The position numbers were made by a program, and so were the translations under genes. This document shows, one piece after another, positions 1 through 45,833 of a DNA stretch of 45,833 bases. The notes beneath the pieces are model-generated. The model worked only from the letters and a program-made list of their open reading frames with translations. It searched no databases and was not told the origin of the DNA. Every line of letters starts with the position of its first letter. Positions within the stretch are counted from its first letter, which is position 1. The stretch is from an uncultured Selenomonadales bacterium (GTDB lineage: Bacteria > Bacillota > Negativicutes > Selenomonadales > Selenomonadaceae): NCBI GenBank assembly GCA_946407095.1, contig CAMJMR010000018.1:1-45833 (forward strand), in the 5' to 3' direction.

Positions 1-81
1 CTCGCAATGCGTTTTGACAAAAGAGCCGACCGTTTCTTCTCCTTCGTTCTTTTTGTTGCTATTCTTCTCTGGTTAAAATGA
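1..81 (+). CDS. 3' end of an IS5-like transposase (partial)
   Basis: The only open frame entering the window from the left ends at TGA 79-81 and reads as 26 codons ending in ILLWLK. A short basic stretch (RFDKRADRFF) followed by a hydrophobic tail ending in LWL is typical of the C-terminus of IS5-family DDE transposases. The same tail (FAAILLWLK) occurs at the other end of the window on the minus strand, so this is a repeated mobile gene cut by the contig edge. The family assignment rests on a short tail and is tentative; the catalytic residues are outside the window. Confidence 0.5.
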   Translation, partial: LAMRFDKRADRFFSFVLFVAILLWLK

Positions 82-98
82 ATTGTCCACAGTTCCTA
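82..98. repeat. Terminal inverted repeat of the left IS, plus CTA target
   Basis: After the transposase stop the sequence TTGTCCACAGTTC matches, in inverted orientation, the end of the IS at 45789-45803 (one mismatch). CTA at 96-98 lies exactly between the IS end and the MITE that follows, as expected for an element with a 3-bp TNA-type target duplication. Confidence 0.5.
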
Positions 99-452
99 GG
101 GCGTGTTGGTAAAATAACGAACGAGTGGCAAGGGATGAAGCCGCCCATGGATGGGCGGCGCCGCGACTTCGACGCAGGAGGCGTCGATAGCGGCACGAGT
201 GGCTTCGGGTTGCGCGGGCACTTCGTCGACAGTTGGTAGCCGCTCCGCGCGCAGCGGTGGCTTTCTTTGGCAACGTGAACGTTGCATCCGGATAGCGCGT
301 TGAAACTCGTTGACGGCTTAAGGGTGGATGCCGCGTCCCAGCTGTTCCCCCGCTTCTAAAGCGGGTCTTTGGCCAGTCAAAGAAAGTAGTTAATCAACTC
401 AAAAGCCATTGACCCGCCGAATCAAAGAAGCTAACCAATTTACCAACTGCCA
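99..452. mobile_element. MITE-like element with GTTGGTAAA terminal repeats (left copy)
   Basis: The element starts GGGCGTGTTGGTAAA and ends with the complement of GTGGCAGTTGGTAAA (11 of 15 positions agree), and is flanked by CTA at 96-98 and 453-455. It has no credible coding sequence. Inside are a hairpin GCCGCCC/GGGCGGC near 142-161 and part of the dispersed three-hairpin repeat. The hairpin arm at 261-270 is interrupted by a nested small element (270-365). A second copy with the same ends is at 45518-45785. The ends resemble those of IS427/IS5-group elements, so it is probably mobilised by such a transposase. Confidence 0.6.
270..365 (+). mobile_element. Small palindrome-ended element nested in the MITE
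   Basis: The element begins with the palindrome GCAACGTGAACGTTGC (270-285) and ends with the hairpin CCCGCTT-CTA-AAGCGGG (349-365). The host heptamer TCTTTGG is present on both sides (264-270 and 366-372). Removing the element restores the MITE hairpin CTTTCTTTGG/CAAAGAAAG. The inner part GCATCC-GATAGCGCG is shared with the element at 36300 and with the repeat at 26655. Confidence 0.55.
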
Positions 453-462
453 CTAAGCTGAA

Positions 463-777
463 TTAATCGGCGTCTTCGTCGAGCGTTTCAATCAGAAAGC
501 TGACGGGACGAAAACCGTCATTGCAGGAGAGGAGCGCGCTTTTGGGATTTTTCATCCAGCCGCCGTAAAAATTCTCTGCGCCGTGCGCCAATGCCATAAC
601 AAACGGCGACAGCGTTTCCCACGCGCTTAGGCAAAAGCCTTCGGGGCATTCCCAGCCATTCGCGATAAAAACTTGCCCTTCCGCCATATCGCAAGGATTT
701 TCGAGCGGGTTTTCGTAGCGGGCAATCAAATCGTCGTGGCACACTTTCCTTATCACGCTGATTCTTACTTTTTTCAT
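463..777 (-). CDS. TIGR04076 family protein
   Basis: This 104-residue protein resembles the small TIGR04076 family: a conserved opening with basic residues (MKKVRISVIRK), a Cys-containing GPC/NPC region, the block GWECPEGFC, and the block ALAHGAENFYGGWM followed by CNDGFRPV. The family's function is unknown; the fixed cysteines suggest metal or redox chemistry, which is inference. ATG at 777 is preferred over an upstream TTG (783) because AGGA lies about 9 nt upstream. The gene is monocistronic, with a hairpin in its leader at 802-825. Confidence 0.75.
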   Translation of the reverse strand: MKKVRISVIRKVCHDDLIARYENPLENPCDMAEGQVFIANGWECPEGFCLSAWETLSPFVMALAHGAENFYGGWMKNPKSALLSCNDGFRPVSFLIETLDEDAD

Positions 778-801
778 TTGCAACGTCCTTTCAAGCCAAA
801 A

Positions 802-825
802 CAGCCGACTCTTGCGAGCCGACTG
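802..825 (-). promoter_or_regulatory. Leader hairpin with GCAA tetraloop
   Basis: Read on the minus strand, CAGTCGGCTC and GAGTCGGCTG pair over 10 bp (two G-U pairs) around a GCAA loop, about 10 nt before the ribosome site of the TIGR04076 gene, and are followed by TTTT. It may be an attenuator or a stabilising leader stem. On the plus strand the stem has two mismatches but is followed by a T-run. Confidence 0.4.
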
Positions 826-1157
826 CTTTTTTATTTGATTGAATTGATTCTTTTCGGCGGGACAATGCCTCCGTCCCTGTCGTTACGCATTTGCGTTTCC
901 GTGGTAAAATTTATTCCATCGATTGAATTCTTGTCGGCGGCGCTCATTTGAGCCGCCCCGCTTTAAATTCCGATTTATGAACGCGCCTTAGGTTTATCGG
1001 CGCGGTTGGTTTCAAAACTTGTCAATCATCCTTCAACAATCAGTTTATCGGCATTTTAGGGCGGCTTCTTTAGGAAAATTCAAGCCGAGCCTTAGAATCG
1101 AATTAAAATTATTCTCAAAAGCCGAAGTTGTTCGGTGCAAGCCTTCCGCATTTCTAA
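826..1157. other. Non-coding stretch between the TIGR04076 gene and the valS promoter
   Basis: No credible gene. There is a hairpin GGCGGCGCTC-ATTT-GAGCCGCC near 937-958. No T-box motif (GGGTGGNACCGCG) is visible, although many Firmicute valS genes have one. Confidence 0.5.
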
Positions 1158-1186
1158 TTGACTTTAAAGCGCGGGCAGTTTATTAT
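1158..1186 (+). promoter_or_regulatory. Promoter of valS-folC
   Basis: TTGACT at 1158-1163 and TATTAT at 1181-1186, spaced by 17 nt. This is a good sigma-A type match, about 20 nt before the GGAGG ribosome site at 1207-1212. Confidence 0.6.
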
Positions 1187-1204
1187 TGAAACAATTTTCA
1201 CGAT

Positions 1205-1278
1205 AAGGAGGGATTAGGGATTGGGAATGAGGTCGTAGGGAAAACACTAGTCCCTAGTCCCCAGTCCCTAGTCCCTAG
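1205..1278 (+). repeat. Heptamer-repeat hairpin between the valS ribosome site and start codon
   Basis: The ribosome site AAGGAG (1205-1210) lies 71 nt before the ATG at 1282. The space is filled by GGGATTAGGGATTGGG (1210-1225), a loop, and CCCAGTCCCTAGTCCC (1260-1275). As RNA the two arms pair over 16 bp using only Watson-Crick and G-U pairs. The right arm is a run of the heptamer CCCTAGT that recurs inside valS and folC and beside lpxC. Confidence 0.65.
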
Positions 1279-1281
1279 ACA

Positions 1282-3930
1282 ATGGACAACATAAGCAAGA
1301 CCTACGAGCCGCAGAAGATAGAGCGGGAACTGTACGAGCAATGGGAGCGCGAAGGAAATTTCCACACGACGGCGGGGGCAGCGGGCGAGCCGTATTGTAT
1401 CGTCATTCCGCCGCCGAACGTCACGGGACAATTGCACATGGGTCACGCGTTGGACGAGACGCTTCAAGATATACTGATTCGTTGGCACCGCATGAAAGGC
1501 GACAATACCCTTTGGATGCCCGGCACAGACCACGCGGGCATTGCCACTCAAGCGAAAGTCGAAGAGCAACTGCGCGGCGAGGGCACGAATCGCTACAAGT
1601 TGGGGCGCGAAGAATTTCTTAAGCGCGTGTGGCAGTGGAAGGAACAATACGGTAGCCGAATCAGCTATCAGCTTCGGACGTTGGGCTCAAGTTGCGATTG
1701 GGAGCGCGAACGCTTCACGATGGACGCGGGTTGCAGCGCGGCGGTTCGCAAGGTCTTCGTCAGCCTGTACGACGAGGGCTTGATATATCGCGGCACACGT
1801 ATAACGAATTGGTGTCCGCATTGCAACACGGCATTGAGCGATATTGAAGTCGAACACGAGCCCGAAGAAGGACACCTTTGGCACCTGCGCTATCCCTTCA
1901 AGGACGGCAGCGGCTACGTGGAAGTGGCTACGACGCGTCCCGAAACGATGTTGGGCGATACGGGCGTGGCAGTCCACCCCGACGACGAACGCTACAAAGA
2001 TTTGGTCGGCAAGACGCTGATTTTGCCGCTTGTCGGGCGCGAAATCCCTTTGTTCGCCGACAGCTACGTCGATAAGGAATTTGGCACGGGCGCGGTCAAA
2101 GTCACGCCCGCTCACGACCCGAACGACTACGAAATGGGTTTGAGGCACGACTTGCCGCAAGTGAAGGTTATCGACAACCTCGGCAAGATGACAGCTGATG
2201 TCGGCAAGTACAGCGGCTTAGACCGCTACGAATGCCGCAAGCAGATTGTTGCTGACTTGGAGGCGGGCGGCTGGCTAGTTAAGGTTGAGAATCACGAACA
2301 CGCGGTAGGACACTGCCACCGTTGCCACACGACGATTGAGCCGCTGATAAGCGACCAATGGTTTGTCAAAATGGAGAGTCTGGCTAAGCCCGCGATTGAG
2401 GCGGTGAAGTCGGGCGCGTTGCAATTCGTTCCCGAACGCTTCACGAAAATCTACGTCAACTGGCTTGAAAACATCCGCGACTGGTGCATAAGTCGGCAGT
2501 TGTGGTGGGGACATCAAATCCCCGCGTGGTATTGCGACGATTGCGGCGAAATGACGGTATCGGAAACCGATGTCGAGACTTGCCCGCATTGTCACGGAAA
2601 AAATTTGCGCCGCGACGAAGACGTTTTGGACACGTGGTTCAGCTCTGCGCTGTGGCCGTTCAGCACGATGGGCTGGCCGCAAGACACCGCCGAGCTTAGG
2701 AAATTTTACCCGACGAGCGTCCTTGTCACGGGCTACGATATAATTTTCTTCTGGGTATCGCGCATGGTGATGATGGGCTTGAAATTCCGCGGCGAAGTGC
2801 CCTTCCGCAAAGTTTTCATTCACGGGCTGGTGCGCGACGAGCTTGGGCGCAAGATGAGCAAATCGCTTGGCAACGGCGTCGACCCCGTCGAGGTTATCGA
2901 AAAGTACGGCGCGGACAGCTTGCGCTTCATGCTGGTCACGGGCAACACCCCCGGCAACGATTTGCGCTTTTACTGGTCGAAGGTCGAATCTGCGCGGAAT
3001 TTCGCCAACAAAATCTGGAATGCGTCCCGCTTCCTGCTGATGAACTTGGAAGAAAATCCCTCGTCCCTAGTCCCCAGTCCCCAGTCCCTTGAATTGGCAG
3101 ACCGTTGGATATTGGCGCGGCTTCGCAACACAATCGCGGGCGTCACGAAAAACTTGGAGCGATTTGAACTTGGCGAGGCGGCGCGTTTGCTTTACGAGTT
3201 CATCTGGTTTAATTTCTGCGACTACTACATAGAGCTGACGAAGGCGCGGCTTTACGGCGAGGACACGCGGGCGAAGGCGACGGCGTTGTTCGTGCTGACG
3301 ACAGTGCTTGAGGCGGCACTTAGGCTGTTGCACCCGTTCATGCCGTTTTTGACCGAGGCGATACGTCAAAAGCTGCCCAATGCCACGGGTTCAATCATGT
3401 TGGCGAAGTACCCGACGGTCGACGAGTTCAAAGCTTGGGAGGCGGACGACGCGGACGTTTTGGAAATCGCGAACGTGATTTTCAATGCGGTGAGGACGAT
3501 ACGCAACTTGAAGGCGGAATTGGGCATTGATTCGCGGAAAAAGGCGGCGGTGGTGCTGAAGGTGACGCGTCCCGAATACGCCGAGACATTGCGGGCGAAT
3601 GTGAATTACATCAGCGTATTGGCGTTCGCCGAGCCGATAACCTTCGCGGAAGAAAAGCCCGAACACGCAATGAGCGGCGTCGTCGAGGGATTGGAAATAT
3701 ATTTGCCATTGGCGGGCTTAATCGACACGGAAAAGGAAATCGCGCGCCTCGGCAAGGAACTGGACAAGTTGAAAAAATTCGCGGCGTCATTGACGGGCAA
3801 GCTTGGCAACGAGCGATTCATAAGCAAGGCACCGGCGGCAGTCGTCGAGTCGGAGCGCGAAAAACTGAAGTCGGCCGAGGAAAAAGTTTCCGCCCTTGAG
3901 CAACGCATTGCGCAGTTGAAATCGCTATGA
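1282..3930 (+). CDS. valS: Valyl-tRNA synthetase
   Basis: Class I aminoacyl-tRNA synthetase of 882 residues that charges tRNA-Val with valine in the cytoplasm. The HIGH signature reads HMGH at 52-55 and KMSKS is at 524-528. The large editing domain lies between them, and a C-terminal coiled coil (about 810-882) is typical of the tRNA-binding arm. Several CxxC pairs are present. Residues 594-603 (SSLVPSPQSL) come from a heptamer repeat and look like an insertion ahead of the conserved LADRWILARL. The start at ATG 1282 matches family N-termini, although the only good ribosome site is unusually far away (see the leader hairpin). The stop overlaps folC by 4 nt (ATGA), implying translational coupling. 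Confidence 0.97.
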   Translation: MDNISKTYEPQKIERELYEQWEREGNFHTTAGAAGEPYCIVIPPPNVTGQLHMGHALDETLQDILIRWHRMKGDNTLWMPGTDHAGIATQAKVEEQLRGEGTNRYKLGREEFLKRVWQWKEQYGSRISYQLRTLGSSCDWERERFTMDAGCSAAVRKVFVSLYDEGLIYRGTRITNWCPHCNTALSDIEVEHEPEEGHLWHLRYPFKDGSGYVEVATTRPETMLGDTGVAVHPDDERYKDLVGKTLILPLVGREIPLFADSYVDKEFGTGAVKVTPAHDPNDYEMGLRHDLPQVKVIDNLGKMTADVGKYSGLDRYECRKQIVADLEAGGWLVKVENHEHAVGHCHRCHTTIEPLISDQWFVKMESLAKPAIEAVKSGALQFVPERFTKIYVNWLENIRDWCISRQLWWGHQIPAWYCDDCGEMTVSETDVETCPHCHGKNLRRDEDVLDTWFSSALWPFSTMGWPQDTAELRKFYPTSVLVTGYDIIFFWVSRMVMMGLKFRGEVPFRKVFIHGLVRDELGRKMSKSLGNGVDPVEVIEKYGADSLRFMLVTGNTPGNDLRFYWSKVESARNFANKIWNASRFLLMNLEENPSSLVPSPQSLELADRWILARLRNTIAGVTKNLERFELGEAARLLYEFIWFNFCDYYIELTKARLYGEDTRAKATALFVLTTVLEAALRLLHPFMPFLTEAIRQKLPNATGSIMLAKYPTVDEFKAWEADDADVLEIANVIFNAVRTIRNLKAELGIDSRKKAAVVLKVTRPEYAETLRANVNYISVLAFAEPITFAEEKPEHAMSGVVEGLEIYLPLAGLIDTEKEIARLGKELDKLKKFAASLTGKLGNERFISKAPAAVVESEREKLKSAEEKVSALEQRIAQLKSL
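3058..3090 (+). repeat. Heptamer repeat inside valS
   Basis: Four consecutive GTCCCNN units (3063-3090) lie within the reading frame and encode SLVPSPQSL. The same peptide, SLVPSP, is encoded by the copy at the start of folC. Confidence 0.7.
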
Positions 3931-5150
3931 CAAACCAAAACTCTAGTCCCACGTCCCTAGTCCCTAGTCCCTTCACTTATGACGACGCGCTGAAATATTT
4001 GGATTGGCTTAGCGTCTTCGGCATAAAGGAAGGCTTGGAGCGAATCAAGGCATTGACGGCTAAGCTTGGCGAGCCGCAGAATTTTTATCGGACGATACAC
4101 GTGGCGGGCACCAACGGCAAAGGTTCCGTCTGCGCGATGTTGGCGGAGATGTTGAAGGCTTCGGGCTTGAAGGTCGGCTTATTCACTTCGCCGCACCTGG
4201 AGAGCTATTGCGAGCGAATCCGAATCGACGGCGCGAACATTCCCGAATCGGACTTCGCCGAAATGATTTTCCGAGTCAAAGTTTGCGAGGTTGAGTGCAC
4301 ACACTTCGAGGCGTTGACGGCGGCGGCGTTCCTTTACTTCAAGGAGCGGGCGGTCGACGCGGCGGTTATCGAAGTCGGGCTTGGCGGGCTGTTCGATTCG
4401 ACGAACGTAATCACGCCGGAACTGTCGATAATCACGAACGTTGCGCTTGACCACGAAAACATTTTGGGAGACTTGGACGGGATAGCGCGCAACAAAGCCG
4501 GCATAATCAAGCCGAACGTGCCATGCGTGACGGGAGCGACGGGCAAGCCGCTTGAAATAATTCGGGCGACGGCCGCCGAAAAAAATGCGCCGCTGTACGA
4601 AGTCAAACCCTTGTCCCTTGTCCCTTACCCATTGTCCCTTAAAGGCGAGTATCAGAAATTCAACGCGGCGATAGCGATACGGGCGGCTGAAGTGTTAGGC
4701 TTGAGCGAGTCGGCGATAAGTCGCGGTTTAGCGGATGTGAAATGGGCAGGACGCTTTGAAGTCTTCGAGACGGCTTCGGGCGCAGTGATTATAGACGGGG
4801 CGCACAATCCCGACGGAGCGGCGGCATTGCGGCGGAGCTTGGACGCGGCATTTCCCGACGGGCGGCGAGTTTGGCTGTTCGGCGTGCTGAAGGATAAAGA
4901 CTTCGCGACGATGATAAAGATTTTGTTCCGAGCGGACGACTTTGTAATCGTGACGGAGCCTCAATCGGAGCGGGCGGCGTCGACGGAGACAATCTGCGCG
5001 GCACTAAGCGAGCGAGGCATAAAGTGCTTGGCAGTCAAAGACAACGTCGAGGTGGTCGAACGTCTGCTGAGTTCGGGCGGCGACGTGAAGATAATCGCGG
5101 GTTCGCTGTACCTGATAGGCGCAGTGCGAAGCAAGATACCGCAAATATAG
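3927..5150 (+). CDS. folC: Dihydrofolate / folylpolyglutamate synthase
   Basis: 407-residue Mur-ligase-type enzyme that adds glutamate to dihydropteroate and folates. The ATP-binding loop GTNGKGS is at 61-67. The conserved LFTSPHL, the NVALDHE block and the C-terminal IDGAHNPD block are present. Two segments are encoded by heptamer repeats: SPTSLVPSPF near residues 7-16 and PLSLVPYPLSL near 228-238. Both sit at places where homologues are variable. The start ATG overlaps the valS stop. A dispersed hairpin repeat begins at the stop codon. Confidence 0.95.
   Translation: MTNQNSSPTSLVPSPFTYDDALKYLDWLSVFGIKEGLERIKALTAKLGEPQNFYRTIHVAGTNGKGSVCAMLAEMLKASGLKVGLFTSPHLESYCERIRIDGANIPESDFAEMIFRVKVCEVECTHFEALTAAAFLYFKERAVDAAVIEVGLGGLFDSTNVITPELSIITNVALDHENILGDLDGIARNKAGIIKPNVPCVTGATGKPLEIIRATAAEKNAPLYEVKPLSLVPYPLSLKGEYQKFNAAIAIRAAEVLGLSESAISRGLADVKWAGRFEVFETASGAVIIDGAHNPDGAAALRRSLDAAFPDGRRVWLFGVLKDKDFATMIKILFRADDFVIVTEPQSERAASTETICAALSERGIKCLAVKDNVEVVERLLSSGGDVKIIAGSLYLIGAVRSKIPQI
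3944..3973 (+). repeat. Heptamer repeat in the 5' end of folC
   Basis: TAGTCCC ACGTCCC TAGTCCC TAGTCCC, four units in frame, encoding part of SPTSLVPSPF. The repeat lies directly before the conserved N-terminus (YDDALKYLDWL). Confidence 0.7.
4608..4640 (+). repeat. Heptamer repeat in the middle of folC
   Basis: CCCTTGT units repeated four to five times (one degenerate), in frame, encoding PLSLVPYPLSL. Confidence 0.65.
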
Positions 5151-5370
5151 GCCGCGCATGGACGCGCGGCCGCCGGCAACAAAAACACGGATGTTTTTTT
5201 GCCGGCACGGGCGGCTTCGGTTACGAGACCTGTGCAGTCATTGGTTAATTACGGTCACGATAATTTACGCCCCTGCGAGGTGCCTTTTCTTTTGCAACTT
5301 TTCTTTGGGCAAGCAAAGAAAAGTTGATTAAAAAAAATAAAACCAATCAAAACGCTAATCGAAGTGAGGA
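5150..5370 (+). repeat. Dispersed three-hairpin repeat, copy b
   Basis: Hairpin 1 is GGCCGCGC/GCGCGGCC around ATGGAC (5150-5171). Hairpin 2 runs from GCCGGC to GCCGGC (5172-5206). Hairpin 3 is CAACTTTTCTTTG/CAAAGAAAAGTTG (5295-5326). Conserved CGCCCCTGCGAGGTGCC lies between 2 and 3, and the tail AATCGAAG ends the recognisable part. This fills the gap between folC and the O-antigen-ligase-like gene; no gene is seen here. Confidence 0.7.
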
Positions 5371-5430
5371 GCCGCACACACGACAGCCGGTTCCGCGCGG
5401 TCCACGCTTTGGCAAAGGGGGGACGAAGGC

Positions 5431-7080
5431 TTGGACAGAGTGAGCGTCTTTGCACGACGACAACGAATCAGAAACTTGGAGCAATGGACGCTTTACGCCA
5501 TTTTGACCGAGTCGTTTTTCCTTGCGCTGTGGCCGACGGTCGCGGCGGCAGCAGTGATGTTCGGCGTGATAACCTGGTTCCTGCGCAAGCAAATCGATTC
5601 GCGCTACAAAATGATAAGCTTGCCGTTCGATGTGCCGGTCGCGCTGTTCCTGCTTATCGGCGCGGTGAGCGTCTTCCTGTCGTCGGCGCGAAGTGCGGAG
5701 CTGATTTACAACTACTGCACGATGGTCGGCATGTACGGCTTGACTTACCTGATAGTCGGGCAAACGATTCGCACGCCCGCGCAAGTCAAGCAAATGGCTC
5801 AAGCCCTGTTCGCGGCGGCGATATTGGTCGTGCTGTGGGGCTTCTTCCAATTCCTGTTCGGAATAGACACGGCGGACATCAAGTGGACAGACCCCGAAGT
5901 CTTCCCCGAATTGCGCAAGCGCGTGTTCTCTACGCTGGAAAATCCGAACGTCTTGGCGGGCTATCTGGACGTGTTCATCTGCCTTGCGCTGGGCTTGTTG
6001 GCGCGTGCCGAGCAGCGTTCGCAAAAAATAATCCTAATCGTCTTGATAATGATGTTCGCGGCGTGCTTGGCAATGACGTATTCGCGAGGAGCCTTCTTGA
6101 CGTTGGCGGTAGTGTTCGCGGCTTACGGCGCGCTGAAGGATTGGCGCATTCTGATTCTGTTCGCGGCGGTCACGGGCTTGATAGCCTACAATGATGCGAC
6201 CTTCACGCACAGAATTTTATCGTCCTTCACGGGTTCCGATTCTTCGGGCAGCGTCCGCGTCGGCATTTGGGTCAGCACTATCGCCATGATTAGCGACCAT
6301 CCCTTTGCCGGCATAGGCTGGGGTGCTTATCAGTTCGTCTACCCGCAATACAATTACTACATTGCCGACCCGAACATCATCATCTACCACGCGCACAATC
6401 TTTACTTGCACCACGCGGCGGAAATCGGTATCGTCGGAGCGTTGGCGTTCTTCTGGTATTTTTTCGGCACGATGTTCATGTCTTTGGCTTTGAACAGTAA
6501 CGAGCGCTACTTGAAAGGGACTTCCGCCTTGACGAAGTTCGCCGAGGAACTTTTTGCCCGCAGTGCCTTCCTGAAATACATTTCGGAGCTTGGGAACGTC
6601 GTCAACGAAAAGCTTTCCCTGTTCGCGGACGGGATTCTGAATTTGTTCGGACGGAAGAAACCGCCGCTCAAAATCAAGCGGACGCGCCGCAGTGACGTCA
6701 TTCACAACGAGGAAATGAATTTCAGCGAGCATACGCGCAAAAAATTCGCTAAGGAAAAAGTCACGTCGATTGATGAAATTGCGGTCGGCGGCGAAAAAAT
6801 TTCCGTCAAAAGCGTGCAGATAAATTCAGACGACTCTAAGGAGACGCCGCTTGTCGATTGGGACGACGTGACAAAGGTCGACGACGATAAATTTCTTGGC
6901 GGGCTCAAGCTTGGCATAGGGCTGGCGTTCCTGTCCATGGCTCTCAACGGCTTGACGGACAATTTGCTTTTCAACATTCCCAGTTCTATGCTTATGTGGC
7001 AATTAGGCGCGTTAGGCGCGGCAATACATTCGCAAGGGGGCAGCTCATTTGAAAAAAACAATTTCGCAGGCGACAATTGA
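5431..7080 (+). CDS. O-antigen ligase / polymerase family membrane protein
   Basis: 549-residue protein with about ten hydrophobic segments in the first 350 residues. It carries the Wzy/WaaL-type periplasmic motif HAHNLYLHHAAEIGIVG near residue 320, which suggests transfer or polymerisation of surface polysaccharide. An unusual hydrophilic, charged stretch of roughly 130 residues (about 370-490) precedes one or two last membrane segments (LGIGLAFLSMALNGL, SSMLMWQLGAL). The TTG start at 5431 follows AGGGGGGACGAAGGC. The gene overlaps rex by 32 nt. The substrate cannot be told from sequence. Confidence 0.7.
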   Translation: MDRVSVFARRQRIRNLEQWTLYAILTESFFLALWPTVAAAAVMFGVITWFLRKQIDSRYKMISLPFDVPVALFLLIGAVSVFLSSARSAELIYNYCTMVGMYGLTYLIVGQTIRTPAQVKQMAQALFAAAILVVLWGFFQFLFGIDTADIKWTDPEVFPELRKRVFSTLENPNVLAGYLDVFICLALGLLARAEQRSQKIILIVLIMMFAACLAMTYSRGAFLTLAVVFAAYGALKDWRILILFAAVTGLIAYNDATFTHRILSSFTGSDSSGSVRVGIWVSTIAMISDHPFAGIGWGAYQFVYPQYNYYIADPNIIIYHAHNLYLHHAAEIGIVGALAFFWYFFGTMFMSLALNSNERYLKGTSALTKFAEELFARSAFLKYISELGNVVNEKLSLFADGILNLFGRKKPPLKIKRTRRSDVIHNEEMNFSEHTRKKFAKEKVTSIDEIAVGGEKISVKSVQINSDDSKETPLVDWDDVTKVDDDKFLGGLKLGIGLAFLSMALNGLTDNLLFNIPSSMLMWQLGALGAAIHSQGGSSFEKNNFAGDN

Positions 7081-7672
7081 CAGATTGCCGCTGTACTTCA
7101 GGACGTTGCGGTTGGCGGAGGAAGAATCGTTGCAGATAATTTCCTCCGACGAGTTGGGGCGGCGATTGGACATCACGCCCGAACAGATTCGCAAAGACTT
7201 GGCGACGTTCGGACAATTCGGGCGCAAGGGCATAGGCTACGACGTGAGAGAGCTGAAAGAGCGAATCGGCAACATTTTGGGCTTGCACAATCATTGGCGG
7301 CTTGCGATAATCGGCATCGGTCATTTGGGCGGCGCGCTTGCCAATTACGTCAACTTCGCGTCGTTGGGCTTTTCGGTCGTGGCTTTGCTTGACAGGGACA
7401 AGAAAATCGTCGGCCACAAAGTCAACGGCATTGAAGTTTGCGACATAGCGCGCATGAAGGAAATCGTTGCGTCGAAGGCGGTAGACATCGGCGTCATCAC
7501 GGTGCCGGCCGACGAGGCTCAAGGCGTAGCTGATTTACTTGTGGCGGCTGGCGTCAAGGGCATTTGGAATTTCGCGCCGATAAAGCTTAGCGTGCCGTCG
7601 ACGGTGCCTTTGGTCAACGAGGATTTGTCTGTCGGCTTGAGCGCGCTCAGCTATCACATGTCGCAGGAATAG
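7049..7672 (+). CDS. rex: Redox-sensing transcriptional repressor Rex
   Basis: 207-residue repressor that senses the NADH/NAD+ ratio and controls fermentation genes. Residues 1-75 form a winged helix (DITPEQIRKDLATFGQFGRKGIGY). A Rossmann fold follows with GIGHLGGAL near 89-97, and the C-terminal helix used for domain swapping is present. The TTG start at 7049 has AGGGGG upstream and lies inside the preceding gene, so the two are probably co-transcribed. The presence of Rex fits an anaerobic lifestyle. Confidence 0.95.
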   Translation: MKKTISQATIDRLPLYFRTLRLAEEESLQIISSDELGRRLDITPEQIRKDLATFGQFGRKGIGYDVRELKERIGNILGLHNHWRLAIIGIGHLGGALANYVNFASLGFSVVALLDRDKKIVGHKVNGIEVCDIARMKEIVASKAVDIGVITVPADEAQGVADLLVAAGVKGIWNFAPIKLSVPSTVPLVNEDLSVGLSALSYHMSQE

Positions 7673-7744
7673 GAGCGGAGCGTGTGACGGGCTTGCCCTT
7701 TCGTTGGCTAAGCAAAAGGGCTCAAAGACAGCTCGGCTTGTCGG

Positions 7745-7959
7745 TGGGCGGGCGCGTCCCTTCGATTCGATTAATTTTAATTTTTATGTTTAGTATCTAC
7801 TTTTTCTTTGCATGCCCAAAGAAAAAGTAGCAAAAAGAAAAGGCACCTCGCAGGGGCGTAAAGCAGTCGTTGCCGAAACGTTGAGCCAAGCCGAAGCCGT
7901 GTGTGCCGGCAAAGAAACATCCTTGTTTCTGTTGCCGGAGGCCGCCATCCTTGGCGGCC
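7745..7959 (-). repeat. Dispersed three-hairpin repeat, copy c (inverted)
   Basis: The repeat runs in reverse: hairpin 3 CTACTTTTTCTTTG/CAAAGAAAAAGTAG (7797-7830), the conserved GCACCTCGCAGGGGCG block, hairpin 2 (7905-7938, with GTTTCT/AGAAAC arms) and hairpin 1 GGCCGCC/GGCGGCC (7940-7959). It lies between rex and secG. Another loose stem, GCCCTTT/AAAGGGC, lies at about 7697-7723. The 325-base gap holds no gene. Confidence 0.7.
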
Positions 7960-7997
7960 TCGTCCTCTGCAACTTATTCCTTACAGGAGGTTTATGA

Positions 7998-8225
7998 ATG
8001 CTTACAGTCTTAATGGTTTTGGACGCGATAATCTCAATCGCGCTGATATTGGTCATCCTCGGTCAAGAAGCGAAGTCGGGCGGCATGGGCGGCATGGACG
8101 GCGGCTCTGACGCGGTCTTTTCGGGCAAGGCGCGCGGCATGGACGCGCTTTTGGCACGGCTGACTGTCATTCTTGCCGTCATGTTCGCGGTGATAACCTT
8201 GATAATCGCGAAGCTGACTATGTAG
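7998..8225 (+). CDS. secG: Protein translocase subunit SecG
   Basis: 75-residue protein with two membrane helices (about 3-22 and 50-72) joined by a glycine-rich loop (SGGMGGMDGGSDAVF), as in all SecG proteins. It assists SecYEG in protein export. AGGAGG lies 8 nt before ATG 7998. It is the first gene of a run secG-trmB-tsaD. Confidence 0.93.
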   Translation: MLTVLMVLDAIISIALILVILGQEAKSGGMGGMDGGSDAVFSGKARGMDALLARLTVILAVMFAVITLIIAKLTM

Positions 8226-8236
8226 GGGGAATACTT

Positions 8237-8866
8237 TTGCGCTTGAGGAAAAAGCCTCACATTGACGAGAAACTTGCCGGCTTTGCCGATATCGTGACGC
8301 GCGGCAACGTCGAGCCGATAATCAAAGACCCTGCGCGGAAGCTTTACGTTGAGCTTGGGACGGGCAAGGGCGACTTCATTACGCAGATAGCCGAGCGCAA
8401 TCCGCAAATAAATTTCATCGGGCTTGAAGTCGAGGCAACGGTCGTTTTGGCGGCGGCGCGCAAGGTTCGCGAAAAAAATCTTGCCAACGTCCGCTTGATT
8501 GTCTTTGACGTAAGCAATATCGCCGAGCTGTTCGCCGAGCACGAAGTCGACAGGCTGTACATAAATTTTTGCGACCCGTGGCCGAAAAAACGTCACGCCA
8601 AACGCCGCTTGACGCACGTCCTATTTTTGGAGCTGTACAAGCGCATTTTGACGGCGGGCGGCGAAATTTACTTCAAGACGGACAATCGCGGGCTGTTCGA
8701 CTTTTCGCTGGAGCAATTCGCCGAGTCAGGGCTTGACGTGCGCGACGTGACGAATGACCTTCATGCCGCCGAGCCGCCCGATAACATTCGCACCGAATAC
8801 GAAAACAAATTCAGCGCGGCGGGCGTCCCGATTAACTTCTGTATCGCGAGGGTTGCCAATGGATAA
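8237..8866 (+). CDS. trmB: tRNA (guanine-N7)-methyltransferase
   Basis: 209-residue SAM-dependent enzyme that makes m7G46 in tRNA. The SAM motif ELGTGKGDF is at about 38-46 and the family signature [16 protein letters not shown] starts near 110. It starts at TTG 8237, preceded by AGGGGGA, 11 nt after secG. It overlaps tsaD by 8 nt. Confidence 0.95.
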
Positions 8867-9863
8867 GACTTTGACACTTGGAATAGAGACCAGTTGCGAC
8901 GAAACGGCGGCGGCCGTCCTGCGCGGCGGGCGCGAGCTGTTGTCGAACGTCATATCGACGCAAATCCCGTTGCACCAGAAATTCGGCGGCGTCGTGCCCG
9001 AAATAGCATCGCGCAAGCACATCGTCAACATCATGCCCGTTATCGACGAGGCATTGAGCAGGGCGGGTGTCGAATTGCGCGAGGTGAATCAAATCGCCGT
9101 GACGTTCGGGCCGGGCTTGGCGGGCGCATTGCTTGTGGGGCTGTCGGCGGCGAAGTCGTTGGCTTACGCGCTGAAAATCCCGCTTATCGCCGTCAATCAC
9201 TTGGAAGGGCACATCTTCGCGAACTTCCTAAGCGCGCCGCAACTTGAGCCGCCATTCCTGTCGTTGGTCGTTTCGGGCGGACACACCGCGCTGATTAGGA
9301 TGATTGACTACAACGGCTTTGAATTGCTTGGACAATCGCGCGACGACGCGGCGGGCGAGGCTTTCGACAAAATCGCGCGAGTAATGGGTTTGCCTTACCC
9401 CGGCGGCCCCGAAATTGACAAGTTGGCTAAGCAGGGCGACGCGACCGCCATAACCTTTCCGCACCCTAAGGTTGCGGGCTACGACTTCAGCTTCAGCGGA
9501 CTCAAGTCCGCCGTGCTCAACTACCTGAACACCGCGCAGATGAAGGGCGAGGCGTTTGTTGCGGCTGATGTTGCGGCGAGTTTCCAAAAGACCGTCGTTG
9601 ACACCTTGGCGGAAAAAACTTTGGCGGCGGCTGAAGAATTTAAGCTTGATAAAATCGTCTTGGCGGGCGGAGTGGCAGCGAACTCATCACTGGAAAAAAC
9701 TTTGCGCGAGGCTTGCGAGAGGCGCGGGCTTGCGTTCTATTACCCGTCGAAAATCCTCTGCACCGACAATGCCGCCATGATTGCTTGCCGCGGCTACTAT
9801 CAGGCTTTGGCTGGCGATTTCGCCGACTCGACGCTGAATGCCGTCCCCAATCTCGGACTTTAA
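8859..9863 (+). CDS. tsaD: tRNA N6-adenosine threonylcarbamoyltransferase
   Basis: 334-residue Kae1/TsaD protein that installs t6A37 on ANN-decoding tRNAs. Features are GIETSCDET at the N-terminus, metal-binding HLEGH (H114, H118), the SGGHTAL block, and [10 protein letters not shown] in the ATPase core. ATG 8859 is chosen over longer in-frame starts because it gives the standard [16 protein letters not shown] beginning and has GAGGG upstream. It is translationally coupled to trmB. Confidence 0.95.
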
Positions 9864-9876
9864 AGGAGGACTTCGC

Positions 9877-11010
9877 ATGAAAAAATTTCTTTCGGCTGTG
9901 ATAATATTCGTCTTCGCGCTGACGATTTTTTCCGCCGCGCACGCGATGAATTATCAACTTGAACAAATCGTCGTGATAAGCCGCCACAACCTGCGCAACT
10001 CGCTCAAGGCGGGCGACGACAGCGGGCTTTTGACACTGCGCGGCGGCGAAATGGAAACGTTGATGGGGCAATACTTCGAGGCGCGACTTCGGGCGCAAGG
10101 GTTCTTCCCCAAAAACGCCTTGCCGGTCGTCGGCGAAGTTCGTTTCTACGCCAATTCGTATCAGCGGACAATCGCGACGGCAAAATATTTTTCGGCGGGC
10201 GCATTCCCAATCGCGAACATCCCGATTGAATATCACCGCGCTTTGGGGCAAAAAGACCGCGTCTTCCTTTCACCGACCGACCCCGCTTTTGTCAAAAAAC
10301 TTTCCGCCGAATTTGACGGCAAAAAAATAATCAACGACGCGCGCAAGGAAATTGCGACCGTCGAACGGCTTACGGGCGAAAAATTCAATCCCGCCGACTA
10401 TTCCTTTAAGCTCCGCGACGAAGCTGTTGAGTGGAAGGCTCAAGGCTCCGCAAGCAAAATTAATCTTGCCGCCGACGCCTTGCTCATGGATTATTACGAC
10501 GGGAAAGTTTCTTATAGCGATGCCGAAATGCGCGATGTGGCGAAAATTTCTTCGCTGCTGATTAACACGAACTTCGACCGACCGCTCGGCGCGAAAGTTT
10601 TCGCAAGCCCAATGCTCGCCGTCATTTCCGACGAACTGAACACGCCCAGCCGCAAGTTCAGCTTCATCTGCGGGCACGACTCCAATCTTTCCAACGTGCT
10701 CACTGCCATTGGCGTGGAAGATTACACTTTGCCCGGCACCTTTGAATGGCGCGTTCCGATTGCCTCGAAGCTTGTCATAAAAAAATTTCGCGGCTCCGAC
10801 GGCAACGAATATGTCGGCTTGAGTTTCGTTTATCCGTCCGCCGCGCAGATTGTCAATCGCGAAATGCTCACGCTCGACAACCCGCCGATGATCGTCACGC
10901 TGAAACTGCGCGGACTTCAAACGGTTGACGCGAACGCGATTTACAAGCTTTCGGACTTCTTGCAAAGACTTTCCGACGCGCAAATTGTTGACGGCAGACG
11001 TGTTGATTAA
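9877..11010 (+). CDS. Secreted histidine-type phosphatase
   Basis: 377-residue protein with a signal peptide (residues 1-23, cleavage near AHA-MN). The histidine acid phosphatase catalytic motif is RHN at 36-38 (the usual RHG with Gly replaced by Asn) and the proton donor pair HD is at 267-268 (CGHDSN). It is related in layout to glucose-1-phosphatase/phytase-type enzymes and should act in the periplasm; the substrate is unknown. AAAGGAGG lies 8 nt before ATG 9877. The RHN variant keeps the nucleophile His. Confidence 0.85.
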   Translation: MKKFLSAVIIFVFALTIFSAAHAMNYQLEQIVVISRHNLRNSLKAGDDSGLLTLRGGEMETLMGQYFEARLRAQGFFPKNALPVVGEVRFYANSYQRTIATAKYFSAGAFPIANIPIEYHRALGQKDRVFLSPTDPAFVKKLSAEFDGKKIINDARKEIATVERLTGEKFNPADYSFKLRDEAVEWKAQGSASKINLAADALLMDYYDGKVSYSDAEMRDVAKISSLLINTNFDRPLGAKVFASPMLAVISDELNTPSRKFSFICGHDSNLSNVLTAIGVEDYTLPGTFEWRVPIASKLVIKKFRGSDGNEYVGLSFVYPSAAQIVNREMLTLDNPPMIVTLKLRGLQTVDANAIYKLSDFLQRLSDAQIVDGRRVD

Positions 11011-11022
11011 AGGAGACTTCGC

Positions 11023-11463
11023 ATGACTGAACTCAAAAGCCTTGGGAAAACCACGGCTTACAAATACGATTACGCGCCCGAATTCTTGGAGGCGATACCC
11101 AACGCCAACAGCGGGCGCAATTATTTCGTGACGCTGACGAGCGACGAATTCACGTGCCTTTGCCCGATAACTCATCAGCCTGACTACGCCGCGATTAAAA
11201 TCCGCTACATACCCGACGAAAAACTTGTCGAGAGCAAAAGCCTCAAGCTGTACTTGACGAGCTTCCGCAACCACGGCACCTTTCACGAGACCGTCGTCAA
11301 CACGATAGCCGACGATTTGATTAAGCTTTTGGAGCCGCGCTATCTTGAAGTCGAGGGGCTGTTCAAAGTGCGCGGCGGCATTTCGATTGTCCCGTTCGTG
11401 AATTATGGTTGCGGGGAGTTCGAGGAGCTTGCGCGCAAACGCTTGGCTGAACGTCATGATTAG
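11023..11463 (+). CDS. queF: NADPH-dependent 7-cyano-7-deazaguanine reductase
   Basis: 146-residue, short-type QueF that reduces preQ0 to preQ1 in queuosine synthesis. The catalytic Cys is probably C47 in FTCLCPITHQPDY, with ESKSLKLY near 72-79 and FHE near 90. AAAGGAGACTTCGC precedes the ATG, nearly the same leader as the previous gene. It overlaps the next gene by 8 nt. Confidence 0.95.
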   Translation: MTELKSLGKTTAYKYDYAPEFLEAIPNANSGRNYFVTLTSDEFTCLCPITHQPDYAAIKIRYIPDEKLVESKSLKLYLTSFRNHGTFHETVVNTIADDLIKLLEPRYLEVEGLFKVRGGISIVPFVNYGCGEFEELARKRLAERHD

Positions 11464-12286
11464 ACAGAAACGGCTTGCATTAATCAACGACGTGACGGGC
11501 TTCGGGCGGTGCTCTGTGACGGTTGAGTTGCCAATAATCTCTGCGCTGAAAATTCAAGTTTGCCCGTTGCCGACGGCTTTGCTTAGCGTGCACACGGGCT
11601 TCAAAGATTATTTCATGGACGACTTCACCGACCGCATGGAGGCTTACGCCGACAGCTGGCGACGCAACAATCTGACCTTCGACGCGATAGCCACGGGTTT
11701 TTTGGGTTCCGACGCGCAGATTGAGCTTGTCCGCCGCGTCATAAAAAATTTTCCTGCCGTCGTGATAATCGACCCCGTCATGGGAGACCACGGCAAGATT
11801 TACAAGTCGTACACGCGCGAAATGTGCCGGCGTATGCGCGAGCTGTTGGAGTTCGCCGACCTTATCACGCCGAATCTGACGGAGGCTTGCGAGCTGTTGG
11901 GGGTGCCGTATCCCGAAGGCGGCGTCGTGAGTGATTCGGGGCTTGCGACGATGGCGGCTAACATTGCGGCGAAGACGCGCGGCGGACGTGTCGTGATAAC
12001 GGGCGTGACGTTGGACGCGGGCGACGACGGCGACATTGCGAATTTCATCTTCGACGGTGGGCAAGCGGACATTGTGACATCGCGGCGGTTGGGCGGCGAC
12101 CGTTCGGGCAGCGGCGACGTGTTTTTTGCAGTAGCGGCGGCGTCTTGGCTCAACGGCGAAAGTTTGCTTGATTCGACGCGCAAGGCGGCCGACTTCGTGG
12201 GAAAATGCATTGCGCACGCCGAGCGGCTCAATTTGCCGTGGAATTGGGGTTTGCCGTTCGAGGAGTTCTTGACGGAGTTGCGCTAA
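11456..12286 (+). CDS. pdxY: Pyridoxamine / pyridoxal kinase
   Basis: 276-residue ribokinase-fold enzyme that phosphorylates vitamin B6 vitamers. It begins LALINDVTGFGRCSVTVELPIISAL. The block IIDPVMGDHGKIY and the anion-hole/catalytic motif GSGDVFFA (near 217-224) are typical of the PdxY/PdxK group. ATG 11456 gives the family N-terminus and lies inside the queF stop region, implying coupling. The exact vitamer preference is not readable from sequence. Confidence 0.85.
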   Translation: MIRQKRLALINDVTGFGRCSVTVELPIISALKIQVCPLPTALLSVHTGFKDYFMDDFTDRMEAYADSWRRNNLTFDAIATGFLGSDAQIELVRRVIKNFPAVVIIDPVMGDHGKIYKSYTREMCRRMRELLEFADLITPNLTEACELLGVPYPEGGVVSDSGLATMAANIAAKTRGGRVVITGVTLDAGDDGDIANFIFDGGQADIVTSRRLGGDRSGSGDVFFAVAAASWLNGESLLDSTRKAADFVGKCIAHAERLNLPWNWGLPFEEFLTELR

Positions 12287-12295
12287 GGAGGACTT

Positions 12296-12340
12296 ATGAA
12301 AATTATCGCCGCGCCTTCGCATAATGAAACTTTCCCATGA
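12296..12340 (+). CDS. 14-residue mini-ORF with a strong ribosome site
   Basis: AAGGAGG lies 6 nt before an ATG that reads MKIIAAPSHNETFP and stops at 12340, 9 nt before the lipoprotein start. It could be a leader peptide or the stump of a lost gene. There is no homology evidence. Confidence 0.25.
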   Translation: MKIIAAPSHNETFP

Positions 12341-12349
12341 GGTGATTCG

Positions 12350-12997
12350 ATGAAAAATTTCTTCGTGCCGCTGATTTTGTCGGCGGTTATTTTTTTGACG
12401 GGTTGCGGGCAAGAGGACACGCCCGAAGCCGCTCTTAACGACATTCAACTTGCTCTGGCCGAGCGCGATTCAACTAAGCTTGCCGCCCGCGCAGATTTGG
12501 ATGAGTTCTTCGCCGAGACCTACGACGCCGCGACCGTCGAGCTTGCCAAGCACTACGACGCCTATCAAGCGAAATATCCCGACGACCCCTACTTTCAGCA
12601 CAGCGCGGAATTTTTGACGGACTACAACGCCGAGCATAAGGAATTGCATTTGAACTTCCTGCGCGGCGTGAAGGATTCTTTCTTCGCGAAAATGCCCGAA
12701 CCCGTTGCGCCCGAAGACAATCCGACCGCTTACGTTGCCAACGAGTTTGAAAAGATACGCGCCGCGACCAACGCCACCGTCAAGGAGACGCGCATTGACG
12801 ACGACAGGGCGACGATTGTCCTGGACGTGCAAGGCGATAACTCTTTGCGCGGACAATTCATAGGGCGGCTGACGTTTGAGCTTGCCTTCCGCCGCGACGC
12901 CGAAAATCGTTGGCACTTCGCCGCGATAGAAAACCTTGACGAGCTGACGCCTGCGCTTGTCGACAAGGCGGAGGTTATTTGGATTAATTTCTTTTGA
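12350..12997 (+). CDS. Lipoprotein, possibly DUF2939-like
   Basis: 215-residue protein with a lipoprotein signal (lipobox LTGC, Cys near residue 19), so it should be anchored in a membrane facing the periplasm. The mature part is charged and predicted alpha plus beta, opening with a pattern (ALNDIQLALAERDSTKLAARADLDEFF) seen in DUF2939-type proteins. No enzyme motif is seen. ATG 12350 follows GAGGTGATTCG. It is the last gene before alaS. Confidence 0.6.
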   Translation: MKNFFVPLILSAVIFLTGCGQEDTPEAALNDIQLALAERDSTKLAARADLDEFFAETYDAATVELAKHYDAYQAKYPDDPYFQHSAEFLTDYNAEHKELHLNFLRGVKDSFFAKMPEPVAPEDNPTAYVANEFEKIRAATNATVKETRIDDDRATIVLDVQGDNSLRGQFIGRLTFELAFRRDAENRWHFAAIENLDELTPALVDKAEVIWINFF

Positions 12998-13015
12998 CGG
13001 CAGGCGCGTTTATGT

Positions 13016-13044
13016 TCGACATTCAAAAATCGCTGTGCTATAAT
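13016..13044 (+). promoter_or_regulatory. Promoter of alaS
   Basis: TCGACA (13016-13021), 17 nt, TATAAT (13039-13044). Confidence 0.6.
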
Positions 13045-13076
13045 TCGCCCGCATAAAATTTTGGGAGGCAGATAAA

Positions 13077-15692
13077 TTGAAGTACATGACAGGCAAGGAA
13101 GCAGCGGCGGCGTTCCTGAAGTTCTTCGAGAGCAAAGGGCATTTGATTATGCCGAGCTTTTCGCTGATACCCGAAAACGACCCGACGCTACTGATGATAG
13201 GCGCGGGAATGGCTCCGCTCAAGCCGTTTTTCACGGGGAAACTCAAGCCGCCTTGCCCGCGCGTGACGACGAATCAGCGTTGCGTGCGGACGGGCGACAT
13301 CGAAAACGTCGGGCGGACGGCACGGCATCATACGGCGTTCATGATGTTGGGCAACTTTTCATTCGGCGACTACTTCAAGGCGGACGCGATACCTTGGGCG
13401 TGGGAATTTTTAACCGAGGTCTGCGAATTGCCGCGCGAAAAGCTTTGGGTGTCCATCTACCCGAATGACGACGAGGCGGAACAAATTTGGCTTAAACAGC
13501 CCGGACTGAACCCCGCGCACATAGTGAGGCTTGAAGATAATTTTTGGGAGATAGGACCCGGTCCGTGCGGTCCCGATTCCGAAATTTATATCGACTTGGG
13601 AGAGGAGCGCGGCTGCGGCAAAGACACTTGCGCGCCCGGTTGCGATTGCGACCGTTTCCTTGAGATTTGGAACTTGGTCTTCACGCAATTCGACCGCACT
13701 GAGGACGGCGACTACAAGCCGCTTGAACATAAAAATATCGACACGGGCTGCGGACTTGAACGACTTGCCAGCGTCCTGCAACAGAAGAACTCAAACTTTG
13801 AAACCGATTTGCTCTTCCCGATAATCGAATACGTCGAAGGCATCAGCGGGCTCAAATACGGCGTCGACGCGGCGAAGGACGTTTCCATGAAGGTTATCGC
13901 TGACCACGCGCGCTCGATGGCATTCATGATTATGGATAAGATTTTGCCGTCGAACGAGGGACGCGGCTACGTCCTGCGCAGAATTTTGCGGCGCGCCATT
14001 CGTCACGGGCGCATGTTGGGCATTAAGGACGCCTTCCTTGAGGGCGCGATTGCCGTCGTTGCGAAAATCTACGGCGATATGGCTGACTTTGAGGAACTCG
14101 GCAAGAACGTCGGCTACATCAAGAAAGTCGTGCGCCTGGAGGAAGACCGTTTCGCCGCGACACTCGCGCAGGGCATTGAGGTTTTGACGCGCGAAATTGA
14201 CAACGCCAAGGCGGCGGGCAAGGCTGAACTCGACGGCGAAATTTGTTTCAAGCTCTATGACACGTTCGGCTTCCCTTACGAACTGACCGAAGAGATTTTG
14301 CAGGAAAACAACCTTGCGCCCGATAAGGCGGGCTTCGATAAGGCAATGCAGGCGCAACGCCAACGGGCTCGTGCTGCCCGCGCCGCCAATGAACGCCTTG
14401 ACGTGCCCGATTTGCTCAACGTCGACACCGAACACCTTAAGCACGACGAAACTTGTACCGCGTCCAAAGTCTTCGCGCTGTGGAAGGACGGCAAGCTTGT
14501 TGACGAACTGCACGACGGCGACGAGGCTGGCATTATCCTTGACTGCACACCGTTCTACGCGGAGGGCGGCGGGCAAGTCGGCGACGAGGGCTACCTTATC
14601 GGCGAACTGGGCAAGATAAAAGTTTCCAACGCCAAAAAACTGCCCGACGGCACGATTTATCACGAATCCTACGTCGAGGAGGGTCAAATCAAAGTCGGCG
14701 ACGCGGTCGAAATAAAAATCGACGCGGACAAGAAACTTTCCTCCGCCCGCAACCACACCGCCACGCATTTGCTTCAAGCCGCGCTGAAAAAGGTCGTCGG
14801 CAGCCAAGTCAATCAAGCGGGCTCACTTGTCACGCCCGAACGCCTGCGCTTCGACTTTTCCAACTTCGAGCCCGTCACGCCACAACAGCTTGCCGATGTC
14901 GAGGAGCTTGTCAACGAGGAAATTCTTAAGGGCGTCGACGTGACGATTCGCCAAATGCCGATTGCCGAGGCGAAAAAATTGGGCGCGATGGCTCTCTTCG
15001 GCGAAAAGTACGGCGATATCGTTCGCGTCGTCAACGTCGAGGATTTCAGTTGCGAATTGTGCGGCGGCTCTCACGTGAAGAACGTCGGGCAAATCGGGCG
15101 CTTCAAAATCGTCAGCGAAGGCGGCATAGCGGCGGGCGTTCGTCGTATCGAGGCTGTCACGGGTCGCGCGGCGATTAAGGACGCTGCTCATCAAGCCGAG
15201 CTGTTGAATCAAGTCGCTGCCATGTTGAAAGTCCGCGCAGAGGATTTGCCCGCGCAGATTGAAAAACTTCTTGCCGAGGACAAGTCGATGCGCAAACAGC
15301 TTGACGAGGCGCACAAGCTCAAGGAACGCGCCGAGGCTCAACAGCTTTTGGTCGGCATGGAGGAAATTGGCGGCTTGAAGTACGTCAAGGGCGTGGTGCA
15401 AGCCAAGACCCCCGACGATTTGCGCAACGTGGCCGACTTCATGATTGACAAGCTGGACGGCGGCGTTATCGTTTTGGCGTCGATTAACGACGGAAAAGTT
15501 TCGCTGGTCGTGAAGGCGGACAAGAAAGCTGTCGCGGCGGGTGTGCACGCGGGCAAAATCGTCAAAGTCATTGCCAAGCTGGTCGGCGGCGGCGGCGGCG
15601 GGCGTCCCGATATGGCTCAAGCCGGCGGCAAAAATCCTGACGGCGTTCCGAAAATGTTCGACGAAGCGAAAAAAATTCTCTCCGAACTCTGA
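13077..15692 (+). CDS. alaS: Alanyl-tRNA synthetase
   Basis: 871-residue class II synthetase. The catalytic core carries RCVRTGDIENVGRTARHHTAF and FMMLGNFSFGDYF. The editing domain has the metal site HNHTATH-type (near 560) and CELCGGSHV (near 659). The C-terminal DHHA1 region ends in VGGGGGGRPDMAQAGG. TTG 13077 is preferred to ATG 13086 because GGGAGG lies 8 nt upstream of the TTG. It is monocistronic, with its own promoter and a terminator shared with hisD. Confidence 0.97.
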   Translation: MKYMTGKEAAAAFLKFFESKGHLIMPSFSLIPENDPTLLMIGAGMAPLKPFFTGKLKPPCPRVTTNQRCVRTGDIENVGRTARHHTAFMMLGNFSFGDYFKADAIPWAWEFLTEVCELPREKLWVSIYPNDDEAEQIWLKQPGLNPAHIVRLEDNFWEIGPGPCGPDSEIYIDLGEERGCGKDTCAPGCDCDRFLEIWNLVFTQFDRTEDGDYKPLEHKNIDTGCGLERLASVLQQKNSNFETDLLFPIIEYVEGISGLKYGVDAAKDVSMKVIADHARSMAFMIMDKILPSNEGRGYVLRRILRRAIRHGRMLGIKDAFLEGAIAVVAKIYGDMADFEELGKNVGYIKKVVRLEEDRFAATLAQGIEVLTREIDNAKAAGKAELDGEICFKLYDTFGFPYELTEEILQENNLAPDKAGFDKAMQAQRQRARAARAANERLDVPDLLNVDTEHLKHDETCTASKVFALWKDGKLVDELHDGDEAGIILDCTPFYAEGGGQVGDEGYLIGELGKIKVSNAKKLPDGTIYHESYVEEGQIKVGDAVEIKIDADKKLSSARNHTATHLLQAALKKVVGSQVNQAGSLVTPERLRFDFSNFEPVTPQQLADVEELVNEEILKGVDVTIRQMPIAEAKKLGAMALFGEKYGDIVRVVNVEDFSCELCGGSHVKNVGQIGRFKIVSEGGIAAGVRRIEAVTGRAAIKDAAHQAELLNQVAAMLKVRAEDLPAQIEKLLAEDKSMRKQLDEAHKLKERAEAQQLLVGMEEIGGLKYVKGVVQAKTPDDLRNVADFMIDKLDGGVIVLASINDGKVSLVVKADKKAVAAGVHAGKIVKVIAKLVGGGGGGRPDMAQAGGKNPDGVPKMFDEAKKILSEL

Positions 15693-15704
15693 TAATAAAA
15701 AAGA

Positions 15705-15739
15705 CCCCCGACGGTCGATTAGACTGCCGAGGGTTTTTT
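15705..15739. terminator. Convergent terminator between alaS and hisD
   Basis: CCCCCGACGGTC and GACTGCCGAGGG form an imperfect 12-bp stem flanked by A and T runs, so it can work in both directions. Confidence 0.75.
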
Positions 15740-15755
15740 GTTGTCGAAAAATTTT

Positions 15756-17072
15756 TCATTGGCGTTGACGGATTGCCGCCGCGTGCGCTTGCAAGCCTTC
15801 CGCCTCCGCCAAGCGAATCACGTCCTGCGCGGCGTTGAGCAAGTCGCCCCGTGTGTAGGATATCAGACTCGTGCGCTTGAGGAATGTCTCGACGTTGAGG
15901 ACGGAATAAAATTTCGCGGTGCCGCCCGTCGGCAAAACGTGATTCGGTCCCGCAAGGTAGTCGCCCAACGGCTCGGGCGAATACGCGCCCAAAAATATCG
16001 CGCCCGCGTTCCTAATCTTCGGCAAAAGTTCAAACGGCGCGCTCGTCAAAAGCTCCAGGTGTTCGGGCGCAGAAAAATTCGCGAAGTCGGCCGCCTCGTC
16101 CAAGTCCTTCGCCACGACGATTAAACCGTTGCGTTCGATTGACGCTTGAGCGATTTCCTTGCGCGGGAGGCGTTGAAGTTGCGTTTCAACCTGCGCGGCG
16201 ATTTTCTCGGCAAGTGGTGCGCTCGTGGTTATGACGATTGAACAGGCAAGCGGGTCGTGTTCGGCTTGACTGAGCATGTCGGCCGCCGCGTATTCGGGAT
16301 TGGCCGCCTCGTCCGCGATTATCAGAATTTCGCTCGGCCCCGCAAGCATGTCGATATCGCAATGACCGTAGACTTCCTTTTTCGCCAGCGTGACGAAGAT
16401 GTTGCCCGGTCCGACAATCTTGTCGACGCGCGGGATTTGCTCGGTGCCGAAAGCCATTGCCGCAACCGCTTGTGCGCCGCCGATTTTGAAAATCCTGTCG
16501 ACGCCCGCCAACTGCGCCGCCGCCAACACGTGAGGATTGGCATTGGGCGTGCACATGACGACTTCGCCGACGCCCGCGACCTTCGCGGGGATGACGTTCA
16601 TCAGCACGCTGGAAGGATAAGCCGCCGTGCCGCCCGGGACGTAGACGCCGACGCGATTCAACGGAATGACGGCTTGACCAAGCAGAGAATTTTCGCCGCG
16701 ATAAGTTATCCACGACTTTGGAAGTTGTTCGGCGTGAAAGCGACGAATGTTTTCAGCCGCGACCTTCAACGACGCCAAAACTTCAGGCTTAACGCGCTCG
16801 ACGGCAGATGACATTTCCTCCGCGTCAAGCGCAAAACTTTTCAGCTCGACGCCGTCAATTTTCCGCGTCCACTCGATAACCGCCGCATCGCCGCACGCAC
16901 GAACATCGCCGACAATCCGACGCACAATCTCAATCGCGCTCAAGTCCTCGCCGAAAATTTTTTTATTCGCCTCGCGAATTTTGGGCGACAGCTCCACCTC
17001 GTCGAAAGATTTTTTCGTCAAGAGCCGCTCGACAGCCTCGCGACCGACTTCCGCGCTGTTTACAATCTTCAC
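15756..17072 (-). CDS. hisD: Histidinol dehydrogenase
   Basis: 438-residue NAD-dependent enzyme for the last two steps of histidine synthesis. It shows GGAQAVAAMAFGT, KIVGPGNIFV, DMLAGPSEILIIAD and SQAEHDP, which carry the substrate- and zinc-binding residues. Start choice: GGAGGG (17080-17085) is 7 nt from GTG 17072 but only 1 nt from ATG 17078, so GTG is preferred. It lies 14 nt after the methyltransferase gene with no other his gene nearby. Confidence 0.93.
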   Translation of the reverse strand: MKIVNSAEVGREAVERLLTKKSFDEVELSPKIREANKKIFGEDLSAIEIVRRIVGDVRACGDAAVIEWTRKIDGVELKSFALDAEEMSSAVERVKPEVLASLKVAAENIRRFHAEQLPKSWITYRGENSLLGQAVIPLNRVGVYVPGGTAAYPSSVLMNVIPAKVAGVGEVVMCTPNANPHVLAAAQLAGVDRIFKIGGAQAVAAMAFGTEQIPRVDKIVGPGNIFVTLAKKEVYGHCDIDMLAGPSEILIIADEAANPEYAAADMLSQAEHDPLACSIVITTSAPLAEKIAAQVETQLQRLPRKEIAQASIERNGLIVVAKDLDEAADFANFSAPEHLELLTSAPFELLPKIRNAGAIFLGAYSPEPLGDYLAGPNHVLPTGGTAKFYSVLNVETFLKRTSLISYTRGDLLNAAQDVIRLAEAEGLQAHAAAIRQRQ

Positions 17073-17086
17073 AAGCATTCCCTCCG

Positions 17087-18610
17087 TCAAACAATCATCA
17101 ACGCTTTTAAAATCGGCAAATCGATTGTCAAGAATCGCTCCGCCAATGTGCGCAAGTGTTCCGTCGTTTTTTCGGGCGTATCCAATGCCTTGCCGTTGAA
17201 CAGAATGCGTTGCCCTTGCCGCGATAAAAGTTTCTGAACCGTGTCAGCCAATTTGTCCGCCGCCTTGACGCCGCCCTTATACTGCGCAAGGAACAGCTGC
17301 TTGAAGCGATTGACATTGACGCCGCCGCCGATAAGCGGGCTCGCCAAAAAGCTAATCGCCTCTTCAAATTTCGCTCGCTCGCAAAGGTGCGCGTTGAGTC
17401 TGTCACAAGATTCTGTGACAAGCTCGGCGGCCGCCTCACTTTGGCAAGGCATGACGTGACCCGTAAGAATCAAGACGCGAATGACTTCAAGCGTTGCGTT
17501 GACTTTTGAGCGGAACTTCAGCAGATTTTTCGGGCGGAAGTTGTCGGCCGCCAAATGGTTAATCAGCGGGCGGTAGGCGTCTTCGGAAAGGCGCAAAATA
17601 CCCAAGGACGTGTTGAAAGTCAGCGGCACTTCGGCGGCGGGCGTCATCAAAACGTAGCGCGTCGACAGAATTTTTTCTTGAGCCTCGGCATTGGGGATTC
17701 GGCGCAGTCCGCGAACGTAAAGGTCTTTGCGGAAATTGCGATTGATAAAATAATCCTGTATCTGCTCGCGGACAAGCGCGTCGTTAATCTTGCTTAGGAA
17801 GTCTTTGGCCTTTTGGGGCAGGTGGAAAATCTCGCCTTCAATCGGCATGGCGGTCGTAGCGAAGTCAAGCTTTGCCTCCTGCGAAAGTTGAGCCACGTCC
17901 GAAAAGTACATCAAGTCCCAATCCAAGTTCAGATACTCGTGGGCAATGTAGTGGGGATTTTGTTTCTTCAGCTGCTCGAAGGTCGATTGAAAAGTCGGCG
18001 CAAGTTTGACGTAAGCGGGCTCGGCGTCAAGCATTTCCCCGACGAATTTCAGCGCGGCTTGAACGCGTTCGTTAATATCGCCGTTGCCGTGAAAGTTTTT
18101 GTCGTAAAGCGTCAAGAGTTCGCGAATCGGCGCGGTAGGCGCCCAGCCCGGCAAGCAGTTGTAGCTGTTGTAGACCATGCCGCCTGACTTCAAATGCCGC
18201 CGCGCGACTTCCAACATGTGCCGACGATTTTCCGCGCTGACCCAAGACCACACGCCCTGAAAGCCAATTGAATCGAATTGCGGCAAGTCGTCACGGTTGG
18301 CGAATTCTTCAAAGCTGTCCTCGAAAAAGTTTGCGTCCGCGCCCGAAGCCTCGGCAAGTTTTTGAGCCTGCGCGGCGTGCGCGGGATTGAAATCCGTGCC
18401 GAAAAATTTTCCCGGCGTAGCCGCCGCGTGTATGTTCGCCGAAACTCCTTGCCCGAAACCAAGCTCGCAATGGCAACTGTCCTCGTTGATGTCGGGCGCG
18501 GCAATGCCCTTGTTCAAAAGACACCAGCGCATGTAAACGGGCGACAGTTCGCGATAGTAGCCGTAAGTGTAAGTTGCGTCGGTGAAGTAGCCGTCATTCC
18601 AACTGTTCAT
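17087..18610 (-). CDS. Class I SAM methyltransferase with regulatory domain
   Basis: 507-residue protein. The SAM-binding glycine motif ELGFGQG is at 49-55, with acidic GTDFNPAHAAQA following. After about residue 220 comes a long helical part with a winged-helix-like end, matching the architecture called methyltransferase plus methyltransferase regulatory domain (PF10119). The substrate is unknown; relatives often occur near surface-modification genes. GGGAGG lies about 8 nt before ATG 18610. It is co-transcribed with hisD. Confidence 0.75.
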   Translation of the reverse strand: MNSWNDGYFTDATYTYGYYRELSPVYMRWCLLNKGIAAPDINEDSCHCELGFGQGVSANIHAAATPGKFFGTDFNPAHAAQAQKLAEASGADANFFEDSFEEFANRDDLPQFDSIGFQGVWSWVSAENRRHMLEVARRHLKSGGMVYNSYNCLPGWAPTAPIRELLTLYDKNFHGNGDINERVQAALKFVGEMLDAEPAYVKLAPTFQSTFEQLKKQNPHYIAHEYLNLDWDLMYFSDVAQLSQEAKLDFATTAMPIEGEIFHLPQKAKDFLSKINDALVREQIQDYFINRNFRKDLYVRGLRRIPNAEAQEKILSTRYVLMTPAAEVPLTFNTSLGILRLSEDAYRPLINHLAADNFRPKNLLKFRSKVNATLEVIRVLILTGHVMPCQSEAAAELVTESCDRLNAHLCERAKFEEAISFLASPLIGGGVNVNRFKQLFLAQYKGGVKAADKLADTVQKLLSRQGQRILFNGKALDTPEKTTEHLRTLAERFLTIDLPILKALMIV

Positions 18611-18694
18611 TTCTCAACCTCCCAAAAAGTTTCCGTCGCCACTTTACCGCAAAAATTTCGCGCTGTCTATCCTTGAGTTGACTGCAGAGCCGAA

Positions 18695-18827
18695 ATTTTT
18701 AAACTTGACACACTCGCCGGCCGCTTTAAAAGCGGCTGAACAGTTAGCGCGATTCAAAGTCCGACATTTTCAACGAATCGCCGCGCTTTGACCCTCACGG
18801 GGATTTTTAAACTTGACACACCCGCCG
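18695..18827 (+). mobile_element. Small palindrome-ended element splitting the kptA promoter
   Basis: The palindrome GCCGCTTTAAAAGCGGC (18720-18736) starts an insert of about 83 bp. The 25-nt host stretch containing TTGACA is present on both sides: 18695-18719 and 18803-18827, one mismatch. The inner text (GAACAG-TAGCGCG, GTCCGACA, TCGCCGCG) is shared with the elements at 22024 and 29258. Confidence 0.7.
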
Positions 18828-18841
18828 CTTTGAATTACGAT
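18813..18841 (+). promoter_or_regulatory. Promoter of kptA operon
   Basis: TTGACA (18813-18818), 17 nt, TACGAT (18836-18841). The TTGACA belongs to the downstream copy of the duplicated 25-nt stretch; the upstream copy (18705-18710) is now separated from the -10 by the inserted element. Confidence 0.65.
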
Positions 18842-18871
18842 TTAAAAAATTTTCGGAGGAGGCGCGGACAG

Positions 18872-19408
18872 TTGTCGCTGAAGGATACGAGCAAGTTCTT
18901 GAGCCTGATACTTCGCCACAAGCCGCAACTTGTCGGGCTCGAACTCGATGAGCACGGCTGGGCTGACGTTGACGACTTGATTCGGCGCGTGAGCAGGAAA
19001 CGCCCGCTTGACCGCCCGACACTTGAGCAGATAGTCGCGCAGGACGAAAAGCAACGCTATTCCTTCAGCGCGGACGGAAAATTGATTCGCGCCAATCAAG
19101 GGCATTCAATTCCCGTCGACGTGGAGCTTGAAGAGCTTGAGCCGCCGAAAATTTTATATCACGGGACGGGCGAAAGATTTGCGGCGTTGATACGGATTCA
19201 AGGCTTGCTGAAAAAATCGCGGCTTTACGTCCACCTGTCGAGCGATATTGAGACCGCCGTCAAGGTCGGGCAACGTCACGGCAAGCCGAAAATTTTTCTC
19301 GTCGAAAGCGGGCGCATGTTCGCCGACGGCTACAAATTCTTTCGTTCGGTCAATGGCGTGTGGTTGACTGAACACGTTCCCGCGCAATACTTAAAGGAGA
19401 GATTTTGA
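18872..19408 (+). CDS. kptA: RNA 2'-phosphotransferase (Tpt1/KptA)
   Basis: 178-residue enzyme that removes an internal 2'-phosphate from RNA using NAD+. The N-terminal winged-helix part carries SKFLSLILRHKP. The ADP-ribosyltransferase-like part carries NQGHS, LYHGT and the RLYVHLS block. The TTG start at 18872 is placed by GGAGG 9 nt upstream and gives the standard family start. The bacterial role is unclear because most bacteria lack tRNA splicing. It is followed after 1 nt by the TSCPD gene. Confidence 0.92.
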   Translation: MSLKDTSKFLSLILRHKPQLVGLELDEHGWADVDDLIRRVSRKRPLDRPTLEQIVAQDEKQRYSFSADGKLIRANQGHSIPVDVELEELEPPKILYHGTGERFAALIRIQGLLKKSRLYVHLSSDIETAVKVGQRHGKPKIFLVESGRMFADGYKFFRSVNGVWLTEHVPAQYLKERF

Positions 19409-19409
19409 C

Positions 19410-19673
19410 ATGGAGAGCTACACTTTTAATCCGCAACGCGTTTGTTCAAAGCGCATAGATTTTTCGTTGGACGAAGACGGACGCTTGCACGACGTGAAAT
19501 TTTTGGGCGGTTGCCCCGGCAATCTTCCTGCGATAGGCAAACTCGTCGAAGGCAAGGACGCCAAGGAAATCGCCGACATTCTGCGCGGCAATCCCTGCGG
19601 CGGTCGCGGCACATCTTGTGCTGACCAGCTGTCGATAGCCATTGACGCCGCTTTGGCCAAGCGGTCGGCTTAA
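19410..19673 (+). CDS. TSCPD domain protein (TIGR03905 family)
   Basis: 87 residues with four cysteines, C12, C35, C63 and C70, the last in TSCADQL, which corresponds to the TSCPD signature. The domain also occurs at the end of some ribonucleotide reductases, where it is thought to bind metal. The start overlaps nothing but lies 1 nt after the kptA stop, so the genes are coupled. Confidence 0.85.
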   Translation: MESYTFNPQRVCSKRIDFSLDEDGRLHDVKFLGGCPGNLPAIGKLVEGKDAKEIADILRGNPCGGRGTSCADQLSIAIDAALAKRSA

Positions 19674-19691
19674 ATGTTTGGAGGTATCATC

Positions 19692-20042
19692 ATGGACAAG
19701 CAAACACTGATTGAAAAGGTAAAGGCGTTGGCGAAGACTTACAGCTGTTGCCCCAAGCTCAAGGCTACGGTAGCGGCTTACGTCGAGGCAGTGGGCACGG
19801 CCGAAGAAAAGGTCGCCGCGCAGAATCTTATCGCCGAAATCGAAGAGGACATCACGCCGATTGACAACCTGGTAGCGTTCGCGCATTCGGATGTTGCGGT
19901 TGAAAAGTTCGGCGCGGAGGGTGCAAAGAAATTCGCTGCCCATGCCGACGAACTCAAAGCAAGCGGCGCGAAATATTGCGATTGTCCCGCTTGCAAGCTC
20001 GGTCTGGAAATCCTCGCCGACAAAGACGTATTGCTTGCGTAA
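19692..20042 (+). CDS. Small CxCxxC protein, tandem copy 1
   Basis: 116 residues. It has an N-terminal pair C19-C20 (YSCCPKLK), a helical middle (EEKVAAQNLIAEIEEDITPIDNLVAFAHS) and a C-terminal C96-x-C98-x2-C101 (KYCDCPAC). Similar small proteins in Negativicutes are sometimes labelled Hsp90-like, but nothing here resembles Hsp90. The cysteine layout suggests a metal or Fe-S site, which is inference. GGAGG precedes ATG 19692. Two paralogues follow. Confidence 0.7.
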   Translation: MDKQTLIEKVKALAKTYSCCPKLKATVAAYVEAVGTAEEKVAAQNLIAEIEEDITPIDNLVAFAHSDVAVEKFGAEGAKKFAAHADELKASGAKYCDCPACKLGLEILADKDVLLA

Positions 20043-20062
20043 AATTTTTTTAGGAGTGTCGC

Positions 20063-20413
20063 ATGGACAAACAAACGATTATCGAAAAACTTAAGGAACT
20101 GGCGGCGTCGCCAAGCTGTTACATCAGACTGAAACAGGAAATCGAACGTTACCTTGACACATTGGGCACGCCCGGCGAACAGCTTGCTGCCGAAAAGCTA
20201 CTCGACGAAATTAAGCATGATGTCGTCCCTGTTCAACAGCTGATTATTTTCGCGCATTCGAATCGCGCCATTGAAGCATTCGGCAGAGAAGGCGCAAAAA
20301 AATTCCTCGCAAATGCCGAAGCCCTAAGGCGGCGCGGCGCGAAATACTGTAACTGCAAAGCTTGCACGCTCGGTCTGGAAATCCTCGACAACAAGGAAAT
20401 TCTTCTCGCTTAA
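20063..20413 (+). CDS. Small CxCxxC protein, tandem copy 2
   Basis: 116-residue paralogue of the preceding protein: the same MDKQ opening, FAHS centre, KYCNCKAC and LGLEIL ending. The N-terminal CC pair is reduced to one Cys (PSCYIRL), so the C-terminal triplet is the part under strongest constraint. TTAGGAG lies upstream. Confidence 0.7.
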   Translation: MDKQTIIEKLKELAASPSCYIRLKQEIERYLDTLGTPGEQLAAEKLLDEIKHDVVPVQQLIIFAHSNRAIEAFGREGAKKFLANAEALRRRGAKYCNCKACTLGLEILDNKEILLA

Positions 20414-20432
20414 AAGTTTTGGGATGTGTCAC

Positions 20433-20783
20433 ATGGACAAACAGGCTATGATTGAAAAGGTTAAAGATTTGGGCGCGTCGCCCAGCTGTTGCGAAGAACT
20501 CAAAGTGGCGGTTCAATACTACCTTGACGCTTTGGGCAAGTCCTACGAAAAATCTGCCGCCGAAAATTTGATTAAGGTTACCAAGGCAAGCATCACGCCG
20601 ATTGAATTGCTGGTCATTCGGGCGCACTCAAACAGCACCATTGAAAAGTACGGCGTCGAAATGGCAAAAAAATTAGCCGCGCATGCCGACGCACTCAAAG
20701 CGGCCGGCGCGAAGTATTGCAACTGCAGTGCCTGCACTCTCGGCTTGGAAATTCTCAAAGACAAGGACATTCTTCTTGCTTAA
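20433..20783 (+). CDS. Small CxCxxC protein, tandem copy 3
   Basis: 116-residue paralogue with both cysteine sites intact (PSCCEEL and KYCNCSAC). ATG 20433 is chosen to match the MDKQ start of its two neighbours, over an in-frame ATG at 20424. It is the last gene of the kptA operon, ended by a strong terminator. Confidence 0.7.
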   Translation: MDKQAMIEKVKDLGASPSCCEELKVAVQYYLDALGKSYEKSAAENLIKVTKASITPIELLVIRAHSNSTIEKYGVEMAKKLAAHADALKAAGAKYCNCSACTLGLEILKDKDILLA

Positions 20784-20806
20784 AAATCATTCGGACAAAA
20801 AAATTG

Positions 20807-20833
20807 CCCCGTTCAGATTGAGCGGGGTTTTTT
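20807..20833 (+). terminator. Terminator of the kptA operon
   Basis: CCCCGTTCA and TGAGCGGGG pair over 9 bp around GAT, followed by TTTTTT. Confidence 0.85.
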
Positions 20834-20849
20834 CTTTCGGCGTATTTTT

Positions 20850-21209
20850 TCAATCGTCATCTGCCAAACGGGACTTTTGCCTTTTCCTGTTGGTAGAAAC
20901 GTCGCAATTTGTCAGATCCGAATCGTCAATGTCAAAATCGCCGTGAATTTCTTTAACCGTAACGTCGCAATTCGTCAAATCCGAAGCAACGATATCAAAA
21001 TCGCCGTGGATGTTTTCAATCGTTATGTTGCAATTCGTCAGCTCCGAAGCGTCAATGTTTAAGTCGCCTTGGATGTTTTCAATCGTTATGTTGCGATTCG
21101 TCAGCTCCGAACGGTCTGCGATATCTTCCGCGTTATTCAAAATGTTTTCAATAGTCACGCTGTCGCTGGGGAATTCTATCGTCTTACCGTTTATTTTGAT
21201 TGTAACCAT
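20850..21209 (-). CDS. Protein of 21-residue tandem beta repeats
   Basis: 119 residues. After a lead (MVTIKINGKTIEF) come three full repeats of 21 residues at 34-54, 55-75 and 76-96 and part of a fourth, each of the type SELTNCNITIENIHGDFDI, ending in a charged tail (KRQKSRLADDD). The regular NITIENI/GDFDI alternation suggests a parallel beta-helix or similar stacked fold. The function is unknown. GAGGAAATAGG lies directly before ATG 21209. Confidence 0.6.
   Translation of the reverse strand: MVTIKINGKTIEFPSDSVTIENILNNAEDIADRSELTNRNITIENIQGDLNIDASELTNCNITIENIHGDFDIVASDLTNCDVTVKEIHGDFDIDDSDLTNCDVSTNRKRQKSRLADDD
20898..21110 (-). repeat. 63-bp tandem repeats in the beta-repeat gene
   Basis: Three complete and one partial unit are visible at DNA level, sharing blocks such as GAAAACATCCA and TTCGTCAG (plus-strand complement), so the expansion is fairly recent. 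Confidence 0.6.
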
Positions 21210-21315
21210 CCTATTTCCTCGCTTTCCGAAGGTGGAATAAGAGCCGTCTCCAAAGTTCTTGCAAACACGCCAAAAGATTACGAAAAACGAAACGCGCTGT
21301 CAAGATTTCGATATT

Positions 21316-21996
21316 TCATTCGGTGAAGCAAAGGTAAACCGCCAACGTCCCGCCTCCGACGCCGACAGAAATTTTGTCGTCCGAAACGCGGTTGCTGACG
21401 GCGCAGGGCAATGTTTGCGTCAAAGTCGCGCCGTCCAGCTCCCAACGAACATTTTTTATCGTGACGTCCGCGCAGGTCGCAGTCATCGGCAAGAGCGATA
21501 CGGCAAGCGGCTCGCGGAAAAATTTTACGTCGACGGCCTCCTTGCCGCGCAGGTAGAAAATTATTTCGCGCTCATCGGCAAGGATAACCTTTTGCTCGGC
21601 CGCCGCGCAGGTGAAAGCCGTGCTGTAAAGGTGATCGAAGCGTCCGCCGAAACAGCCCGTCATCAGCGCAACGTGTTCGCCGAAAATGTCGACGGCTCGG
21701 CTAAGGGCAAGTTGCGTGTCGGTCAAGTCTTTGTCGGCGGGATATTGTTCGACGGGAACGTTTTGAGCCCGCGCCCACTCGACGGCAGATTGATTCGCGC
21801 TGTCGAAGTCGCCGATTAAAAAGCTCGGCACGATGTCGCAGGCTCGGCAAAGTTCAATGCCTTTGTCGACGCAAAAAATTTTCCGTCCGCCTGCCACAGC
21901 CCTAAACCACTCGACGCTCGGAACACGCCCGCCTGTCACGAACAAGACCTCCTGCGCGGTCTCCGACGTAAAAATTTCGCATTGCGGAAGAATCAT
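21316..21996 (-). CDS. Thiamine pyrophosphokinase
   Basis: 226 residues. It transfers pyrophosphate from ATP to thiamine. Conserved CVDKGIELC, FLIGDFDSA (GDFDS at 62-66), DKDLTDTQLAL and TGCFGGRFDHLYS are all present, followed by a beta-rich thiamine-binding C-terminus. The ATG at 21996 has GAGGTGAT 6 nt upstream, better than the upstream in-frame TTG. Confidence 0.88.
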   Translation of the reverse strand: MILPQCEIFTSETAQEVLFVTGGRVPSVEWFRAVAGGRKIFCVDKGIELCRACDIVPSFLIGDFDSANQSAVEWARAQNVPVEQYPADKDLTDTQLALSRAVDIFGEHVALMTGCFGGRFDHLYSTAFTCAAAEQKVILADEREIIFYLRGKEAVDVKFFREPLAVSLLPMTATCADVTIKNVRWELDGATLTQTLPCAVSNRVSDDKISVGVGGGTLAVYLCFTE

Positions 21997-22012
21997 ATCA
22001 ATCACCTCAAAC

Positions 22013-22137
22013 AAAAATCCCCGGCCGCTTTAAAAGCGGCGGAACAGATAGCGCGCCGTGCCGTCCGACAACTTCAACCAACACCCGCGCCGATACGAAA
22101 TGCATGCGCATTTCTAGCCTCATAAAAAAAATCCCCG
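22013..22137 (+). mobile_element. Small palindrome-ended element beside the aspA terminator
   Basis: The palindrome GCCGCTTTAAAAGCGGC (22024-22040) begins it, and the hairpin GAAATGC-ATGC-GCATTTC lies at 22097-22114. The 11-mer AAAAATCCCCG flanks it at 22013-22023 and 22127-22137. The second copy is part of the aspA terminator stem. Confidence 0.65.
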
Positions 22138-22150
22138 CGCGTGTCGGGGC
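22123..22150 (-). terminator. Terminator of dcu-aspA
   Basis: Read on the minus strand, CCCCG and CGGGG form a stem around ACACGCG, followed by a run of eight T. The T-run merges into the end of the small element. Confidence 0.75.
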
Positions 22151-22172
22151 AAAAATATTTTTAAGCGGTCGT

Positions 22173-23561
22173 TCAGTTGGTGATGCCGGGGCGCGTCATT
22201 TTTTCGGGTGACATGTAAACTTTCAGCTGTTCCTCGGTGAGCAAGCCCTTTTCCAAAATGATTTCGCGAATCGGGCGGCGCGTGGCGTAAGCCTCCTTGG
22301 CAAGCAGTGAACATTGCTCGTAGCCCAAATGCGGCAACAAAGCCGTCACGACGCCGACCGAACTGTCAAGCCACTTTTGGCACTGTTCGCGATTCGGTTC
22401 AAGCCCCGTCAAAAGTTTGTCGACGAACGTCCGCGACGCATTGGCAAGATAATTCATCGAACTGAACAGATTGTAGGCCATAATCGGCTCCATGACGTTC
22501 AACTCGAATTGCCCGTTCTCCACGCCCATCGTCACCGCCAAATCGTTGCCGATAACCTGGTAGCACGCCTGATCCATGACTTCGGCGATAACGGGATTGA
22601 CTTTGCCGGGCATAATCGAAGAGCCGGGTTGACGCTTGGGCAGGAACAGTTCATTCAGCCCGCAACGCGGCCCCGACGCCATAAGGCGGAAGTCGTTCGC
22701 CATTTTGATAAGCACAAGCGCAGTATTCTTCAGCGCGCTGGACACGTCAACGAAGCCGTCAGTGTTGTTGGTGGCGTCGATTATGTTCGTCGACGTTTCA
22801 AAGTTCTCGTGAGTGATTTCGCGGAGCTTGCGGGCAACGATTTTGATGTAAGCGGGTTCGGCATTGAGACCCGTGCCCACGGCGGTGCCGCCCATGTTAA
22901 TCAGCCTTATGCTGTCAATCGCCCATTCAATGCGGCGGATACTGCGACGAATTGCGGAGGCATACGAGCCCATTTCCTGTCCGAGCGTAATGGGAACAGC
23001 GTCCTGCAAGTGCGTGCGTCCCATCTTGAGGATGTCCTTGTACTCTTCCGCCTTGTCTTCGAGGGCGCGGGCAAGGTAGTCGAGCGCGTCGGTGACGTTG
23101 TGGCTTTTGTACGTCAAGCAGACCTTGATGGCGGTCGGGAAGCTGTCGTTGGTCGATTGCGCCATGTTCGCGTGATTGTTCGGCGAAATGATGTCGTAGC
23201 GACCCTTCGCCTCGCCGATAATCTCAAGCGCGCGGTTGCAAAGGACTTCGTTCATGTTCATGTTGATTGAAGTGCCCGCTCCGCCTTGAATCGGGTCAAC
23301 GGGAAATTGGTCGATAAACTGCCCGTCGATAATCTCTTCGGCCGCCTGAACGAGCGCGTTGCCGATTTTGCGGTCGAGGCGTCCCGTTTCCATGTTAGCT
23401 TGCGCGGCCGCCTTTTTGACCACGGCAAGCGACTTAATGAAGTCTTCGTCGAGCCTGCGCCCCGTGATAGTGAAGTTCTCAATCGCCCGCAACGTCTGAA
23501 CGCCGTAGTAGGCCTCGTCGGGAACTTCAAGCTCTCCCAAAAAATCGTGTTCCTTCCTCAT
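22173..23561 (-). CDS. aspA: Aspartate ammonia-lyase
   Basis: 462-residue fumarase/aspartase superfamily enzyme; aspartate to fumarate plus ammonia. The N-terminus EHDFLGELEVPDEAYYGVQTLRA and the signature GSSIMPGKVNP (near 312-322) are present. Fumarase C is the alternative, but the opening sequence and the adjacent C4-dicarboxylate transporter favour aspartase. ATG 23561 has AAGGTG upstream. It is downstream of dcu, with a dispersed repeat in the gap. Confidence 0.88.
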   Translation of the reverse strand: MRKEHDFLGELEVPDEAYYGVQTLRAIENFTITGRRLDEDFIKSLAVVKKAAAQANMETGRLDRKIGNALVQAAEEIIDGQFIDQFPVDPIQGGAGTSINMNMNEVLCNRALEIIGEAKGRYDIISPNNHANMAQSTNDSFPTAIKVCLTYKSHNVTDALDYLARALEDKAEEYKDILKMGRTHLQDAVPITLGQEMGSYASAIRRSIRRIEWAIDSIRLINMGGTAVGTGLNAEPAYIKIVARKLREITHENFETSTNIIDATNNTDGFVDVSSALKNTALVLIKMANDFRLMASGPRCGLNELFLPKRQPGSSIMPGKVNPVIAEVMDQACYQVIGNDLAVTMGVENGQFELNVMEPIMAYNLFSSMNYLANASRTFVDKLLTGLEPNREQCQKWLDSSVGVVTALLPHLGYEQCSLLAKEAYATRRPIREIILEKGLLTEEQLKVYMSPEKMTRPGITN

Positions 23562-23624
23562 GCTAACACCTTCTATAGAAATTTTTTTACTGCCAAAGAC
23601 AAACGCCGCAAAACTTGCTTTTGA

Positions 23625-23843
23625 GGCGCGCATGGACGCGCGCCGCCGGCAACAAAAACATGGAAGTTTTTTTGCCGGCACAGACGGCTTCGGGTAAGCT
23701 TAACGTTGCGGCAACGACCGTTTAACGCCCCTGCGAGGCGCCTTTTCTTTTTGCTACTTTTTCTTTGGGCGCGCAAAGAAAAAGTAGATGCTACACATCA
23801 AAAGTCATTGAACACTGCAATCGAAGGGACAAGCCGTCGTCAC
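23625..23843 (+). repeat. Dispersed three-hairpin repeat, copy d
   Basis: Hairpin 1 GGCGCGC/GCGCGCC (23625-23644), hairpin 2 GCCGGC to GCCGGC (23645-23679), the conserved CGCCCCTGCGAGGCGCC block, hairpin 3 CTACTTTTTCTTTG/CAAAGAAAAAGTAG (23754-23787), and a tail with AATCGAAGGGAC. It fills most of the dcu-aspA spacer (296 bases, no gene). Confidence 0.75.
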
Positions 23844-23857
23844 GACACGCTTGCCGC

Positions 23858-25183
23858 TTAAAGAATTATATTCGCCAACGCCATGCCGAACGCCACGCTG
23901 ACGATACACGTTATCAAGCCGGGGATTTGGAAGCTGTGATTGAAAACGAATTTGCCAATGCGCGTCGTGCCCGTCCTGTCGAAGGCAATGCCCGCCAAAA
24001 CCGTCGCGTAAATCGGAACGAGAAAGTAACCGTTGACTGCAGGGAACATGCCAATCATCGCGGGCGGCGTAATGCCCAACGCAATGCCCAACGGAGCCAA
24101 CGCGCCGATTGTACCCGCCTGACTCAAGATAACCGCGCTAAGCAGGAACAGGATAATCGCGAAGACCCACGGGTAAGCCAAAATCATATCCGCCGCGCCC
24201 GACTTGATAAAATCGATATTGTTGCGCGTCAAGGTGTCGCCCGCCCACGTCAAGCCGAAAATGCAGTAGACGCCCATCAAGCCGTTGCGGAAAACCGACT
24301 GCTCGATAATCGAATTGACTTTGACGCCGCAAGCGATAATCATGACGCCCGCCATAGCCATCATAACCATTTCGATACACATGGTCATCGTGAAGGAAAC
24401 CATTTTGCCGCCCAGCTCCGCCGACGGACGCAGTTCAGGGAAAATGCCGAAGATAACGACGATAACGGTCGCCAAAAGGTAAATCCAGACGGCGCGCTTG
24501 GTCGAAGCGGAAAATTCTCTTGCCTCGGCGATTTTAGCCTTTTCGTTAATCGGAGCAGCCTCGCCGCGCTTGACGCGTTCAAGATAGTCTTGGTCTTCGG
24601 AAAGTTCTTTGCCCATGCGCGCCGCCCACAAAGAGCCGCATACGACGCCAAGCAACGTCGACGGAATGCAGACGATTAAAATGTCAATCAACGTGACGCC
24701 TTGCGGAGACAACAGCCCGACGAGCGCAACGGTCGCGGCGGAAATCGGGCAGGCGGTTATGGCTTGTTGGGAGGCGATAACCGACATTGAAACGGGTCTT
24801 TCGGGACGGACGCCCGCCTCCCTTGCCACTTCCGCGATAACAGGCAAGATACCGAACGAAATATTTCCCGTGCCGCACATGAATGTAAAAACCCAACTGA
24901 TAATCGGAGCATAATAGCTGATGCGATTCGGATTCTTGCGCAAAAGATTGACGGCGATTTGAATCAGATAATCCATGCCGCCCGACGCCTGCAACGTCGC
25001 AGCGATAACAACGACCGTCATGATAATCATAATGACATCGATAGCGGGATTGCCCGGCGCAAGCCCGAAGCCGAACACGAGAATCGCAATGGCGAAACCG
25101 CTGGACATGCCCAAGAAAATTCCGCCGTAGCGCGCGCCGATAATCAACATCGCCAGCACTACCAAAAGCTCAGCCCAAAACAT
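23858..25183 (-). CDS. Anaerobic C4-dicarboxylate transporter, Dcu family
   Basis: 441-residue membrane protein with about 10-12 hydrophobic segments. The opening (GARYGGIFLGMSSGFAIAILVFGFGLAPG) and the block SVIASQQAITACPISAATVAL are typical of DcuA/DcuB, which exchange fumarate, aspartate and succinate in anaerobes. With aspA it forms a route for aspartate uptake, deamination to fumarate and succinate export. GGGAGG precedes ATG 25183. DcuA and DcuB cannot be told apart here. Confidence 0.88.
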   Translation of the reverse strand: MFWAELLVVLAMLIIGARYGGIFLGMSSGFAIAILVFGFGLAPGNPAIDVIMIIMTVVVIAATLQASGGMDYLIQIAVNLLRKNPNRISYYAPIISWVFTFMCGTGNISFGILPVIAEVAREAGVRPERPVSMSVIASQQAITACPISAATVALVGLLSPQGVTLIDILIVCIPSTLLGVVCGSLWAARMGKELSEDQDYLERVKRGEAAPINEKAKIAEAREFSASTKRAVWIYLLATVIVVIFGIFPELRPSAELGGKMVSFTMTMCIEMVMMAMAGVMIIACGVKVNSIIEQSVFRNGLMGVYCIFGLTWAGDTLTRNNIDFIKSGAADMILAYPWVFAIILFLLSAVILSQAGTIGALAPLGIALGITPPAMIGMFPAVNGYFLVPIYATVLAGIAFDRTGTTRIGKFVFNHSFQIPGLITCIVSVAFGMALANIIL

Positions 25184-25283
25184 GAAACCGCCTCCCTTTG
25201 ACTGAAAATTTCGCTGATTGTAGCCGCTTGCCGCACCAATGTCAATGCCAGCTTTGCGTTATGGTACATGGCAGACGGGCAAT

Positions 25284-25313
25284 AAAAAAATCCCCCGCCG
25301 CGAGGGATTTTTT
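25284..25313. terminator. Terminator after lpxI
   Basis: AAAAAAATCCC and GGGATTTTTT form a symmetric stem around CCGCCGCGA, usable in both directions. It ends the lipid A gene run before dcu. Confidence 0.75.
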
Positions 25314-25375
25314 ATTCGGCGTCCGAATGTTTTATCGTCTGTATATCAAAAGCCGAAACCGCCGCAATACTCCGT

Positions 25376-26179
25376 TCACATTGCAACGATAGCGATACCT
25401 TTGGCGTCGGCAAGCGAAATCATCTGTTCGCGCTCGACCAAAAGGGTTTTGCCCGCCTCAATGGCAAGAGCCGTCGCTCCGACGTTCGCCATGTTCTCAA
25501 TCGTGCGATAGCCGACCGTGGGCACGTCGAAGCGATTGTCCTGTTGCGGCTTTGAAACTTTGGCAACGACCGCTCCGCCGCAAGCCAACTTCCCGCCGCG
25601 CTCAATGCAAGCGTCCGTGCCCTCAATCGCCTCCAATGCCATAACCGCGCGGGCTTTGACGACGACCGTTTGACCGATATCCAGCCGACCGAGTTCCTTG
25701 GCAATGCGGAAGCCGAAATCCATATCCTGCTGCTCCTGTTCGGTCGGTTCGCGCTTGGTAATCGTCCCTCTGCGCGGCATGAGCTTGCGAATCAGCGTCG
25801 TTTGGTCAAAGGCTTGAATGCCCGCCTTGGCGAGTTCGCGCACGAATGCCATCATGATTGTATCGTCGCGCCTGTCGGGCAGGGACAATATCAGTTGCAA
25901 CATTCGGGCGTCGGGCTGGACTGCGCCGTTGAAGAGCAGCTCCTTGGTGACTTTGCCTATCATCGTGACCTTTTGAATTTGATTGACCTTCAGGTAGTTC
26001 AAAATCGCGTCGAGTTGGGCAACGCTTATGAATTGATAATCCTTTGAAAACTGCGCGATTGACGGGTCGCTGTCGGCAAGCAGCCCTACCGCGTAAACTT
26101 CATAGCCGAGCTGTTTGGCGGCGCGTGCACATTCGACGGGCAGCTTACCTGCTCCCGCCAATATTCCGAGTCTCTCCAT
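25376..26179 (-). CDS. lpxI: UDP-2,3-diacylglucosamine pyrophosphatase LpxI
   Basis: 267-residue LpxI (formerly DUF1009) enzyme that makes lipid X from UDP-2,3-diacylglucosamine; it replaces LpxH in many diderms. It has the LGILAGAGKLPVECARAA start, MIGKVTKELLF, and the C-terminal VGYRTIENMANVGATALAIEAGKTLLV. ATG 26179 has GGAGGT 7 nt upstream. In related genomes lpxB often follows; here a terminator and dcu follow instead. Confidence 0.92.
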   Translation of the reverse strand: MERLGILAGAGKLPVECARAAKQLGYEVYAVGLLADSDPSIAQFSKDYQFISVAQLDAILNYLKVNQIQKVTMIGKVTKELLFNGAVQPDARMLQLILSLPDRRDDTIMMAFVRELAKAGIQAFDQTTLIRKLMPRRGTITKREPTEQEQQDMDFGFRIAKELGRLDIGQTVVVKARAVMALEAIEGTDACIERGGKLACGGAVVAKVSKPQQDNRFDVPTVGYRTIENMANVGATALAIEAGKTLLVEREQMISLADAKGIAIVAM

Positions 26180-26222
26180 GACATCAACCTCCAAAATTCA
26201 ATTCGTGATTATTAACTGCTTT

Positions 26223-26577
26223 TCAAACCTTAATGGCGGGCATTTTGGCGGCAAATCGTTTGGCCTCCGCCTCGCGCGCCTGCGTTTGCTCCTTGACGAA
26301 ATCGGGGAACTTGGAACAGAGGACGCTCAATGCGTTGAACACTTCGCCCTCCATTGCTGTCTCGTGACGACGCCGCGCCATAATCTCTTTGGACAAGTCG
26401 CGAAGATGTTTCGACGGTAACTTTATTGCCGCGCTCCCAATTCGTCAAATCGGTATGAACGTATTCGCGAATGATATCCGCGCCCGCGTCGTCGAGTTGT
26501 CTGCCGTCCATAGTCAGCGTGTCTTTGATTGCCTTCGCCGTCCACTCCGCCAAGTCGGCAATTTTTTTGCGTGTCAT
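26223..26577 (-). pseudogene. Conserved hypothetical gene with a frameshift
   Basis: From ATG 26577 the frame reads MTRKKIADLAEWTAKAIKDT and continues to about NKVTVET. Near 26403-26410 coding character moves to the +1 frame, which reads HLRDLSKEIMARRRHE, continues through KFPDFVKEQTQAREAEAKRF and stops at TGA 26223-26225. The second half in the new frame is a natural-looking helical protein, whereas the old frame turns into Arg/Gly-rich noise. Intact length would be about 118 residues. It may be a true mutation or an assembly error. The function is unknown. It sits between lpxA and lpxI. Confidence 0.55.
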
Positions 26578-26619
26578 AGAATCACGTCCTTAACTGTTAT
26601 CAAAAACACCGCGATTTTT

Positions 26620-26800
26620 GAGGCGCGCATGGAGGCGCGCCGTCGGCAACAGAAAACAACGTGAACGTTGCATCCAGATTGCGCGTTGAAACTCATCAAC
26701 GGCTTAAGGGAGGATGCCGCGTCCACACTGTTCGTCTTTGGGCAAGCAAAGAAAAGTTGATCCTAAAAATAAAAGTTATCGAATAGTCAAATCGAAGGGA
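26620..26800 (+). repeat. Dispersed repeat, copy e (rearranged)
   Basis: It has hairpin 1 GGCGCGC/GCGCGCC (26622-26641) and hairpin 3 CTTTG/CAAAG with an AAGTTGATCC tail. The middle is replaced by CAACGTGAACGTTGCATCC-AGATTGCGCG and GGATGCCGCGTCC, text also present in the element nested in the MITE at 270-365. No gene in this gap. Confidence 0.6.
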
Positions 26801-26816
26801 CGCACCCGCCGCCGGC

Positions 26817-27656
26817 TTATTTATCGTCAAAGTCGCGCCGCTCCCGACAAATGCCGCGCTCGGCGTTCCTCAAAAAGCGCAGGAAGTGTTCAACCTCCTC
26901 GCAAGAATCAACGTCCTGCTCAATGACGGCAATGGCCTCCGGCAAGCTCAAGCCCGACCTGTAAAGAATTTTGTATGCCTGCTTAATCAGCCGCCGACTT
27001 TCAAGCGGAATGCCCGCCCGCGATATGCCGACGTTGTTCAAGCCCACGACCTTGGCGGGATGACCGTCGACAAGCGTGTAAGGCACGACATCCTGAACAA
27101 GCTTGCTCATGCCGCCGACCATTGCATTGCGCCCGATTTTAACGAACTGGTGAACGCCCGCCATTCCGCCGATAACAACTCTGTCTTCGACAATGGCGTG
27201 ACCCGAACAGCTCGCCAAATTCGACATGATGACGTGATTGCCCAGCGTGCAGTTGTGCGCAATGTGAATATACGCCATAAGAAGACAATCGCTGCCGATT
27301 CGCGTCTCGTTGCCTTCGCCCGTTGCTCTGTGAATCGTCGCGCCTTCGCGAATCGTCGTCCTGTCGCCTATGACCGTGCAACTCGACTCGCCTTTGAACT
27401 TCAAATCTTGCGGCGCGGCTCCGACCGACGCGAACTGAAAAACCCTGCAACCCTTGCCCAATGTCGTCCACTTCTCGATAACGGCATGAGGACCGATAAC
27501 CGACCCGTCACCGATTTCAACCTCGTCGCCTATCACGCAGTAAGGACCGATTGTCACGTTTTCGCCGATGCGCGCGCTTTTGGCTATGACCGCACTCGGA
27601 TGAATGTTCGTCCCGCCGTTCGCAACGGATTCGCCTTTGCTTTCCAAATTTATCAT
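26817..27656 (-). CDS. lpxA: UDP-N-acetylglucosamine acyltransferase
   Basis: 279-residue left-handed beta-helix enzyme of lipid A synthesis, first acylation step. Hexapeptide repeats run from about residue 16 to 190 (IHPSAVIAKSARIGENVTIGPYCVIGDEVEIG). The catalytic His lies in AYIHIAHNCTLG, and a C-terminal helical domain follows. ATG 27656 with GGGAG 9 nt upstream is preferred to TTG 27671. Confidence 0.93.
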   Translation of the reverse strand: MINLESKGESVANGGTNIHPSAVIAKSARIGENVTIGPYCVIGDEVEIGDGSVIGPHAVIEKWTTLGKGCRVFQFASVGAAPQDLKFKGESSCTVIGDRTTIREGATIHRATGEGNETRIGSDCLLMAYIHIAHNCTLGNHVIMSNLASCSGHAIVEDRVVIGGMAGVHQFVKIGRNAMVGGMSKLVQDVVPYTLVDGHPAKVVGLNNVGISRAGIPLESRRLIKQAYKILYRSGLSLPEAIAVIEQDVDSCEEVEHFLRFLRNAERGICRERRDFDDK

Positions 27657-27695
27657 TTCCTTTACTCCCAAATTCGTTGCGCCTTGCGCATTGAA

Positions 27696-28136
27696 TTAAA
27701 GCTCGTCTCGACCTTTGAGCACAAAGGTAAAATCGGCAACGGCAACAAGTTTGTCGTCAACGTAGCCGTCGGTATGCAATACTCCGAACAGCCCGCGCAC
27801 TTTGACGATTTCCGCCTTGGTTATGAGCGTATCGCCCGGCACGACCATTTTTTTGAATTTGATATTGTCCATTGCGCCGAAGAGCGCGATTTTCCCGCGA
27901 TGTTCTTCGGGATAAAGCATGGCCACGCCGCCGACTTGCGCCATTGCCTCAAGCTGAAGGACGCCCGGCATTATCGGATGATTGGGAAAGTGGCCGCGAA
28001 ATTGCGGCTCGTTCATTGTGATATTTTTCAAGCCGGTTGCCGATTTGAACGGGTCTATTTCCAAAATTCTGTCCACCAAGAGCATTGGCGGGCGGTGAGG
28101 CAAAATTTTCATTATGTCTTCGATTTCCAATACCAT
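27696..28136 (-). CDS. fabZ: 3-hydroxyacyl-ACP dehydratase FabZ
   Basis: 146-residue hotdog-fold enzyme of fatty acid elongation. The catalytic His H49 (RGHFPNHPIMPGVL) and Glu E63 (QLEAMAQ) are present. AAAGGAG lies 8 nt before ATG 28136. It lies between lpxC and lpxA, the usual lipid A operon order. A heptamer-repeat hairpin separates it from lpxC. Confidence 0.95.
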   Translation of the reverse strand: MVLEIEDIMKILPHRPPMLLVDRILEIDPFKSATGLKNITMNEPQFRGHFPNHPIMPGVLQLEAMAQVGGVAMLYPEEHRGKIALFGAMDNIKFKKMVVPGDTLITKAEIVKVRGLFGVLHTDGYVDDKLVAVADFTFVLKGRDEL

Positions 28137-28152
28137 CTGTATCGCTCCTTTG

Positions 28153-28190
28153 TTAGGGATTGGGGACGGGGACTAGTTCCTTGTCCCTTG
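28153..28190. repeat. Heptamer repeat between lpxC and fabZ
   Basis: It contains TTAGGGATTGGGGACGGGG, then ACTAGTTCCTTGTCCCTT, the same type of split repeat as in the valS leader. On the minus strand it encodes the last residues of LpxC (QGTRN) and supplies its TAG stop. Confidence 0.6.
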
Positions 28191-29006
28191 ATAAATTTCC
28201 TTCGCAAGCCGAGTATTCAGCGCGTGACCCGACGCCGCCGCCACGATATGACAATTAAAAATGCCCGCAAGCCGCAGGTCTCCGATAACATCCAAAATCT
28301 TGTGGCGAACGAGTTCGTCGGGATATTTCAAGTCGTTTAGCCAACCCGCGTCGTTGTAGACTATCACGTTTTCGAGCGTGCCGCCCAAGCCCAAGCCCAT
28401 TTCGCGAAGCGCGTCGATTTCCTTTTCGTAGGCGATTGTCCGCGCAGGCGCGATTTCCGCCGCGTAAACGTCTTCGGTTATCTCGAAGTCGGCGTATTGA
28501 ATGCCGATAAGCGGGTGAGGATTGATTGACACGAAACTGACGCGGAAGCCGTCATAGGGCAGAGCCATAACGAAACGCTTGCCCTCCTCGCCGTCGACGC
28601 GGTAAATTTTTTCCAGCTGAATGATTTGCCGCGCCTTGTCCTGTTCGACGACGCCCGCCGCTTGAATCATGTTGAAAAAGTCGATTGCGTTGCCGTTGAG
28701 GACGGGCGGCTCTTCCGCGCTGATTTCGATTTCGCAGTTGTCGATTCGGGCGGCGTTGAGCGCGCTCATAAGGTGTTCGATTGTAAAAACTTTCGCGCCG
28801 TTTTCTTCCAATGTCGTGGCGCGAAGAGTAGCCGTGACGTTGGCGGCGTTGGCGTGAATTTTCGGACGCGCAGGCAAATCTGCTCGCAAAAAAACTATTC
28901 CGCTGTCGACCTCGGCGGGTTTCAGCTCAAGCCGAACCTCCTTGCCCGAATGCAAACCGATGCCGTGACAGGAAACTTTATTCCCTAAAGTTCGTTGTCT
29001 CTGCAA
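28173..29006 (-). CDS. lpxC: UDP-3-O-acyl-N-acetylglucosamine deacetylase
   Basis: 277-residue zinc enzyme, committed step of lipid A synthesis. The zinc ligand H78 lies in EHLMSAL (E77-H78), and the second zinc motif HKILDVIGDL is near 237. TTG 29006 has GGAGG about 8 nt upstream. The final five residues and the stop come from a heptamer repeat. First gene of the lpxC-fabZ-lpxA run. Confidence 0.95.
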   Translation of the reverse strand: MQRQRTLGNKVSCHGIGLHSGKEVRLELKPAEVDSGIVFLRADLPARPKIHANAANVTATLRATTLEENGAKVFTIEHLMSALNAARIDNCEIEISAEEPPVLNGNAIDFFNMIQAAGVVEQDKARQIIQLEKIYRVDGEEGKRFVMALPYDGFRVSFVSINPHPLIGIQYADFEITEDVYAAEIAPARTIAYEKEIDALREMGLGLGGTLENVIVYNDAGWLNDLKYPDELVRHKILDVIGDLRLAGIFNCHIVAAASGHALNTRLAKEIYQGTRN

Positions 29007-29039
29007 GACTTAGCCTCCTTTCAGAAAAAATTCGCGCTT

Positions 29040-29068
29040 ATTATAGCATTAACAACTTTTAACGTCGA
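29040..29068 (-). promoter_or_regulatory. Promoter of lpxC
   Basis: On the minus strand, TCGACG (29068-29063), 17 nt, TATAAT (29045-29040). The -10 is perfect, the -35 weak. Confidence 0.5.
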
Positions 29069-29162
29069 CAAATTTTTATCGCGAAATTGACGGGCGAGGA
29101 GGTAGCTTGATTCAATGTTACGATTGCCTTTGCCAAAAGCCGCGAACTGTAGACAAAGATGA

Positions 29163-29168
29163 TATAAT
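29163..29168 (+). promoter_or_regulatory. Possible -10 element for uvrA
   Basis: TATAAT at 29163-29168 with no good -35 at 16-18 nt. It lies upstream of both copies of the uvrA start region. The 29046-29221 stretch otherwise shows no gene. Confidence 0.35.
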
Positions 29169-29221
29169 ATTTTACGAGCAAACGATTATGGCGAAGCCCG
29201 TCAGCTTCAAAAAATTTTTTC

Positions 29222-29401
29222 GGAGGTAAAAACTTTTGGATTCAATAAAAATTCGCGGCCGCTTTAAAAGCGGCTGAACAGTAAGCGCGCCGTGCCGTCC
29301 GACACTTCAAACGTTATCGCCGCGTTCATACGCAACGCATGCGCATTGCTAGTTTCACAAATTTTGGAGGTAAAAACTTTTGGATTCGATAAAAATTCGC
29401 G
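29222..29401 (+). mobile_element. Small palindrome-ended element at the uvrA start, with duplicated start region
   Basis: GGAGGTAAAAACTTTTGGAT plus the next 16 nt occurs at 29222-29257 and again at 29366-29401 (one mismatch), each with ribosome site and TTG start. Between them is a 108-bp insert that begins with the palindrome GCCGCTTTAAAAGCGGC (29258-29274) and ends near the hairpin GCAACGC-ATGC-GCATTGC. The upstream start reads into the insert and stops after 14 codons. Confidence 0.75.
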
Positions 29402-31872
29402 GAGCCCGCGTCCACAACTTGAAAAACATCAGCGTCGACATTCCCCGCGATAAATTCGTCGTGATTACCGGCGTTTCGGGCAGCGGCAAAAGCTCGCTCG
29501 CCTTCGATACCATCTACGCCGAAGGACAACGCCGCTACATGGAGTCGCTGTCAAGTTACGCCCGCCAATTCCTCGGTCTGCCCGACAAGCCCGACGTTGA
29601 GCTTATCGAAGGCTTGAGCCCAGCCATTGCGATTAATCAGAAGACGACGAACAATAACCCGCGCTCGACAGTCGGCACCGTCACGGAAATTTATGACTAC
29701 CTGCGCTTGCTTTTCGCCCGCGTCGGCAAGCCACACTGCCCCAAATGCGGCAAGCCCGTCAAAAGTCAGAGCGTCGACCAAATTCTCGCGCAGATTCTCA
29801 ACTTGCCCGAAGGCACGCGTTTCAGTCTGCTCGCGCCCGTCGTCAATCATCAAAAGGGCACGCATAAAGACCTCCTCGACAAGTTAAGCGCGGCGGGCTT
29901 CGTGCGCGTCAAAGTGGACGGCAAACTTCACGAACTCGACGAAAAAATTTCCCCCGCCAAAACCAAAAAGCATTCGATTGAATTGGTTGTCGACAGGCTC
30001 GTCAATCGCGACGGCGTCCGCTCAAGGCTGGCTGATTCGTTGGAGACCGCGCTCAAGTTCGGCAACGGGATTGTCTTCGTCGAAACCGATGGCGAAACTT
30101 TGACTTTCAGCGAAAAAAATGCTTGCGTCGATTGCGGAATAAGCTTGCCCGACATCACGCCGCAACTGTTTTCCTTCAACAGCCCCAAGGGCGCGTGCCC
30201 GAAGTGCAACGGGCTCGGCAAGGTGTTCGATTTGCGCGAATGGAATACTATGTATGAGTGGATGCTCGCCGTTCACGACTTCAAGACGACCGATTTGCCC
30301 GAAGACGCTTGCCCCGCCTGCCACGGCCGCCGCCTCAAGCCCGAAGCCCTAAGCGTCACCGTCGGCGACAAAAATATCGCGCAGGTTTGCGATTTGTCCG
30401 TCGACGCCTGCCAAAAATTTTTCGCAACCCTCGCTCTCGACGACACCGACAAAAAAATAGCCGCGCAGGTTCTCAAGGAGATTAACGCCCGCTTGAAGTT
30501 CCTGTGTGACGTCGGGCTTGATTACCTAAGTTTGTCCCGCAAGTCGGCCACGCTAAGCGGCGGCGAATCCCAACGAATCAGACTCGCCACGCAAATCGGC
30601 TCGGCCTTGACCGGCGTGCTTTACGTCCTCGATGAGCCGTCAATCGGCTTGCACCAACACGACAACCAAAAACTTTTGGCGACGCTGAAAAATCTGCGCG
30701 ACCTGGGCAACACGCTGATAGTTGTCGAACACGACGAAGAAACCATTCGCGAAGCCGATAATATCGTCGACATAGGGCGCGGCGCGGGCAAGGCGGGCGG
30801 CTCCGTCATTGCGCAGGGGACTGCCGACGAAATTTCTCGCGTCGAAAATTCTTTGACGGGCGACTACCTAAGCGGCAGGAAAATCATTCCCGTGCCCAAG
30901 ACGCGACGCGACACTTCCCAAGCTTTGGAGTTTAAAGACGCTTGCAAGAACAATCTCAAAAATATTTCGGTTAAAGTTCCGTTGCGCGCCTTGACATTGG
31001 TGACGGGCGTGAGCGGTTCGGGCAAGTCGACGCTCGTTGAGGAAATTATTTACCCGCGCCTCAAGGAAATGGATTTGACGACGCTCGGCATAAGCAAAGT
31101 CACGATGATTGACCAAGACCCGATTGGCAGGACGCCGCGCTCGAACATTGCGACTTACACGGGCGTGGCCGACCATATCCGAAAACTTTTCGCCGCGACC
31201 AACGGCGCGAAGATGCGCGGCTACAAGGCGGGACGATTCAGCTTCAACGTCAAGGGCGGGCGGTGCGAAAGCTGCGGCGGCAACGGCGTCCTGAAAATCC
31301 CGATGAACTTCTTGCCCGACGTCTACGTTACCTGCGACGTCTGCAAGGGCGCGCGCTTCAATGCTGAGACGCTAGAAGTCACTTACAAGGGCAAAAACAT
31401 TTCGGACGTGCTGAACATGCCCGTCGACGAGGCTTTGGAATTTTTTGAGAACGTCCCGACGATTCGGCGCATGTTGCAAGTCCTGCACGACGTTGGCTTG
31501 GGCTATATCGAGCTTGGACAATCGGCGAACACCTTCAGCGGCGGCGAGGCTCAACGCGTCAAACTTGCCTACGAATTGGCCAGACCGCTTGGCAAAGCGG
31601 CGAACATTTACATCATGGACGAGCCGACGACGGGCTTGCACTTCGACGACGTGAAAAAGCTGCTTGACGTGATTCAGCGGCTTGTCGAGCGCGGCGACAC
31701 CGTCATCATCATTGAGCACAACCTTGACGTGATAAAGTGCGCCGACTACATAATCGACTTGGGACAGGACGGCGGCGACAAGGGCGGCGAAGTCATTGCG
31801 AGCGGCACACCCGAAGATGTTGCCCGCGTCGAAAATTCTTACACCGGTCAAGCCTTGCGAAAGGTGCTGTAA
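29380..31872 (+). CDS. uvrA: Excinuclease ABC subunit A, lacking most of the insertion domain
   Basis: 830-residue UvrA, about 110 shorter than usual (about 940). It has two ABC ATPase halves with Walker A motifs GVSGSGKSS (near 31) and GVSGSGKST (near 542), both LSGGE/FSGGE signatures, and the UvrB-binding region. The first zinc motif (CVDC at 249 to CPKC) and the C-terminal zinc motif (CESC-CDVC) are intact. Between GLG at 278 and CPACHG at 311 only about 33 residues remain where others have about 125, so most of the DNA-facing insertion domain is missing, in frame. TTG 29380 with GGAGG 9 nt upstream. It recognises DNA lesions for nucleotide excision repair. Confidence 0.93.
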
Positions 31873-31881
31873 AAAAAAATT

Positions 31882-31909
31882 ATCCCCCGCAATCGCGAGG
31901 GATTTTTTT
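31882..31909 (+). terminator. Terminator of uvrA
   Basis: ATCCC-C-CGC-AATC-GCG-A-GGGAT followed by TTTTTT, preceded by an A run. Confidence 0.75.
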
Positions 31910-31924
31910 ATGTCTTGATACGTT

Positions 31925-32140
31925 GCAAAGGATGAGGCCGCCCATGGACGCGCGGCCGCCCGCGCTATTGAGCGTGACGCGAAATAAGCGGGCACACTCG
32001 GCTTCGGATAGGCTCAACGCTTCGTCCACGACAACTTAACGCCCCTGCGAGGTGCCTTTTCTTTTTGCTACTTTTTCTTTGGGCATGCAAAGAAAAAGTA
32101 GATCCTAAACACAAAAGTCTTTGAAACGTCAAATCGAAGA
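31925..32140 (+). repeat. Dispersed three-hairpin repeat, copy f
   Basis: Hairpin 1 GGCCGC/GCGGCC (31936-31957), a substituted hairpin 2 (GCCCGC to GCGGGC), the conserved CGCCCCTGCGAGGTGCC, hairpin 3 CTACTTTTTCTTTG/CAAAGAAAAAGTAG (32068-32101), and the tail AATCGAAG. It lies between two convergent genes; no gene in this 293-base gap. Confidence 0.7.
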
Positions 32141-32165
32141 GCCGCGCCGCCGCCAACTCAATCTG

Positions 32166-34127
32166 TCACGCTTGCGGCTTGCCGAGCAATCCAATCAGCG
32201 TATCCTTCGTGACTTCGGCGGGGTCAAGGTTAATATCGCAGTCGTCGGCCGTCACGTCCTCCAAGACGGCACCCGCTTGTGCCAAAACGTCATTCAAGCT
32301 CAAGCGCGATTCAAAGGTTGTGTTCATGGCGGAAACGATTTTTTCGGTCGAGTCATCGCTTACGGCGACGATTCGCTTGCCCGTCGAGCCCGAATAGAAA
32401 TAAAATTTTTTCGCGCCGCCTTCGTCCGAAGTCAGGAAGCCGAGGAACATTTCGCCCGAAGAAATTTCGCCGGGCACGCAAAAGGCAATTTCATGCGAGT
32501 CAATCAAATATTTTCGGTCAATGCGCTCTTGATTGACGTCGGCAAGAATCAGCTTGAACGGCACGGGGTTGCTACTTTCATAGTGGTTGTAGTGGTTGAG
32601 ATTGAGCATAAGCATATCGTCAGTGAGCGATTCGCCGACAAAGAACGCCTCCGTCGCTCCGCCCTTGTCGACGGGCGCGTCCGTCATATCGCCCGAAAAA
32701 ATTATCTTGTGCTCTGCCGCGTTGATAAAATTTCTTCCGCCGAAGTCGTTATGCCAGCCGATGTCGACCGTCGCGGAATTCAAATGCAAATCCAAATCGA
32801 TGCGCTCTTCCCTGCCGTCGTCGACGAGATTAAACCAGTGCACGCCCAAAACGACAGAATTGCTTGCGAAAGTGTACGCCGAGCCGTAAGGGATGTTGCC
32901 GACGAATTTTTTTTCGCTGACGGGCATGGCGTAGTTGAAGCTTTCGGGAATGTAAACCCGTTTGCCTTCGACGTTCGGGCGCACATCGTCGAGAATCGAA
33001 TCGACAATCGCGCCGAGAATTTCTTCAGCGTCGAACTTCAAACTGCCCGAATAATCGTCCGCGAACGCCTTGCCGTTGCGAATGTTGTAGACGATGCTTT
33101 GAGGCGCGTTCATGCGGAAGCGCAGGGCATTGGCGAGTGAAATTTTTTTGTAGGGCGTGACGTTGGCGAGTTCGCGCTTGAGTTCGTCGAGGTCGACGCT
33201 TGCGGCTGAAGTCAGGTGCTCCAAAAATTTCGGCGTCAAAGGTTTGTGATGACGGTCGGCGAGCTTACGCATTTTGTTTATCGTCGAGCGCATGAAGTCC
33301 GAATGCGGCTTGAACGCGAGCCACAACGGCTTGAAGCGGTGGAAAATGCTTGCGAGCCTGCCGAGCCCGTTCGCCGCGATATATTTTGCAAAATCGTCGT
33401 CGAAGGCGGCTTCGGAAGTTTTCAGCGCGGAAATGGTTTGTTCGTCCTTTATCAGCAACATCGAGCCGGTGCCGCGATAAATCATGAGGCGCAGGAACTG
33501 AACGGGGTCGGCGGGCAAAATGTTCAGCAGTTCGCAAAGCCTGATAGCGAATTCCTTATTCGGGACGTCGTCGACGTTGAGCTTTATGCCGAGGAACTTC
33601 ACGACGGTTACGAGGCTGTCAATCGTCTCCTCCGAGAGAGCCGCGCCCGATTGAATCAGCTTGACAGCGCGCGTTTGAATTTCGGCGTCGTCGATAGCGT
33701 CAATGACGGTGATTTTCACGGGATTGGCGTCGGCGGGCAGTTCCAACGCGTCATTGGGGATGTAGACGAGTTCCCTGTCGAAAATGCCGAGAGCTTCGGC
33801 GGTGTAGGTCGAAAAGTAGTGCAAGAGCTTGTTTAGCAAAAGTTTTTCCGGCGTGCTGTCGGCGACGGTCTGAAAAGACTTGTAGAAGCCGCGATTCAGT
33901 TCAAAAACGTCGTAGCCGAAAGATTTCTTCATGAAGTCGAAAATTTTTTTGCCGGCGACGCACGGGCAAGCTTGAAACGCCCGCTCCGTGACGAAGATGC
34001 CCTTGGCAAGATTTTTGTCGTTGTTCAAAGCATACAGCGGAGCATTTTCGATTTCGACGTGAGGAACGGCCTTGAACAGATTCAGCGTGGCGCGAACAAA
34101 ATCAAAAACATCGTCGAGCGATTTCAT
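32166..34127 (-). CDS. Large cytoplasmic protein with possible TerD-like C-terminal region
   Basis: 653 residues, no signal or membrane segment. The first 400 residues are mostly helical and not recognised. The region of about 430-600 resembles the TerD fold pattern: RIDLDLHLNSATVDIGW, then HKIIFSGDMTDAP, a GGATEAFFV acidic block, and FKLILADVNQERID. TerD-type domains bind calcium and occur in stress and tellurite-resistance clusters. That link is a pattern judgement only. GGAGG precedes ATG 34127, and the leader carries a structured RNA candidate. Monocistronic. Confidence 0.5.
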   Translation of the reverse strand: MKSLDDVFDFVRATLNLFKAVPHVEIENAPLYALNNDKNLAKGIFVTERAFQACPCVAGKKIFDFMKKSFGYDVFELNRGFYKSFQTVADSTPEKLLLNKLLHYFSTYTAEALGIFDRELVYIPNDALELPADANPVKITVIDAIDDAEIQTRAVKLIQSGAALSEETIDSLVTVVKFLGIKLNVDDVPNKEFAIRLCELLNILPADPVQFLRLMIYRGTGSMLLIKDEQTISALKTSEAAFDDDFAKYIAANGLGRLASIFHRFKPLWLAFKPHSDFMRSTINKMRKLADRHHKPLTPKFLEHLTSAASVDLDELKRELANVTPYKKISLANALRFRMNAPQSIVYNIRNGKAFADDYSGSLKFDAEEILGAIVDSILDDVRPNVEGKRVYIPESFNYAMPVSEKKFVGNIPYGSAYTFASNSVVLGVHWFNLVDDGREERIDLDLHLNSATVDIGWHNDFGGRNFINAAEHKIIFSGDMTDAPVDKGGATEAFFVGESLTDDMLMLNLNHYNHYESSNPVPFKLILADVNQERIDRKYLIDSHEIAFCVPGEISSGEMFLGFLTSDEGGAKKFYFYSGSTGKRIVAVSDDSTEKIVSAMNTTFESRLSLNDVLAQAGAVLEDVTADDCDINLDPAEVTKDTLIGLLGKPQA

Positions 34128-34148
34128 GTGACAGACCTCCTTAAATCA

Positions 34149-34243
34149 AACAAGGGCAGTCGAACGACCGCCCCTGTTCGTCGGCGGGAAGTAAACGCGC
34201 CCGAAGGCTTGATCATCTTACAAATCAGGAACTTCCTTTGCCG
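34149..34243 (-). ncRNA. Candidate structured RNA, copy 1 (leader of the 653-residue gene)
   Basis: On the minus strand it reads CGGCAAAGGAAGTTCCTG (34243-34226), a variable hairpin, ACTTCCCGCCG (34192-34182), then a 13-14 bp hairpin from AACAGGGGCGGTC to GACTGCCCTTGTT (34178-34149). CGGC/GCCG and GGAAGT/ACTTCC pair to close the first domain. It ends about 10 nt before the ribosome site and starts about 40 nt after a good promoter. It looks like a riboswitch or protein-bound leader; no known class recognised. Confidence 0.5.
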
Positions 34244-34284
34244 AATTGTATCTGCGTAAGCAATTTTATCTTTGAAGCGAATGA

Positions 34285-34313
34285 AAGATAACACGCCCGA
34301 AATTTTTTGTCAA
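34285..34313 (-). promoter_or_regulatory. Promoter of the 653-residue gene
   Basis: On the minus strand, TTGACA (34313-34308), 17 nt, TATCTT (34290-34285). It lies between the two structured RNA copies, so copy 1 is in the transcript leader. Confidence 0.6.
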
Positions 34314-34342
34314 CGCGCCGAAAAAAATCTTCTGCTAAAGCA

Positions 34343-34432
34343 AACGAGGACAGTCAAGCGACCGCCCCCGTTCGTCGGCGGGAAGTAGAAACCAACGGTT
34401 TTCACCCAAAGAGTCAGGAACTTCCTTTGCCG
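34343..34432 (-). ncRNA. Candidate structured RNA, copy 2 (downstream of pfkA)
   Basis: It has the same 18-nt opening CGGCAAAGGAAGTTCCTG (34432-34415), its own variable hairpin (AAACC-GTT-GGTTT), ACTTCCCGCCG, and a terminal hairpin AACGGGGGCGGTC to GACTGTCCTCGTT. Relative to copy 1 the fourth base pair changes A-U to G-C and the eighth G-C to G-U, keeping the stem. It lies 28 nt after the pfkA stop; a run of seven T follows about 17 nt after the last stem. Confidence 0.5.
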
Positions 34433-34460
34433 AGACTTTATTTATCGAGCCAAAAAATTT

Positions 34461-35423
34461 TTATGCCAAGACACGAGCCAGACGCATGAATTCGGGATTG
34501 AGTTGCTTTTTGTTATTGACGGCGTCGTGCAGGTTGATTGAGACGACGTGCCCGCGATTGAAACCGAAAACTATATCGCTCAAGCCCGAAATGAGCGCAA
34601 GTGCCGCGTGTTCGCCGAGACGGCTTGCGTTGACGCGGTCGATAACCGTCGGCGAGCCGCCGCGCTGAATGTGTCCGAGTTTGGAAACGCGCGTGTCGAG
34701 CCCCGTCTTTTCGGCGATTGCCTTGCCGATTTCGTGACCTTTGCCCGCGCCTTCAGCCACAACGACCAGTATATAACGCTTGCCCGCATCATAGGCCTCT
34801 TTCATTTCTTCGCACATTTCGTCGATGTCGTATTCTTCTTCGGGGACGAGAATGTATTCCGCGCCGCCCGATATGCCCGAAACCATGGCGAGCCAGCCGC
34901 TGTTGCGCCCCATGACTTCAAGGACGATGGTGCGGCGGTGAGCCGAGGCGGTGTCGCGCAATTTGTTAATCGCGTCGATAATCGTGTTCGCCGCCGTGTC
35001 GCAACCGATTGTATATTCCGAGCCCCAAACGTCATTGTCTATCGTGCCGGGCAAGCCGACAATCGGGATACCCGTTTCTTGACTCAAGATTGACGCGCCG
35101 CGCAGTGAGCCGTCGCCGCCGACAACTACCAAGCCTTGAATGCCTCTGTCGACCAGATTTTTGTAGCCGAGCATACGGCCTTCGGGCGTAGCGAAGCGTT
35201 TGCAACGAGCCGTGCCCAAGAACGTGCCGCCGCGCTGAATGATGTCGGCAACATCCTTCGACTGCATTTCGAACATTTCCTCGTCGAGCATCCCGTGGTA
35301 ACCCCCGCGAATACCCCAAACGCGAACGCCCATATGAAGAGCTGTGCGTGTGACGGCGCGAACTGCCGCGTTCATGCCGGGGCTGTCCCCTCCGCTTGTC
35401 ATTATTGCTATACTTTTCAACAT
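34461..35423 (-). CDS. pfkA: ATP-dependent 6-phosphofructokinase
   Basis: 320-residue glycolytic enzyme, fructose-6-phosphate to fructose-1,6-bisphosphate. Features are TSGGDSPGMNAAVR at the N-terminus, the ATP loop GGDGSLRG, GLPGTIDND with the catalytic Asp, and MGRNSGW. Length and motifs fit the bacterial allosteric type. GGAGGGG lies about 9 nt before ATG 35423. Confidence 0.97.
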   Translation of the reverse strand: MLKSIAIMTSGGDSPGMNAAVRAVTRTALHMGVRVWGIRGGYHGMLDEEMFEMQSKDVADIIQRGGTFLGTARCKRFATPEGRMLGYKNLVDRGIQGLVVVGGDGSLRGASILSQETGIPIVGLPGTIDNDVWGSEYTIGCDTAANTIIDAINKLRDTASAHRRTIVLEVMGRNSGWLAMVSGISGGAEYILVPEEEYDIDEMCEEMKEAYDAGKRYILVVVAEGAGKGHEIGKAIAEKTGLDTRVSKLGHIQRGGSPTVIDRVNASRLGEHAALALISGLSDIVFGFNRGHVVSINLHDAVNNKKQLNPEFMRLARVLA

Positions 35424-35490
35424 AACCGAATCCCCTCCTGCCGAAATACCCTCAATCGGCGTCGACGCGCCGACAAATCTTTCCGCGCCA

Positions 35491-35518
35491 ATGATAGCAT
35501 AAATTTTTTGATTTGCAA
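35491..35518 (-). promoter_or_regulatory. Promoter of pfkA
   Basis: On the minus strand, TTGCAA (35518-35513), 16 nt, TATCAT (35496-35491). Confidence 0.5.
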
Positions 35519-35556
35519 ATATCGCGGGGCGGGCGCGGCGGAAAAATTTTTCTTCA

Positions 35557-35586
35557 TTGACAGCGGAAAAACGAATCTGATATTAT
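35557..35586 (+). promoter_or_regulatory. Promoter of the HAD-purE-purA run
   Basis: TTGACA (35557-35562), 18 nt, TATTAT (35581-35586), divergent from the pfkA promoter. Confidence 0.6.
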
Positions 35587-35626
35587 TTTCGCGGACAACG
35601 GACGAGAGGATTGGAGGTGTCGGCTT

Positions 35627-36280
35627 ATGAAACGCGGCGCGATTTTCGATATGGACGGCACGCTTTTCGACACGGAAAAACTTTATCGGCAGGCGTGGCT
35701 CGACGTGGCGGAAGAATTCGGTCAGGAAAGGAATGACGACCTTCCGACGGCGATAAGCGGCACGAACATGGGCGAGGCGTCCTTGCAAGTCATAAGGCGG
35801 TTTTATCCGAACATGGACGCCAAGGCCTATCTTGCCCGCGTGCTTGCAGAAGTCAATGCGGCTGCCGAGCGGAAATTGGAGCTTATGGCGGGCGTCGAAG
35901 AAATTTTGGCGTTCTTCAAGGCGTCGGGCGTCGTTATGGCTGTGGCGAGCAGTGCGCCCGTTGCGGTTATCGAAAGGAACTTGACCAAGGCGAACCTGCG
36001 CGGCTGCTTTGAAGTTTTGGTGGGCGGCGACATGGTTAAGAACAGCAAGCCCGCGCCCGATATCTTCCTGCTTGCCGCCGAGCGATTGAACCTTGCGCCG
36101 AGCGATTGCTACATTTTCGAGGACAGCTTGAACGGTATCAGAGCGGCGGCGGCATCGGGCGGCGCAGCTATCATGATTCCCGACACCGTGCAACCCACTG
36201 ACGACATAAAACGAATCTGCGCGGCTGTTTTCAACGATTTAAACGAGGCACGACGGGCGATTAAGGAGGGACGCTTATGA
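35627..36280 (+). CDS. HAD-family phosphatase, beta-phosphoglucomutase-like
   Basis: 217 residues. The nucleophile motif is DMDGT with D8. The cap-domain, SSAPVAVIERNL and the acidic EDSLNGIRAA motif are all present, so the enzyme should be an active small-phosphate hydrolase or mutase. The substrate is unknown. GGAGG about 12 nt before ATG. Its TGA stop overlaps the ATG of the broken upstream purE start (ATGA at 36277), showing the original coupling to purE. Confidence 0.85.
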   Translation: MKRGAIFDMDGTLFDTEKLYRQAWLDVAEEFGQERNDDLPTAISGTNMGEASLQVIRRFYPNMDAKAYLARVLAEVNAAAERKLELMAGVEEILAFFKASGVVMAVASSAPVAVIERNLTKANLRGCFEVLVGGDMVKNSKPAPDIFLLAAERLNLAPSDCYIFEDSLNGIRAAAASGGAAIMIPDTVQPTDDIKRICAAVFNDLNEARRAIKEGRL

Positions 36281-36446
36281 AGGTTGCAATAATCATGGGG
36301 CAACGTGACGTTGCATCCAGATAGCGCGCTGTGTCGTCCGACGACTTCAGCCAGTCGCCGCGCCGATACGAAATGCCTACGCATTTCTAGTTTCATAAAA
36401 TTTTTTTGGAGATGATTCACTGAATGAAAGTTGCAATAATCATGGG
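36277..36446 (+). mobile_element. Small palindrome-ended element at the purE start, with duplicated start
   Basis: The 23-nt purE start occurs at 36277-36299 (following AAGGAGGG, overlapping the HAD stop) and again at 36424-36446, one mismatch. Between them an insert of up to 124 bp begins with GCAACGTGACGTTGC (36300-36314) and has the hairpin GAAATGC-CTAC-GCATTTC at 36370-36387. From the first start the frame reads MKVAIIMGQRDVASR and stops. Confidence 0.75.
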
Positions 36447-36903
36447 CAGCGACAGCGATTGGGGCGTCATGAAGGCGGCAGTCGACACGTTGAAAAGTTT
36501 CGGCGTCGATGTGGAGCTGACGGTTGCTTCGGCGCACCGCACACCCGATAAGGTTCACGACTTCGTTAAAAATTCGTCCGCGCAGGTTTTCATTGCGGCG
36601 GCGGGTATGGCGGCTCATCTTGCGGGCGTCGTGGCGAGTTTGACGACCAAGCCCGTTATTGGCGTCCCGATTAATTCCGAGCCCTTCAAAGGCCTGGACT
36701 CATTGCTTAGCACTGTGCAAATGCCCGGCGGCATTCCCGTAGCGACAATGGCAGTCAACGGCGCGAAAAATGCCGCGCTCTTCGCTACGGAAATTCTTGC
36801 CCTTCAAGACGACGTGCTTGCCGAAAAACTTTCCGCTTACCGCAAGCAAATGGCGGAAGACGTTGAGGCTAAAGACAGAAAGCTTAAGCAAACCGCTTGC
36901 TGA
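36424..36903 (+). CDS. purE: N5-carboxyaminoimidazole ribonucleotide mutase
   Basis: 159 residues; purine synthesis, N5-CAIR to CAIR. Features are IIMGSDSDW at the N-terminus with the substrate-binding Ser-Asp, ASAHRTP with the catalytic His, and AAGMAAHLAGVVAS. The translated copy of the start is the second one (ATG 36424, GGAG 12 nt upstream). The 3' end is also duplicated: the current C-terminus reads AKDRKLKQTAC, and a remnant with AKDKKLKEALL lies 162 nt downstream. Confidence 0.95.
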   Translation: MKVAIIMGSDSDWGVMKAAVDTLKSFGVDVELTVASAHRTPDKVHDFVKNSSAQVFIAAAGMAAHLAGVVASLTTKPVIGVPINSEPFKGLDSLLSTVQMPGGIPVATMAVNGAKNAALFATEILALQDDVLAEKLSAYRKQMAEDVEAKDRKLKQTAC

Positions 36904-37050
36904 TATTAAAGTTTCGATTAACTTCAAGCGCGGCAATAACGTTCAAAGTATCGGATGTCATGGCGCGTTATCTGGATGCAACGTCACGTTGCTTCCGCTT
37001 ACCGCAAGCAAATGGCGGAAGCGATTGAAGCTAAAGATAAAAAACTTAAG
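36831..37050 (-). mobile_element. Small palindrome-ended element at the purE 3' end, with duplicated gene end
   Basis: A 58-nt stretch of purE (36831-36888) is repeated at 36993-37050 with 7 differences. The insert between (36889-36992) lies in opposite orientation to the one at the purE start, its palindrome GCAACGTCACGTTGC (36978-36992) abutting the second copy. Complemented, it shares GCATCCAGATAACGCGC with that element. The downstream remnant still overlaps the ATG of the next gene (TATGA). Confidence 0.7.
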
Positions 37051-37061
37051 GAGGCTTTACT

Positions 37062-37418
37062 ATGAATACCAGAACTCATGAAATCATTCGCGAGTACATC
37101 GGCGTTTTGACGCACCAGGCTTTGAATCGCGAATTGACCTGGACAACTGCCGTCGGCGACATGGAATATCGCTACATCATCAAAGAAATTTTGCCCGACG
37201 GCTCCGAAGGCAGAGATTTGCTCGGCGTTTCCTATCGTATGCGCTCCGTCGACAGCGTCGACCTCACAATCAACGGCGAAACCTTCCGCACGCGCAACAA
37301 ACCTATCATCGAACGCGTCGGCATGCTCTTCCGTATCATCAATTACGAGAAAAAAGACAACGTTATCAGCGACAATACCATTAAATTCATGCGCAAATAC
37401 GTCAACGAGAACAGATAA
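37062..37418 (+). CDS. Conserved hypothetical protein between purE and purA
   Basis: 118 residues, no signal peptide or membrane helix, mixed alpha and beta (YRYIIKEILPDGSEGRDLLGVSYRMRSVDSVDLTINGETF). Not recognised. AAGGAGG 8 nt before ATG, provided by the duplicated purE end. Its position suggests co-transcription with purE and purA; no function is proposed. Confidence 0.65.
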   Translation: MNTRTHEIIREYIGVLTHQALNRELTWTTAVGDMEYRYIIKEILPDGSEGRDLLGVSYRMRSVDSVDLTINGETFRTRNKPIIERVGMLFRIINYEKKDNVISDNTIKFMRKYVNENR

Positions 37419-37460
37419 GGAATTATTTCCTAAAAATCGACCGAAAGGAGACTTTTTTCT

Positions 37461-38744
37461 ATGTCAACGGTGGTTATTAGCGGCGCGCAGTGGGGCGACG
37501 AGGGTAAAGGCAAAATCGTCGACTATTTAGCCGCGCAGGCTGACACGGTTGTCAGATTTCAGGGCGGCAGCAACGCGGGACACACAGTTTCCGTCGGCGG
37601 CGAAGAATATAAGCTCCGCCTCCTGCCGTCGGGCATTTTGTACAAGGGTACGACCTGCGTTATCGGCAACGGCGTCGTTTTAGACCCGCAATGTCTGCTT
37701 GAAGAACTCGAAAACATGCAAAAACGCGGAATCGACACGTCAAACATCAAAATTTCCAATCGCGCTCATGTCGTTATGCCGTGGCACAAACTTTTCGACG
37801 AATTAGGCGAAAATCTGCGCGGCTCAAACAAAATCGGCACGACAAAACGCGGAATCGGCCCTTGCTACATCGATAAGGCCGACAGAATCGGCATTCGCGT
37901 CTGCGACCTCATCGACCGCGAAGAATTCGCCCAAAAAGTTAAAAACCTCGTCGCTATCAAGAATTTGATTCTGCAAAACGTCTATAATCACGCTCCGCTT
38001 GACGCCGAAGCAATTATCCGCGAATATCAAGCCTATGCCGATAAAATTCGCCCGTTCGTCTGCGATACCATTACTTTGCTCAACGATCAAATCGATTTAG
38101 GCAAAAAAATCCTCTTCGAGGGCGCGCAGGCCACTATGCTTGACATTGACTACGGAACTTACCCCTATGTTACGTCAAGTCACCCGATTTCAGGCGGCGT
38201 CGGCATTGGCGCGGGCGTCGCGCCCAAAAAAATCGATAAAGTTGTCGGCGTCGTCAAAGCTTACTGCACCCGCGTCGGCGAAGGCCCCTTCCCTACCGAA
38301 CAACTCAACGAAATAGGCGAAAAACTACGCAAGGCAGGTCACGAATTCGGAACTGTCACCGGAAGACCGCGCAGAACCGGTTGGCTTGACGCTTGCGTCG
38401 TAAAATACGCCGGAAAACTCTCCGGAACCGATTTTATGGCCGTCACGCGCCTTGATATCCTTGACGACTTCGACGAAATTAAAATGTGCACCGCTTACAA
38501 GCTCGACGGGCAGGTTATCAACGAAATTCCCGCCAGCTTGAAAGTTTTGGCGCAAGTTGAGCCTGTTTACGAAACTTTTGCCGGTTGGAAGACCGATATC
38601 AGCAAAATCCGCCGCTATGAAGACTTGCCCGCCAATGCACGCAAATATCTTGAGCGTATGGCGGAAGTTACCGGAATTTCGCTCGGAATTGTCAGCGTCG
38701 GCGCGAATCGCGACCAGACGATTGTCCTTGCAGATATTTTTTGA
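37461..38744 (+). CDS. purA: Adenylosuccinate synthetase
   Basis: 427 residues; IMP plus aspartate plus GTP to adenylosuccinate. GDEGKGK at 12-18 is the GTP-binding loop; conserved GSNAGHTV, TTKRGIGP and VTGRPRRTGW follow. AAGGAG about 10 nt before ATG 37461. Terminated by a strong hairpin. Confidence 0.97.
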   Translation: MSTVVISGAQWGDEGKGKIVDYLAAQADTVVRFQGGSNAGHTVSVGGEEYKLRLLPSGILYKGTTCVIGNGVVLDPQCLLEELENMQKRGIDTSNIKISNRAHVVMPWHKLFDELGENLRGSNKIGTTKRGIGPCYIDKADRIGIRVCDLIDREEFAQKVKNLVAIKNLILQNVYNHAPLDAEAIIREYQAYADKIRPFVCDTITLLNDQIDLGKKILFEGAQATMLDIDYGTYPYVTSSHPISGGVGIGAGVAPKKIDKVVGVVKAYCTRVGEGPFPTEQLNEIGEKLRKAGHEFGTVTGRPRRTGWLDACVVKYAGKLSGTDFMAVTRLDILDDFDEIKMCTAYKLDGQVINEIPASLKVLAQVEPVYETFAGWKTDISKIRRYEDLPANARKYLERMAEVTGISLGIVSVGANRDQTIVLADIF

Positions 38745-38760
38745 GCGTAAAAAACAATTT

Positions 38761-38790
38761 TCCCGTCAAAACGGCGGGATTTTTTTTTTT
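38761..38790 (+). terminator. Terminator of purA
   Basis: TCCCGTC and GGCGGGA pair over 7 bp around AAAAC, followed by ten T. Confidence 0.85.
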
Positions 38791-38802
38791 GCAAACGAAA
38801 AA

Positions 38803-38832
38803 CCCTCCGAACTCGCGTCGAAGGGCTTTTTT
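38803..38832 (-). terminator. Terminator of the double-glycine-leader gene
   Basis: On the minus strand, CCCTTCGA pairs with TTCGGAGGG over 8 bp (one G-U), followed by TTTTT. A similar CGAAAAACCCTCCGA stretch recurs near 39259-39273 after the next minus-strand gene. Confidence 0.65.
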
Positions 38833-38851
38833 TGGCTTTCAGTACGAATTT

Positions 38852-39169
38852 TTACTTTTTCAGTTGCGCTTCAATGTGTTTCCAGGCGTCGTCGCGGCTG
38901 ACCAGCTTGTCGCCGATAAAATATTCGTTGTCATCAATCAATCCGCCTTTGTCTTTAATCGTGACGCCGTATTTGTTGAACGCGCCGCGCAGTTTGACAA
39001 ATTCGTCGTGGAAGAGGACGGGAACGCCGAAAAGTTCTTCTGCGCCGATGTCAATGCCGAGTTCTTTGAATTTTTTGGCGTCGCTCGCGCTTTCGAGGTA
39101 TGTTCCGCCCGCCACGTTGTCAAGTTCCGCGTCCTTCAAGATTTCGTCCTTCAAAATTTCTTTTGCCAT
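38852..39169 (-). CDS. Small protein with bacteriocin-type double-glycine leader
   Basis: 105 residues. The N-terminus MAKEILKDEILKDAELDNVA ends in GG (residues 21-22), the pattern of leader peptides cut by C39-type peptidase transporters (LxxxELDxVxGG). The remaining 83 residues are charged, have no Cys, and contain ELFGVPVLFHDEFVKLRGAF. It may be a bacteriocin or other GG-exported peptide; no transporter or modifying enzyme is in the window. GGAGG precedes ATG 39169. Confidence 0.55.
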   Translation of the reverse strand: MAKEILKDEILKDAELDNVAGGTYLESASDAKKFKELGIDIGAEELFGVPVLFHDEFVKLRGAFNKYGVTIKDKGGLIDDNEYFIGDKLVSRDDAWKHIEAQLKK

Positions 39170-39293
39170 TGTTATCAGCCTCCTTTCGTTTTCTGCAGCT
39201 TATACGTTTCAAATCCGATTTCGTTACACACTTTAGCAGAAAAATTTTGCTCAGGCAACGAAAAACCCTCCGACGCGCCTCCAAAGAATTTTT

Positions 39294-39551
39294 TTAATCC
39301 AAATATTTGTCTACATTCAATCGAAAGCCATTTTTTGTATTAATAATGCTCAATGCCTCGCGGCGACTGATATTTTTCACGCCGTTATAGTAATTGTTTG
39401 CTAAGTTGTCGCTAATTATGACATTTATTCCATTAAGCCTGAAATCATTCCGTATTCTTAACTTTAACTCGCTAAAATATTTGTATTCGTCATTTTCCAG
39501 ACTCATATCCATGAAAAATTTGTAATCCAATATACTTTCCAACATACTCAT
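39294..39551 (-). CDS. Small hypothetical protein
   Basis: 85 residues, charged and Asn/Tyr-rich (SLENDEYKYFSELKLRIRND, NLANNYYNGVKNISRREAL). AGGAG 8 nt before ATG 39551. AT-richer than surrounding core genes. Not recognised. Confidence 0.5.
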   Translation of the reverse strand: MSMLESILDYKFFMDMSLENDEYKYFSELKLRIRNDFRLNGINVIISDNLANNYYNGVKNISRREALSIINTKNGFRLNVDKYLD

Positions 39552-39570
39552 AACATCTGCTCCTAAAAAA

Positions 39571-39646
39571 GCAGAAAAATCACTCCGATAACGAGATTTA
39601 ACCGGAAGGACGATTAAAATTCTAATACCGAAGTGATTTTTACTGC
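39571..39646. repeat. Inverted repeat upstream of the small hypothetical gene
   Basis: GCAGAAAAATCACTCCG (39571-39587) pairs with CGAAGTGATTTTTACTGC (39629-39646) with one gap and one mismatch, about 41 nt apart. It could be a terminator-like stem, an operator or a small decayed element. Confidence 0.4.
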
Positions 39647-39762
39647 TAAAAAACTATTCTGGTACTTACGTAGAATTTTTTTTCAAAAACCAAGCTAAAT
39701 AAGCGTAGACATTATAAAAAAAAAAAAACGAACTGTCAACTACCAATAAAAAAAATTTATGA

Positions 39763-39791
39763 TTGATTTTTTGCGTCGAATCTGCTAAAAT
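39763..39791 (+). promoter_or_regulatory. Promoter of the small-protein operon
   Basis: TTGATT (39763-39768), 17 nt, TAAAAT (39786-39791), just before a GAGGTGA ribosome site. Confidence 0.6.
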
Positions 39792-39809
39792 TACGCCGAG
39801 GTGATGAAT

Positions 39810-40034
39810 ATGACTTACGAATTCACAACTGATAAGGTCGGCAAGGTTACTTTGAAACATTTCGGTGCATATGAAAAAAGTTTTACGCTTCACGGCGTCG
39901 ATGCGCAACAATCCGACGCAAATATCATTGTCGGCGGCGTCAATCAGCTCCTTTCAATCGTTAATTTCCAAGATAAATACAATCCCGAACACGCAGTAAG
40001 GACGGTGAATCAAAATGTCGTCGCAAACGAATAA
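39810..40034 (+). CDS. Small protein, DUF1659-like
   Basis: 74 residues (MTYEFTTDKVGKVTLKHFGAYEKSF). The size and pattern (short beta strands, then NIIVGGVNQLLSIVN) recall DUF1659 proteins, which are usually paired with DUF2922 in Firmicutes and have no known function. ATG 39810 lies 6 nt after GAGGTGA. Overlaps the next gene by 20 nt. Confidence 0.45.
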   Translation: MTYEFTTDKVGKVTLKHFGAYEKSFTLHGVDAQQSDANIIVGGVNQLLSIVNFQDKYNPEHAVRTVNQNVVANE

Positions 40035-40269
40035 TGTAGTCGTAACTTTGCTCTATAACGATGATTCTACGCGAAATATTACCTTCGATGGCGTCGCAAT
40101 CGACGATTTGGAGGCAGTTAAGGCGAAAATTCAAGCGATAAACGCGAATGCCAATAACGAATATGCGAATTTCTATCAAACGTTCGTCTCGGACGACGGC
40201 GAGCCGGTTGTGAAGGTTGAATACTGCAAAATCATAATGATAGAGGAGGATGTTATCTACAGTGGCTAA
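40015..40269 (+). CDS. Small protein, DUF2922-like (first pair)
   Basis: 84 residues (VVVTLLYNDDSTRNITFDGV, ending VKVEYCKIIMIEEDVIYSG). Strand-turn-strand start and EEDV ending resemble DUF2922. Overlaps both neighbours by a few bases, so the genes form one operon. Confidence 0.4.
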   Translation: MSSQTNNVVVTLLYNDDSTRNITFDGVAIDDLEAVKAKIQAINANANNEYANFYQTFVSDDGEPVVKVEYCKIIMIEEDVIYSG

Positions 40270-40447
40270 AGTGAGCATAGAAATACAAACGAAAACGTCA
40301 TTGGGCAAAAAAAGTACGATAAATATCCAATACGTGAATCCGCAGGCGACGAATGAGAAATTGCGGCAATTCGCGCAAATGTTGGTAGCGTTGACGAACG
40401 ATACTTACATCGAAACGACGAAAGTCACGAAAGAGAGCGTGTTATAA
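40262..40447 (+). CDS. Small protein, DUF1659-like (second pair)
   Basis: 61 residues from GTG 40262 (VAKVSIEIQTKTSLGKKSTI, then LRQFAQMLVALTNDTY). The length and LRQFAQMLVALTNDTYIETT ending are DUF1659-like. GGAGG is 12 nt upstream; the in-frame ATG 40250 sits too close to it. Confidence 0.45.
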   Translation: MAKVSIEIQTKTSLGKKSTINIQYVNPQATNEKLRQFAQMLVALTNDTYIETTKVTKESVL

Positions 40448-40689
40448 TGGCTGACATATCTAAAACTGAGTCGATTTTGAATATTGAGTGCGTATTTTTG
40501 GACGGAGACACGCGGACAATCACGCTTAAGAACCCGAAAAGAAGTGTTTCGTCGAGTGACATTGAAAATTTGGAAACATTCATGCAGGAAAACAACATAA
40601 TCATAGGCGACCGCGATTTATCGGATTTCCGGAAAATAAAACGCGCAGTTAAACGCAATATTACCACGACATATCTTGATTTAGGATAA
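40447..40689 (+). CDS. Small protein, DUF2922-like (second pair)
   Basis: 80 residues (ILNIECVFLDGDTRTITLKN, then IENLETFMQENNIII). It fits the DUF2922 pattern of a beta hairpin plus a helix. The ATG overlaps the previous stop by 1 nt. Confidence 0.5.
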   Translation: MADISKTESILNIECVFLDGDTRTITLKNPKRSVSSSDIENLETFMQENNIIIGDRDLSDFRKIKRAVKRNITTTYLDLG

Positions 40690-40692
40690 AAA

Positions 40693-41046
40693 ATGAACGA
40701 GATACAGCGCGAATTTATTCACGGCAAGAAATTTGATAGTCAATGGTCGGAACTCGGCTTAACTGATGACGATTTGAAAGATTTACAAAGCATTTTACTT
40801 GAAAATCCGAAGATAGGAGCCGTAATTCAAGGAACCGGAAGACTTAGGAAGATGAGATTCTCTAAAGATAATCGCGGGAAATCACATTCGGTACGAATTT
40901 GCTACGTTGACTTTGAAATTTACGAAAAAATCTTCTTGATAATGGTATTTGCCAAAAATGAAATGGAAAATTTAAGTAAAGCAGAAAGAAATTCGATTAA
41001 ACAGCTGATAGAGCGACTCGAAAAGTATTTTGAGGGGAAAAATTAA
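40693..41046 (+). CDS. RelE/HigB-type toxin
   Basis: 117 residues. The core pattern GAVIQGTGRLRKMRFS, then HSVRICYVDFEIYEKIFLIM and a Lys/Glu-rich helix (FAKNEMENLSKAERNSIKQL), matches HigB/RelE mRNA-interferase-like toxins (COG4737 type). Followed after 2 nt by a putative antitoxin. It is AT-rich relative to the core genes. Confidence 0.75.
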   Translation: MNEIQREFIHGKKFDSQWSELGLTDDDLKDLQSILLENPKIGAVIQGTGRLRKMRFSKDNRGKSHSVRICYVDFEIYEKIFLIMVFAKNEMENLSKAERNSIKQLIERLEKYFEGKN

Positions 41047-41048
41047 TC

Positions 41049-41231
41049 ATGAGCAAGGCATACGATATGATTTCCGAATCGCTGAATGAAATAATAAGTG
41101 ATTTGGAAAAAAACGACGGTAAAAATCTCAAACGCGAAGTTATAAGCAAGGAAAAATATGAGACAAAGAAAATATTCGTAGCAGACAGAAAAAATTTCAT
41201 AGAACAAAGACTTGAACAGAGAATATTATAA
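41049..41231 (+). CDS. Antitoxin remnant lacking the HTH domain
   Basis: 60 residues. It opens MSKAYDMISESLNEIISDLE, the usual start of HigA-type antitoxins paired with this toxin class, but ends after NFIEQRLEQRIL. The family's helix-turn-helix of about 50-60 residues is absent, and a terminator follows directly. GAGGGG precedes the ATG by 10 nt. Either a minimal antitoxin or a truncation. Confidence 0.55.
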   Translation: MSKAYDMISESLNEIISDLEKNDGKNLKREVISKEKYETKKIFVADRKNFIEQRLEQRIL

Positions 41232-41237
41232 CAAAAA

Positions 41238-41269
41238 AGCCCTGACACAAAGTCGGGGCTAATTTTTTT
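41238..41269. terminator. Convergent terminator after the toxin-antitoxin pair
   Basis: AGCCCTGAC and GTCGGGGCT pair over 9 bp around ACAAA, with T-run on one side and A-run on the other. It also overlaps the 3' end of the winged-helix gene. Confidence 0.8.
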
Positions 41270-41648
41270 GCGATTTTGCGGCTCTAAGGCGACGTTTGCG
41301 CTTTAAATCGAGTTCGTGTTGAATATCGAGGCGGCAACGGCGATTCCATTCGTTCAAACGGTCTTGAAAGTCGGAATTATTCATCACGAAGCGCGGATTA
41401 GCCATATAATCGAAGCCGTCGACGAATTTCAGCTCTTGAATCAGCAAATTATCCTTGAGCCACTTCAAATCGCGGAAAATAGCACTTCGTTTTAAGTTTA
41501 GAGTGTCTGCCAGCTCTTCTTTAGTGATTTTAAGTCCGTGAACGTCTTCGGAGGGCTGATTGAGCGCGATGAAGAAGAAAACTTTAACAGTAGAGGCAGT
41601 CGGAGCGTCATTAAGCAGGTTGAAAACATTTTTATCGACAGAAATCAT
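41259..41648 (-). CDS. Winged-helix DNA-binding protein, RepL-like
   Basis: 129 residues. The central helix-turn-helix pattern ITKEELADTLNLKRSAIFRD is followed by a basic WNRRCRLDIQHELDLKRKRR tail. The overall layout (ASTVKVFFFIALNQ, then wHTH) recalls plasmid RepL-type initiators, or a small regulator. ATG 41648 with AAAGG upstream. A 20-bp perfect palindrome lies upstream at 41721-41740. Confidence 0.5.
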   Translation of the reverse strand: MISVDKNVFNLLNDAPTASTVKVFFFIALNQPSEDVHGLKITKEELADTLNLKRSAIFRDLKWLKDNLLIQELKFVDGFDYMANPRFVMNNSDFQDRLNEWNRRCRLDIQHELDLKRKRRLRAAKSQKN

Positions 41649-41720
41649 GTTGAACGACCTTTCAAACGGTTTTGTAGCGATTTTAACATGTTGAAAGTCG
41701 TTTTGGAAGTGCAAAGTGCG

Positions 41721-41740
41721 AAATCCATATATATGGATTT
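41721..41740. promoter_or_regulatory. 20-bp perfect palindrome, candidate operator
   Basis: AAATCCATATATATGGATTT is identical to its reverse complement. It sits between the winged-helix gene start and the lysS promoter, a natural place for an autoregulatory operator. Confidence 0.55.
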
Positions 41741-41751
41741 TGACAATCGGG

Positions 41752-41780
41752 TTGAGTAACGGGAAATTATTTGATACAAT
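41752..41780 (+). promoter_or_regulatory. Promoter of lysS
   Basis: TTGAGT (41752-41757), 17 nt, TACAAT (41775-41780). A further TTGACA lies at 41740-41745, directly beside the palindrome. Confidence 0.55.
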
Positions 41781-41805
41781 GCGCTGAAATCGAGGAGGTT
41801 TTTAC

Positions 41806-43302
41806 ATGGCAAAAAATTTTCAGCAACAAACGACCGACGAGAACGAATTGATAAAAATTCGGCGCGAGAAACTTCAAGGCTTCGTCGATAAGGGCGTTGA
41901 GCCGTTCGGAATGCGCTACGAAGTCACGCACCACGCGGCGGACGTTCGCAACGAGTTCGGAGAGATTGAGGGCGAAGTCGACGCTGGCGAAGTGTCAATC
42001 GCGGGCAGATTGATGGCGATTCGCGGGCACGGCAAGGCTTCCTTCGCGACGATAGCTGACAAAAGCGGTTCGATTCAAATTTACTTCAAGCTGGACGTTT
42101 TGGGCGAAAGCAAATACAGCGAATTCAAACTTTTGGACATTGGCGACATAATTGGGTTGCGCGGACAAGTTTTTAAGACCAAACGCGGCGAATTGACGGT
42201 TCGCGTCGAGGATTTTAAGTTGTTGGCGAAGTCATTGCGTCCGTTGCCCGAAAAATTTCACGGATTAAAGGACGTGGAAATTCGCTACCGTCAACGCTAC
42301 TTGGATTTGATTATGAATCCCGAAGTTCGCGACACATTTATCAAACGCAACAAAGTTATCAAAGCGATTCGCAAATATTTGGACGAGCGGGACTTTTTGG
42401 AGGTAGCGACGCCGGTTTTATCGACGATAGCGGGCGGCGCGGCGGCAAAACCGTTCGTCACACATCACAACGCCCTTGACGCCGATTTATACCTGCGAAT
42501 TGCCACCGAACTCAATCTTAAGCGGCTGATTGTCGGCGGATTCGAGCGCGTTTACGAAATGGGGCGTGTTTTCCGCAACGAGGGCATGGACGTCCGTCAC
42601 AATCCCGAATTCACGAGCGTCGAAATTTATCAAGCTTACGGCGACTACCGCGATTTGATTGAAATCACGAAAGGTATCGTCTGCGCGGCGGCTGAGGCTG
42701 TAAATGGCACGACGAAAGTCAATTATCAGGGCGTCGAGCTTGATTTAGCTAACACGCCGCAAATCAGCATGAACGACGCGGTAAAAAATAAAACCGGCAA
42801 AGATTTTCTGTCGTGCGCGACGGTCGACGAGGCGCGAGCAATGGCAGATTCAATCGGCGTGGCCTACGAAAAGCGATTTGGCATTGGCGGAATACTAAAT
42901 GCGGCGTTTGAGGCGAAAGTTGAGGACGATTTGATTCAACCGGTGTTTATCACGCACCATCCGACGGAAATTTCGCCTTTGGCAAAGAAAAACTTCGATG
43001 ATCCGCGCGTAACAGACAGATTTGAGTTTTTTGTCTACGGAAGGGAGCTTGCGAACGGTTTTACGGAGTTAAACGACCCGATAGACCAGAAATTACGCTT
43101 TGAAGAGCAAATAAAGCAGCGCGAGGCGGGCGACGAAGAAGCGCACGTTATGGACGAAGATTTTATTCGCGCATTGGAATTCGGAATGCCTCCGACGGGC
43201 GGATTGGGCATAGGTGTCGACCGATTGGTTATGTTGCTGACCGATTCACCGTCGATTCGCGACGTTTTACTGTTCCCGACCATGAAAATCATCGCGGAGT
43301 AA
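41806..43302 (+). CDS. lysS: Lysyl-tRNA synthetase, class II
   Basis: 498 residues. OB-fold anticodon-binding N-domain (about 60-160), then motif 2 ([18 protein letters not shown]) and motif 3 ([15 protein letters not shown]). GAGGAGG about 8 nt before ATG 41806. Confidence 0.97.
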
Positions 43303-43330
43303 ACTTGAGCCGATTACGCACAAAAAAAAA

Positions 43331-43362
43331 TCCCCGTCACTTACGGCGGGGATAATTTTTTT
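43331..43362. terminator. Convergent terminator between lysS and flhA
   Basis: TCCCCGTC and GGCGGGGA pair over 8 bp around ACTTAC, with an A-run before and a T-run after. Confidence 0.8.
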
Positions 43363-43368
43363 GTCCGA

Positions 43369-45459
43369 TTAAATTCTTACGACGCCGAGGATTTGAATTT
43401 CAACGGACTGGTCAATTTCGGCGTGCGAGACGATTGTCAAGCCCGGCACCGAGCGTTCGACGAGCTTGCGGAAGTAGAGGCGCACGGCGGGGCTTGTCAA
43501 GACGACGGGCGGATAGCCTTGGTTCGCGAGCTTTTCCAGTTCGTGATTGACAGAAGTAATCATGCGGCGCATGGAGTCGGGGTCGAGGCTTACGTAAGAA
43601 CCGTGGTCTGTGCGTTGAACTGCGCCGACGATTCGATTTTCCAGCGCAGGGTCGAGCGTGATGCACGGCAACATATTTCCCTGCACGACTTGGTGAGTAA
43701 TCTGCCTGCCCATGGCGTGACGGACGTATTCGGTCAAAATTTCGGGGTCCTTGGTCGCGCGGGCGTAATCGGCCAAAACTTCCATAATCGTCGCCATATC
43801 GCGAATCGAAATGCGTTCGTTGAGGAGGTTCGCCAAAACCTTTTGAATTTCGCCGATGCCGAGGAGTTCGGGGACAACTTCGTCGACGAGCCCTTGATTC
43901 GATTTGGCGAGGTTGTCGACGAGGTTTTGAGTCTCTTGGCGGCCGAGAATTTCGGAGGCGTGTTGCTTGATAATTTCGGTCAAGTGCGTGGCGAGGACGC
44001 TGACGGCGTCGACGACGGTGTAGCCGTTGAGTTCGGCGCGTTCGCGGTCGCTTTCGGGTATCCACAGCGCGGGCAGCCCGAAGGCGGGCTCAATCGTTTC
44101 AATGCCCTGCATTTCCTCAAACACGGTGCCAGAGTTCATTGCCAGGAAGTGGTCGAGAATCAGTTCGCCGCGAGCAATTTCCATGCCCTTGAGCTTGATG
44201 ATGTAAGAATTCGGCTTGATTTGAATGTTGTCGCGGATTCGGATTGTCGGGACGACTAAGCCCAAGTCAAGCGCGAGTTGCCGCCGAATCATGACGATGC
44301 GGTCGAGCAAGTCGCCGCCCTGTCCCGTGTCGACGAGCGGTATCAGCGAGTAGCCGATTTCTAATTCCATGGGGTCGACTTGCAACAGCGAGATGATATT
44401 TTCGGGACGCGTCGCCTCCGTCTTTTCCTTGACGTGCTGTTGTTCTTCGGCGGATTCGGGCGTGACGACGGTTTTCTTGTACAGGTTGTAGCCGATAATC
44501 GCGCAGACGCACGCCAGGGCAAAGAACGGAATGCCGGGCAAGCCAGGGACAATCGCCAAGACGAGCAGGACGCCCGTATTGATGAAGAAAATTCTTTCGT
44601 TGTGGAAAAGCTGTTTGACGATGTCGTTGCCGAGGTTGCCTTCGGAGGCTGCGCGGGTGACGATGATACCTGTCGCGGTCGAAATCAACAGCGCGGGGAT
44701 TTGGCTTACGAGACCTTCGCCGACGGTCAAGAGCGTATACGTTTGCAAGGCCTCAATCGCCGCCATATCCTTTTGCGCCATACCTATGACGAAGCCGCCG
44801 CCGATATTAATCAGCATGATGATAATCGCGGCAATGGCGTCGCCCTTGACGAACTTGGAAGCACCGTCCATTGCGCCGAAGAAGTCAGCCTCACGCTGAA
44901 TTTTTTCGCGGCGCGCCTTCGCCTCGTCGTCAGTTATCGTGCCTTGGTTCAAGTCGGCGTCGATAGCCATTTGCTTGCCGGGCATGGCGTCCAACGTGAA
45001 ACGCGCCGAGACTTCCGCCACGCGTTCGGAGCCCTTGGTTATGACGATAAAGTTAATGATAACCAAGATAATGAACATGATGAAGCCGACGACGGGGTTG
45101 CCGCCGACGACGAAATTCCCGAAAGCCGTAATGACTTCGCCCGCGTCCGCGTTAATCAAAATCAGGCGCGTCGCCGAAATGTTCAGAGCCAATCGGAAAA
45201 GCGTCGTGACGAGCAAAAGTGACGGGAAGACCGCTAAATCCAGAGCCTCCTCGTTGTAAATCGCGCTCATTATGACGATAAGGGCGATTGTGATGTTCAA
45301 GCAGATAAGCAAGTCCAAAAGCGCGGTCGGCAACGGAATAATCATCATGATAACAATCATGACGAGCGTCACCGCGATTATAATGTCGCTGTACTTTTGG
45401 ATAAGCGAGCCCAGTGTTCGGGGTTCGCCCAAGAGTTCATCCGGTGTCGGTGCGGGCAT
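43369..45459 (-). CDS. flhA: Flagellar biosynthesis protein FlhA
   Basis: 696 residues, the large inner-membrane export-gate protein of the flagellar type III system. About eight membrane helices lie in the first 330 residues, with the FHIPEP-family block (AVFPSLLLVTTLFRLALNIS, then RFTLDAMPGKQMAIDADLNQ). A cytoplasmic domain follows (about 350-696). AGGAG before ATG 45459. No other flagellar gene is in the window; the rest of the operon presumably lies beyond the IS-MITE end. Confidence 0.96.
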   Translation of the reverse strand: MPAPTPDELLGEPRTLGSLIQKYSDIIIAVTLVMIVIMMIIPLPTALLDLLICLNITIALIVIMSAIYNEEALDLAVFPSLLLVTTLFRLALNISATRLILINADAGEVITAFGNFVVGGNPVVGFIMFIILVIINFIVITKGSERVAEVSARFTLDAMPGKQMAIDADLNQGTITDDEAKARREKIQREADFFGAMDGASKFVKGDAIAAIIIMLINIGGGFVIGMAQKDMAAIEALQTYTLLTVGEGLVSQIPALLISTATGIIVTRAASEGNLGNDIVKQLFHNERIFFINTGVLLVLAIVPGLPGIPFFALACVCAIIGYNLYKKTVVTPESAEEQQHVKEKTEATRPENIISLLQVDPMELEIGYSLIPLVDTGQGGDLLDRIVMIRRQLALDLGLVVPTIRIRDNIQIKPNSYIIKLKGMEIARGELILDHFLAMNSGTVFEEMQGIETIEPAFGLPALWIPESDRERAELNGYTVVDAVSVLATHLTEIIKQHASEILGRQETQNLVDNLAKSNQGLVDEVVPELLGIGEIQKVLANLLNERISIRDMATIMEVLADYARATKDPEILTEYVRHAMGRQITHQVVQGNMLPCITLDPALENRIVGAVQRTDHGSYVSLDPDSMRRMITSVNHELEKLANQGYPPVVLTSPAVRLYFRKLVERSVPGLTIVSHAEIDQSVEIQILGVVRI

Positions 45460-45517
45460 TTGAGTTTCTCCTTGAATTTGTCTTCAATGCAGTGGGCTTA
45501 TAAATTGTATCGCTCTA

Positions 45518-45785
45518 GGGTTTGTTGGTAAAATGACGAAGACGTAGCAGGGGACAGAGGCCGCCATGGATGGCGGCCGCCGGCAACAGAAACAAGGATG
45601 TTTCTTTGCCGGCACAGACGGCTTCGGGGTGGCTTAACGTTTCGTCCACGACCGCTTTACGCCCCTGCGAGGCGCACTTTCTTTTTGCTACTTTTTCTTT
45701 GGGCGCGCAAAGAAAAAGTAGATCCTAATCATAAAATTGATTGAAATGCTGAATCAGCCTAGACCATTCAATTTACCAACAGCCC
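45518..45785. mobile_element. MITE-like element with GTTGGTAAA terminal repeats (right copy)
   Basis: It begins GGGTTTGTTGGTAAA and ends with the complement of GGGGCTGTTGGTAAA (13 of 15 agree), flanked by CTA at 45515-45517 and 45786-45788. It contains the full three-hairpin repeat (copy g): GGCCGCC/GGCGGCC (45559-45578), GCCGGC to GCCGGC (45579-45613), CTACTTTTTCTTTG/CAAAGAAAAAGTAG (45688-45721). No coding sequence. Confidence 0.7.
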
Positions 45786-45788
45786 CTA

Positions 45789-45803
45789 GGGACTGTGGAC
45801 AAT
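45789..45803. repeat. Terminal inverted repeat of the right IS
   Basis: GGACTGTGGACAATT follows the CTA and matches the left IS end in inverted orientation. Confidence 0.5.
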
Positions 45804-45833
45804 TCATTTTAACCAGAGAAGAATAGCAGCAAA
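45804..45833 (-). CDS. 3' end of an IS5-like transposase (partial)
   Basis: Nine codons and a stop on the minus strand (FAAILLWLK), nearly identical to the fragment at the left edge. Cut by the contig end. Confidence 0.45.
   Translation of the reverse strand, partial: FAAILLWLK

Follow-up and report, generated by a model that had tools for sequence, protein, structure and literature searches.

Two insertions of one small non-autonomous mobile element family, each adjoined by a direct target duplication, bracket purE in a rumen Selenomonadaceae genome

The stretch of DNA analysed here (45,833 nucleotides in all, referred to below as the window) belongs to a metagenome-assembled genome (MAG) of a rumen bacterium of the Selenomonadaceae (G000; 2.6 Mb in 101 contigs, 89% complete), and the closest named relatives of its purE are also Selenomonadaceae MAGs, mostly ruminant-derived. 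The purE region is laid out as follows:

35627..36280, + strand, HAD-family hydrolase gene (ORF list; Pfam PF13419, E=1.2e-31)
36277..36299, + strand, 5'-terminal 23 nt of purE, outer copy (insertion 1, target copy T1), 22/23 identical to 36424-36446
36300..36423, + strand, element copy 1, with terminal palindrome (36300-36314), conserved 19-mer end (36300-36318), body and tail
36424..36903, + strand, intact purE (AIR carboxylase; Pfam PF00731, AIRC, E=1.3e-61)
36831..36888, + strand, 3' end of purE, inner copy (insertion 2, target copy T2), 88% identical to 36993-37050
36889..36992, - strand, element copy 2, in opposite orientation, with terminal palindrome at 36978-36992
36993..37050, + strand, 3' end of purE, outer copy (insertion 2, target copy T1), running to the original purE stop
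37062..37418, + strand, gene after purE, 118 aa (ORF list; no Pfam match at E 0.001)

The 118-aa gene lies between purE and purA, and the relatives compared have an identical gene start behind their purE.

Both ends of purE are present twice, at 36277 and 36424 and at 36831 and 36993, as the original prediction had stated, although the repeated ends are real without being exact: ATGAAGGTTGCAATAATCATGGG at 36277-36299 recurs at 36424-36446 with one mismatch (96% identity), and the 58-nt 3' end at 36831-36888 is a diverged copy, 88% identical to that at 36993-37050. In both inserts the palindrome GCAACGTNACGTTGC stands exactly at the junction with one duplicated copy, a claim that the coordinates bear out, since GCAACGTGACGTTGC (36300-36314) and GCAACGTCACGTTGC (36978-36992) directly adjoin the outer copies; a 42-nt inverted repeat common to the inserts (36300-36341 and 36951-36992, 88%) agrees with the opposite orientation proposed for them. 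The stop of the HAD gene overlaps the start of the outer purE copy (ATGA) and the original purE stop, kept in the outer 3' copy, overlaps the start of the next gene (TATGA), so that both predicted overlaps can be read directly. That purE was once tightly coupled on both sides is also seen in many relatives, which show the HAD-purE overlap and a purE running into the next gene with no element present; aligned with its neighbours there, purE has a single 5' end and a single 3' end closely before the next gene. Element 1 starts with GCAACGTGACGTTGCATCC and has an AT-rich tail with a Shine-Dalgarno-like GGAG right before the inner purE start codon. The inner purE starts in the inner target copy (36424-36446) and lacks the original last codons, its final codons and stop lying in the tail of element 2. 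purE carries two insertions of one non-autonomous mobile family, each with an adjoining direct target duplication.

The family is evident at the scale of the genome. Within the window the exact palindrome occurs only as the purE pair, and allowing up to three mismatches gives five matches against 3.6 expected, therefore only exact matches are meaningful; in the whole genome there are 113 occurrences of the exact 15-mer and none of its reversed control. The element is a non-coding repeat of about 40-130 bp, roughly 100 bases, present in more than 100 copies. A direct repeat of the left flank ending exactly at the base before the palindrome was detected (threshold score 10) in 47 of 97 distinct copies, and in 0/97 mismatched pairs, in which left flanks were paired with the right side of another copy (maximum score 9). 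The 97 are the distinct copies extracted out of the 113, from a source listing of 100 of the 111 places of a 16-mer; the 47 include one locus with tRNA-gene similarity (L180), tandem arrays with a repeating unit (L148, L151, L002, L156, L129, L130, L137) and elements nested in elements (L133, L151, L167). Duplications shorter than about 10 nt are invisible to all detectors applied, and two copies counted as lacking one (L014:2940 and L015:2931) are cut by the locus end.

The second target copy starts at the point where the element stops. Duplications of the exact-15-mer type measure 21-127 bp with a median of 41 in 27 clean cases, taken at a gapped score of 20 with eight array loci left out; the gapped detector is laxer at its threshold of 13, a score that 3 control pairs reached, with none reaching 20. 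With the second palindrome type described below included, the range is 11-127 bp. Long duplications, from which the original prediction argued for an unusual mechanism, have bacterial precedent (see below). A divergence gradient along the duplication, apparent at first sight, was dropped, as the mismatch rate is 9-12% across the first 60 nt. Target and element often form regularly spaced arrays together; L148, L114, L151, L156 and positions 80-515 of contig C8 of genome G021 are tandem arrays with up to five evenly spaced palindromes. At both L148 and L114 a single target carries two different element bodies, whose repeat units are nearly identical.

Concerning copies without a duplication, these make up 50 of the 97 at the detector threshold. 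By a rough pattern, a duplication is found in just 1/18 members of subfamily 3. Part of this deficit may be due to composite elements such as L010, which have another palindrome upstream. A longer composite subfamily, seen at 270 and 26665 in the window and at L128, L143, L153, L160 and L162, has the variant GCAACGTGAACGTTGC or the normal palindrome, then a CCCGCTTT..AAAGCGGG hairpin and AAAGAAAGTAG; it is to this subfamily that the 1/18 just given refers.

The two ends of the element behave differently. One is exact, consisting of the 15-bp palindrome plus ATCC (positions 16-19), with each base kept in 149-152 of 152 copies. The target base before it is G in 112, A in 34, C in 5 and T in 1 of these copies, i.e. 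G or A in 146/152. The opposite ends of duplicated elements share no common sequence evident by eye, and fall where the target sequence restarts, 11-127 bp upstream. At this variable junction the target matches the element's own continuation, as known from other copies, over a mean of 2.0 nt against 0.35 nt for other targets used as control, with 8 of 9 informative cases above control after exclusion of 3/12 in which the target resembles the element; the version before that exclusion gave 2.4 against 0.31 nt in 9 cases. Two cases are doubtful (window 29258 and L142), where the match may stem from a shared leader or an element remnant, and leaving them out gives 1.3 against 0.36 nt with 6/7 above control. 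A first overlap test for microhomology was messy and uninterpretable. Taken together, these figures are modest evidence for microhomology at the variable junction.

Targeting to hairpins was considered and set aside: of 90 sites, 18 have a hairpin stem terminating right at the junction, against 1-12, typically about 5, for the other offsets from -80 to -1; the signal is weak and comes partly from insertion beside other repeats. There is no excess of RNA folding on either strand in 75 copies (mean z about -0.2), and an Rfam covariance search of window positions 35000-38500 gave a best E of 3.1.

The same body is also found behind a second terminal palindrome, GCCGCTTTAAAAGCGGC, which had likewise been named in the original prediction. 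Copies of this type show duplications of 11-49 bp in 10/23 cases, against 0/108 in the control, and several of the 13 without one are the reverse strand of the composite subfamily and hence not of that type. The window holds these members:

18720..18802, + strand, GCCGCTTTAAAAGCGGC family member with a 25-nt flank duplication (18695-18719 and 18803-18827, 1 mismatch)
22024..22126, + strand, GCCGCTTTAAAAGCGGC family member with an 11-nt flank duplication
29258..29361, + strand, GCCGCTTTAAAAGCGGC family member with a 40-nt flank duplication (29218-29257 and 29362-29401)

The 40-nt duplication of the last one spans the start of a putatively uvrA-like ORF at 29380, as happens at purE. A third terminal palindrome, GGTTACTTTTAAAAAGTAACC, was observed before the same type of body at L159 (1440), upstream of purE at L030 and upstream of an aroC-like gene at L228 and L233.

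Comparison of filled with empty sites places the duplications in time. Six tests, picked for conserved genes from 36 prepared, were carried out against relatives G065, G082 and G069 (17 loci), and at 6/6 sites these have one target copy and no adjoining GCAACG palindrome. At the aroC-like site (L006) two of the three relatives carry a family member with the third palindrome further upstream. At L146:5572 the duplication is 100% identical within the genome and relatives differ in the same stretch. The duplications are the derived state, and the proposal that one element inserts with a long target duplication holds well beyond purE, the same anatomy recurring at dozens of sites. In eight related genomes, duplications accompany 15/30 and 13/30 copies, both samples being the first listed places per genome and without a mismatched-pair control of their own; by genome, the second sample divides into G013 6/7, G077 3/7, G085 3/8 and G071 1/8. 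Element bodies are genome-specific and the end sequence is the same. In apparently orthologous genes of G077 (L244) and G085 (L258), elements with differing bodies follow the same GTCGGCGG, with no duplication detected at either.

The purE 5' site itself has a more complicated history, since the inner purE leader, TTTTTTGGAGATGATTCAC, is not a copy of the outer leader and G013, another species, has a different element body at exactly the same purE nucleotide, with the corresponding 23 nt duplicated (L198 / L269). The inner leader is common to G013 and G077, and G077 has it without an element. In G000 as in G013, the inner 23-mer is closer to the outer one of its own genome than to the 23-mers of the other genome. 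Such matches within a species would favour separate insertions into a preferred target, and the common inner leader would favour shared ancestry or exchange. In the three relatives closest in the downstream gene and purA (85-89% DNA identity), HAD and purE are separated by about 800 bp of other sequence.

Across the genus, 38 of 66 genomes (G000 included) carry the 19-mer end, copy numbers ranging from 0 to 107, whereas it was found in 0/397 other genomes of the phylum; the shorter 15-mer turns up a single time among 23 same-class genomes from other families. The 19-mer is also present in 33 IMG/VR stretches (L272-L304) from many metagenomes, some of them near-duplicates, with up to four copies per contig (e.g. 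L304 at 3213, 4514 and 6671 and L297 at 722, on one contig). Viral copies with ATCC follow G or A in 38/39 cases and some are open in frame inside ORFs; 45 further viral hits with a 17-mer but without ATCC are mostly one conserved coding sequence and not the element. A flank duplication was found in 0/40 viral copies, and ten viral loci gave no Rfam match at the gathering threshold. A 101-base element query had no match among phage records, and its matches to six plasmid records were weak and partial. From the genus-limited 19-mer in host genomes, the viral 19-mers and the weak plasmid matches, therefore, the burst looks genus-bound, with wider relatives of the end sequence. Elements lacking a flanking duplication, which the original prediction had named as evidence against itself, are therefore found in part, namely the 50/97 in the own genome and 40/40 among the viral copies.

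The best reading, which we hold to be rather more probable than not, is a non-autonomous mobile family with one-ended, template-switch-like insertion. In such a scheme the 3' end of nicked or replicating target DNA would leave the target at G or A and switch to a small piece of RNA or single-stranded DNA as template, with the palindrome as its physical end. A variable length of this template would be copied from the palindrome end, after which the new strand would re-anneal to the target by a few matching bases, tens of bases behind the exit point, and synthesis would resume on the target, leaving the stretch in between duplicated. An insertion near a gene end would thus yield one complete copy and one remnant of that end and, as one copy stays complete, insertions into packed genes would survive. 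The machinery could be host replication or repair, or an unrecognised nickase or polymerase. The exact palindromic end, the variable end with microhomology and the variable duplication fit a template-switching strand. Several observations count against it: the 50/97 copies without duplication, together with subfamily 3 (1/18), G071 (1/8) and the viral copies (0/40); and the recurrence of the same target boundaries with different bodies (L148 and L114; purE in G000 and G013), as a random second junction does not predict them. Moreover, the microhomology rests on 9 cases and the first overlap test was messy, there is no excess RNA folding, and no driver gene was identified. It is conceivable, if still doubtful, that a tiny palindrome-ended nucleic acid, with no dedicated transposase or reverse transcriptase, repeatedly serves as the wrong template in replication or repair; this would be an undescribed form of DNA spread, with one precise end, one microhomology end, up to about 130 bp duplicated and more than 100 copies per genome, and the same end is found in viral contigs from other habitats.

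A fixed end opposite a variable one, together with duplications of varying length, is also the footprint of target-primed reverse-transcription elements, and a bacterial SINE-like process, in which a nicked target 3' end primes on an RNA ending in the palindrome and staggered nicks yield the variable duplications, would account for the fixed end, the variable (truncated) end and the variable-length duplications observed. The search for a reverse transcriptase, made with the single family model PF00078 in 37 and 18 genomes, renders it unlikely: there is no match in G000, G013, G015 and G019, nor in the high-copy genomes G071 (99% complete, 43 copies), G085 (98%, 61) and G077 (95%, 52), and none in G065, while the zero-copy genomes G012 and G080 have four and three. 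G021 (57 copies of the 15-mer) does have one match. Presence of PF00078 has no link to copy number, a reverse transcriptase was accordingly rejected as the driver, and a canonical one does not seem to be needed. The resemblance to eukaryotic SINEs and LINEs in ends and variable duplications contrasts with the lack of PF00078 in G000, and the target duplications of SINEs and LINEs are typically shorter than those here. REP elements are tied to a Y1 transposase (PF01797); unlike in REP/RAYT systems, it has 0 matches in G000 (89% complete) and in 19/22 same-genus genomes, with partial matches in G002, G007 and G013, and as none was found in G000 it was discarded as the driver. Nor did an all-against-all BLAST of 2306 reading frames near the copies give an autonomous partner: the 25 largest groups, checked by eye, held nothing transposase-like, in loci reaching 1.2-1.5 kb from most copies, a reach at which a distant gene would be missed.

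It would be quite improbable that the elements are miniature transposons moved by an ordinary DDE transposase with unusually long duplications, like the IS1202 group. The terminal palindrome and the target base preference would suit such a transposon, and PMC10132070 describes the IS1202 group as transposase-encoding, with paired inverted ends and 16-28 bp duplications, and a related ISAjo2 type of 1.5 kb with 24-26 bp ends. The likeness lies in the unusually long duplications; here there is a single conserved end, no matching inverted end and a spread of 11-127 bp, and two-ended transposition is disfavoured because the second conserved end is absent. We also consider it improbable that the duplicated ends mark where imported DNA was joined, i.e. 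that a foreign purE fragment brought the element along and was attached homologously at one side and by illegitimate joining at the opposite one. The inner 5' leader, differing from the outer one and common to G013 and G077, and the 12% difference between the 3' copies would be expected of it, but the two copies of other duplications in the genome are 100% identical even where relatives differ in that stretch, as at L146:5572, and the 23-mers match more closely inside each genome (G000, G013) than across the two. An assembly artefact is hardly credible, even though the named relatives are nearly all MAG records, G000 is fragmented and incomplete and several arrays lie at contig ends, given the same end in 38/66 genomes with genome-specific bodies, the gene-preserving structure and the empty sites in relatives.

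With one-ended, template-switch-like insertion as the favoured reading, the family can be set beside known systems. We know of no conserved end in the restriction-modification insertions of Helicobacter pylori. The precedent for long duplications is the insertion with long target duplication of restriction-modification genes in that species (Nobusato et al. 2000, via PMC3154945, PMC1643837 and PMC3031569), where, as these papers relate it, close-genome comparison revealed long variable duplications and a novel mechanism was suggested. Both cases have long variable flanking duplications and single-target empty sites in relatives; the insert there is associated with restriction-modification genes, whereas the present family is non-coding, measures 40-130 bp, ends precisely in a palindrome and has more than 100 copies. 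MITEs and REP/REPIN sequences (PMC10969869; see also PMC2817692 and PMC3116915) are likewise short, non-coding, palindromic, of high copy number and found in tandem arrays, but the two terminal inverted repeats and the fixed-length duplication of a MITE of a DDE transposon are both absent here. Rickettsia palindromic elements (PMC10969869) are palindromic repeats of about 150 bp tolerated inside genes as in-frame fusions, whereas at the gene-end sites examined here the gene is kept by its duplicated end. MITEs, REP sequences and the Rickettsia repeats all resemble the present family in length. The family fails to fit MITE, REP/RAYT and IS1202 by their defining features and reverse-transcribed elements by enzyme, and in the open-access literature searched there was no description of it and no paper with the letters of the palindrome. 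We rate the family as small, mobile and non-autonomous, with a footprint of insertion that is unusual.

The family combines a high copy number with a clear and unusual footprint: an exact end opposite a variable one, and duplications, long and of varying length, that spare gene ends. It offers dozens of natural insertion events, some with empty sites, and therefore the origin of insertion with long target duplication, an old question, can be studied. At purE it shows mobile DNA entering overlapping operon genes without killing them.
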